DNA of 64,000 bases from Arthrobacter sp. PAMC25284 (GTDB lineage: Bacteria > Actinomycetota > Actinomycetes > Actinomycetales > Micrococcaceae). The stretch spans positions 2,666,001 to 2,730,000 of the forward strand of contig NZ_CP080382.1 of assembly GCF_019443425.1 (NCBI RefSeq), read 5' to 3'. Under the pieces are notes generated by a model that did no database searches, had not been told where the DNA came from, and was given only the letters and a program-made list of their open reading frames with translations. Both the position numbers and the translations under genes were made by a program. The stretch's first letter is position 1. Each line of letters starts with the position of its first letter. Below are positions 1 through 64,000 of this stretch, piece after piece.

Positions 1-1514
1 CTACGGCATCTCGCCGCTGGTCTCGGCTTTCAGCACGGGCGCCGGAAACGTGGTCCAGTTCCTCGTCAGCAACGGCCTCCTGCCGCTGACCAGCATCTTT
101 ATCGAACCGGCCAAGGTGCTCTTCCTGAACAACGCCATCAACCACGGCGTTCTCACCCCGCTGGGCGTCCAGCAGTCGCTGGAGCAGGGCAAGTCCATCC
201 TGTTTCTCCTCGAGGCCAATCCCGGCCCGGGCCTGGGCATCCTGCTCGCCTACATGTTCTTCGGCCGTGGCATCGCCAAGGGTTCTGCCCCCGGTGCCGC
301 CATCATCCACTTCTTCGGTGGCATCCACGAAATCTACTTCCCGTACGTACTGATGCGCCCGCTGCTGATCCTCGCGGCGATCGCGGGCGGTATGACTGGA
401 GTCGCGACGCTGGCCGTCACCAACGCAGGCCTCGTGGCTCCGGCAGCTCCGGGATCCATCATTGCTGTACTCGCCCAGACCAGCCGGGACAGCTACCTCG
501 GTGTCATCCTCTCCGTCCTGCTGGCAACAACCGTGTCCTTCCTGGTCGCGTCGGTGATCCTCAAGACGGGCAAGGTCTCGAGTGAGGACGAACTCCACGA
601 GGCAACCGCCAAGATGGAAGGAATGAAGGGCAAGAAGAGCTCCGTTTCCTCCGCCCTGGTCGGCGGCGGCGGGGTGGCTGTTATGGCCGGCCCGATCCGC
701 AACATTGTGTTTGCCTGCGACGCCGGCATGGGTTCCAGCGCCATGGGCGCAACGGTTCTGCGCAACAAGATCAAGGCGGCCGGATTCCCGGACGTCAAGG
801 TCACCAACTCTGCGATCGCCAGCCTCACCGACACGTATGACGTTGTGATCACTCATCAGGATCTGACCGAAAGGGCCAAACCCCTGACGAGCCAGGCACT
901 GCACTACTCGGTGGACAACTTCATGAGCAGCCCGCGCTACGACGAAGTGGTGGAGCTCGTCCAGCACAGCAACACCGCTGGTGCGCAAGAATCGGCTCCG
1001 GCCGCCGGCGCGGCGGCTGCGACTGAACCGGCAACCGGTGGCGCGCACGTGGCCCCGGCAGCTGACGCTGACGGCGGCCCCCGCCGGCATCCTCGTGGCC
1101 GAGAGCGTTGTCCTGAACGGCACCGCAACCACGCGGGACCAGGCGATCGATGAGGCCGGCCAGCTCCTGCTGGACCGCGGCGCCGTCGACTCCGGGTACC
1201 TGGACGCCATGCACGAGCGGGAGGAATCCGTGTCAACGTACATGGGCAGCTACCTCGCGATCCCGCACGGCACCAACGCGGCCAAGGACCACATCCTGAA
1301 GTCCGCAGTCTCCGTGATCCGTTACCCCCAGGGCATCGACTGGAACGGCAAGGAGGTCAAGTTCGTTGTTGGCGTCGCCGGCATCAACAACGAACACCTG
1401 CACATCCTGTCCTCCATCGCCAAGGTGTTCACCAGCAAGGAACAGGTCGCCCAGCTTGAGGCGGCAACCACCGTCGAGGAAGTCCTGGATCTCTTCGGAA
1501 AGGTGAATTCATAG
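1..1514 (+). CDS. mtlA: Mannitol PTS permease, EIICBA (5' partial, frameshifted)
   Basis: Phosphorylates and imports mannitol as mannitol-1-phosphate at the membrane. The frame is open from base 2, so the start lies upstream. The EIIC part shows the family signature [13 protein letters not shown] (about 320-360). EIIB follows with [12 protein letters not shown], phospho-Cys codon 716-718. After an Ala/Pro linker, EIIA shows [12 protein letters not shown] with phospho-His codon 1266-1268. The reading frame changes in the linker. Dropping one C from the C5 run at 1078-1082 gives one continuous IICBA protein ([19 protein letters not shown]). Without that correction, IICB ends at 1153 and IIA overlaps it in another frame. 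A natural split is possible but less likely. The mtlD start overlaps the stop codon, so the two are one operon. Confidence 0.9.
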
Positions 1515-2662
1515 TGAAGGCAGTCCACTTTGGGGCCGGAAACATCGGGCGTGGATTCGTGGGCCTGCTGCTGCACGAAGCTGGCTATGAGGTGGTGTTC
1601 GCCGACGTCGCGTCGGAGCTCATCGACCAGCTCGCCGCCGCGGACAGCTACCAGGTCCACGAGGTGGGCGAGCAGCCCGCCGTGCGCACGGTTGACAATT
1701 TCCGGGCCCTGAACTCCGGTAGCCAGGAGGCGGATGTCGTTGCGGAGATCGCGACGGCGGACATCGTCACCACCGCGGTCGGGCCGCACATCCTGAAGTT
1801 CGTGGCGCCCGTCATCGCCCGGGGCATCGCCGCCCGGGCGGCGGGTCTGCCGCCGCTGCAGGTGATGGCGTGTGAAAACGCCATCAACGCGACGGACCTC
1901 CTCAGGGCCGAAGTGGAGGGCCGTTGGGATACGGCCGTTGGTTCCCTTGCCGGGGCGGCCGTGTTTGCCAACACGGCAGTGGACCGGATTGTGCCCAACC
2001 AGGCGCCGGGACAGGGGCTCGACGTGACCGTGGAGACCTTCTATGAGTGGGTCATCGACCGCACTCCGTTCGCGGGCCATGCACCGGTTATCCCGGGCGC
2101 GACCTTCGTGGACGAGCTGGGGCCGTACATTGAGCGCAAGCTGTTCACGGTCAATACGGGGCACGCCTCGGCGGCCTACTTCGGTTTCGAGGCCGGGCTG
2201 GAGAAGATTTCCGATGCCATGGCCGATCAGGATGTCGCCGCCGATGTGCGCGCTGTCCTGGACGAAACCAAGGAACTGCTGGTCGCGAAGCATGGCTTCA
2301 ACCGGGACGAGCAGGAAGCGTATGTGCAGAAGATCCTTGGCCGCTTCACGAATCCGCACCTGCCGGACACGGTGAACCGGGTGGGGCGCGCCCCGCTGCG
2401 CAAGCTGAGCCGGAACGAGCGGTTCATCGGCCCTGCCGCTGAGCTGGCTGAGCGGGGAATTGTCCCGGAGGCGCTGCTGGGCGCCATGGCCGCCGCGCTG
2501 CGCTTCAACGATCCGGCAGACGCAGAGGCCGTTGAGCTCGGCAAGATCCTGGCCGAATCCAGCGCGGAAGAGGCCACGGCGAAGATTACTGGCCTGGCGG
2601 CGGAACATCCGCTCTTCCCGGCCGTGCGGAGCCTGGTCCAGGAGCGGCAGACCGAATCCTGA
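1514..2662 (+). CDS. mtlD: Mannitol-1-phosphate 5-dehydrogenase
   Basis: Oxidises mannitol-1-phosphate to fructose-6-phosphate with NAD in the cytoplasm, the step after MtlA import. The protein is 382 aa, normal for the family. An N-terminal Rossmann motif GAGNIGRG lies at residues 7-14. The polyol dehydrogenase catalytic motif KLFTVNTGH (Lys, Asn, His) is in the C-terminal half. The GTG start overlaps the mtlA TAG stop by one base (TAGTG), with GGAAAGG upstream, which indicates translational coupling. A rho-independent terminator follows directly. Confidence 0.95.
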
Positions 2663-2686
2663 GCTGACAACTGAACCACCACAAAG

Positions 2687-2719
2687 CCCGACGCCGGCAG
2701 TAACGGCGTCGGGTTTTTT
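2687..2719 (+). terminator. Intrinsic terminator of the mtl operon
   Basis: A perfect 10-bp stem (cccgacgccg 2687-2696, cggcgtcggg 2704-2713) with a 7-base loop is followed by six T. It lies 24 bases after the mtlD stop. Confidence 0.95.
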
Positions 2720-2772
2720 GGTGCCTCCGCGACGGGATTGCCTCCATTGGCCGGGCCCGCCGGTGTGCCGTG

Positions 2773-2805
2773 CGACGCCGACGGCGTGTCCCGCCGTCGG
2801 CGTCG
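2773..2805. terminator. 14-bp inverted repeat between convergent genes
   Basis: Perfect 14-bp arms at 2773-2786 and 2792-2805 enclose a 5-base loop. It lies just past the stop of the minus-strand exporter gene. No T run follows on either strand, so it is a strong hairpin of probable but unproven terminator function. Confidence 0.55.
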
Positions 2806-2811
2806 GAAGCC

Positions 2812-4476
2812 CTAGTGGGTCGGAACGGGCTCGGTGCCCGTCTGCTTTGCGGCTACCCTCGGGTCCGTGAGCTTCTTGTTCGGCAACGCGAAGCTGATCA
2901 GGAACGCGATGCCGGTGAGTACCGCCGCGGTGAGCATCACGGCGTCGATTGACTGGGCGAAACCCTCGATGATGGGGCGGGTCAGTACCGGGTTGGCCTG
3001 ATGGAGCCAGCTGGTGTCGTTGAGGGAGTCATTGCTGGCACCATTGTTGAAGAACTCATACAGTTTGGCGTTCGCGGGATCGGAGGCCACCGCCGGGTCC
3101 TTGAGGACGCTGAGGTACTCGGCGCTGGACATGGCCGATTTTATGCCGTCGGCGATCTTGCTGGCCGCCAGGCTGAACAGCATGGAGATGAACACGGCCG
3201 TGCCCACCGCCCCGCCCATGGAACGGAAAAACGCGGCGGAGGATGTGCCGACGCCCATGTCCTTGGCCGGGACGGAGACCTGCATCGCCAAGGTCAGCGG
3301 CTGCATGCAAAAACCCAGGCCCATGCCGAAGAACACTGCGATGAGCCCTGGAACCCAGAGGGCGGTATCCGCGCCGAGCGAGAGGCCCATGGCGACGGCG
3401 GCGCCGGTCAGGAGGGCCGTTCCCATGATGGGGAAGATCCGGTACGTTCCCGACGCCGAGATGGTGCGCCCTGCGGTAATGGAGCCGGTGAGGATGCCCG
3501 CGGTGAAGGTGATCATCATCAGACCCGCTTCGGTGGGGGTGAGGCCCTTGACCAGCTGCAGGTACATCGGGAGCATCGCGATTGCGCCGAACATGCCGAT
3601 GCCGATGATGAAGTTCAGGATTGAGGAGAGGCCGAACGTGATGTTCTGGAACAGGCGCAGCGGGATCAGCGCGTAATCCCCGGCTCGCTTTTCGGCCAGC
3701 AGGAACGCGATGATGCCTACGATGCCGAGACCGATGCAGGACAGGGTCGCCGGAGCGGTCCAGCCCCAGCTGCGGCCCTGCTCGGCGACGAGAAGCAGCG
3801 GCACGATTGCCAGAGTGATGGCCGCGGCACCCCAGTAGTCGATTTTCTGCTTCACGTGCTTCGCCGGCAGGTGAAGGTAGAGGAACACTACGGTCAGGGC
3901 GGCGAGGCCGATCGGCACGTTGATGAAAAAGACCCAGCGCCAGCCGTCGAAGCCGAGGATACTGGTGGAACCGGCGAAAGCGCCACCGATCACTGGGCCC
4001 AGGACAGAGGAGACGCCGAAGACGGACATGAAGTAGCCCTGGTACTTGGCCCGGTCCTTCAGTGCCACGATGTCGCCGATGATGGTCAGGGCGAGGGCCA
4101 GGAGGCCACCGGCGCCCATGCCCTGGATGCCGCGGGCGATGGCGAGCTCGGTCATCGAGTGGACCGAGCCTGCGTAGAGCGAACCGGCCAGGAAGATCAG
4201 GATCGCTGCCAGGTAGAGCGGGCGGCGGCCGAAGATGTCGCTGAGCTTGCCGTACAGCGGGGTGGTCACCGTGGAGGTGATGAGGTACGCCGTGGTGGCC
4301 CAGGCCTGCAGGGACAGCCCGTCAAGGTCGTTGGCAATGGTGTAGATCGAGGTGGAAACGATCGTCTGGTCCAGCGACGACAGGAACATGCCGAGCATAA
4401 GGCCCACCATGACAGTGATGGTCTGACGATGCGTCAAGACCTCTCCGGGGACTCGCGTGGCGGCGGTTTTGGACAT
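2812..4476 (-). CDS. DHA2-family (EmrB/QacA-type) MFS drug:H+ antiporter
   Basis: A membrane exporter of 554 aa, the length of 14-TM DHA2 pumps. The N-terminus shows the typical SSLDQTIVSTS, then QAWATTAYLIT, then GKLSDIFGRRPL (MFS motif A), and a glycine-rich motif C region around RGIQGMGAGG and GVSSVLGPVIGG. About 14 hydrophobic segments are visible. Export of toxic compounds is inferred from the family; the substrate cannot be read from sequence. A perfect inverted repeat (4511-4537) sits just upstream, suggesting repression by a MarR or TetR protein. The ATG start has a GAAGGA-type site upstream. Confidence 0.9.
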   Translation of the reverse strand: MSKTAATRVPGEVLTHRQTITVMVGLMLGMFLSSLDQTIVSTSIYTIANDLDGLSLQAWATTAYLITSTVTTPLYGKLSDIFGRRPLYLAAILIFLAGSLYAGSVHSMTELAIARGIQGMGAGGLLALALTIIGDIVALKDRAKYQGYFMSVFGVSSVLGPVIGGAFAGSTSILGFDGWRWVFFINVPIGLAALTVVFLYLHLPAKHVKQKIDYWGAAAITLAIVPLLLVAEQGRSWGWTAPATLSCIGLGIVGIIAFLLAEKRAGDYALIPLRLFQNITFGLSSILNFIIGIGMFGAIAMLPMYLQLVKGLTPTEAGLMMITFTAGILTGSITAGRTISASGTYRIFPIMGTALLTGAAVAMGLSLGADTALWVPGLIAVFFGMGLGFCMQPLTLAMQVSVPAKDMGVGTSSAAFFRSMGGAVGTAVFISMLFSLAASKIADGIKSAMSSAEYLSVLKDPAVASDPANAKLYEFFNNGASNDSLNDTSWLHQANPVLTRPIIEGFAQSIDAVMLTAAVLTGIAFLISFALPNKKLTDPRVAAKQTGTEPVPTH

Positions 4477-4510
4477 GGCTGCTCCAGAAGGAAGAAGAGG
4501 GAAAAAAGCG

Positions 4511-4537
4511 AAGATAGTTGCTTTCAGTAACTATCTT
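4511..4537. promoter_or_regulatory. Palindromic operator candidate before the MFS exporter
   Basis: Perfect 9-bp arms aagatagtt (4511-4519) and aactatctt (4529-4537) are separated by 9 bases. The element is AT-rich in a GC-rich genome and 35 bases upstream of the exporter start. This is the usual form of a MarR/TetR operator; which regulator binds is unknown. Confidence 0.6.
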
Positions 4538-4606
4538 AGTTGATCGTTTATTCCCGGCGCCAGATATTTCATTCGATTGCCGCCTGCCGGACGTCCCGGG
4601 CTTTCT

Positions 4607-5683
4607 CTAGCAGGGCTTCCACGACTTGCCGCCGGGAGCGTAGCATCGTGGCCCTGTGTATCCGGGGTAGGGGTTCGGCGCCGCAGGGGGCACGTAGGCA
4701 GGGGGCACGTAGGCGGGCGGCACGTACGCCGGCGGAACGTAAGGGGCAGGTACGGGCGGCAGGTTGCGGATACGTTCGGCCTCTGCGGCCGCGGCCGCTG
4801 CGGCAGTTGCCTGGCGGGCAGCTTCCTCGGCCTGGCGGGACGCCTCGGCTGCCGCTGCGTCCGCGAGTTCTTGTTTCTTCGCTGCTATGGCGTCCTGATG
4901 CCCCACACCTGACGAGGCTGCGGCGTCCAGCCGATCCACGAGCACAGCCAATTGCGCCGGTTTATAGGCTGCCCAGTGCGCCCGGTCCTTCGTTGTCGCC
5001 GCGGACTTGAGGGCACTGATCGTCGCCAGCGCAGCCACCAGGCCGGCGTGGCGCTGATCGAGGTCAGCGGCAGCATCGGACAGTGGCGCGGCCACGATCG
5101 CTTCGATGGCGTCCGCTGCCGAGCCTACCTGCTGCGCCGGAAGACACGGGATGTCGGCCGAGTTCAGGCCGGTGCCCGCGGTCCGGGACTCAGCAAAGGC
5201 TTCCTCCACCGGTGGATAGAACTTCTTGTTGGGCTCGATCAGCACCGGAACTCCGAGCCCGAGCCGGGCGACCTCTGCGTTGACGAGGGTTCCGTCCGGG
5301 CTGAAGACGCCAGCCAGGGTTCGGCCGTATTTGTCCAGTGGCTCGACGTCCAGCTCAAGCCTGACCTTCGAGCCGACAGGCAAGAGCCCTTCGAGGCCTT
5401 TCGTCGCTTCCGGGCCCAGGCACTCCACCGGCACCTGAGGATCCTTGGTTTCGGGTGAATCCACGTTAAGAAGGCGGATGGTTGTCGGTTCGCCATCGAC
5501 GGCGGCTTCGAAGGTATCGCCGTCGATTACGCGAAGCACGGTGGCCAGGCCCGCATCCTTGTTCGTTGCACTCGGTCCACCGCCTGTTCCGTTGGCGGTA
5601 CAGGCGGTGAGGGCGAAGGCGGCGACGATGACAAGGCTAATCGCCCGGGCGCGGGCAATGCGGGCTGGTGCGGGTGACAACAA
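4607..5683 (-). CDS. Thermonuclease-like (SNase) lipoprotein with Pro-rich repeat tail
   Basis: Probably a secreted, membrane-anchored nuclease of 358 aa. A signal peptide ends in lipobox LTAC (Cys28). The SNase domain (about 47-160) has Ca ligands around DGD (54-56), Arg70, Glu78 (RLLNVDSPE) and Arg121 (YGRTLA), matching the staphylococcal nuclease catalytic Arg-Glu-Arg set. An Ala/Glu-rich, probably coiled region follows (about 250-305), then four PPAYV units, then a Cys-containing tail YTGPRCYAPGGKSWKPC seen on other actinobacterial exported proteins. The TTG start follows a GGGGGGA site. The catalytic set is complete, so activity is plausible. Confidence 0.85.
   Translation of the reverse strand: MLSPAPARIARARAISLVIVAAFALTACTANGTGGGPSATNKDAGLATVLRVIDGDTFEAAVDGEPTTIRLLNVDSPETKDPQVPVECLGPEATKGLEGLLPVGSKVRLELDVEPLDKYGRTLAGVFSPDGTLVNAEVARLGLGVPVLIEPNKKFYPPVEEAFAESRTAGTGLNSADIPCLPAQQVGSAADAIEAIVAAPLSDAAADLDQRHAGLVAALATISALKSAATTKDRAHWAAYKPAQLAVLVDRLDAAASSGVGHQDAIAAKKQELADAAAAEASRQAEEAARQATAAAAAAAEAERIRNLPPVPAPYVPPAYVPPAYVPPAYVPPAAPNPYPGYTGPRCYAPGGKSWKPC
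4686..4745. repeat. 15-bp tandem repeat x4 encoding PPAYV
   Basis: Units at 4686-4700, 4701-4715, 4716-4730 and 4731-4745, partly diverged. Each encodes one PPAYV unit near the C-terminus of the SNase lipoprotein, probably a cell-wall-spanning linker. Confidence 0.85.
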
Positions 5684-5884
5684 GATGTATTCCCCCCAAG
5701 GAATGAATGAGTGCGGCGTGTTTGGTCCGGACGTTCACAGTAGACAGTACTGTGCCGCCGCAGCCCTGGAATTACTCCGCGGCCGGCCGGCCGCCTGACG
5801 TATAGTGGACTGGAATTGCCACCCGGAGTGCCGAGCAGGATTTCTCTTGGCCGCCCAGAAAAAACTACCCCCGGAACGCCGCTG

Positions 5885-6472
5885 ATGAAAGAATTCCATT
5901 CAGACCTTCCACCGATGGCCCCCGCCCCCACCCTCCCCCGGCAGCGGCTGCGCTACCTGCGGATCCTCGAGGTTGCCGCGGGAGTCGCCCGCAAGGGGCT
6001 CGACTCAGTGGTGCTTTCTGAGGTGGCAGCCAAAGCGGATGTTCCGTTGGGTACCCTCTACCGGTATTTCCCGTCCGCACCCCAGCTCATGCTGGCCCTT
6101 TACCGCAAACAACTTGGGGACCTGCACGAAGGAAGTCTTTCCGCCGCGGGCAAGGCTCCGGCCCATGCGCTGACCGGCGTTGCCATGGAGATCTTCCATA
6201 TGCGCCTCATGCAGCCGGCCGTAGAGCAGTGCCTGACCCGGGCCGTGTACATCAAGGATGCGGACACCACGAAGCTGCTCCGTGAGATTGATGCCGCGGC
6301 CGAGAAAGCCGTCACGGCGGCAAGCGGCGATGCCGCGGTGTCCCGCGTTGTGTTGCTGGCCGTCACCGGGCTGGTCCAGGCGGTCCGTTGCCGCCGGCTT
6401 TCCCTCTTCGAGGCGGAAGAGGACCTGAAGAGGGCCTGCTCATTACTGGCACGGACAGGCGGGACCGCGTAG
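5885..6472 (+). CDS. TetR-family transcriptional regulator
   Basis: A DNA-binding repressor of about 195 aa from the chosen ATG. The HTH segment includes LSEVAAKADVPLGTLYRYFPS, very close to the KstR-type TetR helix 3 (GTLYRYFPS). The C-terminal ligand domain is helical and divergent, so the inducer is unknown. The frame is open upstream to a TTG at 5816, just after a TATAGT box (5801-5806), so a longer or near-leaderless start is possible. The extra 23 residues look unconserved. No obvious target gene adjoins it on the same strand. Confidence 0.85.
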   Translation: MKEFHSDLPPMAPAPTLPRQRLRYLRILEVAAGVARKGLDSVVLSEVAAKADVPLGTLYRYFPSAPQLMLALYRKQLGDLHEGSLSAAGKAPAHALTGVAMEIFHMRLMQPAVEQCLTRAVYIKDADTTKLLREIDAAAEKAVTAASGDAAVSRVVLLAVTGLVQAVRCRRLSLFEAEEDLKRACSLLARTGGTA

Positions 6473-6524
6473 CCGATCTGGGCCAGGGCGCCGGGCTTCC
6501 GGTCGCCGGTCCTAGACTGGGGTC

Positions 6525-7025
6525 ATGAATTCCGAGACCGTCGTGACGGTGATTTGCGGCGTGGCCATTGTGGTGGGCGTGGCGGGGACCGTCATCCCCG
6601 TCCTCCCTGGCAGTATTCTGATCGGGCTGAGCCTGCTGGTCTGGGCGCTGTGGGGCGGTGCCGGAACAACCGGTTGGGTGGTGTTCGGGATTGGCCTGGT
6701 CTTCGTTCTCGCCGGAATGGCCGCCGGCGCGGTCCTGACCGGCCGAAAACTTAAGCAGCACAGCATCCCAGGCCGCTCCGTTCTGGCAGGGCTCGTCCTG
6801 GGGGTGGCCGGGATGTTTGTTCTCCCCGTCGTTGGACTGTTCGTGGGGTTTGCCGCAGGACTTCTGTTGAGCGAACTCTGGCGTACCCGCGCCGTGCGGA
6901 AGGCGCTGGCGTCCAGCTGGGCAGCGCTGAAAGCTACCGGGCTTGGCATAATCGCCGAATTCGGACTCGCCTGCCTCGCCGCCAGCACCTGGTTGATCGG
7001 ACTGTGGGTGGCGGCGGCCACTTAG
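6525..7025 (+). CDS. DUF456 family membrane protein
   Basis: A 166-aa integral membrane protein with about four or five hydrophobic segments rich in Gly/Ala/Val (for example GVAGTVIPVLPGSILIG). The TVIPxLPG segment is characteristic of DUF456. Function of the family is not established; some members have been proposed to be glycine-zipper-type small transporters or channels. A TAGACT box at 6513-6518 lies exactly six bases before the ATG with no ribosome binding site, indicating a leaderless transcript. Confidence 0.85.
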   Translation: MNSETVVTVICGVAIVVGVAGTVIPVLPGSILIGLSLLVWALWGGAGTTGWVVFGIGLVFVLAGMAAGAVLTGRKLKQHSIPGRSVLAGLVLGVAGMFVLPVVGLFVGFAAGLLLSELWRTRAVRKALASSWAALKATGLGIIAEFGLACLAASTWLIGLWVAAAT

Positions 7026-7080
7026 CCCGTCCGTCCCGGGCGTTCGGCCACTGTGCTCCATCAGCATCTAGCATGGATGG

Positions 7081-8070
7081 ATGAGCGCCGGACCTCCATC
7101 CGTACCAAAACCCTCTGTCCCGTACCGCGACACCCGCGACCTGACGCCCTTCCGCAAGACCGTGGTGCGGACGCCGGTACGCGATGCCGCCGAAGGGGTG
7201 GGTGGACTGGTCTCGGAAATTCTGGGCGCGCGGATCCGCGGCACGCTCTTTGCGGAGGGCGGTCCGCCGAGGCTTGGGAAAGTGGCCGGGAGGACGCCGG
7301 GAAAGACTGCCAAAGCGGTGCATGCCGCCATCTTCGGCAGCACCGACCCGGACCGGCTGATCGCGCTGGCGCGGGCATCCCCGGGCTGGGCCGGCCTCTG
7401 CTACGTTATGGCCGGCCTGCTGGCCTACACGCACCAGGAGCACCTGCGCGCGTCCGTGCTGTTGCAGCGTGGCCTGTCTATCAGGAACGACGACGATGCC
7501 CACCGCTATGCCGCCGAGTACCTGTCCGGTGTTGTCACCCGGGTATGGGTGGCGGAGCGGATCGAGGTTCCCGTGCTGTTCGGAGACGAAGCCATATTTC
7601 TGGCGCTGGCTCACTCGTTGCGGGAGACCGGTCAGGCGGAGGCGGCCCTGACGACGCTGGCCGGACTGCCGCCGTCGTTGCCGATGGCTTTGTCGCGTTG
7701 TTCGATTGCAGCAGAGCTGGGGCGGGACGCCGAGGTGGTCGCCGACACCGAAGGCCTGCTCAACGGCGACGACCTCTCGGCGGCGCTTCTGCTCGTGCGG
7801 GTCCGTTCGCTGCGCCGGCTCGGGCGGCTCTATGCAGCGCGGGGGGCGCTGCAGGAAGTCCTGCGCCGCCGGAAAACTGATTTCTCGCTGCGCAGCGAAG
7901 CCCTGACAGAACGCACCCTGTTATTGCTGGACAGCGGACGGCAGACGCTGAACCCGAGGGACTGGCAGCACCGGAAACCGTCGCAACAGAAGACTGTCGA
8001 GAACATCCGTAAGGACGCGGAAATGCACGAGTTGTGGGACCGGGAATACGGACGGGCCGACGACGGCTGA
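7081..8070 (+). CDS. Hypothetical protein with TPR-like helical C-terminal half
   Basis: A 329-aa cytoplasmic protein with no signal or membrane segment. The N-terminal about 80 residues are basic and proline-rich. From about 95 on, Ala/Leu/Arg-rich helices recur (LAYTHQEHLRASVLLQRGL, LLLVRVRSLRRLGRLYAARGAL) with TPR-like spacing. No enzyme motif is seen. A TAGCAT box at 7069-7074 is six bases before the ATG, implying a leaderless mRNA. I do not recognise a function. Confidence 0.7.
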   Translation: MSAGPPSVPKPSVPYRDTRDLTPFRKTVVRTPVRDAAEGVGGLVSEILGARIRGTLFAEGGPPRLGKVAGRTPGKTAKAVHAAIFGSTDPDRLIALARASPGWAGLCYVMAGLLAYTHQEHLRASVLLQRGLSIRNDDDAHRYAAEYLSGVVTRVWVAERIEVPVLFGDEAIFLALAHSLRETGQAEAALTTLAGLPPSLPMALSRCSIAAELGRDAEVVADTEGLLNGDDLSAALLLVRVRSLRRLGRLYAARGALQEVLRRRKTDFSLRSEALTERTLLLLDSGRQTLNPRDWQHRKPSQQKTVENIRKDAEMHELWDREYGRADDG

Positions 8071-8160
8071 GATCCCGGACCCGCCGTTCCCAGCTTCACC
8101 TGGCGAATACACGTAGCCGGTACCCTTGCGGGGTGCCGTGGGCGGGGGTAGAACCAAGGC

Positions 8161-8517
8161 ATGAAGGATGCAGCGGTGCGCTGGATGCAGCACTACATCA
8201 CGGCCTGGCGGTCTAATGATCCGGAAGATATCCGCTCCCTGTTCACGCCGGACGCCATGTATGCGACGAGCCCGAATGAGCCCGAACCGTGGCGCGGCCG
8301 GGAGCAGATCGTGGAGCACTGGCTGGCCGCGCGCGACGAGCCCGATGAGTGGACCTTCGAATGGAAGCTGCTGGGGGTGGACGGCGGAAGGGCCTTTGTG
8401 CAGGGTGTCACCCGCTACCGCGGCACAGGCCGAAGCTACGACAACCTGTGGGTCGTCCAGCTCACGGGCGACGGCAGGGCCTCATCATTCACCGAGTGGT
8501 TCATGCCCCGGAGTTAG
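8161..8517 (+). CDS. SnoaL-like / NTF2-fold small protein
   Basis: A 118-aa single-domain protein of the NTF2/SnoaL superfamily: N-terminal helix (WMQHYITAWRSNDPEDIRSLFTPDA), a GREQIVEHW segment, and a terminal beta pattern ending in FTEWFM. The family contains isomerases, cyclases and many uncharacterised members; no substrate can be assigned. TAGAAC at 8149-8154 lies six bases from the ATG, so the mRNA may be leaderless. Confidence 0.8.
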   Translation: MKDAAVRWMQHYITAWRSNDPEDIRSLFTPDAMYATSPNEPEPWRGREQIVEHWLAARDEPDEWTFEWKLLGVDGGRAFVQGVTRYRGTGRSYDNLWVVQLTGDGRASSFTEWFMPRS

Positions 8518-8568
8518 CCCGCTGCCGGCCGGCGCCCGCCAGCGGTCACGGCTTCCCACCGTCGTACG

Positions 8569-9250
8569 TCAGCCGGCCGTCAAGGCCGCGATGTGTGAAA
8601 CGGACGCGCCAAACGCAGGAATCAGTTGCTCCGAGAGGAGCACCGCGCCGAGCAGCAGCATGATGATGCCGCTGGCCAGCGTGACCCGGCGGGCGGCGCC
8701 GGGCCTGGAATGGAGCAGCTTCCGGGACAGCAGCGCCACGCAGCTGTAGATGACGGCCGCGAGCAGAACAAATGTCATACCCAGCAGCCCGGACTGGACC
8801 GGCACGGGAAGGGCAGCGTCGGCGCTGACGAACTGCGGCACCAGAGCCACGAAAAACAGCAGGCCCTTGGGATTAATCCCGCTGACACCCACGCCCTGCA
8901 GGAAGATCCGCGCTTGGCTCGCGGAAGCCGCGGCTGGCACTCCGCCCGTCCCCGCGCTGAAGCTGGCTCCACGCCAGGAGCGGACGGTGCTGAAGCCGAG
9001 CCACAGCAGGTAGACGGCGCCGGCCCGCGGTCAGCCAGCCCAGGACACCCGGTACGCCGGTAAGCAGTGCCGCCAGCCCGAGCACCATGAGTGCGGTGTG
9101 GATGACGTAGCCGCCGCACAGTCCGGCAACGGCGGGGGCGAAGCTGCATTGCCTCAGCCCGGCTGCGATCGAATAAGCCCAGTCGACACCCGGTGTGCAG
9201 GCCAGCGCGACGGCGACGACCAGGAAGGCGAGGTACAGCTGAGGGTTCAC
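8569..9250 (-). CDS. LysE/RhtB-family amino-acid exporter (frameshifted)
   Basis: An exporter of amino acids or related metabolites; about 226 aa once repaired, normal for LysE/RhtB. The GTG start (9250) has GGAG about 7 bases upstream. The N-terminal part carries the family start (FLVVAVALACTPGVDW, GLCGGYVIHTALMVLGLAALL). The frame then breaks at about 9020-9026, where one base appears to be extra. Removing it reads LTAGGAVYLLWLG and joins the C-terminal part (GVGVSGINPKGLLFFVALVPQF). It is divergent from an Lrp/AsnC gene, the usual arrangement in which the regulator controls the exporter. Confidence 0.8.
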
Positions 9251-9366
9251 GGCGGGCTCCAGGGCTTCGGCGCCCCGAGTGGGCACAAAGAAGACTCTAG
9301 GCAAATAGGCCCCACAAGTGTTCCCTCATTTACTGCTGAAATGCTCAATGCCGGTAAGATTATTGC

Positions 9367-9822
9367 GTGATTGACCATATTGATAGAAGTATTTTGCGCC
9401 ACCTGAAAACGGACGGACGAATGACTGCCACGGCGTTGGCCGCCAAGGTCGGGCTGACCGTTGCCCCCTGCCACCGCAGGCTGCGCGATTTGGAAGTTGC
9501 CGGGGTCATTCGGGGCTACCGGGCGGACATCGATCCCGCCGCCGTGGGCTTGGGCTTCGAGGCAATCGTCTTCGTCACGCTGCGGCAGGTGGACCGTTCC
9601 ACTATGGAAATTTTTGAGAACCGGGTGGCGGACAATCCGAATATCGTGGAGGCCCAGCGGCTGTTCGGCTCGCCGGATTACCTGCTCAAAGTCATTGCCG
9701 AAGACCTTCCGGCCTACCAGCGCTTTTACGACAGCGAACTGACGTCGCTGCCGGGCGTCGAACGGCTGACATCGACGCTAGTGATGAAAAACCTGAAGTC
9801 CAACGCTGGCCCGCCGGTCTGA
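9367..9822 (+). CDS. Lrp/AsnC-family regulator
   Basis: A 151-aa regulator, full length for the family. The N-terminal HTH starts with the typical DHIDRSILRHLKTDGR and recognition region LAAKVGLTVAPCHRRLRDLE. The C-terminal RAM ligand-binding domain contains the usual VxxxxLFGSPDYLLKV strand. It probably controls the divergent LysE exporter in response to an amino acid. TAAGAT at 9355-9360 is exactly six bases before the GTG start, which suggests a leaderless transcript. Confidence 0.92.
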   Translation: MIDHIDRSILRHLKTDGRMTATALAAKVGLTVAPCHRRLRDLEVAGVIRGYRADIDPAAVGLGFEAIVFVTLRQVDRSTMEIFENRVADNPNIVEAQRLFGSPDYLLKVIAEDLPAYQRFYDSELTSLPGVERLTSTLVMKNLKSNAGPPV

Positions 9823-9852
9823 GGCGGGGGAGCCGGGGGCGCAGGCGCAGCG

Positions 9853-10386
9853 TCAGGCTCCCAGCAGCCCCGTGGTCCGGTAGCGGATGACCTCGCGCAG
9901 GAACATGCTGGTGGAGGTCCGCACGATCCCGGGGCACAGCCGGATTTCCTCGGACACGCGGTACAGATCGTCCGGGCTGCTGGCCACCACCCGGATCAGC
10001 AAATCCGTATCGCCCGCGGGGGCATGGCATTCGAGCACTTCCGGGATGTTCCGCAGGGCCTCGATGGCCTCGTTCAGGTGGCTTTGGTCCAGTTCTGCAC
10101 TCACCGAGGCTGCCACGCCCCGGCCCAGGGCGGACGGCAGCACGCGGCTGCTGTTGGGGCGCAAGGCCCCCGACGCCGTCATTCGTTCCAGGCGCGACTG
10201 CACGGTACCGCGCGCAAGGCCCAGTTTCTGGGCCAGCACCATGATCGGCACCCGGGGGTCCTCGTCAAGCGCGACAAGGATCCTGCGGTCGGTCGCATCG
10301 AGTTGCTGCAATATGACCACTTCCTGTTCTTCATCACCGGTCGTATTGATCAGATTGACCACTGTAGCCGTAGTCCGTTGCACCAA
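9853..10386 (-). CDS. Second Lrp/AsnC-family regulator
   Basis: Up to 177 aa from a TTG start. The family normally begins near QQLDATDRRILVAL, so the true start may be an internal GTG around 10320 and the first 20-25 residues may be untranslated. HTH: VLAQKLGLARGTVQSRLERM. RAM domain: VLECHAPAGDTDLLIRVVA. Sequence differs clearly from the 9367 regulator; the two are convergent and not a recent duplication. No target gene is obvious nearby. Confidence 0.85.
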   Translation of the reverse strand: MVQRTTATVVNLINTTGDEEQEVVILQQLDATDRRILVALDEDPRVPIMVLAQKLGLARGTVQSRLERMTASGALRPNSSRVLPSALGRGVAASVSAELDQSHLNEAIEALRNIPEVLECHAPAGDTDLLIRVVASSPDDLYRVSEEIRLCPGIVRTSTSMFLREVIRYRTTGLLGA

Positions 10387-10552
10387 CTGTAGAAGTTCTG
10401 CTCAAATGATGACAACAAAGGAACGCAGGCTACCGCCGGATTCCATCAGGCTACAGGCAGACCGGAACACCACCCGGACCCTGGACCAGGCTCCCCGCAA
10501 GGAAGCTGCCGCAGATCGACACTTGTTCACACATCGTCTGTCCGCACACACG

Positions 10553-10615
10553 ACAAGAGCCCCTGAGCCACCGACGCCGGATTTCCGAAGTCATCGGTAG
10601 CTGAGGGGCTCTTGT
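10553..10615. repeat. Long imperfect hairpin
   Basis: A 12-bp perfect outer stem (acaagagcccct, 10553-10564, with aggggctcttgt, 10604-10615) continues inward with gagccaccga against tcggtagctg (two mismatches), giving a stem of about 22 bp and a 19-base loop. No T run, so it is not a typical terminator. It could be a palindromic repeat element. Confidence 0.7.
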
Positions 10616-10648
10616 GCTGTCCGGACCGAACTTCCCGTCCGCACCAAT

Positions 10649-10711
10649 CAGCGCGGGGTCAGATCCTGCCGGTCCCACGGGGCAACACGGGCAGGAAATG
10701 ACCCCGCGTTG
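10649..10711. repeat. REP-like palindrome, copy 1
   Basis: Arms 10649-10670 and 10690-10711 match at 19 of 22 positions. The outer part is the shared motif CAACGCGGGGTCA (here CAGCGCGGGGTCA and its complement TGACCCCGCGTTG). The same motif recurs at 12324, 38329 and 44692. Confidence 0.85.
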
Positions 10712-10741
10712 CTCTGGAACTGTTCCGCATAGGCTGGTGCC

Positions 10742-11639
10742 ATGACTTCTGCCGGCCGTTTCGCCCCCAGCCCTTCCGGCGAACTGCATGTGGGCAACCT
10801 CAGGACGGCGATCCTGGCGTGGCTCTTCGCGCAGTCCACAGGACGCCGGTTCCTGATGCGGGTGGAAGACCTGGACCGGGGCCCGGGCCGGCGCCGAGGC
10901 CGGGCAGCTCCGCGATCTTGCGGCGGTCGGCGTGACCTGGGACGGCGGCGTCGTGCGCCAGACGGACCGGGAGCCGCTCTACAGGGAGGCGATCGAACGG
11001 CTGCGCGCCGCGGGACTGACCTACGAGTGCTTCTGCACCCGCCGCGAAATCCAGGACGCCCCGTCCGCGCCGCACGCTCCGCAGGGCGCTTACCCCGGCA
11101 CGTGCCGGTCACTGACGGACGGTGAACGCGAGGCCAAACGCGCCGTCCGGCCGGCAGCAACCCGGCTCCGCTCAACGGTGGCCGAGGCAACGGTGCGCGA
11201 CCTCCTGCACGGCAGCTTCACCGGCGTCGTGGATGACTTCGTGCTCCGCCGCAATGACGGCGTGAATGCCTACAACCTCGCCGTGGTGGTCGACGACGCG
11301 GCGCAGGGCGTTGACCAGGTGGTCCGCGGCGATGACCTGCTGCCCTCCACGCCCCGGCAGGCCTACCTCGCGTCACTGCTGGGGCTGCCCGCTCCGGAGT
11401 ATGCGCATGTGCCGCTGGTAGTGAACCGCGACGGCGCGCGGCTGGCCAAGCGGGACGGCGCCGTCACGCTCGCGGACCTCGCGCTGGCCGGCGTTTCCGC
11501 GCCTGAGGTGCGGGACACGCTGCTGGCGTCACTCGGGCTGCCTGCCGGCCCGCTGGAGCACGCGGTGCCCTCCTTTGACCCCGCCCTGCTGCCGCGGGAA
11601 CCCTGGGTGTGGCCGGGCATGGCCGGTGCCGGCGCGTAG
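10742..11639 (+). CDS. gluQ: Glutamyl-Q tRNA(Asp) synthetase (frameshifted)
   Basis: Glutamylates queuosine in the wobble position of tRNA(Asp); a truncated GluRS paralogue without the anticodon-binding domain. About 298 aa when repaired. Visible: [18 protein letters not shown] (HIGH-type motif), zinc-site cysteines in ECFCTRREI and at CRSL, and the KMSKS-like RLAKRDG. The frame breaks at GGG 10885-10887; dropping one G reads [18 protein letters not shown], as expected. Without repair, the N-terminal frame stops at 11125 and no active enzyme is made. The TAGGCT box (10730-10735) is six bases before the ATG, so the mRNA may be leaderless. Confidence 0.9.
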
Positions 11640-11648
11640 GCTGGAGTC

Positions 11649-12323
11649 ATGTCAGAACCCGCACTTCCCCAGCACCGTTTTACCGTCGAGACCGCCAAAG
11701 TCCTGGCCGAAGTGGCCCACAACCGCCAGAAGGATAAGCTCAAGCGCCCCTACCGCGAACACGTCCTCGCCGTCGGCGATGCCCTGGCGGATTTCGACGA
11801 CGACATCCGGATCGCGGGATACCTGCATGACATTGCCGAAGATACGCCGATGACGCGTCAGGCGCTGCTGGATATGGGCGTCTCGGAGCGGGCCGCGGAT
11901 ATCATCGAACGCGTCACAAAGAGACTTCACGAGAACCCGGACGACTATCAGGCCGGCATCCGTTATATTGCCGAGGACCACGGCGCCACCCTGGTCAAGA
12001 TCGCCGACAACGCCCACAATTCGCTGCCCGAACGGGTCAAGGCGCTGGCCGAGAAATGGCCGGACAAGCCCCCGGTGACGCGCTACGACGAGGCCCGCCC
12101 GGTCCTCTACGCGGCGGTTCCCGTAGAGGAAACGCGCATGATTCTGGCCCGCATCAACCCGTGGCTGCTCGAAGAACTCGACGACCTGCTGGACGAGGCG
12201 GACGACACCGACTACGAAAACCTCTCCTACGAGACCACGGAGTCTGACGAGGCCGCCGCGACCGCGGATGCGGCCGAGGATGTCGCGGGCGCCGGGGAAG
12301 CGGCCTCGGACACCCGGCAGTAG
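11649..12323 (+). CDS. HD-domain protein, MESH1/SpoT-hydrolase-like
   Basis: A 224-aa cytoplasmic metal-dependent phosphohydrolase. The HD signature is complete: His38 (REHVLAVG), His60-Asp61 and Glu64-Asp65 in YLHDIAEDT, then KIADNAHNS with the second Asp. The HDIxEDT form is that of RelA/SpoT hydrolase and MESH1 domains, so (p)ppGpp or a related nucleotide is a reasonable substrate guess. No synthetase domain is present. The C-terminal 40 residues are acidic and low-complexity. Its TAGGCT box (11637-11642) overlaps the gluQ stop and lies six bases before the ATG. Confidence 0.8.
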   Translation: MSEPALPQHRFTVETAKVLAEVAHNRQKDKLKRPYREHVLAVGDALADFDDDIRIAGYLHDIAEDTPMTRQALLDMGVSERAADIIERVTKRLHENPDDYQAGIRYIAEDHGATLVKIADNAHNSLPERVKALAEKWPDKPPVTRYDEARPVLYAAVPVEETRMILARINPWLLEELDDLLDEADDTDYENLSYETTESDEAAATADAAEDVAGAGEAASDTRQ

Positions 12324-12385
12324 CAACGCGGGGTCGCCTCTTGCCGGTCCCGCCGCGCAACATGGGCCAGAGGTGGCCCCGCGTT
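12324..12385. repeat. REP-like palindrome, copy 2
   Basis: Left arm CAACGCGGGGTCGCCTC from 12324, right arm GAGGTGGCCCCGCGTT ending 12385. It starts directly after the HD-gene stop codon and lies before the convergent GNAT/AAA gene. It belongs to the CAACGCGGGGTCA family. Confidence 0.8.
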
Positions 12386-12401
12386 CCAGTGGAAAGAGAA
12401 A

Positions 12402-13718
12402 CTAGACACGGCCGAGCGCGTCGATGTCCTCCAGGAACTGCTGCTGGACCTCTTCGCTCACCGTCATGCGGGTGTCCCCGATGGCGTCGAGGTAATCCTG
12501 GGTCGCCGGACCCTTGCGGACGGCCTCGCGGACGGAAACGCTGCCGCCGGAGGCAAGTCCGCCGTCGTCGTACACCGCTTTTTCCAGAGCCCGCTGCGAG
12601 GCGCTCCGGGCTGCGTATTCGATGTCTGCCGGGGAGAAGCCCTCGGTGCGGTCCACGAGCTGCTCGACATCAACATCGTCCACCACCGTGGCCGGGATGA
12701 AGCGCTGCCACATGGCCTCGCGGGCCTGGCGGTCGGGCAGCCCGATGGGGATGACGTAATCGAACCGGCCGTGGCGCAGGAACGCCGAGTCAAGGGCGCG
12801 GATGAAGTTGGTGGCGCAGACCAGCAGCCGGCCGGGCTGGTCGCGGAAGGCCGGGATGATCTTCAGGAGTTCGTTGGTGACGCCCTGCAGCGGCGACGGC
12901 GGTTCGCCCGAGCGCTGGGCGGCGATTTCCTCCACCTCGTCGATAAAGACGACGGCGTGCTCGAGCTCGGCGATCTCCAGGAACGTCTCGCGCAGCGCCC
13001 CGGCCAGGCCCTGCGGATCGGCGGCGAGCCGGGAGGGGAAGACTTCCACGAAAGGCCATTCCAGCCGGGACGCGATGGCCTTGGCGAAGGTCGTCTTGCC
13101 GGTTCCGGGCGGGCCGAAGAGGACAACTGCGCGCGGCGGCACCACACCGTACTCGTCGGCGAGGTCCGCCTCCGCGAGCGGTAAGACGAGGCGGCGCTCC
13201 AGCAGCTCCTTCTCGCGGCGCATCCCGGCCACGTTTTCCCAAAGATTTCGGGCCAGGATACGGCCCCCGAGCAGGCTCAGGGGTTCGAGCTCCTGGCGCT
13301 GGACCGGGATTTTCCGCTCAAAGTAGCGCAGGTTCTTCTTCAGCAAGAACCCCCGGGTCACAAAAGCCTCCACCCGCGCCTCCGACTCCGGCATCAGCGC
13401 GGAAAGCTTGTTCAGCCCGTGCGGGGCCATCCGGTTCTCGACGGCGGCCAGCAGCGAGGCGCCGATCCCGCGGCCGCGGAATTCGGGCAGGGTGGCGAGG
13501 AAGACGATCCAGCCCTGGTCGTGAGCGGCACGTCCGACGGCGGCGCCGACCACCTGGTCGCCGAGGACGGCGACGACGGCATGGTCCTTCTCGCAGGACG
13601 CAAGGACCTCGGAGAGCGCGTAGACCGGCTCGACATTGGTGGCCTTGAGCGTTTCCCAAAGGTGCAGGATGCCGTCCAGATCGGCCGAGTGGAAATCCCT
13701 GATCCGCCAGTTGGTCAT
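12402..13718 (-). CDS. GNAT acetyltransferase fused to an AAA+ ATPase
   Basis: A 438-aa two-domain protein. Residues 1-140 form a GNAT domain with the acetyl-CoA loop RGRGIG (81-86) and the helix ESEARVEAFVTRGF. Residues 180-420 form an AAA+ module: Walker A GPPGTGKTT (202-210), Walker B VVFIDEVEE (Asp260, Glu261), sensor CATN, and arginine-finger region FLRHGRFDYVIPIGLPD, closest to FtsH/ClpX-like or spastin-type classical AAA. The start is the ATG at 13718, preceded by GGGAGAG; the frame is open further to 13763. The joint role is unknown: ATP-driven remodelling combined with acetylation of the same target is an inference. Confidence 0.85.
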   Translation of the reverse strand: MTNWRIRDFHSADLDGILHLWETLKATNVEPVYALSEVLASCEKDHAVVAVLGDQVVGAAVGRAAHDQGWIVFLATLPEFRGRGIGASLLAAVENRMAPHGLNKLSALMPESEARVEAFVTRGFLLKKNLRYFERKIPVQRQELEPLSLLGGRILARNLWENVAGMRREKELLERRLVLPLAEADLADEYGVVPPRAVVLFGPPGTGKTTFAKAIASRLEWPFVEVFPSRLAADPQGLAGALRETFLEIAELEHAVVFIDEVEEIAAQRSGEPPSPLQGVTNELLKIIPAFRDQPGRLLVCATNFIRALDSAFLRHGRFDYVIPIGLPDRQAREAMWQRFIPATVVDDVDVEQLVDRTEGFSPADIEYAARSASQRALEKAVYDDGGLASGGSVSVREAVRKGPATQDYLDAIGDTRMTVSEEVQQQFLEDIDALGRV

Positions 13719-13850
13719 GAGGTTCTCTCCCAGGTGGTTCGTCATTGAGCCAGATTGAGCCAAGTTGAACTTGTCTCCTCGAGCATATGCGAACCGCCGG
13801 GGCCAGGAGTTGCGGGAACGTTGCGTTACGTCCCCGCAACCCTCGGGGTG

Positions 13851-15422
13851 CTAGTCCCGGTCGGCCGGGATGTTCCGCGTGGTCGGGCTGGCCGCGGGCG
13901 GGAAAGCCCCGGTGTAGCCGTCGCGGAGTGCCGCGATCTCCATCACGCGCTCCCGGCACAGGCGCCAGCCGAGCATCAGCGCCGGGATGACTACCACCAG
14001 GGAAGCGATGGTCCAGGTGCCGACGGGGGAGTCGAAGGCCATCAGGACCAGGACGGCCAGCAGGAACGCGAGCGTGACCCAGCCGGTGACCGGGGCGCCG
14101 GGCATCCGGAAGGCCGGGCGCAGCAGTTCACCGCGGGCGGCCAGCTGGGCCAGCCGCATCTGGCACAGGACGATCATGGCCCAGCTGCTGATGATGCCCA
14201 CCGAGGCGATGTTCAGCACGATTTCGAACGCCTCGGCCGGAACCAGGGCGTTGAGGATCACGCCGAGTACGGCTACGGCGGCGGTCAGGGCGATGCCGCC
14301 GTAGGGGACGCCGGCCTTGTTCATCAGGCCGGCGAATTTCGGTGCGGAGCCGGCCAGCGACATCGAGCGCATGATGCGCCCGGTGGAGTAGAGACCCGCG
14401 TTGAGCGACGACAGTGCCGCGGTGAGGACGACGAGGTTCATGATGGCGTCCACGCCTTCGACCCCGATGGATCCGAAGAAGGTGACGAACGGGCTCTCAC
14501 CGGCCTTGTAGGCGGTGTAGGGAAGCAGCAGGGAGAGCAGGATCAGTGAGCCGACGTAGAACACCGCGATGCGGACGATGACCGTGTTGATGGCCTTCGG
14601 CATGATCTTTTCCGGGTTTTCGGTTTCGCCCGCGGCGGTGCCGATGAGCTCGATCGAGGCGTAGGCGAAGACCACTCCCTGCATCACGACGACGGCGGGC
14701 AGCAGGCCGTTGGGGAACATGCCGCCATTGTCTGCGATCAGGGTGAAGCCGACCTCCTGGCCGTCCACCGGGGTGCCGAAGATGACAAAGTAGATGCCGA
14801 CGACCAGGAACGTCACCAGGGCCACCACCTTGATGAGCGCGAACCAGAACTCCATCTCTCCGAACACCTTGACGGAGACCAGGTTCAGTCCGAGGACCAG
14901 GATCAGCGCACCCAGGGCCCAGGTCCACTGCGGCACCTCTGCGATCGGCGCCCAGTACTTCTTGAAGAAGTTCATGTAGAGCGCGACGGCGGTGATGTCC
15001 ACGATCGCCGTCATCGCCCAGTTGAGCCAGTACAGCCAGCCGGTGACGAAGGCGGCCTTTTCTCCGAAGAATTCGCGGGCGTAGGAGACGAACGAACCGG
15101 AGGAGGGGCGGTGCATTACGAGTTCGCCGAGCGCGCGCAGGATCAGGAAAGCGAAGAAGCCGCAGACGGCGTAGCTGAGGATGAGTGCCGGGCCGGCGGC
15201 GGCAAGCCGTCCGCCGGCTCCCATGAAGAGCCCGGTGCCGATGGCGCCGCCAATGGCGATCATCTGGACCTGGCGGGGCTTGAGGCCCTTGTGGTAGCCC
15301 GCGTCTTCGACGTGGAGGGCGGCTTCGGAGGCCTTGGCATGCGCCGGAATGGTGTGGTCGCTGATGGCCAATGGCCGGCTGCCGGCCGGTTTTTGGGCAG
15401 CGGTTTGCTGGGAAGGTGTCAT
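13851..15422 (-). CDS. ansP: L-asparagine permease (APC family)
   Basis: A proton-coupled amino acid permease of 523 aa and 12 expected TM helices. The N-terminus has the amino-acid-permease signature [19 protein letters not shown] and [19 protein letters not shown]. The AnsP assignment rests on strong overall resemblance plus context: it follows aspartase and asparaginase on the same strand. The ATG at 15422 is the first start that avoids overlapping aspA. It probably supplies asparagine to the two enzymes upstream. Confidence 0.88.
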
Positions 15423-15459
15423 GGGATTCTGTAGGTTCCTGTTCGGAGGGTGCCGGTGT

Positions 15460-16872
15460 TTACTTGCTGAGGTTTGCCAGGCGTTGCGGGCTGAGGAGGT
15501 CCGTGAGCTGCTCGGCGGTGAGCAGCCCGTGTTCCAGAACGAGCTCGGCAACGCCCTTGCCGGTGGCCAGGGCTTCCTGGGCGATGGCCGTAGCTGTGGC
15601 GTAGCCAAGGTGCGGGTTGAGAGCCGTGACCAGTCCGATGGACTGTTCCACCGTGAGCCGGAGGTGTTCGGTGTTGGCCGTGATGCCCCGGACGCAGCGT
15701 GCCGTCAGGGTGCGGCAGGCTGCATCAAGGTGGGAGATGCTCTTGTGGAGGCTGTGGACGATGATCGGCTCGAAGGCGTTGAGCTGCAGCTGTCCGGCTT
15801 CGGCTGCCATGGTGATGGTGACGTCGTTGCCGACCACCTCGTAGGCGACCTGACTGACCACTTCCGGGATCACCGGGTTGATCTTGCCGGGCATGATGGA
15901 TGAACCGGACTGGACGGCAGGGAGGTTGATCTCGCCGAACCCGGCACGCGGGCCGGAGGACAGCAAGCGGAGGTCGTTGCAGATCTTGGACAGCTTGACG
16001 GCCACGCGCTTGAGTACCCCGGAGAGGTGCACAAAGGCGCCGACATCCTGGGTGGCCTCGATCAGGTCGACTGCGGTCACCAGCGGCAGACCGGTGATCT
16101 CGGCCAGGTGCCGGCAGGCGGCCTCGGCGTAACCGGCGGGGGCGTTGAGGCCCGTGCCGATCGCGGTGGCGCCGAGGTTGATCTCGTGGATGAGCAGGTC
16201 GGCCTCGGCCAGTCGCAACCGGTCTTCGCCGATGGTCACGGCGTAGGTGCCGAATTCCTGGCCCAGGGTCATGGGGACGGCATCCTGCAGTTGGGTGCGT
16301 CCCATTTTCACGACGGTGCGGAACTCAGTGGCCTTGGCGGCGAAGGCCTCTTCAAGTTCGGTCAGGGCTGCCAGCAGTTCCCGGGCGGCGAAGATGGTGC
16401 CCAGTTTCACCGCGGTGGGGTACACGTCGTTGGTGGACTGGCTGAGGTTGACGTGATCGTTCGGGTGCAGCCGGGCGTAGTCACCCTTGGGGTGGCCCAG
16501 GATTTCCAGCGCCCGGTTGGCAATGACTTCGTTGGCGTTCATGTTCGAGGACGTGCCGGCGCCGCCCTGGATGACATCGACGACGAACTGCTCACTGAAC
16601 TTGCCGTCCATGATGTCCGCGCAGGCACCCGCGATGGCATGGGCGCGCTCGTCGTTGAGGAGCCCGAGTTCGTGGTTGGTGCGCGCCGCGGCGAGTTTCA
16701 CGGCGGCCAGCCCGCGGACCAGGTACATGTTCGAGGAAAGCGGCTGGCCGGTGATGGGGAAGTTTTCCACCGCGCGGAGGGTGTGGACGCCCCAGTACGC
16801 GTCGGCGGGGACGTCGCGGTCGCCCAGCAGGTCGTGCTCGGAGCGGAACGTGGCGGCAACGGGATCGGTCAT
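15460..16872 (-). CDS. aspA: Aspartate ammonia-lyase (aspartase)
   Basis: Deaminates L-aspartate to fumarate and ammonia. 470 aa, normal for the fumarase/aspartase superfamily. The signature [12 protein letters not shown] with the catalytic Ser loop is intact, as are [11 protein letters not shown] and the conserved [14 protein letters not shown]. The ATG overlaps the asparaginase stop in ATGA, so the two are translationally coupled: asparagine to aspartate to fumarate. It sits in the same minus-strand run as ansP and a FadR-type regulator. Confidence 0.96.
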
Positions 16873-17939
16873 GGCTGTCCTTGGAATGTTTCGGGGCGGA
16901 GGAGGAAGTCGGTGGCCTGCAGGAGGCCGACGGGACGGCCGCCGCCCAGGACGGCCTGGGTGGCGATGCCCGCCAGCGGTGCGGTGTCGACGTCGAGCGC
17001 CTTCAGCGCATGGACGGTGACAGGCATGCGGGCCCGGTCTCCGCCGTCGGAAATCTTCACGGCAAGTGCACGGCCGTCGGGAAACCCCACGAGCTGGACC
17101 CCTTCAAACCCGTCCTTGGCCAGGAGTCCCGGCGCCAGGCGCATGAGTGCGGTGACGTCGCGGCCTTCGCCGGCCACCATCTCGGGATGCTGGCGCATGG
17201 CGTGCGCGACGGCGGCTTCCGGGGTCCGGGCGGGGGAGTCTCCTTCAGCCATCCGGTCAGGCGCGCCGGCGGAAGCCAGGCGTCCAAAGGCGCGCGCCAT
17301 GCCTCGCAAAGTCAGGGCGAACAGCGGGGTCCCGCAGCCATCGGTGCTGGCGCCGGCGGGTTTCTCGCCGGTGAGCTCCTGGACGGTGCCGGCCACGAGT
17401 TGCTGCAGCGGATGCCCGGTCTCCAGGTAGCCGCGCACTGGCCAGCCGTTGATGACGCACGTGGCGGCCATGGCGGCGTGCTTGCCCGAGCAGTTCTGGG
17501 CCAGTTGGGTGGGCTGCCCTCCGCCGCGGAGCCACTCTTCGCGCTCGGCAGTGCCATAGGGCAGATCGGTGCTGTTCTCAAGGTCTGCCGAGGTGAGCCC
17601 GTGTAGGTCCAGGATCCGGGCGGCGCCGGAGCGGTGCATGGCAGCGCCGGAGTGGCTGGCCGCCGTGAGTGCCAGGAGGTCGGTCGGGAGGTCCAGCCCG
17701 GCCCGGACCATGGCCACGGCCTGGAGTGGCTTGAGCGAGGACCGCGGGTAGAACGGAGCCAGCGGATCGCCGGCGGAGAAGAGGGTCCGGGTGCCGGCTG
17801 CGTCGCCGGCGACGGCGATCAGGGAGCCGTAGTGGATGCTTTCGACCAGTCCGTCGCGCGTCTGGGCGGCGAGCTGGACGTGCTTTGGAAGGCCGGTGTC
17901 GCCCGGGACGGGGACGCTGGCGGGGGCGGGGAACGGCAT
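16869..17939 (-). CDS. L-asparaginase, Rhizobium etli type (Asparaginase_II)
   Basis: Hydrolyses asparagine to aspartate and ammonia. The 356-aa protein belongs to the beta-lactamase-like class unrelated to E. coli AnsA/B. The key residues are present: Ser67 and Lys70 in PRSSLKP, Cys150 and Lys153 in NCSGKHAAM, Cys202 in STDGCGTP. In the R. etli enzyme these Ser/Lys and Cys/Lys/Cys positions form the active and zinc sites. It heads the coupled pair with aspA and lies after the FadR-type regulator. Confidence 0.92.
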   Translation of the reverse strand: MPFPAPASVPVPGDTGLPKHVQLAAQTRDGLVESIHYGSLIAVAGDAAGTRTLFSAGDPLAPFYPRSSLKPLQAVAMVRAGLDLPTDLLALTAASHSGAAMHRSGAARILDLHGLTSADLENSTDLPYGTAEREEWLRGGGQPTQLAQNCSGKHAAMAATCVINGWPVRGYLETGHPLQQLVAGTVQELTGEKPAGASTDGCGTPLFALTLRGMARAFGRLASAGAPDRMAEGDSPARTPEAAVAHAMRQHPEMVAGEGRDVTALMRLAPGLLAKDGFEGVQLVGFPDGRALAVKISDGGDRARMPVTVHALKALDVDTAPLAGIATQAVLGGGRPVGLLQATDFLLRPETFQGQP

Positions 17940-17992
17940 GGAGTCCTTGGGGTGTGGGGCTGCGGGAGGTGGAACTGTGAACAGAGGGGGGC

Positions 17993-18757
17993 TTACGCGC
18001 CGAGGATCGAGTCGAGAGCGGCTCCCACTGCCTTCAGGTGCGCGCCCATGGCGTCGCGGGCCGCCGGCGCATCGCCGGATTCGATGGCCTGCAGGATGTT
18101 CTGGTGTTCCCGATCCGAGGCGTGCTGGCGGGCGGCGACCATATTGAGGGTTTCCGACTGATGGGTCAGGGCGTCCCGGATGTCCGTCACGATGTTTGCA
18201 AACACCTTATTGCCGCTGGCGCGGGCGATGGCGGCGTGGAAGCTGGAGTCCAGGCCGACCCAGGCTTCGGGATCGTCCTCGGCGGTCATGGCAACGATGA
18301 TGTCGCGCAAATGTTCCAGTTGCTCCGCGCTGCGGCGTTCCGCGGCGAGCCCGGCCGCCGGAACTTCGATGTGGGGCCGGGCTTCGTTAAGATCCCGGGC
18401 GGAGTAGTGGCCCAGGGCGAGGTCCTTGGCTATCTGGTTGGCAATCACAAAGGTGCCCTTGCCGGTCCGCGTGATGGTCAGCCCGAGGGCGGTACAGGAC
18501 CGCAGCGCCTCCCGGACTACCGACCGGCTCACCCCGTAACGCTGGGCGAGCGTGGCTTCGGAGCTCAATTTCGCCCCCACGTCCACGGTTCCGGTCTCGA
18601 TCTCGGAGCGGATGGCATTAAAGACAGCCTCGGCGGCGCTGAGCCGTGGAAGCGGGTCGCCGGCCGCGCTGGTGGACTCGTTTGCAGGCTGCCCTGCTGT
18701 CCGGCTGTCTGACAGGTTCACTTGAGAAATATGGCACGGCTCACAAGGGGATGTCAA
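17993..18757 (-). CDS. FadR-type GntR regulator
   Basis: A 254-aa regulator: winged HTH (LSSEATLAQRYGVSRSVVREALRSC, GKGTFV) and a helical FCD effector domain with the metal-ligand pattern D...H...H. The TTG start overlaps the ldh stop as TTGA. A shorter start at GTG near 18722 is possible. It lies between ldh and the asparaginase/aspartase/permease genes and is the likely regulator of the whole run; aspartate, asparagine or lactate are plausible ligands by context only. Confidence 0.88.
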   Translation of the reverse strand: MTSPCEPCHISQVNLSDSRTAGQPANESTSAAGDPLPRLSAAEAVFNAIRSEIETGTVDVGAKLSSEATLAQRYGVSRSVVREALRSCTALGLTITRTGKGTFVIANQIAKDLALGHYSARDLNEARPHIEVPAAGLAAERRSAEQLEHLRDIIVAMTAEDDPEAWVGLDSSFHAAIARASGNKVFANIVTDIRDALTHQSETLNMVAARQHASDREHQNILQAIESGDAPAARDAMGAHLKAVGAALDSILGA

Positions 18758-19722
18758 TTTGCGCCTTGGACCCCCAGTGCGACCAGGCTCTTTTGCAGCG
18801 TATCGGCTGAATGGTGCAGGGACGTGAGCTCCCCGTCATCCATCGGGGTGTCCAGCACCGCACTGACGCCGCCGTGGCCCACGATGCTGGGCAGCGACAA
18901 CGCCACCCCGGAAATGCCGTACTGGCCATTGAGCACGGTGGAGACCGGAAGCACCGAGTTCTCGGCCCGAAGCAGGGCTTCCACGATGCGTGTCCCGGCG
19001 AGTCCGATCGCGTAGTTGGTGGCACCTTTGCCGGCGATGACCTTGTACGCGGCCATCGTGACTTCCCGGCCGGCCTGGGCGAGGTATTCGGGCGTGAAGA
19101 CCTCCTCGCCGCCGCTCTTCCAGTGCCGGATGGGCACCGGTCCGATCGTGGCGCCGGACCAGATGGGGAACTCCGTGTCGCCGTGCTCCCCGATCATGCT
19201 CGCGTGCACACTTGTCAGCGCAACTCCGGCACGGCCTGCCAGCAGCCAGCGCAGCCGTGAGGTGTCCAGGACGGTGCCCGAGGAGAAGACGCGGTGCGCC
19301 GGCAGCCCGGAAATCTTCTGCGCCGCGACGGTCAGGACATCGCACGGGTTGGTGACCAGGACATAGACGGCGTCCGGAGCGTGTTGCAGCAGTTGCGGCA
19401 TGAGGGTCTCGAGGATCCGGGCGTTGGTGCCGGCGAGGTCCAGGCGCGTCTGTCCCGGCGCCTGCTTGGCACCTGCCGTGATGACTACGACGTCGGCTCC
19501 GTCCACTGCGGTGATGTCCCCGCCGCCGGTGACGGTCGCGGACGCGGCTGCGAACTGCGTTCCGTGGGCCAGGTCCAGGACTTCGGCGTCCGCCTTCGTG
19601 GCGTTCACATCGTAAATGGCGACGTGACTGGCCGAGCCGCGGATCAGGGCCGCGTAGGCGAGCGAAGTGCCGACACTGCCTGCGCCGACGATTGCTAGTT
19701 TCGTGCCCGGATTCGCTGACAT
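18754..19722 (-). CDS. ldh: L-lactate dehydrogenase
   Basis: Interconverts pyruvate and L-lactate with NAD. 322 aa. Rossmann motif GAGSVGTSLA (14-23), substrate Arg region GQTRLDLAGTN, NPCDVLT, and the catalytic His in IGEHGDTEFPIWS are all present, with the LDH rather than MDH pattern around the specificity loop (AGAKQAPGQTR). The gene overlaps the next gene, a FadR-type regulator, by four bases, so it is probably co-transcribed with the asparagine genes. Confidence 0.93.
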   Translation of the reverse strand: MSANPGTKLAIVGAGSVGTSLAYAALIRGSASHVAIYDVNATKADAEVLDLAHGTQFAAASATVTGGGDITAVDGADVVVITAGAKQAPGQTRLDLAGTNARILETLMPQLLQHAPDAVYVLVTNPCDVLTVAAQKISGLPAHRVFSSGTVLDTSRLRWLLAGRAGVALTSVHASMIGEHGDTEFPIWSGATIGPVPIRHWKSGGEEVFTPEYLAQAGREVTMAAYKVIAGKGATNYAIGLAGTRIVEALLRAENSVLPVSTVLNGQYGISGVALSLPSIVGHGGVSAVLDTPMDDGELTSLHHSADTLQKSLVALGVQGAN

Positions 19723-19755
19723 TGCGCTCCTGTGTGCGCCGCTGCTGGCGTGCTG

Positions 19756-20515
19756 CTAGTGATCGGTTGAATCATCGCGGGGCGGAATGGACGTCCCCGC
19801 CGTGTCGCCGCCGTCGATCACGAATTCCGCGCCTGTGACGAAGGACGACTCGTCCCCGGCCAAATACACCGCGAGGTCAGCCACCTCCCGGGGCTGGCCG
19901 ATCCGGTGGACCGGCATCTCTGCGAAGTCGAAGGCCATGCCGGCCGTCATGGGGGTTTCGATGACGCCAGGGTGGATCGAATTGACGCGGATGCCCATGT
20001 CGCCGAGGTCCAGGGCGGCCGATTTGGTCAGACCGCGGACGCCAAACTTCGACGCCGTGTACCCGGCGATCTGGGCATAGCCGCGGAGCCCGGCAATGGA
20101 GGAGACATTGATGATGGATGCTGCGCCTGCGCGCGCCAGGGCCGGCACGGCGGCCTTAATTCCGTTGAAGACGCCGGTGAGGTTGACCTCGATGATCCGG
20201 GTCCATTCGTCGTGCGGGTATTCGTCGATCCGGCCGAAGGTCACGATCCCGGCGTTGTTGACCAGGATGCTGAGTCCGCCGAAAGAGTCTACTGCTTCCT
20301 GCACCGCCGCGTCCCAGTCCGTCGGCGTCGTCACGTCCAGGTGCACGTAGCGGGCTGCGTCTCCGAGGGCCGGCGGCGAGTTGCCCGCCGTCCTCGTCAA
20401 GGATGTCACCGATGACGACCCGTGCGCCCTCCTCTGTCATCCGTGCTGCCATGGCGGCCCCAATGCCCCGGGCCCCGCCGCTGATAAGTGCCACTTTCCC
20501 GTCCAGCCGTCCCAT
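19756..20515 (-). CDS. Short-chain dehydrogenase, 3-alpha/20-beta-HSD-like (frameshifted)
   Basis: An NAD(P)-dependent alcohol/ketone oxidoreductase of about 252 aa when repaired. Cofactor motif SGGARGIG, then NNAG, then Ser in INVSSIAG and Tyr/Lys in YTASK make a complete classical SDR. The frame breaks at about 20366-20374; dropping one G reads EDGGQLAAALGDAARYVHLDV, as in the streptomycete 3-alpha,20-beta-hydroxysteroid dehydrogenase group. Start ATG 20515 follows an AAAGGA-type site. It precedes ldh by 33 bases and may be the first gene of that operon. The true substrate is unknown. Confidence 0.85.
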
Positions 20516-20654
20516 GCCTTTGTCCTTTCCGGATTGCTGTTCCGGCTGTGATCAGGGGTGGATTGCCACATACAGCCGGGGGTTCACTCCCAGCATTCCC
20601 GCGAATAGCCCCCGTGTGCAGGGCCGATGGACTCTAAGTCGAGCCATTTAGATA

Positions 20655-20672
20655 GCGGCACGAACGTGCCGC
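20655..20672. promoter_or_regulatory. hipBA operator O1
   Basis: Palindrome with 8-bp arms, gcggcacg-aa-cgtgccgc. The same core CGGCACG-NN-CGTGCCG recurs at 20728-20743, 72 bases away centre to centre, either side of a TAGACT box (20705-20710). Confidence 0.8.
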
Positions 20673-20727
20673 AGGAGCCCCTTTCGGCCGGCGTGCCGCG
20701 TCGCTAGACTCAAACCAGCAAGCAAAA

Positions 20728-20743
20728 CGGCACGTCCGTGCCG
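20728..20743. promoter_or_regulatory. hipBA operator O2
   Basis: Palindrome cggcacg-tc-cgtgccg, second copy of the O1 core, 26 bases before the hipB start. A half site cgtgccg also occurs at 20692-20698. Probably bound by HipB for autoregulation. Confidence 0.8.
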
Positions 20744-20768
20744 CTTCGGATCGTCTCGGGAGGAACCT

Positions 20769-21095
20769 GTGACCGACGCATTTTCGGAACGGCTGGCCGG
20801 CGAGGTGCGCGCCCGGCGTCGGAGCCTCGGTCTCGCCCAACGGGACCTCGCCGGGCTCGCCGGACTATCCGAACGCTTCGTCCGGTCCGTGGAGCAGGGC
20901 AAGCCGAGCGTCCAGCTCGACTCCGTGCTGGCGCTCCTGGGCACGCTGGGGCTGGAGCTGCAGCTCATAACCCGGCCCAGCGCCGCGGCGCAGACCGGCG
21001 CGCAGCCGGCGGCGCAGACCGGCGCGCAGCCGGCCGCGCAGACCGGCGCGCAGCCGGACGCGCACCCCCGGACGCCACGGGAGGACCGGCCGTGA
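20769..21095 (+). CDS. hipB: HipB-like antitoxin / HTH regulator
   Basis: A 108-aa protein with a Cro/CI-type HTH (about 8-65: LGLAQRDLAGLAGLSERFVRSVEQGKPSVQLDSVLALL), the HipB arrangement. The C-terminal tail is low-complexity and encoded by three 24-bp tandem repeats (AQTGAQPA). GTG start with GGGAGGA six bases upstream. It overlaps hipA by GTGA. Expected roles are neutralising HipA and repressing the operon from the two palindromes upstream. Confidence 0.88.
   Translation: MTDAFSERLAGEVRARRRSLGLAQRDLAGLAGLSERFVRSVEQGKPSVQLDSVLALLGTLGLELQLITRPSAAAQTGAQPAAQTGAQPAAQTGAQPDAHPRTPREDRP
20988..21059 (+). repeat. 24-bp tandem repeat x3 inside hipB
   Basis: Units 20988-21011, 21012-21035 and 21036-21059 are nearly identical and in frame, each coding AQTGAQP plus A or D. 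Copy number could vary between strains and change the length of the HipB tail. Confidence 0.9.
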
Positions 21096-22345
21096 CACAT
21101 CGCATCGCGGACGTCTACAAGGCCGGTCTGTTGGCGGCCCGGCTGGAACGCTCCGGCGGCGGCACGAAGTTCAGCTACCTGCCCGCCTATCTTGCGGCGG
21201 GCGGCCCCGCCGTCGCCAGTTCCCTGCCGCTGTCCGCGGAGCCGGTGTTCTCCGGGGCCGGGGCTGCGCCGCCGTATTTCACCGGGCTGCTGCCGGAAGG
21301 GCGGCGGCTTAACGCCCTGCGCCGGTCGGTGAAGACCAGCGTGGACGATGAACTGTCCCTGCTGATCGCGGCTGGCGCCAACCCGGTGGGAGATGTGCAG
21401 ATCGTGGGCCGCGGCGAACCGCTGGACCCGGACGAGCACGCGGTGGAGCTCGATCCAAAGTCACCCGCGGACTTCGACGCGCTCTTGGGGGATTCGGGGC
21501 TGATCGACCCGGTGGCGTTGGCCGGGGTGCAGGACAAGCTGTCCGCCGGGATGATTTCACTGCCGGTGGCGCGGGCGGACCGGCGCTACATCCTCAAACT
21601 CAACGCGCCCGAATTTCCGCATGTGGTGGAGAACGAGTTCGTCATGTACCGGCACGCGGCCCGGCTGCGCATCCCGCTGAGCCGGGTGCACCTGATTCGC
21701 GACGTCGCGGCCCGCCCGGGGCTCCTGGTGGAACGCTTCGATCGCATTCCCGCTGCGGATCATGAGTCAGGAGGTGCGCCGGACGCGGTGCGGCGGCTCG
21801 CCGTCGAAGACGGGGCCCAGGTGCTGGGGCTGTACCCGGCGGATAAATACAACGTCGGGTACGGGCAGGTCTGCCAGGCCCTCGCGGCCCACTGTGCGGC
21901 GCCGCTGCCGGCACTGCGGAACCTGGCCGTCCAGGCCACGTTCGCCTGGTTGAGCGGCAATGGGGACCTGCATGCCAAGAACGTATCCATGGTCCAGCAG
22001 CCCTCCGGGGAATGGTTTGTTGCCCCGGTGTACGACATCCCGTCCACCGTGGTCTACGCGGACAAGACGCTTGCCCTCACCCTGGGCGGCAAGCGGACCG
22101 GGATCTCGCGGAAGCACTTCCTGGGTTGGGCCGCCGGGCTGGGGCTGAGCCGGCGCGCTGCGGTGCAGGTGCTGGAGCTCGGGCTAAAGGCAACGGGGCC
22201 GCTGCTGGCGGATCTTGAGGCGGGCACGGCCTTCCGAGGCACGGCGCCGGGAGCCGACGACGGCGGAGCCGCACCATTTTCGGCCATGGTCACCCGCGAC
22301 TGGATCAAGGAACTCAAACACCGGCGCCGGCTGCTGGAGGCCTAA
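21092..22345 (+). CDS. hipA: HipA-family Ser/Thr kinase toxin
   Basis: A 417-aa kinase of the HipA toxin family. In E. coli, HipA phosphorylates glutamyl-tRNA synthetase and causes growth arrest. Visible: N-terminal couple domain ending in FTGLLPEGRRLNALR, QDKLSAGM loop, catalytic loop SGNGDLHAKN (Asp and Asn present) and metal-binding APVYDIPST. All kinase residues appear intact, so the toxin may be active. GTG start overlaps the hipB stop (GTGA), typical of toxin-antitoxin coupling. Confidence 0.92.
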   Translation: MTHRIADVYKAGLLAARLERSGGGTKFSYLPAYLAAGGPAVASSLPLSAEPVFSGAGAAPPYFTGLLPEGRRLNALRRSVKTSVDDELSLLIAAGANPVGDVQIVGRGEPLDPDEHAVELDPKSPADFDALLGDSGLIDPVALAGVQDKLSAGMISLPVARADRRYILKLNAPEFPHVVENEFVMYRHAARLRIPLSRVHLIRDVAARPGLLVERFDRIPAADHESGGAPDAVRRLAVEDGAQVLGLYPADKYNVGYGQVCQALAAHCAAPLPALRNLAVQATFAWLSGNGDLHAKNVSMVQQPSGEWFVAPVYDIPSTVVYADKTLALTLGGKRTGISRKHFLGWAAGLGLSRRAAVQVLELGLKATGPLLADLEAGTAFRGTAPGADDGGAAPFSAMVTRDWIKELKHRRRLLEA

Positions 22346-22374
22346 GGCGCACAGCAGCATCGGTGGGCGCGGGG

Positions 22375-22992
22375 TTAGAGGTGCTGGATGCCGGCCCGCT
22401 GCATAGCGTCTTTGTAGACCTCAACGTTTTTGTTCAGGAGCTCTTCCTGCTTGGCGGCCGAGACGGCAAAGGCGCGGCCGCCAAGGGCCGTTGCCTTGTA
22501 GATCTTCACGCCATGGTTCTTCAGCGACGAGTGGTACGTCTTCTCGAACAGCGTCAGGAACGCGTTGGCGTCGGCGCCGTGGGCGATCACGGCCGACACA
22601 CGCTTGTTGATCTTCAGGAACTGGCGGAAGGGGCGCAGCCCGTCCGTTTTCTCCTGGACGTTCAGTGCCGTGGGGAGGTCCGGGTCGCGGATCCACGGGT
22701 AGGCGTTCCAAGGCATTACGTAGCGCGGGTCAAGCTCCGCGGCCTCGTAGATGGAGGTCGCGCGGCGGCCTTGCTCGTCGTCGTTCAAGTGCGAAACGAA
22801 ACCCGACTCAGTCCCCTTGCCGGGGCTGATGTGGAGGCTGATGATTCTGCACTCGTCCTCGTCATGGATGGGATCGATGTAGGGGACGACGGACCCCGGC
22901 TTCTTCTCCATGAGTTCGTCGCAAAGCTGCGTCACGGCCACGATGTTCGGTTCCTGCAGCAGGGCCTTTTTTTCGTCCCAGTCAATCGTCAC
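22375..22992 (-). CDS. Uracil-DNA-glycosylase-superfamily-like protein
   Basis: A 205-aa cytoplasmic protein. The central stretch (SPGKGTESGFVSHLND, then RRATSIYEA, then YVMPWNAYPW) resembles the UDG-like actinobacterial family whose members show a D/N-P-S motif, a SLENDD-type loop and WNAVPW. A later VSAVIAHGADA strand fits the same fold. The usual catalytic motif is not clear, so glycosylase activity is not certain. The gene is monocistronic and convergent with hipA. Confidence 0.5.
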   Translation of the reverse strand: MTIDWDEKKALLQEPNIVAVTQLCDELMEKKPGSVVPYIDPIHDEDECRIISLHISPGKGTESGFVSHLNDDEQGRRATSIYEAAELDPRYVMPWNAYPWIRDPDLPTALNVQEKTDGLRPFRQFLKINKRVSAVIAHGADANAFLTLFEKTYHSSLKNHGVKIYKATALGGRAFAVSAAKQEELLNKNVEVYKDAMQRAGIQHL

Positions 22993-23426
22993 GATTTCTC
23001 CCTCAGCACTTAGCGTCCAGAATCAGGCGTCTTGTTCTACTCTACGCGGTCGGCCGGGGCCGTGTTCCAGGACGGCCTCAAAAGGCCTCGCCGATGTCAC
23101 CCCGGCAATCGCGCAGGTCCAGCGGCGGGTCCTGGTGCCGCCGGCGGTGGTCCTGACTGGCGACCGGTTTGCCACGGCTCACCGGATGCGGCAGACCGCG
23201 CGCATACTCATCACGTTGACAGGCGCAAAACTCCGAAATTCCGTGATTTGCCTAGCCACTCGACCGGGCTGGACGTAAAATTGAAACGCCTGCAGGTAAC
23301 CATCTGAACTAGCCGGGTCGTTCGGGACAGTTAATGTCCGAGCCAGCTCCATAGCGAGATCGCGAAGGTGCCTGCAGGCTTCTGCGGCGCCACAGGTTTT
23401 GGGTTTTCCCGCCAGGCCGGCGCCAA
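22993..23426. other. Intergenic region, nothing recognised
   Basis: About 430 bases between the UDG-like gene and the decayed DNA-alkylation-repair gene. Short direct copies of cctgcagg occur near 23290 and 23372. No coding, RNA or strong hairpin signal was found. Confidence 0.5.
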
Positions 23427-24104
23427 CTAGGTTCCCGCCTCCACCATGAATTCCGTGTGCCCGGAGCGGATGCCGTTGATTTGCAGTTCCAGGGCCAGCG
23501 CTCCCGGGTTGGCTTTTTTGACCAGGGTGCGCAGGCCGTGCCGCAACACCCAGGCCGTATTGGCGTCCGGTTCCGCCAGCCAGCCGGCCGCTGTCTCCAG
23601 CACGGCATCGGGCGCGTGGCGGGCAAGGTCGTTAAGATGGTTCGCGACTGAGCGCCGGACGTACTCGTGCGGGTCCCGATACAGGGCGTCGAGGAGAGGG
23701 ATCGTTGCGGCCGGGCGGGCCCTGAGGGCCGGAACGCGGACAGCCCAGGGCAGGTAGGGGCGGGTCCCCTCACTGGCCAGCCGGCGGACATGCTCATCGG
23801 GATGGGCCGTCCACGTCCGAACGACGGCGAGGGCCCCGGTCCAGGTCGGCGGCCAGCAGCCGGCGGATGGCGAATCCGCCAGTCATCCGCGGCGGAAGGT
23901 GCGTGCCGCCGTCCTGTAGCCCGCGCGCGCGGCAGCCAGATCGGCGAGCAGTGCCTCGCTTACATGGTCTGTGCGCCCGCGCAGGCTGAGGTTATCCAGT
24001 GCTGCACGGGTGGCGGCCACCTGCGGCCAAACAATGTCCGGTGCGGCGCCTGCCAGCCCCCGGACCAGCGAGTCGACGGCGGCCCGGTCTATCAGTTCGT
24101 TCAT
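23427..24104 (-). pseudogene. Decayed DNA alkylation repair protein (HEAT-like repeat)
   Basis: The N-terminus is intact from ATG 24104 (MNELIDRAAVDSLVRGLAG) through GYRTAARTFR, then stops at about 23883. The C-terminal two thirds can be read in another frame to a stop at 23427: FAIRRLLAADLD, then WTAHPDEHVRRLASEGTRPY, DPHEYVRRSVANHLNDLAR and AWVLRHGLRTLVKKANPG, the family's HEAT-like signature. The middle (by family comparison about 50-60 residues around the usual GWMIWPV segment) is missing near 23888. A second break at 23831-23839 looks like one extra base. Both lesions make a functional protein unlikely. Confidence 0.85.
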
Positions 24105-24137
24105 GGCACCCACGGATTCAGGCTACCGGGACTTCTC

Positions 24138-25664
24138 CTAACCGGCCGTTCCGGAGGTCTCAGTGCTTTGCTGCCCGCCGCGCGTGCCTGTGCCGGTGCT
24201 GCCCTGGCGGGTCGCGACTCGATGCAGCCCGCTCCGGAACGACTCCGCTCCGGGAGACATCCGTGCTGAGATGATCCCCTGCTCAACGAGGGAATCAGCC
24301 CATTGCAGGACCAGGCCGTGGTGGAAGACGAATTCCTCCAGCGCTGTGGCCTGCGGCAGTGCAAGGCGGGCCGGTCCCGGCCCCGGCGGAAGCTGCCGGA
24401 CCGCGGCCAGCAGCGATTCCAGCGTCCGGCGGATGGTTTCCGGGCCGCGGGTTTGTTCGGGAAGAAGTCCCAGGGCCTTGGCTGCGGCTATTTCGGCGCG
24501 GAGCGTGTCCAGGTATGCCGCCCAGGACCGCGCGTCATCGGGATTCACGTCCATCGACCCGTGGACATCGCGGCGCCGCGCCTCGTCGTAGATCATGAAG
24601 CGGCCGCGTCCGGAGTGCTTGGCCGCGTACATGGCCGTGTCAGCCTGGGACGCCAGGTCCTCCGGACGGTCCAGCCCGGTGCCGTGGGCCAGGCCCAGAC
24701 TGGCGCTGAGGCTCAGTTCCGAGCCGTTCAAGCGGAACGGGGCCACGAGCGCATCCAGGATCCGCCGGGCCACGTCAGCCGCCGCCATGTGGTCCGCGCC
24801 GGGCAGCAGCAGGGTGAATTCGTCGCCCCCCGTGCGGGCCGCGGTATCACCGGGCCGCAGGCAGCCGCGCAACCGGCGTGCGCTTTCGACCAGCAGCGCA
24901 TCGCCGGCTGCGTGTCCGAATGAATCGTTGACAGGTTTGAAACCGTCGAGGTCCACGGAAACGACGAGGATGGATTCCCCGGTGGCGCGGCAGGCCTCGG
25001 ATGCCTGCCGCATCCGGTCGGCGAGCAGGGTCCGGTTGGCCAGCCCCGTCAGCGGGTCGTGCAGCGCCTGCCTTTCCAGGCGTCCCAGCCGGACCCGCTC
25101 GGCAACCCTGGACTGTGAAAGGACAGACATCGGAATCAAACTCGTGACGCACATCAAGGCAAACAATGATCCAAGGACCAGCGGATCGGTATGGGCCGAC
25201 ACCGGGACGGCGCCGGGACCGGAGGCATCCGAGAGCACGGTGCCGGGGATGCCGGAACGACCAACGACGATCAGGGACGCTACTGCCAGCGGGGCCCAGT
25301 CCTCATAGAGGGCAACGATGGGAACAAGGATAAACAACAAGAACTGCGACTCCACGGCGCCGGACAGTTGCACGGCGATGGCCGCGGCGACCATCAGGGC
25401 TGCGGAGTTTAAGGTTGCCCGCAGCCGCCGACCCACCGGGGCGAGCCAGCCCATGGCAGCCAGGACCACGGGTATGCCGCCGCAGAGGAGCGCGGACACC
25501 AGCGGGGCGCCGGAGAGTCCGGTGCCGACGGCGACGCTGAGGGACGCGGCGAGTGCCGTGGCCCCGACGCCCCGGTGCCGAATCGTCCAGTCAGTGTCCG
25601 GCAGGTGGCCTCCGCCCGGGACTGCACGGCGGGCCATGCCTAACCACTGTGCCATCACGGTCAT
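24138..25664 (-). CDS. Membrane-bound diguanylate cyclase (GGDEF)
   Basis: Makes cyclic di-GMP. The 508-aa protein has an N-terminal membrane region (about 35-185, five or so helices), then a GGDEF domain. The active-site motif GGDEF is exact (279-283) and is preceded by an RxxD inhibitory site (Arg270-Asp273), so both activity and product inhibition are expected. The other hallmarks HDPLTGLANR and VDLDGFKPVNDSFGH are present. A C-terminal helical extension of about 130 residues after the cyclase domain has no recognised motif. The signal sensed is unknown. Confidence 0.93.
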   Translation of the reverse strand: MTVMAQWLGMARRAVPGGGHLPDTDWTIRHRGVGATALAASLSVAVGTGLSGAPLVSALLCGGIPVVLAAMGWLAPVGRRLRATLNSAALMVAAAIAVQLSGAVESQFLLFILVPIVALYEDWAPLAVASLIVVGRSGIPGTVLSDASGPGAVPVSAHTDPLVLGSLFALMCVTSLIPMSVLSQSRVAERVRLGRLERQALHDPLTGLANRTLLADRMRQASEACRATGESILVVSVDLDGFKPVNDSFGHAAGDALLVESARRLRGCLRPGDTAARTGGDEFTLLLPGADHMAAADVARRILDALVAPFRLNGSELSLSASLGLAHGTGLDRPEDLASQADTAMYAAKHSGRGRFMIYDEARRRDVHGSMDVNPDDARSWAAYLDTLRAEIAAAKALGLLPEQTRGPETIRRTLESLLAAVRQLPPGPGPARLALPQATALEEFVFHHGLVLQWADSLVEQGIISARMSPGAESFRSGLHRVATRQGSTGTGTRGGQQSTETSGTAG

Positions 25665-25907
25665 GCCCCCCTCGTTGCAGACCGCATCCGGACATATCCC
25701 CCTAATTCATGGTTGGCTCACTGTATCTGCACCCGCGGGTCAGGTGCTGCGCGACTCGCACGTGGTAGGCCAAACCGATCAACGCCCCTATACCTGGGGG
25801 CGGTCCCGGGACCGCACGCAGCCCCGGCTGCCCGCGCCACCTTCTACTACCGGGCCGTGAGGATCTCCGTAGACTGGGTACCGCCCGCACCCTAGCCCGA
25901 GGAATCC

Positions 25908-26417
25908 ATGACGATCACCAAACAAACCCTTAAATCCGAGGGTTTCGCGGGCTTCCGGAACATCGCCGCGCTGGACATCAACCGGATCCCGCAAAAGCCC
26001 GGGATCTTCGCGGTGCTCCGGCCCGAGGGATTCCAGCCGCAATTCCTGGCCAAAAGCACGGCGGGCATCTTCAAGAAGAAGGACCCCTCGCTGCCGGCCG
26101 TCGCCCTGGCCGCCGAGTGGGTGGACGACGCCGACGTCCTGTACGTCGGCAAGGCCGGTCCGGGCAGCAAGGGGAACCGCGGACTCCGCCGGCAGATCCA
26201 GGAGTTCGTCGACTTCGGCAAAGGCAAGCCGCCGGGTCACTGGGACGGCCGGCTGATCTGGCAGCTCGCCGCCGCCGGGTCCCTCATCATTGCCTGGCGG
26301 GAGCTCCCGACGGAACAATTGAACGCAGCCGAAGCCCGCTACCACGCCGATTTTCACGCCGGCCATGGCGGCCTGCCGTTCGCCAACCTCGTGCAGGCAC
26401 GGGTCAAAGGACGCTAA
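25908..26417 (+). CDS. GIY-YIG-like small protein
   Basis: A 169-aa protein. It has an N-terminal PGIFAVLRPEG strand and a DVLYVGKAG strand followed by LRRQIQEFVDFGKG and a HWDGRLIWQL segment, which resembles a diverged GIY-YIG nuclease core (PGIF ~ GIY, LYVGKA ~ YIG). A late acidic residue in LNAAEARYHADF could be the metal ligand. Nuclease function is an inference. TAGACT at 25870-25875 with GAGG six bases before the ATG gives a leadered start. Confidence 0.6.
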   Translation: MTITKQTLKSEGFAGFRNIAALDINRIPQKPGIFAVLRPEGFQPQFLAKSTAGIFKKKDPSLPAVALAAEWVDDADVLYVGKAGPGSKGNRGLRRQIQEFVDFGKGKPPGHWDGRLIWQLAAAGSLIIAWRELPTEQLNAAEARYHADFHAGHGGLPFANLVQARVKGR

Positions 26418-26466
26418 GACCTGAGCCGGCGGACTGAGCCGTTGTGGACCTGAAAGAACCAGTCCG

Positions 26467-26850
26467 CTACTCCGGGCCCCGGAGCCGTTCCATCTCGCGC
26501 CGGTCCTTCTTGGTGGGACGCCCGGCGCCGCGGTCGCGTTGCGGCAGGCCAAGTGCCGGTGCCGCTGGGCGTGGCGGCGTGTGGTCGGTGAAGCAGTGCG
26601 ATGCGGCCTCGGCGCCGACGCGTTTGACGATGAGCCTGCGGACCTCGAGGATCCTCTCATAGCCCGGCTGCCGGACCCGGATGGTGTCGCCGGGCACTAC
26701 AGTCTGCGACGCCTTTGCCGGATTCCCATTGAGCCGCACATGGCCCGCGCGGCAGGCTGCGGTGGCGGCCGAGCGCGTTTTGTAGGCCCGGATTGCCCAG
26801 AGCCAGGCGTCGATGCGGGCAGTGGCCGGAGAGGAAGGGATGCTTGTCAT
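26467..26850 (-). CDS. S4-domain RNA-binding protein (Hsp15/HslR-like)
   Basis: A 127-aa protein. The S4 domain occupies about 10-75: ARIDAWLWAIRAYKTRSAATAACRAGHVRLNG, then VPGDTIRVR. The basic C-terminus (GRPTKKDRREMERLRG) matches the HslR group that binds free 50S subunits carrying nascent chains. The ATG overlaps the amidohydrolase stop in ATGA, so it is translated after that gene, an odd functional pairing. Confidence 0.9.
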   Translation of the reverse strand: MTSIPSSPATARIDAWLWAIRAYKTRSAATAACRAGHVRLNGNPAKASQTVVPGDTIRVRQPGYERILEVRRLIVKRVGAEAASHCFTDHTPPRPAAPALGLPQRDRGAGRPTKKDRREMERLRGPE

Positions 26851-28385
26851 GGCTGCGACCGAGTATAACCGGCGGACGCCCCAGCGACGGCGTACGTGAA
26901 CCGCCCCGCCACCAGCGTCGCGGCCACCGGCATCGCGGCAAAAACCGACTCGGACGCCGACAGCGGATCGGCATCGAGCACGGCGATGTCGGCCCGGTCC
27001 CCAACCCGGATCCGGCCCCGTCCACGGGTTGAGGCCGTCAGGGCTTCTTGCCGGGTCAAGGCCTGCTCGGGGTGCCAGGGCGCACGACCGTCCTGGCGGG
27101 CCCGGGTGGTGGCCGCCGCCATTGCCGTCCAGGGATCCAGCGCCGCCACCGGCGCGTCGGAACCCAGTGCGAGGGTGGCCCCGGCAGCCAGCAGCGACCG
27201 CAAGGGGAAGGCCCGGTCCGTGCGCCCGGCCCAGTTGGAATCCGCGGCGTCGCGGTCATCGAGGGCGTGGGCCGGTTGGACACTGGCGGTCAGGCCCAGC
27301 GCGCTGAAGCGGGCGAAATCATCGTGCCGGACAAACTGGGCATGCTCAATGCGCCCGGGGATGCCGACGGCGGCGAACGCGTTCAGCGCCACCTCATTGG
27401 CGCCGTCGCCGATCGCGTGGACCGCCGGTCGGAAGCCTGCGTCCCGGGCCCTGACCAGGAGTGCGGTCAGTTCGGCCTCACCCACGGTGAGCAGGCCGTG
27501 ACCGCCGTGCGGGTACGGATCGACGCAGTAGGCAGTCCGGGTGTTCAGCGAACCGTCAATCAGCACTTTCAGCGGGCCGACCGTCAGCAACCCGTGCGTG
27601 CCGGCCACGCCCTGGCCGGTCCGCAGTCCCTCAGCCACGGCGCGGTCAAGATCCTGCGGGTACACCGCGGCCTCCACCCGCAAGGCATCGAAGCCCGCAG
27701 TCATCCGGCGCAGCCACACGTCCCGGTTCCAGGTCATCTCAAAGTCCACGGCACCCACGACGCCGCGAGCGGCGGCAGCCCGGCCGGCCTCCCGCACCCA
27801 CCCATCGACGACGTCGTCCGGCAGCCTGCCAAGCTCGCGGGTCAGCGCAAAAGCGGGATCTTCACGGAGCAGGCCCGACTCGTCCACGCTCACCCCGTAC
27901 CTTTCCGCCGCCGCTCCGTTGAGCCAGACGCAGTGCAGATCATGGCTGATCAGTACCGCCGGCCGTCCGGCGGTGACGGCGTCGAGCAGTGCACGGCTGG
28001 GAGCGTCGGACCAGACTGCATCCCGGAACCCGACGCCCACCAGGGTCAGGCCGCACCCGGCCGCGTCAGTGCCGGCGTCAGCTCCGGCGACGGCAGAACG
28101 GACGACGTCGGCAGCCCCGCGTGCGGACATGGCGGCGGAGAGATCGACCCGGTTGGCGGCGAGGGCCCACTGGGTGAAGTGGACATGCTCATCCCACAGA
28201 CCGGGAATGACGTAGCGCCCGCCGAAGTCCACCACCTGAACCCCGGCCGGAGGTGCTCCGGCGGGCATCACGGCCGAAACAACTCCGGCGCTGATCTGCA
28301 CATCCGACAGCGAGTCGTCCCCCGGCTGCCGGACCGAAGCCAGGATGAGGTCGGGCAGGATCGCGGGACAGTGGGCTTTACGCAT
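26847..28385 (-). CDS. Amidohydrolase family 3 (YtcJ-like)
   Basis: A metal-dependent amidohydrolase of about 512 aa. Motifs: GLWDEHVHFTQW (metal His pair), AVHAIGDGANEVAL, RIEHAQF and LGSDAPVAALDPW (catalytic Asp), the set found in YtcJ/NfdA-type enzymes acting on N-formyl or amide substrates. Several ATGs lie near the start; ATG 28385 (MRKAHCPAI) is chosen, with longer options at 28391 and 28421. Substrate unknown. It is coupled to the S4 gene downstream. Confidence 0.87.
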   Translation of the reverse strand: MRKAHCPAILPDLILASVRQPGDDSLSDVQISAGVVSAVMPAGAPPAGVQVVDFGGRYVIPGLWDEHVHFTQWALAANRVDLSAAMSARGAADVVRSAVAGADAGTDAAGCGLTLVGVGFRDAVWSDAPSRALLDAVTAGRPAVLISHDLHCVWLNGAAAERYGVSVDESGLLREDPAFALTRELGRLPDDVVDGWVREAGRAAAARGVVGAVDFEMTWNRDVWLRRMTAGFDALRVEAAVYPQDLDRAVAEGLRTGQGVAGTHGLLTVGPLKVLIDGSLNTRTAYCVDPYPHGGHGLLTVGEAELTALLVRARDAGFRPAVHAIGDGANEVALNAFAAVGIPGRIEHAQFVRHDDFARFSALGLTASVQPAHALDDRDAADSNWAGRTDRAFPLRSLLAAGATLALGSDAPVAALDPWTAMAAATTRARQDGRAPWHPEQALTRQEALTASTRGRGRIRVGDRADIAVLDADPLSASESVFAAMPVAATLVAGRFTYAVAGASAGYTRSQP

Positions 28386-28695
28386 AGGCATCAGGCTATG
28401 GGCCGGAACGCCGCTGTACAACGCAGTCCCCCGCCAGATAAGGGCCTTTCGTCCCTTACCCCGGCATGGCAGATCCGGGAAGCTGGTTTTGGGGCGGTTC
28501 CCGTACAGATATTGGGGGAGGAACCGCTTGGAGGATACGCACGACGGGTCTCGTTCAGTTTCGAACCGGCAGCGGCATATTTGCCGTTGCCGGATTCAGC
28601 ATGAACCGACAGGAGACCACGCACTATGGGCAGTTGCAGCGCACGACCTGCCTTCGCCGGAGTTCCGGCGAAGGCCCGGGAGGTCTGAGCGTCCC
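28386..28695. other. Intergenic region, divergent promoters
   Basis: About 310 bases between the divergent amidohydrolase and STAS-like genes. It must hold both promoters, but no clear -35/-10 pair or palindrome was identified. Confidence 0.4.
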
Positions 28696-29025
28696 ATGCA
28701 CCACCATATTGGGGACCCGCGGTTAAGCGTCATCATCCGTATCGATGCCGAGGCGGGGTCGACGCGGATAGAGGTGCACGGCGTGGTCACCGCGGCCAAC
28801 GTCAGAGCCCTCTATGTGGTCGCACGGCGGGTGGCGCACAAGTTACCGGACCATGAAATTGTGATCGACCTCGCCCACTCGCGCGTTTCGGAGCCGGCAA
28901 TCGACGAACTCCGCGAACGTGCCCGGCTCTCATTGATTTATTCCGGGATCGACGCTTCCGAGACGCCATGCCGTCTGCGCCTCGTGGACCCCCTGGTGGT
29001 CCTCAAGGCCAGGGCGCACGTCTGA
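28696..29025 (+). CDS. Small STAS-like protein
   Basis: A 109-aa protein with alternating strands and helices: VIIRIDAEAGSTRIEVHGVVT, HEIVIDLAHSRVSEPAIDEL, CRLRLVDPL. The HGVVTxxN and VIDLxxSRVxEPAI pattern resembles STAS anti-sigma antagonists, with Ser in place at the phospho-site region. GGAGG lies 11 bases before the ATG. No anti-sigma factor gene is adjacent. Assignment is by pattern only. Confidence 0.6.
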   Translation: MHHHIGDPRLSVIIRIDAEAGSTRIEVHGVVTAANVRALYVVARRVAHKLPDHEIVIDLAHSRVSEPAIDELRERARLSLIYSGIDASETPCRLRLVDPLVVLKARAHV

Positions 29026-29135
29026 CGCCCCGCGTCTGCGGCACTGACCCCGCGCCGCGGAATCGAAGGCGCTCCCGATAATAAGGAGCACGTGATCAGC
29101 GGCCGGGACGGCACCCGCCAAGCGGAAGGACTGCC

Positions 29136-30653
29136 ATGAAGCCGGGCCGGATTGCCATGCTGGTACTGGGTACGCTGAGCGCCATAGCCGGACTCGGACT
29201 GCTGGCTGGTGCGGGAATCAGCGGATGGGCCAACTACCAGCAGCGCGAGGGCCGGTTTTACACGTCGACGGTGGAATATCTGTCCCACAACTCCCATGCC
29301 CTGACCTCGCCGGGTCTCGACCTTGCCTCCGGACAAAACGTGCCCGATGCCGCCCCGGCGGATCTTCCGGCCAGTATCATGTTGCGCGGGAAAGCCACCG
29401 ACCCCGCGGGGGAAATCTTCCTCGGAATCGCGCCGCGCTCCGAGGTGGACGCGTACCTGGCCGGCGTCGAACATGCCGAGATCGCCGGCGTGAAGTTTGA
29501 GCCGTTCCTCGTGCAGTACCGTGAGTTCGCCGGTACCACGGCTCCGGCGCGGCCCGCAGACCAGGGTTTCTGGACGGCGTCCGCCTCGGGGCCAGGTCAG
29601 CAGGAACTCACATGGAACCTGAAGTCCGGGGATTGGGCCGTAGTTATCATGAATGCCGAGGCCGGCCGCCCTGTAGCTGTCGAGCTGCAGGCCGGGGCGC
29701 GGTCCGACCTGCTCTGGCCAATCTTCCTGGGGCTTCTCATCGGCGGCCTGATCCTGCTGGTGGTGGGAGTCCCGCTCGTCATCGCGGGCGCTGCCGGACT
29801 GGGCCGCGGCGGACCGCCGTCGTACCCGCCGTCGCCGTCGTATCCTCTGCCGCCCGGCGCAACGCAGCCGTATGCTGCGCCCGGCGCCGTTCCTTCCTAC
29901 ACCGCACCGGACCGTCCGCCGGTCCCCGGCGGACGGTCCTACCCTGCGCGGCTCAGCGGCTACCTGGACCCGAACCTGTCACGCTGGTTGTGGCTGGTGA
30001 AGTGGTTCCTGGCCATCCCGCACTACGTTGTCCTGGTTTTCCTGTGGTTCGCGTTCATCGTGACCACCATCGCTGCCTGGTTTGCGATCCTGTTCACCGG
30101 CCGCTACCCGCGCGCCCTGTTCAACTTCAACGTGGGGGTGATCCGCTGGAGCTGGCGGGTGGCCTTCTACGCGTACGGGGTGCTCGGCACGGACCGCTAT
30201 CCGCCCTTCACCCTGGCACGCACGGACTACCCCGCGGACTTCGACGTCGACTACCCGGACAGGCTCTCCCGCGGCCTGGTGCTGGTGAAGTCCTGGCTGC
30301 TGGCCATCCCGCATCTGCTGATCATCGCGGTCGTGGCCGGCAGTGTGCGGGCCTGGGCGGTCCGCGACGGCAACTGGGTGCAGGAGGGAGCCGGCGTGTC
30401 CCTCCTGGGGCTGCTGGTCTTCATCGCGGGTGTCATTCTGCTTTTCACCGGCCGGTACCGGAGGGGTCTCTTCGATCTCCTGCTGGGTTTAAACCGCTGG
30501 ATCTACCGCGTGCTTGCCTACGCCGCCCTGATGCGCGACGAGTATCCTCCGTTCCATCTGGACCAGGGTCCGGCCGATCCTGGCGACCCACAACCGGCGG
30601 ATGACGGTGGTCATCCGCCGGGCGTCGTCGAAGCCACCCCTCCACGGGGCTAG
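29136..30653 (+). CDS. DUF4389 membrane protein
   Basis: A 505-aa membrane protein. An N-terminal TM helix is followed by an extracytoplasmic region of about 160 residues, a second TM helix (about 190-220), a Pro/Tyr-rich linker (SYPPSPSYPLPP), and two DUF4389 repeats. Each repeat has an LxRWLWLVKWFLAIPH- or LVLVKSWLLAIPH-type core, an ILFTGRYPR or LLFTGRYRR motif and a YPPF ending. Function of DUF4389 is unknown. Start follows a weak GGAAGG site. Confidence 0.85.
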   Translation: MKPGRIAMLVLGTLSAIAGLGLLAGAGISGWANYQQREGRFYTSTVEYLSHNSHALTSPGLDLASGQNVPDAAPADLPASIMLRGKATDPAGEIFLGIAPRSEVDAYLAGVEHAEIAGVKFEPFLVQYREFAGTTAPARPADQGFWTASASGPGQQELTWNLKSGDWAVVIMNAEAGRPVAVELQAGARSDLLWPIFLGLLIGGLILLVVGVPLVIAGAAGLGRGGPPSYPPSPSYPLPPGATQPYAAPGAVPSYTAPDRPPVPGGRSYPARLSGYLDPNLSRWLWLVKWFLAIPHYVVLVFLWFAFIVTTIAAWFAILFTGRYPRALFNFNVGVIRWSWRVAFYAYGVLGTDRYPPFTLARTDYPADFDVDYPDRLSRGLVLVKSWLLAIPHLLIIAVVAGSVRAWAVRDGNWVQEGAGVSLLGLLVFIAGVILLFTGRYRRGLFDLLLGLNRWIYRVLAYAALMRDEYPPFHLDQGPADPGDPQPADDGGHPPGVVEATPPRG

Positions 30654-30731
30654 TGGCTGCCGCCTCTTGCCACTGGCCGACGGCGGGAACATAGTGGAGG
30701 AAATTTACCACCCTGGCAGGAGGCGGACGAC

Positions 30732-31511
30732 GTGCTGGATAACGGGAGGCCGGAAAGCGGGCTACTGCACGGCAAGACTGCGCTGATCTACGGAGGCGGC
30801 GGCTCGATAGGCGGGGCCGTGGCGCGGGCCTTCGCTGCCGAGGGTGCTGTGGTCCACCTTGCGGGACGGACTGAGGCCAGTCTGGAGAAAGTGGCACGGG
30901 ACATCGAGGAGACCGGCGGCCGGGCCGAAATCGCTGTCGTTGACGCCCTCAACGAGGAGGAGGTTGATGCGTTCGTGGGTCGGGTGGCAAAAAAGAGCCG
31001 CAGGATCGACATCTCCTTCAACGTCATCTCCTTCGGTGATGTCCAGCAACCCTTGATGGAAATCGACGTGGACGATTTCACCCAGCCCATTCACCTGGCC
31101 ACGCGGACACACTTCCTCACCACCCGCGCGGCAGCCACTCACATGATCAAGCAGGGCGCCGGCGTCGTGCTCATGTTCGGCGGGTCCGGACCGCAAACAC
31201 TTTCCGGCCTCGGCGGATTCAAAGTAGCGCTGGACGCGATGGAGGGACTGCGCCGGCAATGGGCGCTTGAGCTGGGCAAAAACGGCGTCAGGGTGGTCAC
31301 CATGGTCAGCGGAGGAATCATCGAGACCATCCCCTGGCAGGTTGAGGGACGCGAGGAGATCGTGCGGGAGATCGCGGCGACCGCGCACCTGAACCGCACC
31401 GCCACCCTGGAGGACGTCGGAAATGTCGCCTCGTTCATCGCCTCGGACAAGGCCGCAGCAATCACAGACGCCACCATCAACGTCTCCAGCGGTGCGATCG
31501 TGGACTACTGA
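30732..31511 (+). CDS. SDR-family oxidoreductase lacking the catalytic Tyr
   Basis: A 259-aa short-chain dehydrogenase-fold protein. The cofactor loop is GGGGSIGG instead of TGxxxGIG. At the active site the YxxxK tyrosine is replaced: the segment reads LSGLGGFK, with Leu four residues before Lys. NNAG is also altered (FNVISFG). Either it is a divergent reductase using another residue, or it binds cofactor without classical catalysis. GTG start after GGAGG. It is monocistronic and next to no pathway gene. Confidence 0.75.
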   Translation: MLDNGRPESGLLHGKTALIYGGGGSIGGAVARAFAAEGAVVHLAGRTEASLEKVARDIEETGGRAEIAVVDALNEEEVDAFVGRVAKKSRRIDISFNVISFGDVQQPLMEIDVDDFTQPIHLATRTHFLTTRAAATHMIKQGAGVVLMFGGSGPQTLSGLGGFKVALDAMEGLRRQWALELGKNGVRVVTMVSGGIIETIPWQVEGREEIVREIAATAHLNRTATLEDVGNVASFIASDKAAAITDATINVSSGAIVDY

Positions 31512-31546
31512 TTCCGGGAACATCTGGATCCGTGGACCCGCGGTGA

Positions 31547-32674
31547 CTATTCGACAGTGACCCGGATCCGCTGCACCACGTTGTTGCCCATGCCCTGGTA
31601 GTTCCAGACCGTGGCCAGCGGCTGCACAGCTCCGCTGGCGTCTGCGGCACGGCAGGTCAGCTCGTGCTCACCCGGATCGGCCACCCAGGGCATCGACCAG
31701 GCGCACCAGGCGAACGGTCCGGCCGGGTGCTCCAGGTGCGCGGGCGCCCATTTTCCGTCGATCCCGACGTCGACTCGCGCAACCGCGGCCCGCCCGGACC
31801 AGGCCCGGCCGGTCAGCATCACGGGCCCTGCCGCCAGCACCCGGCGCCGGGTAAAGAAGTCCGGGACACCGGGTGGGAGCATCAGCGAACGGACCTTGAT
31901 CCGGGTAACCGGTGCGCCGGCGTCGTCCGCATTCTGCTGGTAGCGGTAGGCAACCGCTTGCTGGTATCCCTCAAAGGGCTTTGTCACCACCTTGATGGCG
32001 GACAGCCACTTAACGCTGGCCATGCCGTACCAGCCTGGGACCACCAGCCGAAGCGGATAACCGTGCTGCGGCGGCAGGTCGGCGCCGTTCATCCGGTAGG
32101 CCAGCACAATGTCCCGGCGCAGCGCCTCGGCGACCGGCAAGCTGCGGGCGTACTGCTGGCGGACGCCTCCCTGGAGGCCCTCATCCGCACCGGTGAAGAC
32201 CACTTCAACGGCGTTCTCGTTCACGCCGGCCTGCTCCAGGAGGTACGCCAGCGGGACGCCGGCCCAAGTGGCTGTGCCGACGGCCTCCAGCACCCAGGGT
32301 TGGCTGACGGGCCGCGGGCGCAGCAGGGACCGGCCGTTGCCGGCGCACTCAAGGGTCACCGGGACGCTGATGCTCGGGGCCCGGCGGAGCGCACGCAGGT
32401 TCAGCTCCAGTGAGCGCTGCACGGCACCGCTGACCCGCAAGTGCCAGTGGTCGGCATCGATAAACGGAATGTCGAAGTGGTTTAGCAGATAGTGCAGCCC
32501 GGGCGGTGTGGTGTCCTGCCGCAGGCCCTCCAGCGGCATCGAATGGTTCCGCGCAGCGAGCTGCAGTTCCTCGACCGTCAGTGGCCCGTCGCTCGGCTCG
32601 CCGGGATGGGCGCTGACCCCGGGCAACCGGCGGTGCAGGACTCCAGGGGTGTGTCTGGACATTTGTTTTGGCAT
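31547..32674 (-). CDS. Molybdopterin-dependent sulfite-oxidase-family enzyme
   Basis: A 375-aa oxidoreductase with the Mo-molybdopterin domain (about 55-250) and the dimerisation domain (about 260-375), without a cytochrome b5 domain or Tat signal. The molybdenum ligand is Cys110 in VTLECAGNGR. QHGYPLRLVVPGWYGMASVKWL and the terminal VWNYQGMGNN are family signatures. Sulfite or a related oxyanion is the expected substrate; the electron acceptor is unknown. Confidence 0.9.
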   Translation of the reverse strand: MPKQMSRHTPGVLHRRLPGVSAHPGEPSDGPLTVEELQLAARNHSMPLEGLRQDTTPPGLHYLLNHFDIPFIDADHWHLRVSGAVQRSLELNLRALRRAPSISVPVTLECAGNGRSLLRPRPVSQPWVLEAVGTATWAGVPLAYLLEQAGVNENAVEVVFTGADEGLQGGVRQQYARSLPVAEALRRDIVLAYRMNGADLPPQHGYPLRLVVPGWYGMASVKWLSAIKVVTKPFEGYQQAVAYRYQQNADDAGAPVTRIKVRSLMLPPGVPDFFTRRRVLAAGPVMLTGRAWSGRAAVARVDVGIDGKWAPAHLEHPAGPFAWCAWSMPWVADPGEHELTCRAADASGAVQPLATVWNYQGMGNNVVQRIRVTVE

Positions 32675-33156
32675 GGAACTGATGTTTCTGTGCTGGTTTT
32701 CTGCTTCGGGCCGGTCCCGTCGTGGCCGGGGTAGCCTCTCTCACCGGTCTACGCCCGGTGCGGAACGCCGTCAATACCGGGCCCTTAAACCGGACCCCAC
32801 GATCGCGTGGCTTAACCGGCGGCAGCATGGAAAGGTCCGCGCGTTCGTCCGCCGAATCAATAATTTGCGGAAACTGCTAAAAGGCTGTCCCCCGTGATTT
32901 AGTGACGCGGACCGAAAATTCCCGTTCGCTGGTGATATTTCCACGGCATTGGAGTGTTTAGCGGGCTGGCGCGGAGCGGTTTAGCGGGCGGTGATTGGCA
33001 GTGTGTCCGGAAAAAACTCGACGCGGTGCCGTGGGATGTCCGCTGCCGGGAATTGGGCTTTTCCGGGACCCTTGCAGGGCGCCGGGCGACGCCGTAAATC
33101 GAGCCGCGAGGCCGGGCTGGCATAAAAAATATTAATGTGTATGGTATGGGGTAGAT
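32675..33156. other. Intergenic region before AT-rich island
   Basis: About 480 bases upstream of the sulfite-oxidase-like gene. No gene or clear palindrome found. The base composition drops sharply in GC from 33121. Confidence 0.5.
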
Positions 33157-33318
33157 GTGAATTCCAGAAAGGTGGTGATCTCGTTGTCAGGAAAGTCGCC
33201 TAGAAGTTTCAATGCCAAAAAAGCCGGAAAATCGATTCTCGAAAAAAGAATCGAAAAAAGGGCCAAAAGCGAAAATAGCGAAATTAATTTTGTGAAACCC
33301 CGTAAAAACCAGCGGTAA
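33157..33318 (+). CDS. Small basic AT-rich ORF, unknown
   Basis: A 53-codon open frame starting GTG 33157, stop TAA. The product is Lys/Arg/Ser-rich (starts MNSRKVVISLSGKSPRSF, ends VKPRKNQR). A later start is TTG 33184 with AAAGGTGG eight bases upstream (44 aa). Codons are AAA-, GAA- and AAT-rich, opposite to every neighbour, which suggests foreign origin or a relic. A 7-bp hairpin (33233-33253) lies inside. I recognise no family; it could also be non-coding. Confidence 0.35.
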   Translation: MNSRKVVISLSGKSPRSFNAKKAGKSILEKRIEKRAKSENSEINFVKPRKNQR

Positions 33319-33447
33319 GACTGCGGGCAGTCGAATGCGAAACTCCTAGCCGCAAACGGCTGCCCGCCCTCGCCGAGGGTGCTTCGGCTGACGGTTCTTC
33401 GCTCCACCCTGCCGAGCCTGCCGGACCGGTGGACACCCTGTCCCGAC
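33319..33447. other. Spacer downstream of the small ORF
   Basis: 130 bases between convergent genes; GC content returns to normal. No strong terminator was seen. Confidence 0.4.
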
Positions 33448-34452
33448 CTACGCCTCGCGGGCGGCGGGCGATCTGGTCTGGGACGGGTCCCGTTCGGCCA
33501 GTGCGCCGATCACGGCGTCGATTTTGTTCATGATGGGCTGCTCCAGCTTGACGCCGGCGGCTGCGACATTGCCCGCGATCTGCTCGGGCCGGGATGCCCC
33601 CATAATGGCCGAGGCCACGTTTTTGTTCTGCAGCACCCACGCGATGCTCAGCTGGGGCAGGGTCAGGCCGGCCTCCTCGGCCACCGGTTTGAGCTGCTGA
33701 ACGCCGGTCAGCACCTCAGGGGACATCCAGCGTTCGATCATCTTCGAGCCGCCCTTGTCGTCGGTGGCGCGGCTACCCTCGGGAGCCGGTTTTGCGGGAT
33801 GATATTTGCCGCTCAGGACGCCCTGCGCCATCGGGGACCAGACGATCTGCGAGAGGCCCAGTTCCTCCGATGTCGGAACAACTTCTGCTTCGATGACTCG
33901 CCACAGCATCGAATACTGCGGCTGGTTCGAGATCAGCTGGAAGCCCAACTCCCTGGCCAGGGTGTGGCCGTCGCGGATCTGGTTGGCCGTCCACTCGCTG
34001 ACTCCGATGTAAAGGGCCTTGCCCCGCCGGACGACGTCGGCGAATGCCTGCATCGTTTCTTCCAGCGGGGTTTCGTAGTCATACCGATGGGCCTGGTACA
34101 GGTCCACGTAGTCCGTCTGGAGCCGGACCAGGGAAGCGTCGATGGACTCCATGATGTGTTTGCGGGACAGGCCCACATCGTTGTGTCCCTTGGGTCCCGT
34201 GGGGCCGAATACTTTGGTGAAGATTTCCAGGGACTGCCGGCGTTCGCCCTTGAGGGCCGCGCCGAGGACGGTCTCTGCGGCAGTGTTGGCATACACATCA
34301 GCCGTGTCAAAGCTGCTGATGCCGGCATCGAGCGCGGCCCGGACGCATTGGGTGGCAACGTCGTTCTCGACCTGTGAGCCGTGTGTCAGCCAGTTGCCGA
34401 AGGTGATTTCCGAGATCTTGAAGCCGCTGTTCCCCAGGTATCTGAATTCCAT
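33448..34452 (-). CDS. Aldo/keto reductase
   Basis: An NADPH-dependent carbonyl reductase of 334 aa, in the Kv-beta/YghZ-like branch. The catalytic tetrad is visible: Asp and Tyr in SFDTADVYANT, Lys in IFTKVFG, His in YQAHRYD. The cofactor-binding end is intact (MGASRPEQIAGN). Substrate unknown; monocistronic. Confidence 0.92.
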   Translation of the reverse strand: MEFRYLGNSGFKISEITFGNWLTHGSQVENDVATQCVRAALDAGISSFDTADVYANTAAETVLGAALKGERRQSLEIFTKVFGPTGPKGHNDVGLSRKHIMESIDASLVRLQTDYVDLYQAHRYDYETPLEETMQAFADVVRRGKALYIGVSEWTANQIRDGHTLARELGFQLISNQPQYSMLWRVIEAEVVPTSEELGLSQIVWSPMAQGVLSGKYHPAKPAPEGSRATDDKGGSKMIERWMSPEVLTGVQQLKPVAEEAGLTLPQLSIAWVLQNKNVASAIMGASRPEQIAGNVAAAGVKLEQPIMNKIDAVIGALAERDPSQTRSPAAREA

Positions 34453-34500
34453 GGGTTCACGCTAGCGGATTTGACCGGTCCGGGTAGGGTCTCAGCCGGC

Positions 34501-35106
34501 TCATCTGCCCTGTGCCTGTGCCTTGTTCTTTGTCTGCGACCTGAATGTCACTTGGGGTTTGCCCTCTGTCTGCGGTGTCCGCCCGGGCACGCAGGGACGT
34601 GATCCGGTATCCAGCACCGACGCCGCGGTGGGCATTGGGGACTCCCCGAAGGCCGCCGGAGCGGCGGCGGGCCTGCCGTTCCGGTCGGTGGCTGACGCCA
34701 CAAGCGGTGACACTTCCTTGAGATCCCGGACCGGAGCCGCCGGGCTGGGGAGGTCGCGGACAGAGACGCTGACGGCGGGCGCGGTACGCTTGGCGGCTTT
34801 CGCCGCGGCCCGGTCATCGGCCAGGGCGACGGCGGCGGTCCAGTCCTGCGACAGTGCGGGATGCTTCCTGTCCGGGCGGGCCACCACGGCGGGCTTGGCC
34901 GGCCGGGGAGGCTGTTCCTCGCGCCACTCGGGGCTGTATCCGAAGAGCCCGACGATGGCCATCAGGACCATCGCCACGAGCCGGCCGATGCCGGCGAACA
35001 CCAGCGTGGCGACAAAAACTAAAAAGAGACCGAGGAACATCACGAAGGCAACAGCCACGGTCCCGAAAAAAGTCAGGTGCAGAACCACTAACGTCGGATC
35101 TCCCAC
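34501..35106 (-). CDS. Small membrane protein with long basic Ala/Pro tail
   Basis: 201 aa from GTG 35106, which has GGAGAGG upstream; the frame is open further to 35235 but that part lacks membrane-protein character. Two adjacent hydrophobic helices (about 5-55) are followed by a basic, low-complexity cytoplasmic tail. The overall plan resembles the 104-aa protein at 37867 (short paired helices near the N-terminus). Function unknown. Confidence 0.65.
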   Translation of the reverse strand: MGDPTLVVLHLTFFGTVAVAFVMFLGLFLVFVATLVFAGIGRLVAMVLMAIVGLFGYSPEWREEQPPRPAKPAVVARPDRKHPALSQDWTAAVALADDRAAAKAAKRTAPAVSVSVRDLPSPAAPVRDLKEVSPLVASATDRNGRPAAAPAAFGESPMPTAASVLDTGSRPCVPGRTPQTEGKPQVTFRSQTKNKAQAQGR

Positions 35107-35328
35107 TTCACCTCTCCTCTCCAGCCTGCAGCGGGTCTCCGGCCGCACCCGCGCCGGGCAGGAGCCCCCTCTAACCATACGGACTTTTCGGCGCGGACAA
35201 GGGCCGGACCGGTGGCCCCGGGCAAGTTGTGTCAAAGCCGTTATGCCCGGCCGGCGTTCGGCGCCCTGCGTCTATAGTCGAAAGCAGCCGCGCCGTCGCC
35301 GTCCGCCCGGCCCGACGGAAGGAAACCT

Positions 35329-35769
35329 GTGACGAACCCCATTCCATCCGCTCATGGGCCGGGCCGCCGGCTGGACCCCGCAATGTTCGAGGGGAACTGT
35401 CCGTGCCTCTCCGGCGAGCAATACACAGGGTGTTGCGGCCGGTTCCACCGGGGCGCCGCGGAGGCGCCGACCGCCGAACAGCTGATGCGATCCCGGTACG
35501 CCGCGTTCGTGCTGCTGGACGCCGGCTATCTGATGCGGACCTGGCACCCGGACACGCGGCCGTCCGGCCTGGACTTTGATCCGGCGTTGCAGTGGCGCCG
35601 TCTCGACATCCTGTCCACGACCCGCGGCGGGCCGCTGGACAGGGAGGGGGTTGTCGAGTTTGCGGCGCATTTCCGCCACGACGGCGAACGCGGCGTCCAG
35701 CATGAAACGAGCCGGTTCGTGCGCGAGGACCGCCGCTGGTACTACGTGGACGGTATAAGCCCGGAGTAG
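35329..35769 (+). CDS. YchJ-family protein (UPF0225)
   Basis: 146 aa. The N-terminal Cys cluster CPCLSGEQYTGCCGRFH is the SEC-C-like zinc motif of YchJ. The core contains AEQLMRSRYAAF and DYLMRTWHP-like signatures (here GYLMRTWHPDTRP), with an NTF2-like fold downstream. Role in the cell is not established. GTG start about 50 bases after a TATAGT box (35272). Confidence 0.9.
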   Translation: MTNPIPSAHGPGRRLDPAMFEGNCPCLSGEQYTGCCGRFHRGAAEAPTAEQLMRSRYAAFVLLDAGYLMRTWHPDTRPSGLDFDPALQWRRLDILSTTRGGPLDREGVVEFAAHFRHDGERGVQHETSRFVREDRRWYYVDGISPE

Positions 35770-35816
35770 GACCGGGAAGCCGGGATGCCGCACCTCTGCA
35801 GCCGCCCGGGTGCCGG

Positions 35817-37802
35817 TCAGCGGTACTTCCGGTGCAGGTTCTCCTTGACCGATGCCCGCGGGGCTGCGTCGGCGATCCACGGACCGGTCCCTTCGGACTG
35901 GTCCAGCACGCCTGCTTCCAGCCACTCGTAGTCGCCGGCCAGGACCTTCCGCGAGAGAACGCGGTCGGCGTCGTCGGTGTTCCGCCACAGCTGGTCGAAA
36001 TACTCATCAACGCGGACGCGGGCTTGTTCGCAGTAAGCCTCGGCGAGCTCATAGGCAGAGGCAGCATGTTCCGGGGTGGTCCGCAGCAGCATCTCGGCCC
36101 TGGAGCAGCACGCGGCCATGGCAAACAGCTCCGCCCCGATGTCCACGATCCGGCCCAGGAACGCTTGCTTGTGTTCGAGCTGCGCCTGCCAGCGCCCCAT
36201 GCCGTAGAAAGTCTGCCGGGCCAGCCGCCGCGAGGAACGCTCGACGAAGCGCAACTGCTTCGCGAGCCGGCCGAAGTCGCCGTAGGATCTGGGGTCCAGG
36301 CCCGCGCCGGCGACAAGCCTGGGCAGCCATTTCGCATAGAACCCGGAGGCGCCGACGGCGGCCCGCGCCTTGTCCTGCAGGCTCGCCTCCGCGGAGGCGA
36401 GGTCACCGGCCGCGGCCAGGTGCGCATCCACCGCCTCGCGCGCGATCAGCAGCTTCATGATTTCCGAGGACCCTTCGAAGATCCGGTTGATCCGGAGATC
36501 GCGGAGCTGCTGTTCGGCGGGGACCGCGCGTTCGCCGCGGGCTTCCAATGAATCCGCCGTTTCAAAGCCGCGTCCGCCGCGGATCTGCACCAGCTCATCG
36601 GCAATCCGGCAGCTGATTTCCGTGGCCCACAGCTTGGCTAGGGCCGCCTCGATCCGGATGTCTTTCTGTCCGGCGTCGGCCATTTCGGCGGTGAGCTCGA
36701 ACACTGCGTCCAGGGCGAAGGTGCTGGCGGCGATGAACGCGATTTTCTTGCCGACGGCTTCGTGCTGGCCGACGGGGCGTCCCCACTGCGTGCGGGCATT
36801 GGACCATTCGCGCGCGATTTTCAGGCTCCACCGTCCGGAGGCGACGCACAGGGCGGGGAGCGCGAGCCGGCCGGTGTTGAGGGTGGTGAGGGCGATCTTC
36901 AATCCCTGGCCCTCGCGGCCGAGCCGGTTGGCGGCCGGGACCCTGACCTGGTGGAATCGGGTGAGCCCGTTCTCGATGCCGCGCAGGCCCATAAAGGCAT
37001 TGCGGTTTTCGACCGTGATCCCGGGGGAGTCCATTTCGACGACGAAGGCGCTGATGCCGCCCTTGTGCGCGGTGCCGGCAGCATCGGTGCAGGGGGGGAC
37101 GAGTGCCATCACAACGACGAGTTCGGCGATTACGCCGTTGGTCGTCCAGAGCTTCACACCGTCCAGGACATATGATTCCCCGTCGCTGGCGGGGACTGCG
37201 GTGCTGCCCATCCGGGCGGGGTCGCTGCCGACGTCGGGTTCGGTCAGCAGGAACGCCGTGATGGCTCCGGCGGCGCAGCGGGGCAGATATTCCTTTTTCT
37301 GGGCGGGGGTCCCGAACACCTTCACGGGCTCCGGGACGCCGATGGACTGGTGTGCGGACAGCAGCGCGCCAAGGCTCGGGTGGACGGAGCCGAGCAGGCC
37401 CAGCGCCCGGCCATAGTACACAAGGGAGAGGCCCAGGCCGCCGTAGTCACGGGGGATCTTCATGCCGAAGACGCCCAGCTCCGCCAGGGCCTTGAGGTAG
37501 TCGTCCGGAATCCGGGCATCGCGTTCAATGGTGCGCCCTGACATGCTGCCGCAAAGGACGGTGAGCTTGGCCATAAACGCTTCGCCGCGCTCGACGTCGT
37601 CAGCCGGAGCCTCCGGCCACGGATGGATCAGTGCCAGGTCGAAGTTGCCGAGATACAGCCCTTTGGCGAAACTGGGCCGGTCCCAGCTGGTGTCCCGGGC
37701 GGCCTCGGCGACGGCCCGCGCGTCGGCGGCAGTTGCGTTGTGGCCGATGTGCTCCGTGGCGGCGGGACCGGCGGTGGCAGGGTCTTCAATGGCGGAGCTC
37801 AT
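35817..37802 (-). CDS. VLCAD-like acyl-CoA dehydrogenase
   Basis: Oxidises acyl-CoA to enoyl-CoA with FAD; first step of beta-oxidation. At 661 aa it has the long C-terminal extension of very-long-chain/ACAD9-type enzymes (normal ACADs are about 390 aa). FAD-binding LLTEPDVGSDPARM and LWTTNG segments and the catalytic Glu in RIFEGSSEI are present. The C-terminal 170 residues form the helical domain used for membrane association in VLCAD. Possibly monocistronic; substrate length is inferred. Confidence 0.93.
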   Translation of the reverse strand: MSSAIEDPATAGPAATEHIGHNATAADARAVAEAARDTSWDRPSFAKGLYLGNFDLALIHPWPEAPADDVERGEAFMAKLTVLCGSMSGRTIERDARIPDDYLKALAELGVFGMKIPRDYGGLGLSLVYYGRALGLLGSVHPSLGALLSAHQSIGVPEPVKVFGTPAQKKEYLPRCAAGAITAFLLTEPDVGSDPARMGSTAVPASDGESYVLDGVKLWTTNGVIAELVVVMALVPPCTDAAGTAHKGGISAFVVEMDSPGITVENRNAFMGLRGIENGLTRFHQVRVPAANRLGREGQGLKIALTTLNTGRLALPALCVASGRWSLKIAREWSNARTQWGRPVGQHEAVGKKIAFIAASTFALDAVFELTAEMADAGQKDIRIEAALAKLWATEISCRIADELVQIRGGRGFETADSLEARGERAVPAEQQLRDLRINRIFEGSSEIMKLLIAREAVDAHLAAAGDLASAEASLQDKARAAVGASGFYAKWLPRLVAGAGLDPRSYGDFGRLAKQLRFVERSSRRLARQTFYGMGRWQAQLEHKQAFLGRIVDIGAELFAMAACCSRAEMLLRTTPEHAASAYELAEAYCEQARVRVDEYFDQLWRNTDDADRVLSRKVLAGDYEWLEAGVLDQSEGTGPWIADAAPRASVKENLHRKYR

Positions 37803-37866
37803 CGGGCATCTCCTCAGGCCGGGGCGCCCGGCACGGGCCGTGGATCCGCCGGGGGTGGGGGACCCT

Positions 37867-38181
37867 TCAGCTGTCCCGCAATACTACCCGCGGGTAGGTG
37901 CCGGTACTAGGGGCCTGCTGCCCTGGAAATTCAGCGCTGAAGTCGCCGGTGAGGTCGACGTTCGCTGCGTGGTGGACCAGGCGGTCCCAGCCGCGGTTGA
38001 TGCTATGGACCAGTGCCGGCAGAATCCCCGCCGCGGAAAGCCATACGAGCCGTCCGGCGCCCGCCAGGAGCAACGCTGCGAAGGCTGCCGCTGCCATCAG
38101 GAACGCGATCACCATGCCAAACACGAGGGTCCCCAGGAACACCATGGTCCCTGTTTCCACTGCGCTCAAGTCGAACTGCAT
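37867..38181 (-). CDS. Small membrane protein, unknown
   Basis: A 104-aa protein with two or three hydrophobic helices in the first 55 residues, then a short polar tail. No domain recognised. Arrangement resembles the N-terminal part of the protein ending at 34501. Confidence 0.6.
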   Translation of the reverse strand: MQFDLSAVETGTMVFLGTLVFGMVIAFLMAAAAFAALLLAGAGRLVWLSAAGILPALVHSINRGWDRLVHHAANVDLTGDFSAEFPGQQAPSTGTYPRVVLRDS

Positions 38182-38328
38182 ACGTCCCCCGCATCATTGC
38201 CCCGGATCAGTAGCCCGAGCGTAGATGGCAGGAGACACGCACAACCAGCGTCCTGGGCCCCGGGCCGGTTCTTGTTGCGGGATCGGAACCCTACCCGCGC
38301 GTAGGTAACGGGGCGGTCGCGGAAACTT

Positions 38329-38382
38329 CAACGCGGGGTCACTTCACGCCCATAAAAGCCGGCCGGATCTGACCCCGCGTTG
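38329..38382. repeat. REP-like palindrome, copy 3
   Basis: Perfect 13-bp arms CAACGCGGGGTCA (38329-38341) and TGACCCCGCGTTG (38370-38382), 28 bases between. It ends three bases before the stop of the PepSY gene. Confidence 0.9.
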
Positions 38383-38385
38383 CGC

Positions 38386-38778
38386 CTAGTCGTCGTCGTA
38401 TTCGGGGGCGCCCTGATACAGGACCTGGAAGTCGGGTCCCAGCAGCACCTCCACTTGGGTGCCGTTGTCCAGCCGCACTTCTACTTCGTAGGCGGCGCCG
38501 CCGTTTTCGCGTTCGATCTCGCTCACGCGACCCTGCCCGACCTGTGCCAGTGCGACGTTCGCCGCCCTGTCCTGGTCAGCGGCGCTCAGCGGCGGTGCCC
38601 CGAAATCGTCATCGTCGTCGTCCCACCCGATACTTGCGGGCATGGCCACGATGGGGCTGACGTTCGGGCCCGGGGCATTCCTCGATAACTGGTTTGCTGC
38701 CGCCGCCGCCACCGCTGCGCCGCCGAGCAACACCGCAGCCGCCGCCGCGCCCGCCAATAATGCTGTTTTCCTACCCAT
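38386..38778 (-). CDS. Secreted PepSY-domain protein
   Basis: 130 aa. A signal peptide with Ala-rich core (LLAGAAAAAVLLGGAAVAAA) leads into an acidic spacer (WDDDDDD) and a PepSY-type domain (about 65-125: AADQDRAANVALAQVGQGRVSEIE, YEVEVRLDNGTQVEVLLG). PepSY proteins modulate extracellular proteases or bind peptides. Start ATG 38778 is preceded by GGAGAGGAG, better supported than the upstream start at 38805. Confidence 0.85.
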   Translation of the reverse strand: MGRKTALLAGAAAAAVLLGGAAVAAAAANQLSRNAPGPNVSPIVAMPASIGWDDDDDDFGAPPLSAADQDRAANVALAQVGQGRVSEIERENGGAAYEVEVRLDNGTQVEVLLGPDFQVLYQGAPEYDDD

Positions 38779-38932
38779 GGCACACTCCTCTCCAGTGATG
38801 TACACAGTGTGCTCTTGAACCCGGAACCATTCAACGACGAATGCAAACCGGGCGCTGCGTTAACCTTGTAGCTGGCAGTTTTCTTCATATCCGCTGCCCA
38901 CCAACACCCCCAAACCCGCCGAAGGAGAGTGC

Positions 38933-40382
38933 ATGTCCCGTTCCGCTGTGTCCCCGGCCGACGCCATCAGCGCCCGGCTCCGGGATTTGGAGCTCCTCAC
39001 CAAAGGCCCGGCCTGGGCGTTGACCCGGTCGGCACCCTGGGTAATTGCCGTACTGCAGGCTTCCTTTACCCGGACGCGCGCCCAATTGCCGCTGGAAGAA
39101 TTCCACGCCGACGTCGACGCCTTCCTCGAACAGCTCCGCAGGGAGGACCCGGCCCTGGGCGGTTCGGCCAACGGAAAGTCCTTCGGCGACGAGTGGACGC
39201 GCAAGAACTTCCTGACCCGGCGCAACCAGTCGGGGCAGATTGTCTACGAAGTCACCGAACCCGCCGCCCGCGTCCTCGCCTTCCTGGACAGTCTCTCCAG
39301 CGAACGGTCCACGCTGAACGGTTCCCGCCTCGGCACACTGCTCGGCGACGTCGAAAAACTCGCCAATGAGACGAACCCGGACCAGAGTGCGCGGCTCGAA
39401 TCCCTTGAAGAGGAGATCGGCGAACGGCGCCAGCTGATCACGGACATCAGCTCAGGCGACTACGACGGCCTGCTCGACGACGACGAGGCCGTGGAAGCCG
39501 CCGGCAACATCCTGGACCTGGCAGCCAGCCTGCCCGCGGACTACAAGAAGATGCGTGACCGGATCGAGGAGCTTGTCGGGGAGCTCCGCAACCAGATCAT
39601 CGAGGAATCCCTCAGCAAGGGTGCCACCATGGCCCAGGTGCTGGAGGCAGACAAGCGGCTCCGGCAAAGTCCCGAGGGCCGGACTTTCCGGTCTTTCACG
39701 GCGTTCCTTGAGGACCCGCAGCAGCAGCTCAGGTTCCGGTCCGCGATCGGCGAAGTGCTCAGCCGTCAGTTCGCCGACGACCTTCGCTCCGATGAACGCG
39801 AAACGCTGAAGAACCTCGTGGCCGAGCTGCGCACCCAGCACAGCCAGATCCAGCGGATCTACGGCAGACTCAGCGAGAGCCTTAACACCTACGTCCAGAG
39901 CGACGATTTCCGCCAGTCGGTCCGGTTGCGGAAAGTGCTGCGCGAGGCCGAGCAGGCCATCCGGTCCCTGCCGTACGAGCGGGAACGCCCCGGCCTGGTC
40001 CGCGGTCCCGTCCTGTTCAACGCCGGCTTTGAATCACTGGCCATGGTGAAGCTGTTCGACCCGGACGAGTTTGCGGCGCCGCCCAAGCTGGCGGACCCCA
40101 TCGCCTTCTCCGACTCGGACCGGGGCCCGTTCGCCCCGGACCGGCAAGGCGAAGCCCGAGGCGATCCGGGCCGCGCTCGCCGGCGCCTTTTCGCTCACCG
40201 ACGCCTGGGAACAGCTGCCGGCCGGGGAACGCCACATCAACTCCATCCGGGCACTGCTCGCCGAGGCACTCCACGGCGGCGCCGGCTTCGACCGCGATGC
40301 CTGGGGTCCGGTCGACTTCGACCAAATCGACGGCTCGACCCGCACCGCGTACCTGCCCGTCGTCACGCTCAAGAAGGACTGA
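38933..40382 (+). CDS. jetA: JetA/MksF kleisin subunit, DUF3375 (frameshifted)
   Basis: Kleisin-like subunit of the Wadjet/MksBEF SMC complex; family DUF3375. About 482 aa when repaired. The N-terminal part ([34 protein letters not shown]) and the long helical middle are typical. The frame breaks at 40134-40139; dropping one G reads [18 protein letters not shown] and reaches TLKKD with stop at 40382, two bases before jetB. Unrepaired, the frame runs on through jetB as an improbable fusion. ATG start after GGAGAG. Confidence 0.88.
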
Positions 40383-40384
40383 AG

Positions 40385-41224
40385 ATGACCGATCTTTCCC
40401 CCGACGCGCAGGTTGCGCCCGCCCCGGGCGCCGCAGCCGAAGCAGCCCGACCGGCGGAACCGGACGCCCGGCCCCAGCCCGAACACGTCCGCCCCGACCC
40501 GTTCACGATCACGCCGCGGGACACGTTCGTTGATGGCGCCGCGCTCTTCCCCGGGGACACCGGTGTGCTGCCGATGAAGGTCCGCCAGGCTCTCGTGAAG
40601 CTCCTGAAAGGCCCGTACATCGATGGCGGCCGCGACGAGAAGCTCTGGACCACGCTGCTGGACAACCAGCTGATTCTCCGCAGCCGCCTCTCCGAACTGT
40701 TCCTGACGCTGCAGCTGGACCACGACCGCAAGGTTGCCGTCCTGCGTCCGGTGGATCCCGAAGCGGTCGGCGCCGGCACCCGCGCCAGCATCCTGCGCCA
40801 GCAGCGCGCCCTGAGCCGGGTCGAAACGATCGTCCTGCTCCGCCTGCGCCTGCTGCTGGACCGCCACGTCACGGCCCAGACCGACCCCACCATTACCCGT
40901 GAGGAAATCGCCGAACTGGTGGCCCACTACCAGCCGGCCGGCCAGCAGGACGCCCTCCGGGACGCCGACGTTGTCAACCGCGCCATCACCAAGCTGCTGG
41001 CCAGGCAGCTCCTCCTCGCCACGGGCCTGGATGACGTCTACACCATCTCCAACGCCCTCCCGCTGGCCCTCCCGTTCGAAAACATCGGCGACATCCCGGC
41101 CCAGATCGAGGCCCTGGTCACGGCCAGCACGGACCCGGCCGGGACCGAACCGCTGATCGAGCTCGACGCCGGCTCGCCGGCCCCAGCGGACGACGACACT
41201 GAGGAAGCGGAGGCAGCCAAGTGA
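40385..41224 (+). CDS. jetB: JetB/MksE kite-type subunit, DUF4194
   Basis: 279 aa, DUF4194. After a disordered Ala/Pro-rich 40 residues, the winged-helix core reads [39 protein letters not shown], then [17 protein letters not shown]. Binds the kleisin JetA. The start is two bases after jetA and the stop overlaps the jetC GTG by four bases (GTGA), so all three are one operon. The C-terminal acidic tail is normal. Confidence 0.92.
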
Positions 41225-44200
41225 GCATCGCAACCATGCTGCCGATGGGCGAGCTCGCGAACCCGGGACAGATGCGTCTGGCCCTCGTCCAGGTGGTCAA
41301 CTGGGGCACGTTCCACGGCGCCCACACGATGCACGTGGACCGCAGCGGAACCCTGCTGACCGGCAACTCCGGGGTCGGCAAGTCCACGCTGTTCGACGCG
41401 ATGTTGCGGGTCTTCGACGCGCGGCCGCGCTCCAACGAAGCCGCCGCGCAGCGCGCCGGCGGCGCCGTGGAAGACCGGCGGACCACGTTTACGTACATGC
41501 GCGGCAAGGTGGGGGACAAAGCCGTCGGCGAAGGCTCCGCGAGTGCGTTCCAGCGCCCGGGTGCAACCTGGTCCGCCGTCGCCCTGACATTCGACAATGC
41601 CGCCGGCACCAAAGTGACCATTTCGGCCCTCTTCGACCTGCCCAAAAACGGCACCGAATCCAGCGTCGGCCGCTTCTACCTGATCGACAACAGGCCGCTG
41701 GACCTCGCCGCGCTGGAGGGTATCGCCGAGAAACGGTTCGGCAAGGCGGCACTGGACGCGATCTTCCCCGACGCTCAGGTTTTCGACGTCCACAAGGCCT
41801 TCGCCGAACGGTTCCGCCGGCTGCTGGGCATCAACTCGGACCAGGCCCTGCCGCTGCTGCGCGTGATCCAGGCCGGCAAGGGCCTCGGCGGCAGCGTCAA
41901 CACCTTCTTCCGCGACCAGGTCCTGGACGCCCCGGCGACCCTGGCAGCCGCAGACGACGTGGTCGAGGAATTCAGCAACCTGATGTCCATCCGGCAGCGC
42001 CTCGAGGACGTCCGGCAGCAGCGCGACCAGCTGGCGCCCGTGCCCGGGCTGAATAAGGAGTACGCGCAGTCCCTGCTCGACTCGAACCGGCTGCGTGAGC
42101 TCGGCGGAGAGGAATTCGAGGCGTACAGGCAGCAGCTGGCCGTCACCGTGCACGGCAAAACCCTGGAACGCTACCGCGGACTTGCCCAGGTGAAGGCCAG
42201 GGAACTCGCAGCCGAACGCGGCGTCCGCGACGGCCTCGCCAAGGACCTGCGCGGGCTCGAAGCGGACTACAACAACCAGGGCGGCAACGCGATCTCCGCG
42301 ATCGAGCAGTCACTCGAGAACGCCCGGGTGGGGCTCAAGCTTCGCCAGCAGGTGGAGGAAGCAACCCGCACGTCGCTGGCCGACGCCGGCCTGGAACTGG
42401 ACTGGACGGCGGCCGGCTGGGCCCAGGCACACGAGCTTGCCGCCACACGGTCCGCCGAACTGCAGGACGGTTCCGAGGCGCTGAAGGAACTGCGCTTCGA
42501 GGCATTTGACGGCCACGCGACCAAGAAACGCGAACTGGCCGCGGCCCAGCAGGAACTCCTCTCGCTCAGGACGCGCAAGTCTTTGTTGCCGCCGTCGAGC
42601 ATCGAAAACCGGGCTGCAATCGCCGCGGCCACCGGCATTGCCGAGGAGCGCATGCCCTTTGGCGGTGAGCTGATCGACCTCGCCGAAGGCCAGGAACGGT
42701 GGCGGCCCGCCGCCGAGCGTGCCCTGCGGAGCCTGGCCACGACGCTGCTGGTCCCGGGCGAACACTTCGCGGCAGTCACCCGCTACCTCAATGACCACTC
42801 CGTCCGCGGCTCGCTCCGCGCCGTGGATGTGTCCAAACCGCTGCCCGGCGGCGCACTCGCGGTGGAGGACGCGGCCGACGGCGATCTGCTGACCAAGCTG
42901 AGTTTCCTGACCGACGAGGGCCACCCCTCGTCCGCCGTTGCCGAGGCCAGCGCCTGGATCCGGGAACGGATCGCCCTCGATTTCGCCTACCCGTGCGTTG
43001 AGAACCCCGACGAACTGGCCGGCCTCGACAAGGGCCTGAGCCTGGGCGGCGTGGTCAAGCGCAACCGGCACACCGTGGAGAAGGATGACCGCTTCACCGG
43101 CCGGAAGGATTACGTGCTCGGATTCGACAACGCCGCCAAGCTTGACCTCGTCGCGGCCCAGGTCGCCGATTTTGAGCAGGAACTCGCCCGGGCCGCCGAA
43201 CTCGCGCAGAACCGCGAGGAAACCCACCAGGGCATGACCCGCCAGCTTGAGGCGTTGCGCCGCGTCGCGGACGACCACCGACCCTGGGAACAGGTATCTG
43301 CCGCAGTCGCGGCGGATGAACTGGCCAGGATTGAACAACGGCTCAAAGACGCCCTCGCAGCGCAGGCGGACCTGGAACCCCTGCGGGCCAATATCGAAGG
43401 TGTCCGGCATAAGCACCAGTCCAGCACCGAAGCGGCGGCCGTGCTGCAAAGCGAGTACAGGGCCCTGGACGGACAACTCAGCGCCGCCAATGCGTTGCTG
43501 GAAGGAGCCCGCGCCCGCCTGGAGCAGACGCCGCCGTCGGACGCCACCGTCACCGCGCTGGAACCGTACTTCACTGGCTTCGACGGGGTGCAGGAGATGC
43601 ATGAACTCGATAACCTCGCCAACGCCGTCCGGACCCGGCTCCTCGCCGAGCTGCATGCGGCCGAATCGCGCGGGCAGACGACGTCGGAGCGGCTGACCCG
43701 CATTTTCGAGGGCTTCGTCCGCGAATGGGGTACCGCAATTTCCGCCGACCACGGCACCTCGATCGGCGCCGCCGGTGAGTTCGAAGCCCGCTATCACGCG
43801 ATTGTGAGCGACGGGCTTCCCGCCCAGGAGGCGGAATTCCGGCAGTTCTTCAACCAGCGCACACACGAGTCCTTCAGTACCCTGCTGCACTTGCTCGATG
43901 AGGAACGACGCACCATCACCAGCCGCATCCTCCCGCTCAACGGCATCCTGTCCGAGGTGAATTTCCACGAGGGGAGCTTCCTCGAACTGGATATCAAGCA
44001 GACCCTGCCCGCCACGGCCAAACAGTTCAAGGACGCCATCCAGAACGCCCTGAAAGTCCGGCACACGCGGCCGGGCAAGGCAGTGGTTCCGGCGACCGGG
44101 GCGGAAACGGACGACGATGTCGAGCTCACCGCCCGCTACAAATCGCTGGAAACGCTCGTGAAGCGGCTGGGTTCGCAGACCCCGGAGGACAGGCGCTGGC

Positions 44201-44694
44201 GCGCCGAGGTCCTCGATGTCCGCGGGCACCTGTTTATCCAGTGCAAGGAGCACCGTGAAGCGCCGGCGTCGAAGAAGGGCGCCCGAAAGACGGATGTCTT
44301 TATGCACGCGGACACCGGATCCATGTCCGGCGGCGAGCGGCAGCGCTTCACCGCCTTCATCATGGCCGCGGCGCTGAGCTACCAGCTGGGCATCGCCGAG
44401 CAGGGTTTCACCACATACGGCACCGTGATGATGGATGAGGCGTTTGTGCTGGCTTCGGAGGAGTTCGCCGGTGCCGGTATCAAGGCCCTGCATGAGTTCG
44501 GCTTCCAGCTGCTCCTGGCCGCTCCGGAAAACGTGATCGATCTGTCCCGCCACCTCGGCTCCGTCACGGAGATCCTGCGGGACAAACGCACCAACCGTTC
44601 CGGTGTCCTCACCTCGCCCGTCATCGGTCCGCGTCCCGGTTCCGAGGGGATATGGCGGTCCGAGGCCAACCCGGTGGACATCGTCCTCCGCTGA
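41221..44694 (+). CDS. jetC: JetC/MksB SMC-like ATPase
   Basis: 1157 aa. N-terminal ATPase lobe with Walker [10 protein letters not shown] (48-56). Long Ala/Glu/Arg-rich coiled-coil arms and a central hinge-like region around [18 protein letters not shown]-terminal lobe with ABC signature SGGERQ (from 1036) and Walker B TVMMDE (Asp1072, Glu1073). In Wadjet, JetABC extrudes DNA loops and JetD nicks/cleaves small plasmids; the MksBEF/MukBEF relatives organise chromosomes. ATPase motifs are complete, so this subunit should be active. No jetD (DUF3322/DUF2220) follows; next is an SGNH hydrolase 78 bases on. Confidence 0.93.
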
Positions 44695-44704
44695 CCCCGC
44701 GTTG
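44692..44704. repeat. REP-like half site at the jetC stop
   Basis: TGACCCCGCGTTG, identical to the right arm of copy 3. Its first three bases are the jetC stop codon. No left arm is present within 100 bases. Confidence 0.8.
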
Positions 44705-44772
44705 CCGCCGGATTTTCCGTGTGTTAACCCCGCCGTTCCCCGCCCGCCGGATGACGCGGCTAGCGTGGGCGC

Positions 44773-45609
44773 GTGACTGGAAACTTTCTTAGTGCGGGCC
44801 AGGGCGGCCGGCGGCTGTTTGTTGCTCTCGGAGATTCCTTCACCGAAGGGGTCGGGGACCGCGACCCGCGGCTGCCCAACGGGGTAAGGGGCTGGGCAGA
44901 CCGTGTCGCGGAAAGGCTGGCCAAGGCGGAGCCGGGCTGGGAATACGCCAACCTCGCCATCCGCAGCAAGAGGCTGCGGCACATCGTCGCCGAACAGCTG
45001 CAACCGGCCGTGGCCATGGAACCGTCGCTCGTTAGCCTGTACGCAGGCGGGAACGACATCCTGGACGCCGGCACCGATATCGACGCCCTGATGAGGGACT
45101 ACGAGGTGCTCGTGGCCAAGCTGTCCGAGTCCGGGGCAACCCTGGTGCTCTTCACAGGCTTCGACGTCAAAGTGTCTGCGGTGCTGGAACCCCTTAAACG
45201 CCGCAATGCGATTTACAATCAACGCGTGCGTGAGATAGCGGCCCGGTATGAGGCCGTGCTGGTCGATTATTGGTGCTTTGACGCACTCCACGATCCGCGG
45301 ATGTGGGATTCGGACCGTTTGCACATGTCCAAGGCCGGCCACAAGTATCTTGCTGGGCAAGTCCTGAACCAGCTCGGCGTGTCGCATTCGCTCAAGCCCG
45401 CGAACTGGCCCGAACCCGTCAAGACGGGCCTCCGGGGCAGGGCACGCCAACAATGGCGGTGGCTGCAGGACTGGGTGCTGCCCCTATGTGGCCGCAAGCT
45501 CCGCGGCGTCACTCTGGGGGATGACTTGGCTCCGCGCTGGCCCGCTCCCGTTGTGGTCCCGCGGAAGGGCGGACTCAAGAAACTGGCCGCCGGAGTGCGT
45601 GCGGGCTGA
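44773..45609 (+). CDS. SGNH/GDSL hydrolase, first paralogue
   Basis: A 278-aa esterase/lipase-fold enzyme without a signal peptide. Block I VALGDSFTEGVGD (Ser nucleophile), block III AGGNDI, block V DRLHMSKAGH (Asp-x-x-His) are all intact. It is clearly paralogous to the gene at 48548 (shared ALGDSFTEGVGD, PNGVRGWADRVAE, YANLAIR). The C-terminal 80 residues are basic. TAGCGT (44761-44766) lies six bases before the GTG, so the mRNA is probably leaderless. Confidence 0.92.
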   Translation: MTGNFLSAGQGGRRLFVALGDSFTEGVGDRDPRLPNGVRGWADRVAERLAKAEPGWEYANLAIRSKRLRHIVAEQLQPAVAMEPSLVSLYAGGNDILDAGTDIDALMRDYEVLVAKLSESGATLVLFTGFDVKVSAVLEPLKRRNAIYNQRVREIAARYEAVLVDYWCFDALHDPRMWDSDRLHMSKAGHKYLAGQVLNQLGVSHSLKPANWPEPVKTGLRGRARQQWRWLQDWVLPLCGRKLRGVTLGDDLAPRWPAPVVVPRKGGLKKLAAGVRAG

Positions 45610-45663
45610 CTGCAGCGCCCCGGCCGACGCACACGGGCCCCGGGCACGGGCCCGGCAGGAGAA

Positions 45664-45951
45664 TCAGCTGTCCAGCAGGTTTTCGAAGCCCTCCGCGACC
45701 CGGCTGGCGTGGAATTCCATGACCTCAAATTCGGCCACGCCGTTGACGTAGAACGGGTCCTCCTCCAGCGAGGCATCCAGGGCGGCCCGGTCCGCGTTCG
45801 AAAGCAACAGGGCGCCCGTGCGGGGTATCTTGCGTCCGGCGACCAAAAAGACGCCGGCGTCGAAGGCCTCCTGCAGCCAGGCGACGTGTGCCGGCAGGTG
45901 GAAGTCAACGATCTCTTCGGGAACCTTATAGGTCAGGGAGACTACGTACAT
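45664..45951 (-). CDS. YciI-family protein
   Basis: 95 aa, ferredoxin-like fold. The YciI pattern is present: HVAWLQEAFDAGVFLVAG (His in HVAWL, then G-x-G region), and FYVNGVAEFEVMEF at the end. Members are small dehalogenase-like or unknown-function enzymes. Confidence 0.85.
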   Translation of the reverse strand: MYVVSLTYKVPEEIVDFHLPAHVAWLQEAFDAGVFLVAGRKIPRTGALLLSNADRAALDASLEEDPFYVNGVAEFEVMEFHASRVAEGFENLLDS

Positions 45952-46041
45952 ACGCGTAGCCTACCCGCAGCCGGCGGCAGACACCCGCGCTCAGCCGCAA
46001 ATGCCAAACCTCCAGGTTGAACTGTCAAGCTTCGAGTCTCC

Positions 46042-46047
46042 TAGAAT
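46042..46047 (+). promoter_or_regulatory. -10 box of a leaderless marR transcript
   Basis: TAGAAT exactly six bases before the ATG at 46054 and no ribosome binding site. Representative of the series of boxes described in the findings. Confidence 0.65.
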
Positions 46048-46053
46048 GTAGCC

Positions 46054-46536
46054 ATGACCGAACCGCGCTGGCTCAATGCCGACGAACGCCGGGCCTGGCT
46101 GGCCCTGCTGAGCATCAACACCCTGTTGCCGGCTGCACTGGACACCCAGCTGCAAGCTGCGGGCAGGCTGTCGCTGTTCGACTACAGCGTGCTGGCGATG
46201 CTGTCCGAGGCCGAGGCACGGTTCCTGCCCATGAGTGAACTCGCCGCGCGCACCAGCGCCTCCCTGTCCCGGCTGTCCCATGTGGTCACCAAGCTGCAGA
46301 ACCGCGGTTGGGTGGAACGCCGCCCCCACCCTGGCGACGCCCGCGTCACCACCGCACACCTGACGGACGAGGGCCTTGCCACCATCGTGGCGCTCGCCCC
46401 CGAGCACGTGGAGGCGGTCCGCTCGCTGTTCCTGGACGCCCTGGATGAGGCTGAAGTTGCCGATCTGGCGCGGATCGGCGGGAAGATCGTGGCTCGGCTG
46501 GACGCGTGCCACTGGATTCTGCGCGACGGGCAGTAA
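46054..46536 (+). CDS. MarR-family regulator
   Basis: 160 aa. Winged HTH: FDYSVLAMLSEAEARFLPMSELAARTSASLSRLSHVV, then wing DARVTTAHLTDEG (the typical Asp-x-Arg tip). A dimerisation helix is at each end. Target and ligand are unknown; the next gene on the same strand is the glutaminase fusion, 52 bases on. Start is leaderless (TAGAAT at 46042-46047). Confidence 0.92.
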   Translation: MTEPRWLNADERRAWLALLSINTLLPAALDTQLQAAGRLSLFDYSVLAMLSEAEARFLPMSELAARTSASLSRLSHVVTKLQNRGWVERRPHPGDARVTTAHLTDEGLATIVALAPEHVEAVRSLFLDALDEAEVADLARIGGKIVARLDACHWILRDGQ

Positions 46537-46588
46537 ACGGTCCACGGCCCGTAAGGCACCCATGCACCGGTCGCCTAGTGTTGGTCCC

Positions 46589-48400
46589 ATGGAATCGCCC
46601 ATCGACAGTTACCTGCGCCGGATCCACAACGAGATCGCCAGGCTCAAGGACGGCGCGCCCTACAGCACGATTCCGGCGATGGCCCAGGTGGATCCGGACA
46701 GCTTCGGCATCGCGCTCGCCACCGTCGACGGCCAGGTCTACGAAATCGGCGATTCCCGCGAGGAATTCACCATCCAGTCCATATCGAAACCGTTCACCTA
46801 TGGGCTCGCCCTCGAAGATCTCGGCTGCGAGGCGGTCGATGCAAAGGTGGATGTCGAACCCTCGGGTGATTCTTTCAACGAGATCTCCCTCGCTGAGGGG
46901 ACCGGCCGACCGGCCAACGCCATGATTAATGCCGGAGCCCTCACCGCGACTTCGCTGATCAAAGGCTCCGGCGGACAATCAAGCTTCAAACGGATCCTTG
47001 GCACCTTCTCCGCGTTCGCCGGCCGGCAGCTGTCCGTCAACGAGAAAGTCTTCGAGTCCGAACTCAAGCACGGCCACCGCAATACAGCTCTGGCTTACCT
47101 GCTGCGGTCTTTCGACATCATCGAAGATGACCCTGCGCCTGTTCTGGAAGACTATTTCCGGCAGTGCTCGGTGCTGGTGAACTGCTTCGACCTCTCCATC
47201 ATGGCGGCAACGCTGGCCAACAGCGGCCGCAACCCCCTGACCGGCAAGCAGGTCCTTGGTATCGGGTCCGTCGAGCGGGTGCTTTCGGTGATGATGACCT
47301 CGGGCATGTATGACGACGCCGGGGCCTGGATCAGCAGCGTCGGAATGCCGGGCAAGAGCGGTGTGGCCGGCGGCATCCTCGCCGTCCTGCCCGGGCAGGT
47401 GGGGCTCGCGGTCTACTCGCCGCCCCTCGACGACCACGGCACCAGTGTCCGCGGCCTCGCGACGGCCCAACGGATCTCGCGGGACATGGAACTGCACTTC
47501 GTCCGGGCCGCCCGCGCCGGACGCTCCGCCATCCTGACCGCCTACGACGTGACCGAAACGCCGTCGGGGATCCGCCGCAGCGTCGAGTCCGCGGACGTGC
47601 TGCGGGAAAACGGGCATCGGGCCCGGGTGATCGAGCTCAACGGCGACCTTCTCTTCGCTGGCGCTGAATCCGTGGCGCGGGAGCTGAGCGGCCTGCCCGA
47701 TTCGGTGGAAGTGGCGGTCCTGGACCTGCGCAGGACGGAACAGCTAAGTGACGTGGCGTTGCGGCTGCTGACCGCGCTTCGGACGGCCCTGGCCGAGGCG
47801 GGATGCGAACTGGTGCTGGTGGAGGCGGACGGCTCAATCTCGGCGTCGCTCGCTGAGGACGGCGGGCCGGTGCCGTCCTTCTCGGCCCGCAGCGAAGCCG
47901 TTGAGTATTGCGAAAACCGTCTCCTGCAGCACTACGGCGGACAGGAGGTGCCGGACCACGTGCCCGTGACGGCGTCCCCCGCGCTCGCGCCGCTGGGCGA
48001 GGCTGACGCGCTGGCCCTGCAGTCCCGCATGACGGCCAGGACGTACGACGACGGCGAGGTCATCCGCCGCGTTGGGCTGCGGTTCGGCGGGGTCTACTTC
48101 ATCACGTCCGGGAAAGTCAGCAGCAGCTCGCCCGGTCCAACGTCCGAACGGGTCAAGCTCAATACGCTCAGCGCGGGAATGACCTTCGGGGAGATGGCCC
48201 TCGGCAGCAGCATGCGGCAGGAGACGACGGTCCGGGCAGTAGGTCCGGTGGAGGTGATGCTGCTCGGCGAGGACGCCATCGCGGATCTTGAAGCCACGGA
48301 ACCACGCCTTGCCCTGGCCCTGTGGAAAGCGCTCACCCGGGACGCCTACACCAGGGTGGAACAGTATCTGCGTGAATCCGCGGTCCGCATCCGCGAATAA
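46589..48400 (+). CDS. glsA: Glutaminase fused to STAS and cyclic-nucleotide-binding domains
   Basis: Converts glutamine to glutamate and ammonia. 603 aa. Residues 1-310: serine-dependent beta-lactamase-like glutaminase with Ser64-x-x-Lys67 (QSISKPFTYG), GRPANAMINAGA and GMPGKSGVAGGI. About 345-440: STAS domain. About 465-590: cNMP-binding (CAP-ED) fold with GGVYFITSGKV and GMTFGEMAL, the phosphate-binding loop region lacking the usual Arg-Ala-Ala. Bare bacterial glutaminases are about 310 aa; the extra domains occur in actinobacterial GlsA and suggest allosteric control. TAGTGT at 46576-46581 lies seven bases before the ATG. Confidence 0.92.
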   Translation: MESPIDSYLRRIHNEIARLKDGAPYSTIPAMAQVDPDSFGIALATVDGQVYEIGDSREEFTIQSISKPFTYGLALEDLGCEAVDAKVDVEPSGDSFNEISLAEGTGRPANAMINAGALTATSLIKGSGGQSSFKRILGTFSAFAGRQLSVNEKVFESELKHGHRNTALAYLLRSFDIIEDDPAPVLEDYFRQCSVLVNCFDLSIMAATLANSGRNPLTGKQVLGIGSVERVLSVMMTSGMYDDAGAWISSVGMPGKSGVAGGILAVLPGQVGLAVYSPPLDDHGTSVRGLATAQRISRDMELHFVRAARAGRSAILTAYDVTETPSGIRRSVESADVLRENGHRARVIELNGDLLFAGAESVARELSGLPDSVEVAVLDLRRTEQLSDVALRLLTALRTALAEAGCELVLVEADGSISASLAEDGGPVPSFSARSEAVEYCENRLLQHYGGQEVPDHVPVTASPALAPLGEADALALQSRMTARTYDDGEVIRRVGLRFGGVYFITSGKVSSSSPGPTSERVKLNTLSAGMTFGEMALGSSMRQETTVRAVGPVEVMLLGEDAIADLEATEPRLALALWKALTRDAYTRVEQYLRESAVRIRE

Positions 48401-48408
48401 TCTTGCAA

Positions 48409-48495
48409 GCGGGGCATGTCCGGGACCCCCGCTCCCGCGCTCCGCTCCCGCACCCCGCTCCCGCACCCCGGCCCTGGGTCCCGGACATGCCCCGC
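48409..48495. repeat. 20-bp perfect inverted repeat with repetitive loop
   Basis: Arms 48409-48428 and 48476-48495 are exact complements (gcggggcatgtccgggaccc). The 47-base loop repeats gctcccgcacccc about two and a half times. It sits between the glutaminase stop and the next SGNH gene and could act as a terminator without a U tract or be a mobile palindrome. Confidence 0.85.
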
Positions 48496-48547
48496 GGCTG
48501 CGCCCGGCGCTTGGTTGCCCGCGGCAACTGCTGGCACACTGGGACCT

Positions 48548-49309
48548 ATGGAATTCACGTCCCGCTATGTCGCACTGGGAGACTCCTTCACGGAAGGGGT
48601 CGGCGATGATGATCCTGCCCGCCCCAACGGAGTCCGCGGCTGGGCGGACCGCGTTGCCGAGCAGCTCGGCGCGGCCAACCCGTCCTTTGGCTACGCCAAC
48701 CTCGCGATCCGTGGACGTAAACTCCGCCAGATCATGGCCGAACAGGTCGACGCCGCCATCGCCCTGAACCCCACGCTGGTGACCATCTATGCCGGCGCCA
48801 ACGACATCATGCGGCCTAAGGTGGATATCGACAACCTGTTGGTGGACTACGACTCCGGCATCCGTAAGCTCAAGGCCACCGGCGCCACCGTGATGATGTT
48901 CACCGGCTTCGACGCCCGTGGATCCAAGGTCTTCAGCACCATGCGGGGCCGCACCGCGATCTACAACGAACTGGTCCGCGGCATTGCGGGGGACCACGGG
49001 GTGCTGCTGGTGGACTACTGGCGCTTCAGTGAGTACTACGACTGGGGCATGTGGGCTACGGACCGGATGCATATGTCCGCCGCGGGTCACGCGAACATGG
49101 CCAAGCGGGTACTCACTGTCCTGGAACACGACCACTCAATCGACATCCCGCCCATGACACCAGTCCCGGAGTTGAGCCGGACTGAGGCGATCCGTGCCAA
49201 CGCCCGCTGGGTGCGCGAATTCGCGGGGCCCTGGGTTGTCCGGCGCGTCACGGGCAGGTCCTCCGGCGATGGCCTCCTGCCGCGCTACAGCGGGCTCACC
49301 CACCTCTGA
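48548..49309 (+). CDS. SGNH/GDSL hydrolase, second paralogue
   Basis: 253 aa, paralogue of the 44773 enzyme. Ser in VALGDSFTEGVGDDDP, Asn in AGANDI, Asp/His in TDRMHMSAAGH. No signal peptide. The two copies share block order and the linker FTGFDxxxSxVxxxxxxRxAIYN, but differ in the C-terminal 70 residues. No strong -10 box; CACACT at 48535 is the best candidate. Confidence 0.92.
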   Translation: MEFTSRYVALGDSFTEGVGDDDPARPNGVRGWADRVAEQLGAANPSFGYANLAIRGRKLRQIMAEQVDAAIALNPTLVTIYAGANDIMRPKVDIDNLLVDYDSGIRKLKATGATVMMFTGFDARGSKVFSTMRGRTAIYNELVRGIAGDHGVLLVDYWRFSEYYDWGMWATDRMHMSAAGHANMAKRVLTVLEHDHSIDIPPMTPVPELSRTEAIRANARWVREFAGPWVVRRVTGRSSGDGLLPRYSGLTHL

Positions 49310-49332
49310 CGGAGTCGGCCCTACCGCCGGCC

Positions 49333-49361
49333 TTGACATCTGATGTGATGTCCCCCACTAT
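49333..49361 (+). promoter_or_regulatory. Promoter of the beta-glucoside operon
   Basis: TTGACA (49333-49338), 17 bases, CACTAT (49356-49361). The predicted start (about 49368) falls inside operator 1, so a bound repressor would block transcription directly. Confidence 0.8.
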
Positions 49362-49366
49362 GGATG

Positions 49367-49380
49367 TGAGAGCGCTCCCA
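49367..49380. promoter_or_regulatory. CelR/CebR-type operator 1
   Basis: TGAGAGCGCTCCCA, one mismatch to TGGGAGCGCTCCCA, the published 14-bp site of Thermobifida CelR and Streptomyces CebR. Overlaps the predicted transcription start. Confidence 0.88.
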
Positions 49381-49441
49381 CACCATTCATTCCAGACGCA
49401 AACCGCGTTCGGAAGGGCGCAAAAAGGCCAAAGTTTGAGTG

Positions 49442-49455
49442 TGGGAGCGCTCCCA
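49442..49455. promoter_or_regulatory. CelR/CebR-type operator 2
   Basis: TGGGAGCGCTCCCA, exact consensus and fully palindromic, 75 bases after operator 1 and 30 bases before the binding-protein start, inside the 5' leader. Confidence 0.92.
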
Positions 49456-49485
49456 TGCATCCGCCATGACGAAGGAGTCCCCCAC

Positions 49486-50778
49486 GTGAAAAACCCCCGT
49501 AAGCTAGCCGCCCTCTCCGCCGCGGCAGCCTGCCTGGCCCTGACCCTCAGCGGCTGCGGAGCCGAGGCTCCGAAGGGATCCGGCGCCGCCGGTGAAACCG
49601 GCAAAGAACCCGTAACCCTGTCCATCGCGACGTTCAACGAATTCGGTTACGAGGACCTGCTCAAGGAATACGAAAACCTCAACCCCAACGTCACGATCCA
49701 GCACAAGAAGGCCGCCACCACCAACGAGGCGCGCGACAACCTCACCACGCGCCTGGCCGCCGGGTCCGGCCTATCCGACATCGAAGGCATCGAAGTGGAC
49801 TGGCTGGCCGAACTCAAGGAGTTTCCGGAGCAATTCGCTGACCTGAAGGACCCCGCCGTCGAAGGCCGCTGGCTCGACTGGAAGACCGAAGCAGCCACCA
49901 CTATGGACGGCAAGCTCATCGGCTACGGCACCGACTCCGGCCCCGAGGCGGTCTGCTACAACTCAGAACTGCTCAAAGCCGCCGGGCTGCCCGCGGACCG
50001 CGAGTCCGTCGCCAAGATGGTCGGCAGCACCTGGGACAGCTACTTCGACGCCGGCAGGAAGTTCGTCGCCGCCGGAACGGGCGCGGCCTGGTTCGACTCC
50101 GCCGGAGCCATCTACCAGGGCATGAGCAACCAGCTCGAGAAGGCCTACGAGAAAGAAGACGGCACCGTCATCGCCACGGAAAACCCCGCCGTGAAAGACG
50201 TCTACAACCAGGTCCTGGAAGCCTCCACCCAGGACAACCTCTCAGCCCACCTGACCCAGTGGAGCAGCGACTGGCAGGCCGGCTTCCAGTCCCAAAAGTT
50301 TGCCACCACGCTCTGCCCGGGCTGGATGCTCGGTGTCATTGAAGGCAATGCTGCCGGCGTTACGGGCTGGGACGTCGCCAACGTCTTCCCCGGCGGCGGC
50401 GGGAACTGGGGCGGTTCGTACCTGACCGTTCCTGAGCAGGGCAAGCACCAGGCAGAGGCCAAGAAGCTCGCCGCCTGGCTGACCGCACCGGAGCAGCAGG
50501 TCAAGGCCTTCACCGCAAAGGGCACCTTCCCGAGCCAGGTCGAGGCCCTGACCAGCGAGACCCTGCTCAGCCAGACCAACGCGTTCTTCAACGACGCACC
50601 CACGGGTGAAATCTTCGCCGAGCGCGCCAAGGCCGTGGGCGCCACCCCGTTCAAGGGATCGAAGTTCTTCCCCATCAATGACGCCATGCAGCAGGCCCTC
50701 ACCCGCGTGGACGTGGACAAGTCTGACGACGCCGCTTCCTCCTGGGAGAAGTTCGTCACCGCAGTGAAGTCCCTGTAA
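49486..50778 (+). CDS. ABC sugar-binding lipoprotein (CebE-like)
   Basis: Captures the sugar outside the membrane for the two permeases that follow. 430 aa. Signal peptide with lipobox LSGC, then the typical family-1 solute-binding core (TLSIATFNEFGYEDLLKEYE, then TRLAAGSGLSDIEGIEVDWL). Start is GTG 49486 with GAAGGAG eight bases upstream; the frame is open further but that part spans the operators. Substrate is inferred from the GH1 gene and operators: cellobiose or another beta-glucoside. No ATPase gene is in the operon; a shared MsiK/MalK-type ATPase elsewhere is expected. Confidence 0.9.
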   Translation: MKNPRKLAALSAAAACLALTLSGCGAEAPKGSGAAGETGKEPVTLSIATFNEFGYEDLLKEYENLNPNVTIQHKKAATTNEARDNLTTRLAAGSGLSDIEGIEVDWLAELKEFPEQFADLKDPAVEGRWLDWKTEAATTMDGKLIGYGTDSGPEAVCYNSELLKAAGLPADRESVAKMVGSTWDSYFDAGRKFVAAGTGAAWFDSAGAIYQGMSNQLEKAYEKEDGTVIATENPAVKDVYNQVLEASTQDNLSAHLTQWSSDWQAGFQSQKFATTLCPGWMLGVIEGNAAGVTGWDVANVFPGGGGNWGGSYLTVPEQGKHQAEAKKLAAWLTAPEQQVKAFTAKGTFPSQVEALTSETLLSQTNAFFNDAPTGEIFAERAKAVGATPFKGSKFFPINDAMQQALTRVDVDKSDDAASSWEKFVTAVKSL

Positions 50779-50781
50779 GTC

Positions 50782-51786
50782 ATGGCTGTAACGGACCGGG
50801 TCAGGCCACAAAGCCCAAATACTGACGAATCAAGCACTGACAAATCAAGCACTGACAGCAAGAAGATCCGGCGGATTGCGCTGTCTCAGCAGCTCTCGCG
50901 GTGGGACGTGAAGTTCTCGCCCTACCTTTACATCTCGCCGTTCTTTCTGCTGTTTGCCATCACTGGGCTGTTTCCGCTGCTCTACACGGGTTGGGTGTCC
51001 TTGCACAACTGGAACCTGATCGGTGGCCAGGGCAAGTTCATCGGAGTGGAAAACTTCGGCTTTGTGCTTTCGCAGCCGTACTTTTGGAACGCCGTCGGAA
51101 ACACGCTGAGCATCTTCCTGCTCTCCTCCGTGCCACAGGTGGTGCTGGCCCTGCTGATTGCAGCGGTACTGGACGCCAACCTGCGCGCCAAGACCTTCTG
51201 GCGGATGGGCGTCCTGGTGCCGTTCGTCGTCGCTCCCGTGGCGGTGGGCTTGATTTTCAACAACATGTTTGCGGACCAGTTTGGTCTCGTCAATAACATG
51301 TTGGCCTTCGTCGGCATTGACCCGGTCCGGTGGCATTCCGACCAGCTGGCCAGCCACCTGGCGATTGCCACGATGGTGAACTTCCGCTGGACCGGCTACA
51401 ACGCCCTCATTTTTCTCGCCGCGATGCAGGCCATCCCGCGGGATGTCTTCGAAGCGGCCACCATTGACGGCGCCGGCCGGCTCCGCCAGTTCCTCTCAGT
51501 GACGGTGCCGATGCTCCGTCCCACGGTGATCTTCGTGGCGATTACGTCCACGATCGGCGGCCTGCAGATCTTCGACGAGCCGCGAGTCTTCGACCAGTCC
51601 GGACTCGGCGGCGCCGACCGGCAGTGGCAGACGCTTACCATGTACATCTGGGAGCTCGGCTGGGGCCAGCGGAACTTCGGCAGGGCTTCCGCAGTGGCCT
51701 GGCTGTTGTTCCTGATGATTGTGCTGATCGCACTCGCCAACTTCCTTATCACCCGGCGCATTGCCAGCCAGGGAGGCCGCAAATGA
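50782..51786 (+). CDS. ABC sugar permease, CebF-like
   Basis: 334 aa with six expected TM helices. The N-terminal 50 residues are polar and carry a short direct repeat at DNA level (aatcaagcactgac, twice). The EAA loop for the ATPase is EAATIDGAGRLRQFLSVTVP. It starts three bases after the binding-protein stop with no good ribosome binding site, so it relies on coupling. Confidence 0.92.
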   Translation: MAVTDRVRPQSPNTDESSTDKSSTDSKKIRRIALSQQLSRWDVKFSPYLYISPFFLLFAITGLFPLLYTGWVSLHNWNLIGGQGKFIGVENFGFVLSQPYFWNAVGNTLSIFLLSSVPQVVLALLIAAVLDANLRAKTFWRMGVLVPFVVAPVAVGLIFNNMFADQFGLVNNMLAFVGIDPVRWHSDQLASHLAIATMVNFRWTGYNALIFLAAMQAIPRDVFEAATIDGAGRLRQFLSVTVPMLRPTVIFVAITSTIGGLQIFDEPRVFDQSGLGGADRQWQTLTMYIWELGWGQRNFGRASAVAWLLFLMIVLIALANFLITRRIASQGGRK

Positions 51787-52715
51787 GCTCCATCCCCATG
51801 ATCCGACAGAGCGCCGGAAAGGGCGCAGCCCGTGCCGCCGCACGCCAGCCGGACCGGCCGGGTGGCCGGCCGCTTAAGAAGCGCGGCGGCATGGACGGCG
51901 GCATGCGCCGCCCCGGTGTGCTGACCTACGGCATCCTTGGTTCGGTCCTGCTCGGCGCGGTCTTCCCGCTCTATTGGTCCTTCCTCGTGGGCAGCCACGA
52001 CAGCACCGCGCTGAGCCGGGGCATCCCGCTCCTGCCGGGTGGAAACTTCCTGGCCAACGCCGCGAAGGTCTTCGACAGCGTTCCGTTCTGGAAGGCGATG
52101 GGCAACAGTCTCATCGTCTCCACGGTCACCTCCGCCTCCGTCGTGATCTTTTCCACCCTCGCCGGGTTCGCGTTCGCGAAGCTGCGCTTCCGCGGGAGCA
52201 AATGGCTGTTGGTCTTCGTCATCGCCACGATGGCGGTGCCCACCCAGCTCGGCGTGGTCCCGCTGTTTATCCTGATGGCCAAGCTGGGCTGGACCGGCTC
52301 GTTGTGGGCCGTCATCATCCCCGGCGTTGTGACCGCCTTCGGCGTGTTCTGGATGACGCAGTACCTGCGCGATGCACTGCCCGATGAACTGATTGAAGCA
52401 GTGCGGATGGACGGCGCGTCCATGATCCAGGCCTTCTGGTACATCGGCTTCCCCGCGGCCCGGCCGGCAGCGTCGATGCTGGGGCTGTTCACCTTCGTCG
52501 CCACCTGGACCAACTTCTTCTGGCCGTTTATCGTCCTGGATCCCTCGAATCCCACATTGCCGGTAGCGCTGCAGCTGCTTCAGGCTGCACACTTTGTGGA
52601 CTACTCGGTGGTCCTGGCCGGCGCGGTCCTGGCCACCATCCCGCTGCTGCTGCTTTTCATCGTGGCCGGCCGTCAACTCGTTTCAGGAATTATGCAAGGA
52701 GCAGTCAAAGGATGA
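51783..52715 (+). CDS. ABC sugar permease, CebG-like
   Basis: 310 aa, six expected TM helices after a basic 40-residue N-terminus. EAA motif: EAVRMDGASMIQAFWYIGFP. ATGA overlaps at both ends (with the other permease and with the GH1 gene) show tight coupling. Confidence 0.92.
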   Translation: MSSIPMIRQSAGKGAARAAARQPDRPGGRPLKKRGGMDGGMRRPGVLTYGILGSVLLGAVFPLYWSFLVGSHDSTALSRGIPLLPGGNFLANAAKVFDSVPFWKAMGNSLIVSTVTSASVVIFSTLAGFAFAKLRFRGSKWLLVFVIATMAVPTQLGVVPLFILMAKLGWTGSLWAVIIPGVVTAFGVFWMTQYLRDALPDELIEAVRMDGASMIQAFWYIGFPAARPAASMLGLFTFVATWTNFFWPFIVLDPSNPTLPVALQLLQAAHFVDYSVVLAGAVLATIPLLLLFIVAGRQLVSGIMQGAVKG

Positions 52716-54214
52716 GTACCACCCCGCTAGCCTTTCCCGAAGGATTCCTTTGGGGCGCAGCCACGGCCGCCTACCAGATCGAAGGCGCAGCCCACACCGG
52801 CGGCAGGAAGGATTCCATTTGGGACACCTTCGCCCGGGTTCCGGGCGCCGTGGCCGATGCGCACAACGGCGATGTGGCCTGCGACCACTACCACCGGTCG
52901 AGCCAGGACGTCGCCCTGATGAAGTCGATGAACCTCAAGGCCTACCGGTTCTCGACCTCGTGGGCCCGCTGCATGCCCGACGGCAGGACCCCGAACCCGG
53001 AAGGGATCGCTTTCTACTCCCAGCTGGTCGATGAACTGCTGGCCGCCGGCATCACGCCTTGGCTGACGCTCTACCACTGGGACCTGCCACAGGCGTTGGA
53101 GGACGAGGGAGGTTGGGCCAACCGCGAGACAGCCGAACTGTTCGCCGCCTACGCCGCTGTGATGCACGAGGCCCTCGGCGACCGGGTCCGGATCTGGACC
53201 ACCCTGAATGAGCCCTGGTGCGCGGCATTCCTCGGCTACGCCGCCGGGATCCACGCCCCCGGCCGGCAGGAACCCGCAGCCGCCCTCGCGGCCGCGCACC
53301 ACCTCCTGCTGGGACACGGACTCGCCGTCGCCGAACTGCGCCGCCGCGACCCGGAAGCAACCCTGGGCATCACCCTGAACCTCACCGTGCCGGACCCTGC
53401 GGACCTGGAATCCGAAGGCGACCGCGACGCCGCCCGCCGGATCGACGGCCAGTTCAACCGGATCTTCCTCGATCCGCTGTTCCGCGGCGCCTACCCGGCG
53501 GACCTGCTCGCGGACGTTGCCGGCTTGGGCCTCGACACGGTGGTTCACGACGGCGACCTGGCCGCGATCGCCGCGCCCCTGGACCTGCTGGGCGTGAACT
53601 ACTATCACGGAGAGTCGCTGACCAAGGCCCCCGCGGCCGCTGAAGAAACGGCACAGCCGGAGACCGTGACGACGACGGCGCAGGCCGCCCACGATTCGGC
53701 CGGCCGGCCGGAGGCCTCACCGTTTGTCGCCGCCGACGGCGCACGGTCGCTGCCGCGCGGGTTGCCGGTGACCGGCATGGGCTGGGAAGTCCAGCCCGAG
53801 GGACTGCGCCGGCTGCTGAACCGGCTGCAGGACGAGTACACCGGCCCGGCCGGCATCCCGATCTACATCACGGAAAACGGAGCGGCCTACCCGGACGTCG
53901 CGGACGCCGACGGGTTTGTGGACGACCAGGACCGGCTCGGCTTCTTCGATGCGCACCTGCGCGCCGTCCGGGACGCGATCGACGACGGTGCCGACGTCCG
54001 CGGTTACCTCGCGTGGTCGCTGCTGGATAACTTCGAGTGGTCCTTCGGCTACCACCAGCGCTTTGGCCTGGTCCGGGTGAACTACGAGACCCAGGAACGC
54101 ATCCCGAAGGCGAGCGGGCTGTGGTACGCCAAGGTAGCGGCGTCGAACGCCGTTCCCGGGCGAACAGCGGAACCTGCGGCCGGAGCAACCGGGGATGTCG
54201 TATTCTCGGTGTAA
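52712..54214 (+). CDS. GH1 beta-glucosidase
   Basis: Hydrolyses imported beta-glucosides such as cellobiose in the cytoplasm (no signal peptide). 500 aa, normal for GH1. N-terminal signature FLWGAATAAYQIEGA, acid/base Glu167 in TTLNEPW, nucleophile Glu388 in YITENGA, and C-terminal WSLLDNFEWSFGY. ATGA overlap with the permease gene and TAATG overlap with the LacI gene. Paired with CebR-type operators, cellobiose is the most likely natural substrate. Confidence 0.96.
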   Translation: MSTTPLAFPEGFLWGAATAAYQIEGAAHTGGRKDSIWDTFARVPGAVADAHNGDVACDHYHRSSQDVALMKSMNLKAYRFSTSWARCMPDGRTPNPEGIAFYSQLVDELLAAGITPWLTLYHWDLPQALEDEGGWANRETAELFAAYAAVMHEALGDRVRIWTTLNEPWCAAFLGYAAGIHAPGRQEPAAALAAAHHLLLGHGLAVAELRRRDPEATLGITLNLTVPDPADLESEGDRDAARRIDGQFNRIFLDPLFRGAYPADLLADVAGLGLDTVVHDGDLAAIAAPLDLLGVNYYHGESLTKAPAAAEETAQPETVTTTAQAAHDSAGRPEASPFVAADGARSLPRGLPVTGMGWEVQPEGLRRLLNRLQDEYTGPAGIPIYITENGAAYPDVADADGFVDDQDRLGFFDAHLRAVRDAIDDGADVRGYLAWSLLDNFEWSFGYHQRFGLVRVNYETQERIPKASGLWYAKVAASNAVPGRTAEPAAGATGDVVFSV

Positions 54215-55254
54215 TGAGCGAAAAGATCCACCGGTCCGTGCCTGTGCGGCCCAGCCCAACCCTTGAAGACCTCGCGACGGCGGCTGGAGTGTCACGCTCC
54301 ACCGCCTCGCGGGCCATCAATGGTGGTTCCCGGGTGAGCCCGGAGGCCCAGGCGGCCGTCGATGCCGCCGTCGTGTCCTTGGGCTATACCCCAAACCGGG
54401 CAGCCCGCAGTCTCGTCACCCGGCGTACCTCCTCGATCGCGCTCGTGATCAACGAACCCGATGCCCGCGTCATGATGGACCCGTTTTTCGCAGCCGTCAT
54501 TACCGGGGTGACCGAGGCATTGCGCGAGACTGAGATGCAGCTTGTCCTGCTGATGTCCCGGGCCGGCGGTGACGCCTCCCGGACAGTCCGCTATCTGCGC
54601 GGCGGGCACGTCGACGGGGCGATAGTAGTCTCCCACCACAAAGCGGACGGCTGGACCGAGGACCTGGCGGCCTCGGGGCTGCCGACGGTGTTCATCGGCC
54701 GGCCCTGGGACACCGGCCTCGGCATCCACTACGTGGACGTGGACAGCTTTGAGGGCGGCCGGCTTGCCGCGCTGCACCTTGCCGCAACAGGGCGGACCCG
54801 GCTCGGAACAGTGACCGGACCACTGGACATGACGGCCGCCGTCGACCGGCTCGCGGGCTGGAATACCGGCCTCCGGGAAGCCGGACTGCCGCCAGGACCA
54901 GTGGCTGAAGGCGACTTCACCACACCGGGCGGCGCCGAGGCAGCCGCGCTTTTGCTCGCCGAGGACGAAGGACTGGACGGCATCTTCGCTGCCTCCGACA
55001 TCATGGCACGGGGCGTGATCATGGCCCTGCAGGCCAGCGGACGCTCGGTCCCGGAGGACGTCGGCGTCGTCGGCTTCGACAACCATCTGACGGCTCCCGG
55101 CGAACTGCCGCTGACCACCATCAACCAGCCGATGGTGGAAACGGCCACGAAAGCGGGACGGCTCCTCCTTGCTGATATCGAGGACACACGCTCCAATCGG
55201 GATCCGGTGATCTTCCCCGCACGGCTCGTTATGCGCGCCAGCACCGCGGTCTAA
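54214..55254 (+). CDS. LacI-family repressor (CebR/CelR-like)
   Basis: 346 aa. HTH: TLEDLATAAGVSRSTASRAINGG with hinge PNRAARSLVTRRT; type-1 periplasmic-binding-like sensor domain ends in the usual VGFDNHL and TTINQP. It overlaps the GH1 stop (TAATG), so it is the last gene of the operon it probably represses through the two sites upstream of the binding protein. Inducer presumed cellobiose or glucose disaccharide. Confidence 0.93.
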   Translation: MSEKIHRSVPVRPSPTLEDLATAAGVSRSTASRAINGGSRVSPEAQAAVDAAVVSLGYTPNRAARSLVTRRTSSIALVINEPDARVMMDPFFAAVITGVTEALRETEMQLVLLMSRAGGDASRTVRYLRGGHVDGAIVVSHHKADGWTEDLAASGLPTVFIGRPWDTGLGIHYVDVDSFEGGRLAALHLAATGRTRLGTVTGPLDMTAAVDRLAGWNTGLREAGLPPGPVAEGDFTTPGGAEAAALLLAEDEGLDGIFAASDIMARGVIMALQASGRSVPEDVGVVGFDNHLTAPGELPLTTINQPMVETATKAGRLLLADIEDTRSNRDPVIFPARLVMRASTAV

Positions 55255-55296
55255 CGCCTGGGTGGCGTTTGCCCTTTCCGCTCACGGGTGACCGGA

Positions 55297-55989
55297 CTAG
55301 CGGAGCCGGGCCCGGAAACCGGGTGTCGCAAGCACTTCACCGTCGCTGCGGACGGCGAGGACATCGATATCCCACCCCTCGGCTGCAAGGTCCAGCATCG
55401 GCGACCCGCCGGCTACGATCGCCGTCGCCAGCACATCGGCCGTGACAATGTCCGCCGCCGCGACCGACACCTGGACGGACCGCAAACGTAGTCGTCGGCG
55501 TCAGCAACAGCCGGCACGTAGCTGGCCAGCCGGTGACCGGCACGGACGGCGCTCTCCGGAAGCCAGGTCCGGGCGCCCGGAGGGCGGGAGCCGGTCAGGT
55601 GGAAAAGAGTTGCACCGCGCTGCCGGCAGAGCTCCAGGATTTCCTCGCCCAGGTAGAGCTCGGAGTCGCTGTGACCGCGGAGGATGACGGTGGCATTGCC
55701 TGGCTGGAACGGCGTGCTTTCAAGCAGGGCCCGGACCGGGGTAATGCCAATTCCTGCGCCGATCATGACCACACGGCCGCGGCTGCGCGCGACCGTGCTG
55801 AACAGTCCGTCCGGACGCCCCGCCGTCGGCCAGCCACAACGCCACGGCACCGGCCAGGGACACCCAGAACAGGACCGCCAAGAGGTCGGTCCTTAGCATC
55901 CGGCGTCGATGTTGGCCATTGAAGAGATTCACGGCGCCGCGGGGCGGGCGGAAACCCTGGGGTGGGGCCGCGGAAAGCTGTGGATTCAT
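55297..55989 (-). pseudogene. Collapsed ferric reductase-ApbE locus
   Basis: Three gene fragments lie in order. (1) 55989 to about 55815: N-terminus of a ferric-reductase-like transmembrane oxidoreductase, with its first membrane helix only (DLLAVLFWVSLAGAVALWLA). (2) About 55815-55490, in another frame: C-terminal NAD/FAD part of such a reductase (RVVMIGAGIGITPVRALLE, then DDYVCG). (3) About 55485-55297: C-terminus of an ApbE FAD:protein FMN transferase (TADVLATAIVAGG). In relatives the order reductase, FMN-binding protein, ApbE is usual, so two deletions removed the reductase middle and everything from its end into ApbE. Confidence 0.85.
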
Positions 55990-56329
55990 GGTTCCAGAAT
56001 CCGCCGTTCCTCTATTATTTTGCTGTGAACCGGCTGCGGCTTTGGTGTGACCTTCCGCCTGTCGATGGTTCGCCGCCAGGGCGACCCCTTATACACCGTT
56101 CCCGGCTTGATTCGCCTTTAATTCGTGGATCTCGTAGACTTGGGAGGCGCTAAGTGCGCGGAGCGTGCGCAATTGCTCCGGTGGCCTGGATTTTTGTCCG
56201 GGGAAGCCGGTAGTTAGGGGCTCAAGTTGCGCGATTCCACGCTCACTCCCATCACATCGGGTCGTTCTTAGCGCATGGTTCTGCAGCAAATTTGCGGGGT
56301 CATTACATTCAATTCATAGGAGAGTCGTC
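55990..56329. other. Leader and promoter region of the rpmB operon
   Basis: 340 bases. A TAGACT box at 56135-56140 is the best -10; no good -35. It implies a leader of about 185 bases with nested short hairpins (ggagc...gctcc at 56159-56178; ccgg...ccgg at 56178-56210), possibly for autogenous control. No Zur-type palindrome was found. AGGAGA precedes the rpmB start. Confidence 0.5.
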
Positions 56330-56566
56330 ATGGCAGCACACTGCCAGGTGACCGGAGCCGAGCCGGGCTTTGGACACAGCATTTCGCACTCGCACCGTCG
56401 CAACAAGCGTCGGTTCGACCCGAATATTCAGAAGAAGCGCTACTGGGTTCCGTCCCTGCGCCGTAACGTCACGCTGCAGGTCTCTGCGCGTGGCATCAAG
56501 ACCATCGACGTGCGTGGCATCGACGTAGTCGTAGCCGCCATCCTGGCACGAGGAGTGAAGCTCTAG
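56330..56566 (+). CDS. rpmB: Ribosomal protein L28 (zinc-free form)
   Basis: 78 aa. N-terminal [26 protein letters not shown] is L28, but only one Cys is present, so the CxxC zinc ribbon is absent (C-minus form). Starts a three-gene cluster with L33 and S14; stop overlaps the rpmG GTG (TAGTG). Confidence 0.96.
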
Positions 56567-56733
56567 TGGCAAAGGACAAGGACGTACGTCCGATCATCAA
56601 GCTCAAGTCGACCGCGGGCACGGGTTACACCTACGTGACGCGCAAGAACCGTCGTAACGACCCGGACCGCATGGTTCTGAAGAAGTACGATCCCAAAATC
56701 CGTCAGCACGTCGAATTCCGAGAGGAGCGCTAA
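56566..56733 (+). CDS. rpmG: Ribosomal protein L33 (zinc-free form)
   Basis: 55 aa without any cysteine (C-minus). [20 protein letters not shown] and LKKYDP are the L33 signature. GTG start overlaps the rpmB stop. Confidence 0.96.
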
Positions 56734-56737
56734 ACAC

Positions 56738-57043
56738 ATGGCTAAGAAGTCAATGATCGCTAAGAACGAACAGCGTAAAGTCATCGTTGAGCGTTACGCT
56801 GCAAAGCGCCTCGAGCTGAAGAAGGCTCTGGTTGACCCCAACTCCACAGATGAAGCACGCGAAGCCGCACGCCTCGGCCTGCAGAAGCTGCCCCGCAACG
56901 CCTCGCCGGTACGCCTGCGCAACCGCGACATCATCGATGGCCGCCCGCGCGGTACCTTCCAGAAGTTCGGTATCTCCCGTGTTCGCTTCCGCGACATGGC
57001 TCACCGCGGTGAGCTCCCGGGCATCACGAAGTCTTCCTGGTAA
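56738..57043 (+). CDS. rpsN: Ribosomal protein S14 (zinc-free form)
   Basis: 101 aa, the longer C-minus form of S14 without the CxxC ribbon; C-terminal [23 protein letters not shown] is diagnostic. Four bases after rpmG with AGAGGAG upstream. In many bacteria such a C-minus set is Zur-repressed, but no Zur box is visible here. Confidence 0.96.
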
Positions 57044-57070
57044 TTCAGTACCCCTGAAACCAGCGGCTTA

Positions 57071-57105
57071 GGAAGGGCCGGCAACCAATGGTTGCCGGCC
57101 CTTCC
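57071..57105 (+). terminator. Terminator of the rpmB-rpmG-rpsN operon
   Basis: Perfect 15-bp stem (57071-57085 with 57091-57105), 5-base loop, weak T tail (tgcgttt). Confidence 0.85.
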
Positions 57106-57807
57106 TGCGTTTAAGTCGGATGCGGATAAGCCGGATGTGGTTAGGCGGGATGCGGTAGCCACCAGGACCGATGCAGTTGCAGAACTGAGGTGGCACACCC
57201 GGGGAAGCGCGCCGTCGGATCAAGGCGGACGGTGACGCACCACACAGCCAGTAAATTAGCGCCATTTCCCCGAAATGGCGAGCCCCAACGCGCTGCAGGC
57301 CCGCCGTTCCGGGGTTTTTGGGGTGGTGGGGGTGTGTGGGGGGTGGATTTGCGTTGGGGGGTGTGGGTGGGTAGAGTTGTTCGAGTCGCCGGGTCGGGGG
57401 CCTGCTGGAAAGCTGGTCACGGACGGTTGGCCACCCCCCTTTTTTTGATGAATGGCCTGGAATATGGTGCGCTTTGTGGCGTGCCGGTGTCCGGGTGGGG
57501 ATCCTCCTGGTGTGGTGGTGGATTGGTGTGATGCCGGTTTGCTTAGTGTGCCGGGTTCGGGTAAGTTTGTCAGGTTGCTCCGGAGCGATCCACGGTTGAG
57601 GTTGTGGTGGTGCCGGGTGTGTCTGTTGTTTGAGAACTCAATAGTGTGCCAAGTTTGTTGATACCAATTTATTGTATTGAATTGGTTGAATGTGCTGGAT
57701 CCGCCACCCCGTGGTGTGGTCTGGTGTTTTTGGCTGGTTTCAAATTTTGTGCAGCCGGCGTTCCCGTTTTCCCGGGGGCGTGTGGTTGTGTCTGTTTTTG
57801 TTTTACT
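57106..57807 (+). promoter_or_regulatory. rrn promoter and leader region
   Basis: About 700 non-coding bases before 16S. It holds a G-rich tract (57311-57343), a candidate promoter TTGCTT (57539-57544) - 17 bases - TAAGTT (57562-57567), a boxA-like tgtttgagaactc (57628-57640), and the left arm of the 16S processing stem (57625-57657). ORFs here are low-complexity and rejected. Confidence 0.65.
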
Positions 57808-63008
<5,201 letters not shown>

Positions 63009-63248
63009 ACCACACACTCCTCCCCGTGAACGGATTCAAAAGACGTTCACACCACGGGAAGAGTAAAGAAACAAGATACGCTTGCGTCCACTATGTGGTT
63101 CCCAACCAACAAACCCGCCACGGGTTTCGTTGCCGGAACCAACAACAAAATAACAACACTACCCCCGCCCCAGGGCGGGAAAACATGTTGTAACCACACA
63201 CTACCCACCCCCACCGCCACACACACGGCACGGGGGACGGGTGAAAAG

Positions 63249-63367
63249 GTTACGGCGGTCACAGCGTGGGGGAAACGCCCGGTCCCATCCCGAACCCGGA
63301 AGCTAAGACCCACAGCGCCGATGGTACTGCACCCGGGAGGGTGTGGGAGAGTAGGACGCCGCCGGAC
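63249..63367 (+). rRNA. rrf: 5S ribosomal RNA
   Basis: About 119 nt, GGTCCCATCCCGAACCCGGA and GCGCCGATGGTACTGC conserved; terminal helix ggcggtc / gacgccgcc. 240 bases after 23S. Confidence 0.95.
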
Positions 63368-63382
63368 AACCATTAACAGGTC

Positions 63383-63414
63383 GAGAGCCTCCAACCACCA
63401 CGTTGGAGGCTCTC
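63383..63414 (+). terminator. rrn terminator
   Basis: Perfect 13-bp stem (gagagcctccaac, 63383-63395; gttggaggctctc, 63402-63414), 6-base loop, then ccctgttt. Follows 5S by 16 bases. Confidence 0.9.
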
Positions 63415-63523
63415 CCTGTTTAACCCCCCAACCGCAGAAGCAACGGACACGACCAGAACGCGCAGCACCCACCCGCAGATCCCCGCACTCTGGCGTCTGC
63501 GTCACCCTCTAGACTTGCCAACT

Positions 63524-64000
63524 ATGACGTCCCCTTCCGCGCCCAGGCCGAGTAAGCCGGCCACCATCCTGGACGTCGCGGCGGCAGCCGGAGTATCCAG
63601 GCAAACCGTGACGCGCGCCATGAACTCGATGCCGGGAATCAAGCCGGCGACGAGGGAGCGGATCCTGGGGCTGGCCAAGGACCTCGGCTATACACCCAGC
63701 CGGTTCGCCAAAGGCCTGGTCCAAGGTGCACGGACTTCCGTGGGGCTCGCAATTCCGGACCTGACAAACCCTTATTTCCCGGCGTTTGCTTCCAGTGTTG
63801 TTGAACTGGCCACCCAGCGGGGCTGGTATGTGGTTATGGACGACTACGGGCACGGCCGCGGCAGCGGGCTGGAGGCCGTTCGGAATCTCTCTCCCCACGT
63901 CGACGCTGTCATTGGCTACCTTGGCGGCGATGCCGGGCCCGCGCAGGCTCTCCTTGGCCGGCGACCCCTGATTGTGCTCGATCAGCCCGCGGGCACAGCC
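63524..64000 (+). CDS. LacI-family regulator (3' partial)
   Basis: The open frame runs off the window end (159 codons shown). HTH: ILDVAAAAGVSRQTVTRAMN, hinge TPSRFAKGLV, then sensor domain VGLAIPDLTNPYFP. A TAGACT box (63510-63515) lies eight bases before the ATG. The target is beyond the window. Confidence 0.9.
   Translation, partial: MTSPSAPRPSKPATILDVAAAAGVSRQTVTRAMNSMPGIKPATRERILGLAKDLGYTPSRFAKGLVQGARTSVGLAIPDLTNPYFPAFASSVVELATQRGWYVVMDDYGHGRGSGLEAVRNLSPHVDAVIGYLGGDAGPAQALLGRRPLIVLDQPAGTA

Follow-up and report, generated by a model that had tools for sequence, protein, structure and literature searches.

A conserved jetABC locus without jetD in Arthrobacter and related genera, probably encoding a Wadjet-derived condensin

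The jetABC locus and its gene products

The window analysed here is a 64,000-nucleotide stretch of the genome of Arthrobacter sp. PAMC25284, in which genes for JetA, JetB and JetC were identified with Pfam and PADLOC profiles in the order A-B-C in one operon on the forward strand. The N-terminal part of jetA, which encodes an MksF-like kleisin of the DUF3375 family (38933-40129, about 398 codons; PF11855, E 2.7e-79), is followed in a different frame by its C-terminal part (40128-40382, about 84 amino acids plus stop), which matches positions 393-482 of the 484 positions of the PADLOC model JetA1 (E 5.2e-30); the complete model (PDLC00447) scored 730 bits over positions 38933-40384. The start of jetB, which encodes an MksE-like KITE subunit of 279 amino acids with a DUF4194 domain (40385-41224, forward strand; PF13835, E 1.9e-29; PADLOC JetB1, PDLC00476, 510 bits), was taken as the ATG at 40385. 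Its stop codon is overlapped by the GTG start of jetC (41221-44694, forward strand), which encodes an MksB-like SMC ATPase of 1157 amino acids (PADLOC JetC1, PDLC00518, 1140 bits). The standard gene order described in the original prediction is thus retained, but the frame break in jetA had been overlooked.

As had been claimed, the ATPase motifs of JetC are intact, with the Walker A motif (P-loop), the signature motif and an SbcC-type Walker B motif (VMMDEAF) all present. We compared the locus with those of other genomes in a set of 101 loci, consisting of the best 80 of 153 named records, 20 further genomes and the window, in which some genomes are counted twice. The Walker A and Walker B strings were identical in 99 of these loci, and JetC was split in two of the 101. 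The N-terminal part of JetA is 85-97% identical across 20 relatives. The nearest solved chains are those of Wadjet proteins, namely 8dk2_C and 8as8_A for JetC, and 8q72_E and 8dk1_A for JetA.

Downstream of jetC, the place of jetD in a JetABCD operon is taken by a gap of only 78 bases (44695-44772). The next gene, on the same strand and outside of the system, encodes an SGNH/GDSL hydrolase (44773-45609; PF13472, E 6.4e-27), so that both the short spacing, from 44694 to 44773, and the identity of the unrelated neighbor agree with the earlier description.

The frame change in jetA

The frame of jetA shifts near position 40,128, and the portion that falls in the second frame is the conserved C-terminal part. 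The N-terminal frame stays open across jetB, which gives a mechanical open reading frame of 763 amino acids (38933-41224). The gene was continuous in 99 of the 101 loci, the window included in the count, and the two exceptions were the window and locus L070, which is itself an apparent adaptor or chimera artefact.

Frame changes were also found in dnaA, gyrB and gyrA of this assembly (3 of 10 aligned genes in the origin region; names assigned by Pfam from intact copies), as compared to none of 12, 12 and 11 genes in the corresponding region of three relatives, while none of 12 genes in the smc region of the assembly was affected. When the window was compared with three relatives, 2 of 12, 1 of 9 and 0 of 10 genes were flagged; the first two comparisons flagged jetA, plus one match that looks spurious, and in the third the overlap rule missed jetA, for which the alignment shows the same frame change. 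Because dnaA, gyrB and gyrA are broken in the same assembly, the break in jetA is probably an assembly error, and a genuine jetA pseudogene is unlikely.

Absence of JetD from the genome

In profile searches of the whole one-contig genome, no matches were obtained to PF09983 or to PF11795, the two JetD domains. The same searches were positive in the Corynebacterium glutamicum control and, according to the description of the tool, read six frames through stops, so that a frame-broken JetD should have been detected. A JetD encoded elsewhere or masked by frame errors was therefore rejected as an explanation. The genome contains only one copy of JetC, and the JetD of Wadjet type I (DUF3322 plus the TOPRIM domain DUF2220/JetD_C) does not adjoin it. 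The original prediction, which stated that no jetD lies beside jetABC and proposed a genome-wide profile search as a check, is thus borne out for the 78-base gap; JetD was not found in the rest of the genome either, and the option that the nuclease lies elsewhere is not supported for this genome.

Distribution in the genus and the family

Of 150 genomes from the genus, 149 contain JetC, as do all 141 with a completeness of at least 90% and a contamination of no more than 5%. Partial or split JetC genes were seen in seven genomes of the genus among the JetC places listed (one of them at a contig end); given these and the two split genes among the 101 loci, JetC may occasionally have been lost. 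JetD domains were detected in 66 of the 150 genomes, with none of 78 JetD places within 10 kb of the core JetC, that is, JetC of the type found in the window; the nearest on the same contig is 955 kb away.

In a sample of 197 genomes from the family, in which the second pieces of two split JetC genes were left out, 87 JetC places from 11 genera belong to the core clade. JetD_C lies within 10 kb of none of these (the closest one on a shared contig is 271 kb away), as compared to 46 of the 51 other JetC places. The same jetABC-only layout is thus near-universal in the genus and common to 11 genera, which makes it a long-stable arrangement. This comparison with relatives had been proposed in the original prediction, which named a long-stable layout in related strains as the case that speaks against a loss of the nuclease; a recent, local loss event is accordingly not upheld.

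A nuclease supplied in trans, by JetD from an accessory JetABCD locus, has in its favor that JetD is also present in the genomes of 29 of the 87 core loci, where such sharing could take place. The other 58 core loci are in genomes without JetD, the searches revealed no JetD in the present genome, and 46 of the 53 JetD places in the family sample have their own JetC within 10 kb. We consider supply in trans to be extremely improbable.

Gene neighborhood and the search for another effector

As judged by eye, a varied cargo of genes follows jetC in 20 relatives, including what resemble genes for iron-siderophore uptake and an MFS transporter paired with a TetR regulator. The SGNH hydrolase was located 0.9-6.8 kb from jetC in nine of the 20 relatives (at 70% identity or more), and at this threshold it was not seen in the stretches retrieved from the remaining 11. 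Open reading frames selected by length and third-position G+C in stretches of about 17-26 kb were compared by BLAST (E 1e-8), and besides jetA, jetB and jetC no gene in a consistent place was common to six genera and a second nuclease-less family of the same order. In one plasmid-borne copy, an upstream gene is annotated as RecB nuclease/helicase, while nothing RecB-like was seen directly beside jetA in 11 loci, as judged from first residues and orientation. Given the mixed cargo downstream and the lack of any further family that recurs between genera at a constant position, we rejected a replacement effector at the locus, and this option of the original prediction finds no support there.

Another host enzyme, such as a topoisomerase or a nuclease encoded elsewhere, might act in the place of JetD. 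Such a partner need not be encoded nearby, since MukBEF of E. coli is reported to recruit topoisomerase IV (PMC3950513), but neither a fourth gene common across genera at the locus nor a recurrent RecB-like neighbor of jetA was found, and we regard this explanation as improbable.

Position, constraint and inheritance

In all 26 single-contig genomes measured, the core locus lies on the strand opposite to dnaA and 139-421 kb upstream of it (8 of 34 genomes were left out because the exact length was not printed or JetC was partial). We compared core JetC with SMC, the one yardstick gene used for constraint, in nine genomes. The mean protein distance is 0.102 for JetC and 0.178 for SMC, and the JetC distance is the smaller one in all 36 pairs. 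The two sets of distances are correlated (Mantel r 0.774; none of 20000 permutations as high), and the core locus tracks SMC by descent. SMC_prok_B scored above the cut-off in nine of nine genomes, that is, in the present genome and in all eight relatives searched.

The median dN/dS is 0.088 for core JetC and 0.130 for SMC in the nine genomes, 0.05-0.10 for JetA (N-terminal part), JetB and JetC, and 0.136-0.239 (6 pairs) for accessory JetC proteins that adjoin JetD, all of which are rough values with dS near saturation (median 0.54-1.01). All three Jet subunits also have lower dS values than SMC, and part of the slow change may belong to the near-origin place. The core locus is under strong purifying selection, and its inheritance is fixed, vertical and constrained, as for a housekeeping gene.

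These data bear on two further explanations. A decaying remnant, with the nuclease gone and jetA by now disrupted in this strain, would account for the frame change in the window, but the same kind of change in dnaA, gyrB and gyrA, the continuity of JetA in nearly all other loci and the low dN/dS of all three subunits leave it very improbable. The complex could also serve in a non-cutting defence, recognising small circular DNA by total extrusion and restraining it through compaction, silencing or mis-segregation. In favor of this, the motor is intact, its nearest solved relatives by sequence are from Wadjet, and compaction of circular DNA by SMC complexes has been put forward as a possible route of restriction (PMC10586767). 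However, the core locus is near-universal, origin-proximal and slower to change than SMC, whereas the accessory JetABCD systems are patchy, as indicated by JetD in less than half of the genomes of the genus. We consider a non-cutting defence unlikely.

Sequence marks of JetD loss and the number of nuclease-less lineages

The motif IFDR in JetB has been linked to the docking of JetD (PMC10586767). A permissive pattern, applied to as many as 60 residues ahead of the start of DUF4194, recovered it from none of 37 JetD-linked and none of 41 unlinked proteins, and so does not tell the two sets apart. Many positions in JetA, JetB and JetC that are conserved in JetD-linked copies are altered in the core clade, in a comparison in which relatedness was uncontrolled, and the second nuclease-less family mostly retains them. 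Neither comparison brought out a loss of the docking site.

The first JetC tree contained 67 of 81 proteins, after removal of 13 close rows from the genus and one truncated row, and the trees hold proteins of one order only, with Pseudomonas outside. Placing the core clade and the second nuclease-less family in one group was rejected (p-AU 0.015), which is moderate evidence against a single origin of both lineages, given that the test used 31 hand-picked rows, that the group was named after the first tree had been seen, and that long branches were flagged as meeting in that tree.

Function and origin

The core jetABC genes probably encode a Wadjet-derived, nuclease-less condensin of the MksBEF type, which would be a second housekeeping condensin beside SMC. 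Counted in favor are the absence of JetD, the near-universal presence, the fixed place, the constraint, the lack of a fourth gene common to the genera at a constant position and the coexistence with SMC. The broken jetA in this assembly counts against, in that the gene could be broken in this strain. Since the locus is strongly conserved in relatives without a DNA-cutting partner, its role is probably in chromosome organisation rather than in plasmid destruction.

The proposed complex would consist of three subunits, the JetC ATPase, the JetA kleisin and the JetB KITE protein, of type I Wadjet-like ancestry and fixed without JetD. JetABC would load on DNA, spend ATP on extruding or holding chromosomal loops, and release the DNA uncut. 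We infer loop extrusion from the family, and would also expect the chromosome as substrate, no plasmid cleavage and an altered function. Of the options in the original prediction, a condensin-like MksBEF fits best, with its function inferred and without the recent loss.

As for its origin, we give about an even chance to a scenario in which an ancestor of at least 11 genera domesticated a plasmid-restriction motor without its nuclease, turning it into a housekeeping organiser of the chromosome that is more tightly constrained than SMC, while mobile, nuclease-bearing Wadjets came and went in these genomes. A further family of the order would have taken the same step independently, with jetA relocated away from jetB and jetC. 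If the housekeeping reading is true, the same type of SMC motor occurs with and without a nuclease, often inside one cell, which opens to experiment the questions of how a defence motor that measures DNA can coexist with a chromosome, and of whether chromosomal condensins of the MksBEF/MukBEF type derive from defence systems, as has already been proposed (PMC10586767). Genes of the core type have already been called "Wadjet" by a defence-finding tool (PMC11719660), and since 87 of the 138 JetC places in the family sample fall in a clade without an adjoining nuclease, surveys may overcount Wadjet in these bacteria.

Comparison with known systems

No prior account of the core clade was found among the matches listed for Wadjet lacking JetD or for MksB in Micrococcaceae. 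For Paenarthrobacter lasiusi S21, Table 6 of PMC11719660 gives a PADLOC "Wadjet" of JetA, JetB and JetC only, the same three genes without JetD as in the core locus, and S21 also has a separate full type I system. The set is only named as a defence system there, and the missing nuclease and the conservation do not appear to be discussed.

The core locus resembles Wadjet type I in the DUF3375 JetA, the DUF4194 JetB, JetC, the A-B-C order and the ATPase motifs, but it is without JetD, and in the genus it is near-universal, fixed and slowly evolving rather than patchy. MksBEFG of C. glutamicum is likewise an actinobacterial Mks complex with the same subunit families, but it includes MksG and acts on plasmids (PMC7083940, PMC10123090). 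This complex, from the actinobacterium in which Mks has been studied, is reported to have no obvious influence on nucleoid architecture (PMC7083940), which counts against the condensin interpretation.

Precedents in its favor are MksB of Borrelia, which lacks MksE and MksF and is reported to act mainly within the chromosome (PMC10406323), and MksBEF of Pseudomonas aeruginosa, a chromosomal condensin. The latter and the core locus both consist of an SMC protein, a kleisin and a KITE subunit without a nuclease gene. Both occur alongside SMC, as part of SMC-ScpAB in P. aeruginosa, and for the core locus SMC was found in all nine genomes searched. The core JetB fits DUF4194 (102.9 bits) far better than the MksE model PF21980 (24.4 bits, below the cut-off of 27 bits). 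The core lineage looks separate from the Pseudomonas MksBEF, which lies outside the one order that the trees cover.

Gene content of the locus and the reading frame of jetA

The locus encodes a kleisin (JetA), a KITE subunit (JetB) and an SMC ATPase (JetC) on the forward strand, with jetA starting at 38933 (DUF3375 match; PADLOC JetA1, 730 bits), followed by jetB at 40385–41224 (DUF4194 match; PADLOC JetB1, 510 bits) and jetC at 41221–44694 (P-loop and SbcC-type Walker B profile matches; PADLOC JetC1, 1140 bits). The order jetA-jetB-jetC and the intact ATPase motifs of JetC (17 protein letters not shown, and VMMDEAF), as described in the original prediction, were confirmed by the coordinates and by the Pfam-type and PADLOC matches, and so was the spacing of 78 bases (44695–44772) between jetC and a gene for an SGNH/GDSL hydrolase on the same strand (44773–45609). 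The nearest solved structures in a sequence search were Wadjet JetC (8dk2, 8as8) and Wadjet JetA (8q72, 8dk1); the same type of search matched JetB to no solved structure at E 0.1.

The jetA gene had been taken as whole, but is split over two frames: residues up to approximately 398 are encoded in the frame of 38933 and the last 84 or so in the frame ending at 40382. The N-terminal frame is by chance open through jetB, which masked the break in the list of open reading frames. Of 101 loci compared, made up of the 80 best of 153 records, 20 further genomes and the window, with some genomes counted twice, 99 have an uninterrupted JetA frame; the exceptions are the window and locus L070. In L070 (genome G103, 7850–8160), jetA is interrupted, beside a piece resembling jetC, by what we take to be translated sequencing-adaptor sequence, an apparent assembly chimera.

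In the assembly of the window, dnaA, gyrB and gyrA, identified by Pfam on intact copies, are also frame-shifted (3 of 10 aligned origin-region genes); the corresponding counts in three relatives are 0/12, 0/12 and 0/11, and the smc region of the same assembly has no frame changes (0/12). These genes are located outside the window (2554000–2572000 of the contig), with gyrA shifted twice, and are whole in the three relatives. The dnaA frame comprises 300 codons, as compared to 472–502 in the other 33 genomes. As DnaA and gyrase should be indispensable to the cell, uncorrected single-base assembly errors are the likely cause of the jetA break as well, and relatives hold intact jetA copies. The assembly thus seems to carry single-base errors, and frame breaks in the window therefore need checking before they are read biologically.

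Distribution of jetABC and jetD

Profile searches for the two domains of the TOPRIM nuclease JetD, JetD_C (PF09983) and DUF3322 (PF11795), each gave no match in the genome of the window (one contig, 3,883,676 bases), which contains a single JetC. The positive control, C. glutamicum, was matched in both searches. As far as these two profiles reach, the lack of jetD noted beside jetABC extends to the whole genome.

A JetC match was obtained in 149 of the 150 genomes sampled from the genus, with 80–91% identity among the full-length places listed, and in all 141 genomes with at least 90% completeness and at most 5% contamination. JetD_C was recovered from 66 of the 150 genomes at 78 places, none of them less than 10 kb from the core JetC (the JetC lineage of the window); 33 share its contig, the nearest at 955 kb. 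In all 20 JetD loci fetched from the genus, JetD adjoins a second, distant JetC, here called accessory.

Among 197 genomes of the family, 111 genomes in 22 of 32 genera had a JetC match of any kind, and some genera lack the complex. The JetC places, with two split genes each counted once, fall into two score sets: 87 at 500 bits or more, with 39–100% identity in 11 genera, and 51 below 400 bits. JetD_C was located within 10 kb of 0 of the 87 high-score places versus 46 of the 51 low-score places, and 29 of the 87 are in genomes with JetD elsewhere. The layout of jetABC without jetD is lineage-wide. The suggestion of a lost nuclease fits in that JetD was not found, but a loss local to this strain is not supported, since the layout is near-universal in the genus and shared by 11 genera of the family.

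Genomes of one genus of the family (g101: G447, G467, G486, G507) and genome G556 contain a distant JetC (30–32% identity) and no JetD_C match, and are perhaps further nuclease-less lineages. Two replicons labelled as plasmids also carry JetC. On the 754-kb NZ_CP012477.1 of Arthrobacter sp. ERGS1:01, jetABC (JetC 42% identical) has no jetD annotated in a 15.3-kb stretch, and a gene upstream is annotated as a RecB nuclease/helicase; the 1.35-Mb NZ_AP024648.1 carries an 85.5% identical JetC. Both may be secondary chromosomes or mislabelled.

Phylogeny of JetC

A first tree, built from 67 of 81 JetC proteins, recovered the core clade as one supported group, every member of which lacks JetD, and a second JetD-less group corresponding to a separate family of the same order (f11). 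Well-supported branches forced at least five changes of the JetD label in this tree, for which the software gave a warning of several long branches coming together. In a mixture-model tree of 31 rows, a fully supported branch set off the core clade (7/7) from the rest, and another did so for f11 (4/4); grouping the two as one clade was rejected (p-AU 0.015). For the direction of change, which does not follow from the tree itself, a loss of JetD is simpler to assume than a gain, as JetD-bearing copies flank each group on both sides and JetD is part of the Wadjet system in distant bacteria.

The f11 loci (L138–L147) are less compact: in L144 and L145, other genes spanning 2.6–3.8 kb lie between jetA and jetB, and in L144 jetB is about 1.15 kb from jetC. 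In 7 of these 10 loci the fetched stretch yielded no jetA, and in 3 of the 7 no jetB either.

Gene neighbourhood

Use of another effector had been proposed as an alternative, but at the locus only JetC and JetA/JetB were common to all seven groups compared (six genera and representatives of f11). Other shared families occurred at differing places, one in four groups (resembling an ABC ATPase), one in three and three in two, the latter including the SGNH hydrolase (genera g1 and g10). The genes upstream of jetA vary by genus. The SGNH gene was found in 9 of 20 relatives, with a variable stretch of 0.9–6.8 kb between it and jetC; by appearance, this stretch holds siderophore-uptake, MFS/TetR or other genes, and is empty in the window. 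A second, related SGNH/GDSL hydrolase gene is located at 48416–49309, and both are near the locus in several relatives; the genes between them are presumably YciI-like, MarR-like and glutaminase-like. SMC was present in the genome of the window and in all eight relatives searched, and JetABC is therefore an addition to SMC, not a substitute.

Position and constraint

All 26 single-contig genomes measured have the locus upstream of dnaA and on the strand opposite to it, at a distance of 139–421 kb (median 206 kb); of 34 genomes, the other 8 were set aside because JetC was partial or their exact length was unavailable. A gene upstream of the locus, which we take to be acyl-CoA-dehydrogenase-like, is conserved in 18 of 20 relatives.

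With SMC as the sole yardstick, the mean protein distance among nine genomes was 0.102 for core JetC versus 0.178 for SMC, JetC being closer in all 36 pairs, and the two sets of distances correlate (Mantel r 0.774, a value reached in none of 20000 permutations). Median dN/dS ratios, which are rough since synonymous sites are near saturation, were 0.050 for the N-terminal part of JetA, 0.088 for JetC, 0.097 for JetB and 0.130 for SMC. Part of the slowness of JetC may belong to its place near the origin, because its median dS is also below that of SMC (0.69 versus 1.01). Accessory JetC had dN/dS of 0.136–0.239 (6 pairs, 4 genomes; likewise rough, with near-saturated dS) and exceeded SMC in distance in 4 of the 6 pairs. 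Core jetABC behaves like a housekeeping gene.

Comparison with known systems

In Wadjet, which was reported from 42% of actinobacterial genomes (PMC10482375), sensing and motor functions reside in JetABC, and cleavage is carried out by JetD (PMC10586767, PMC10123090). JetD is a defining part of that system, and searches of the genome of the window did not recover it. JetABC without JetD would act on DNA but not cut it. The most likely substrate of the core complex would be the chromosome, given the complex's near-universal occurrence, its constant position close to the origin and a constraint tighter than that on SMC. Precedents for a chromosomal role are MksBEF of P. aeruginosa, which takes part in chromosome organization and segregation (PMC7485682), and MksB of Borrelia (PMC10406323). 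The nuclease-bearing complex of C. glutamicum counts against it, as it acts on plasmids and not visibly on the nucleoid (PMC7083940). A three-gene "Wadjet" is listed beside a full one in the genome paper on Paenarthrobacter lasiusi, without discussion in its accessible part (PMC11719660). Nuclease-less MksBEF is an already known kind; as far as our literature searches show, the novel element is a nuclease-less lineage that carries type I Wadjet subunits, evolves slowly and is almost universally present, spanning 11 genera, together with a second lineage of this sort in another family of the same order.
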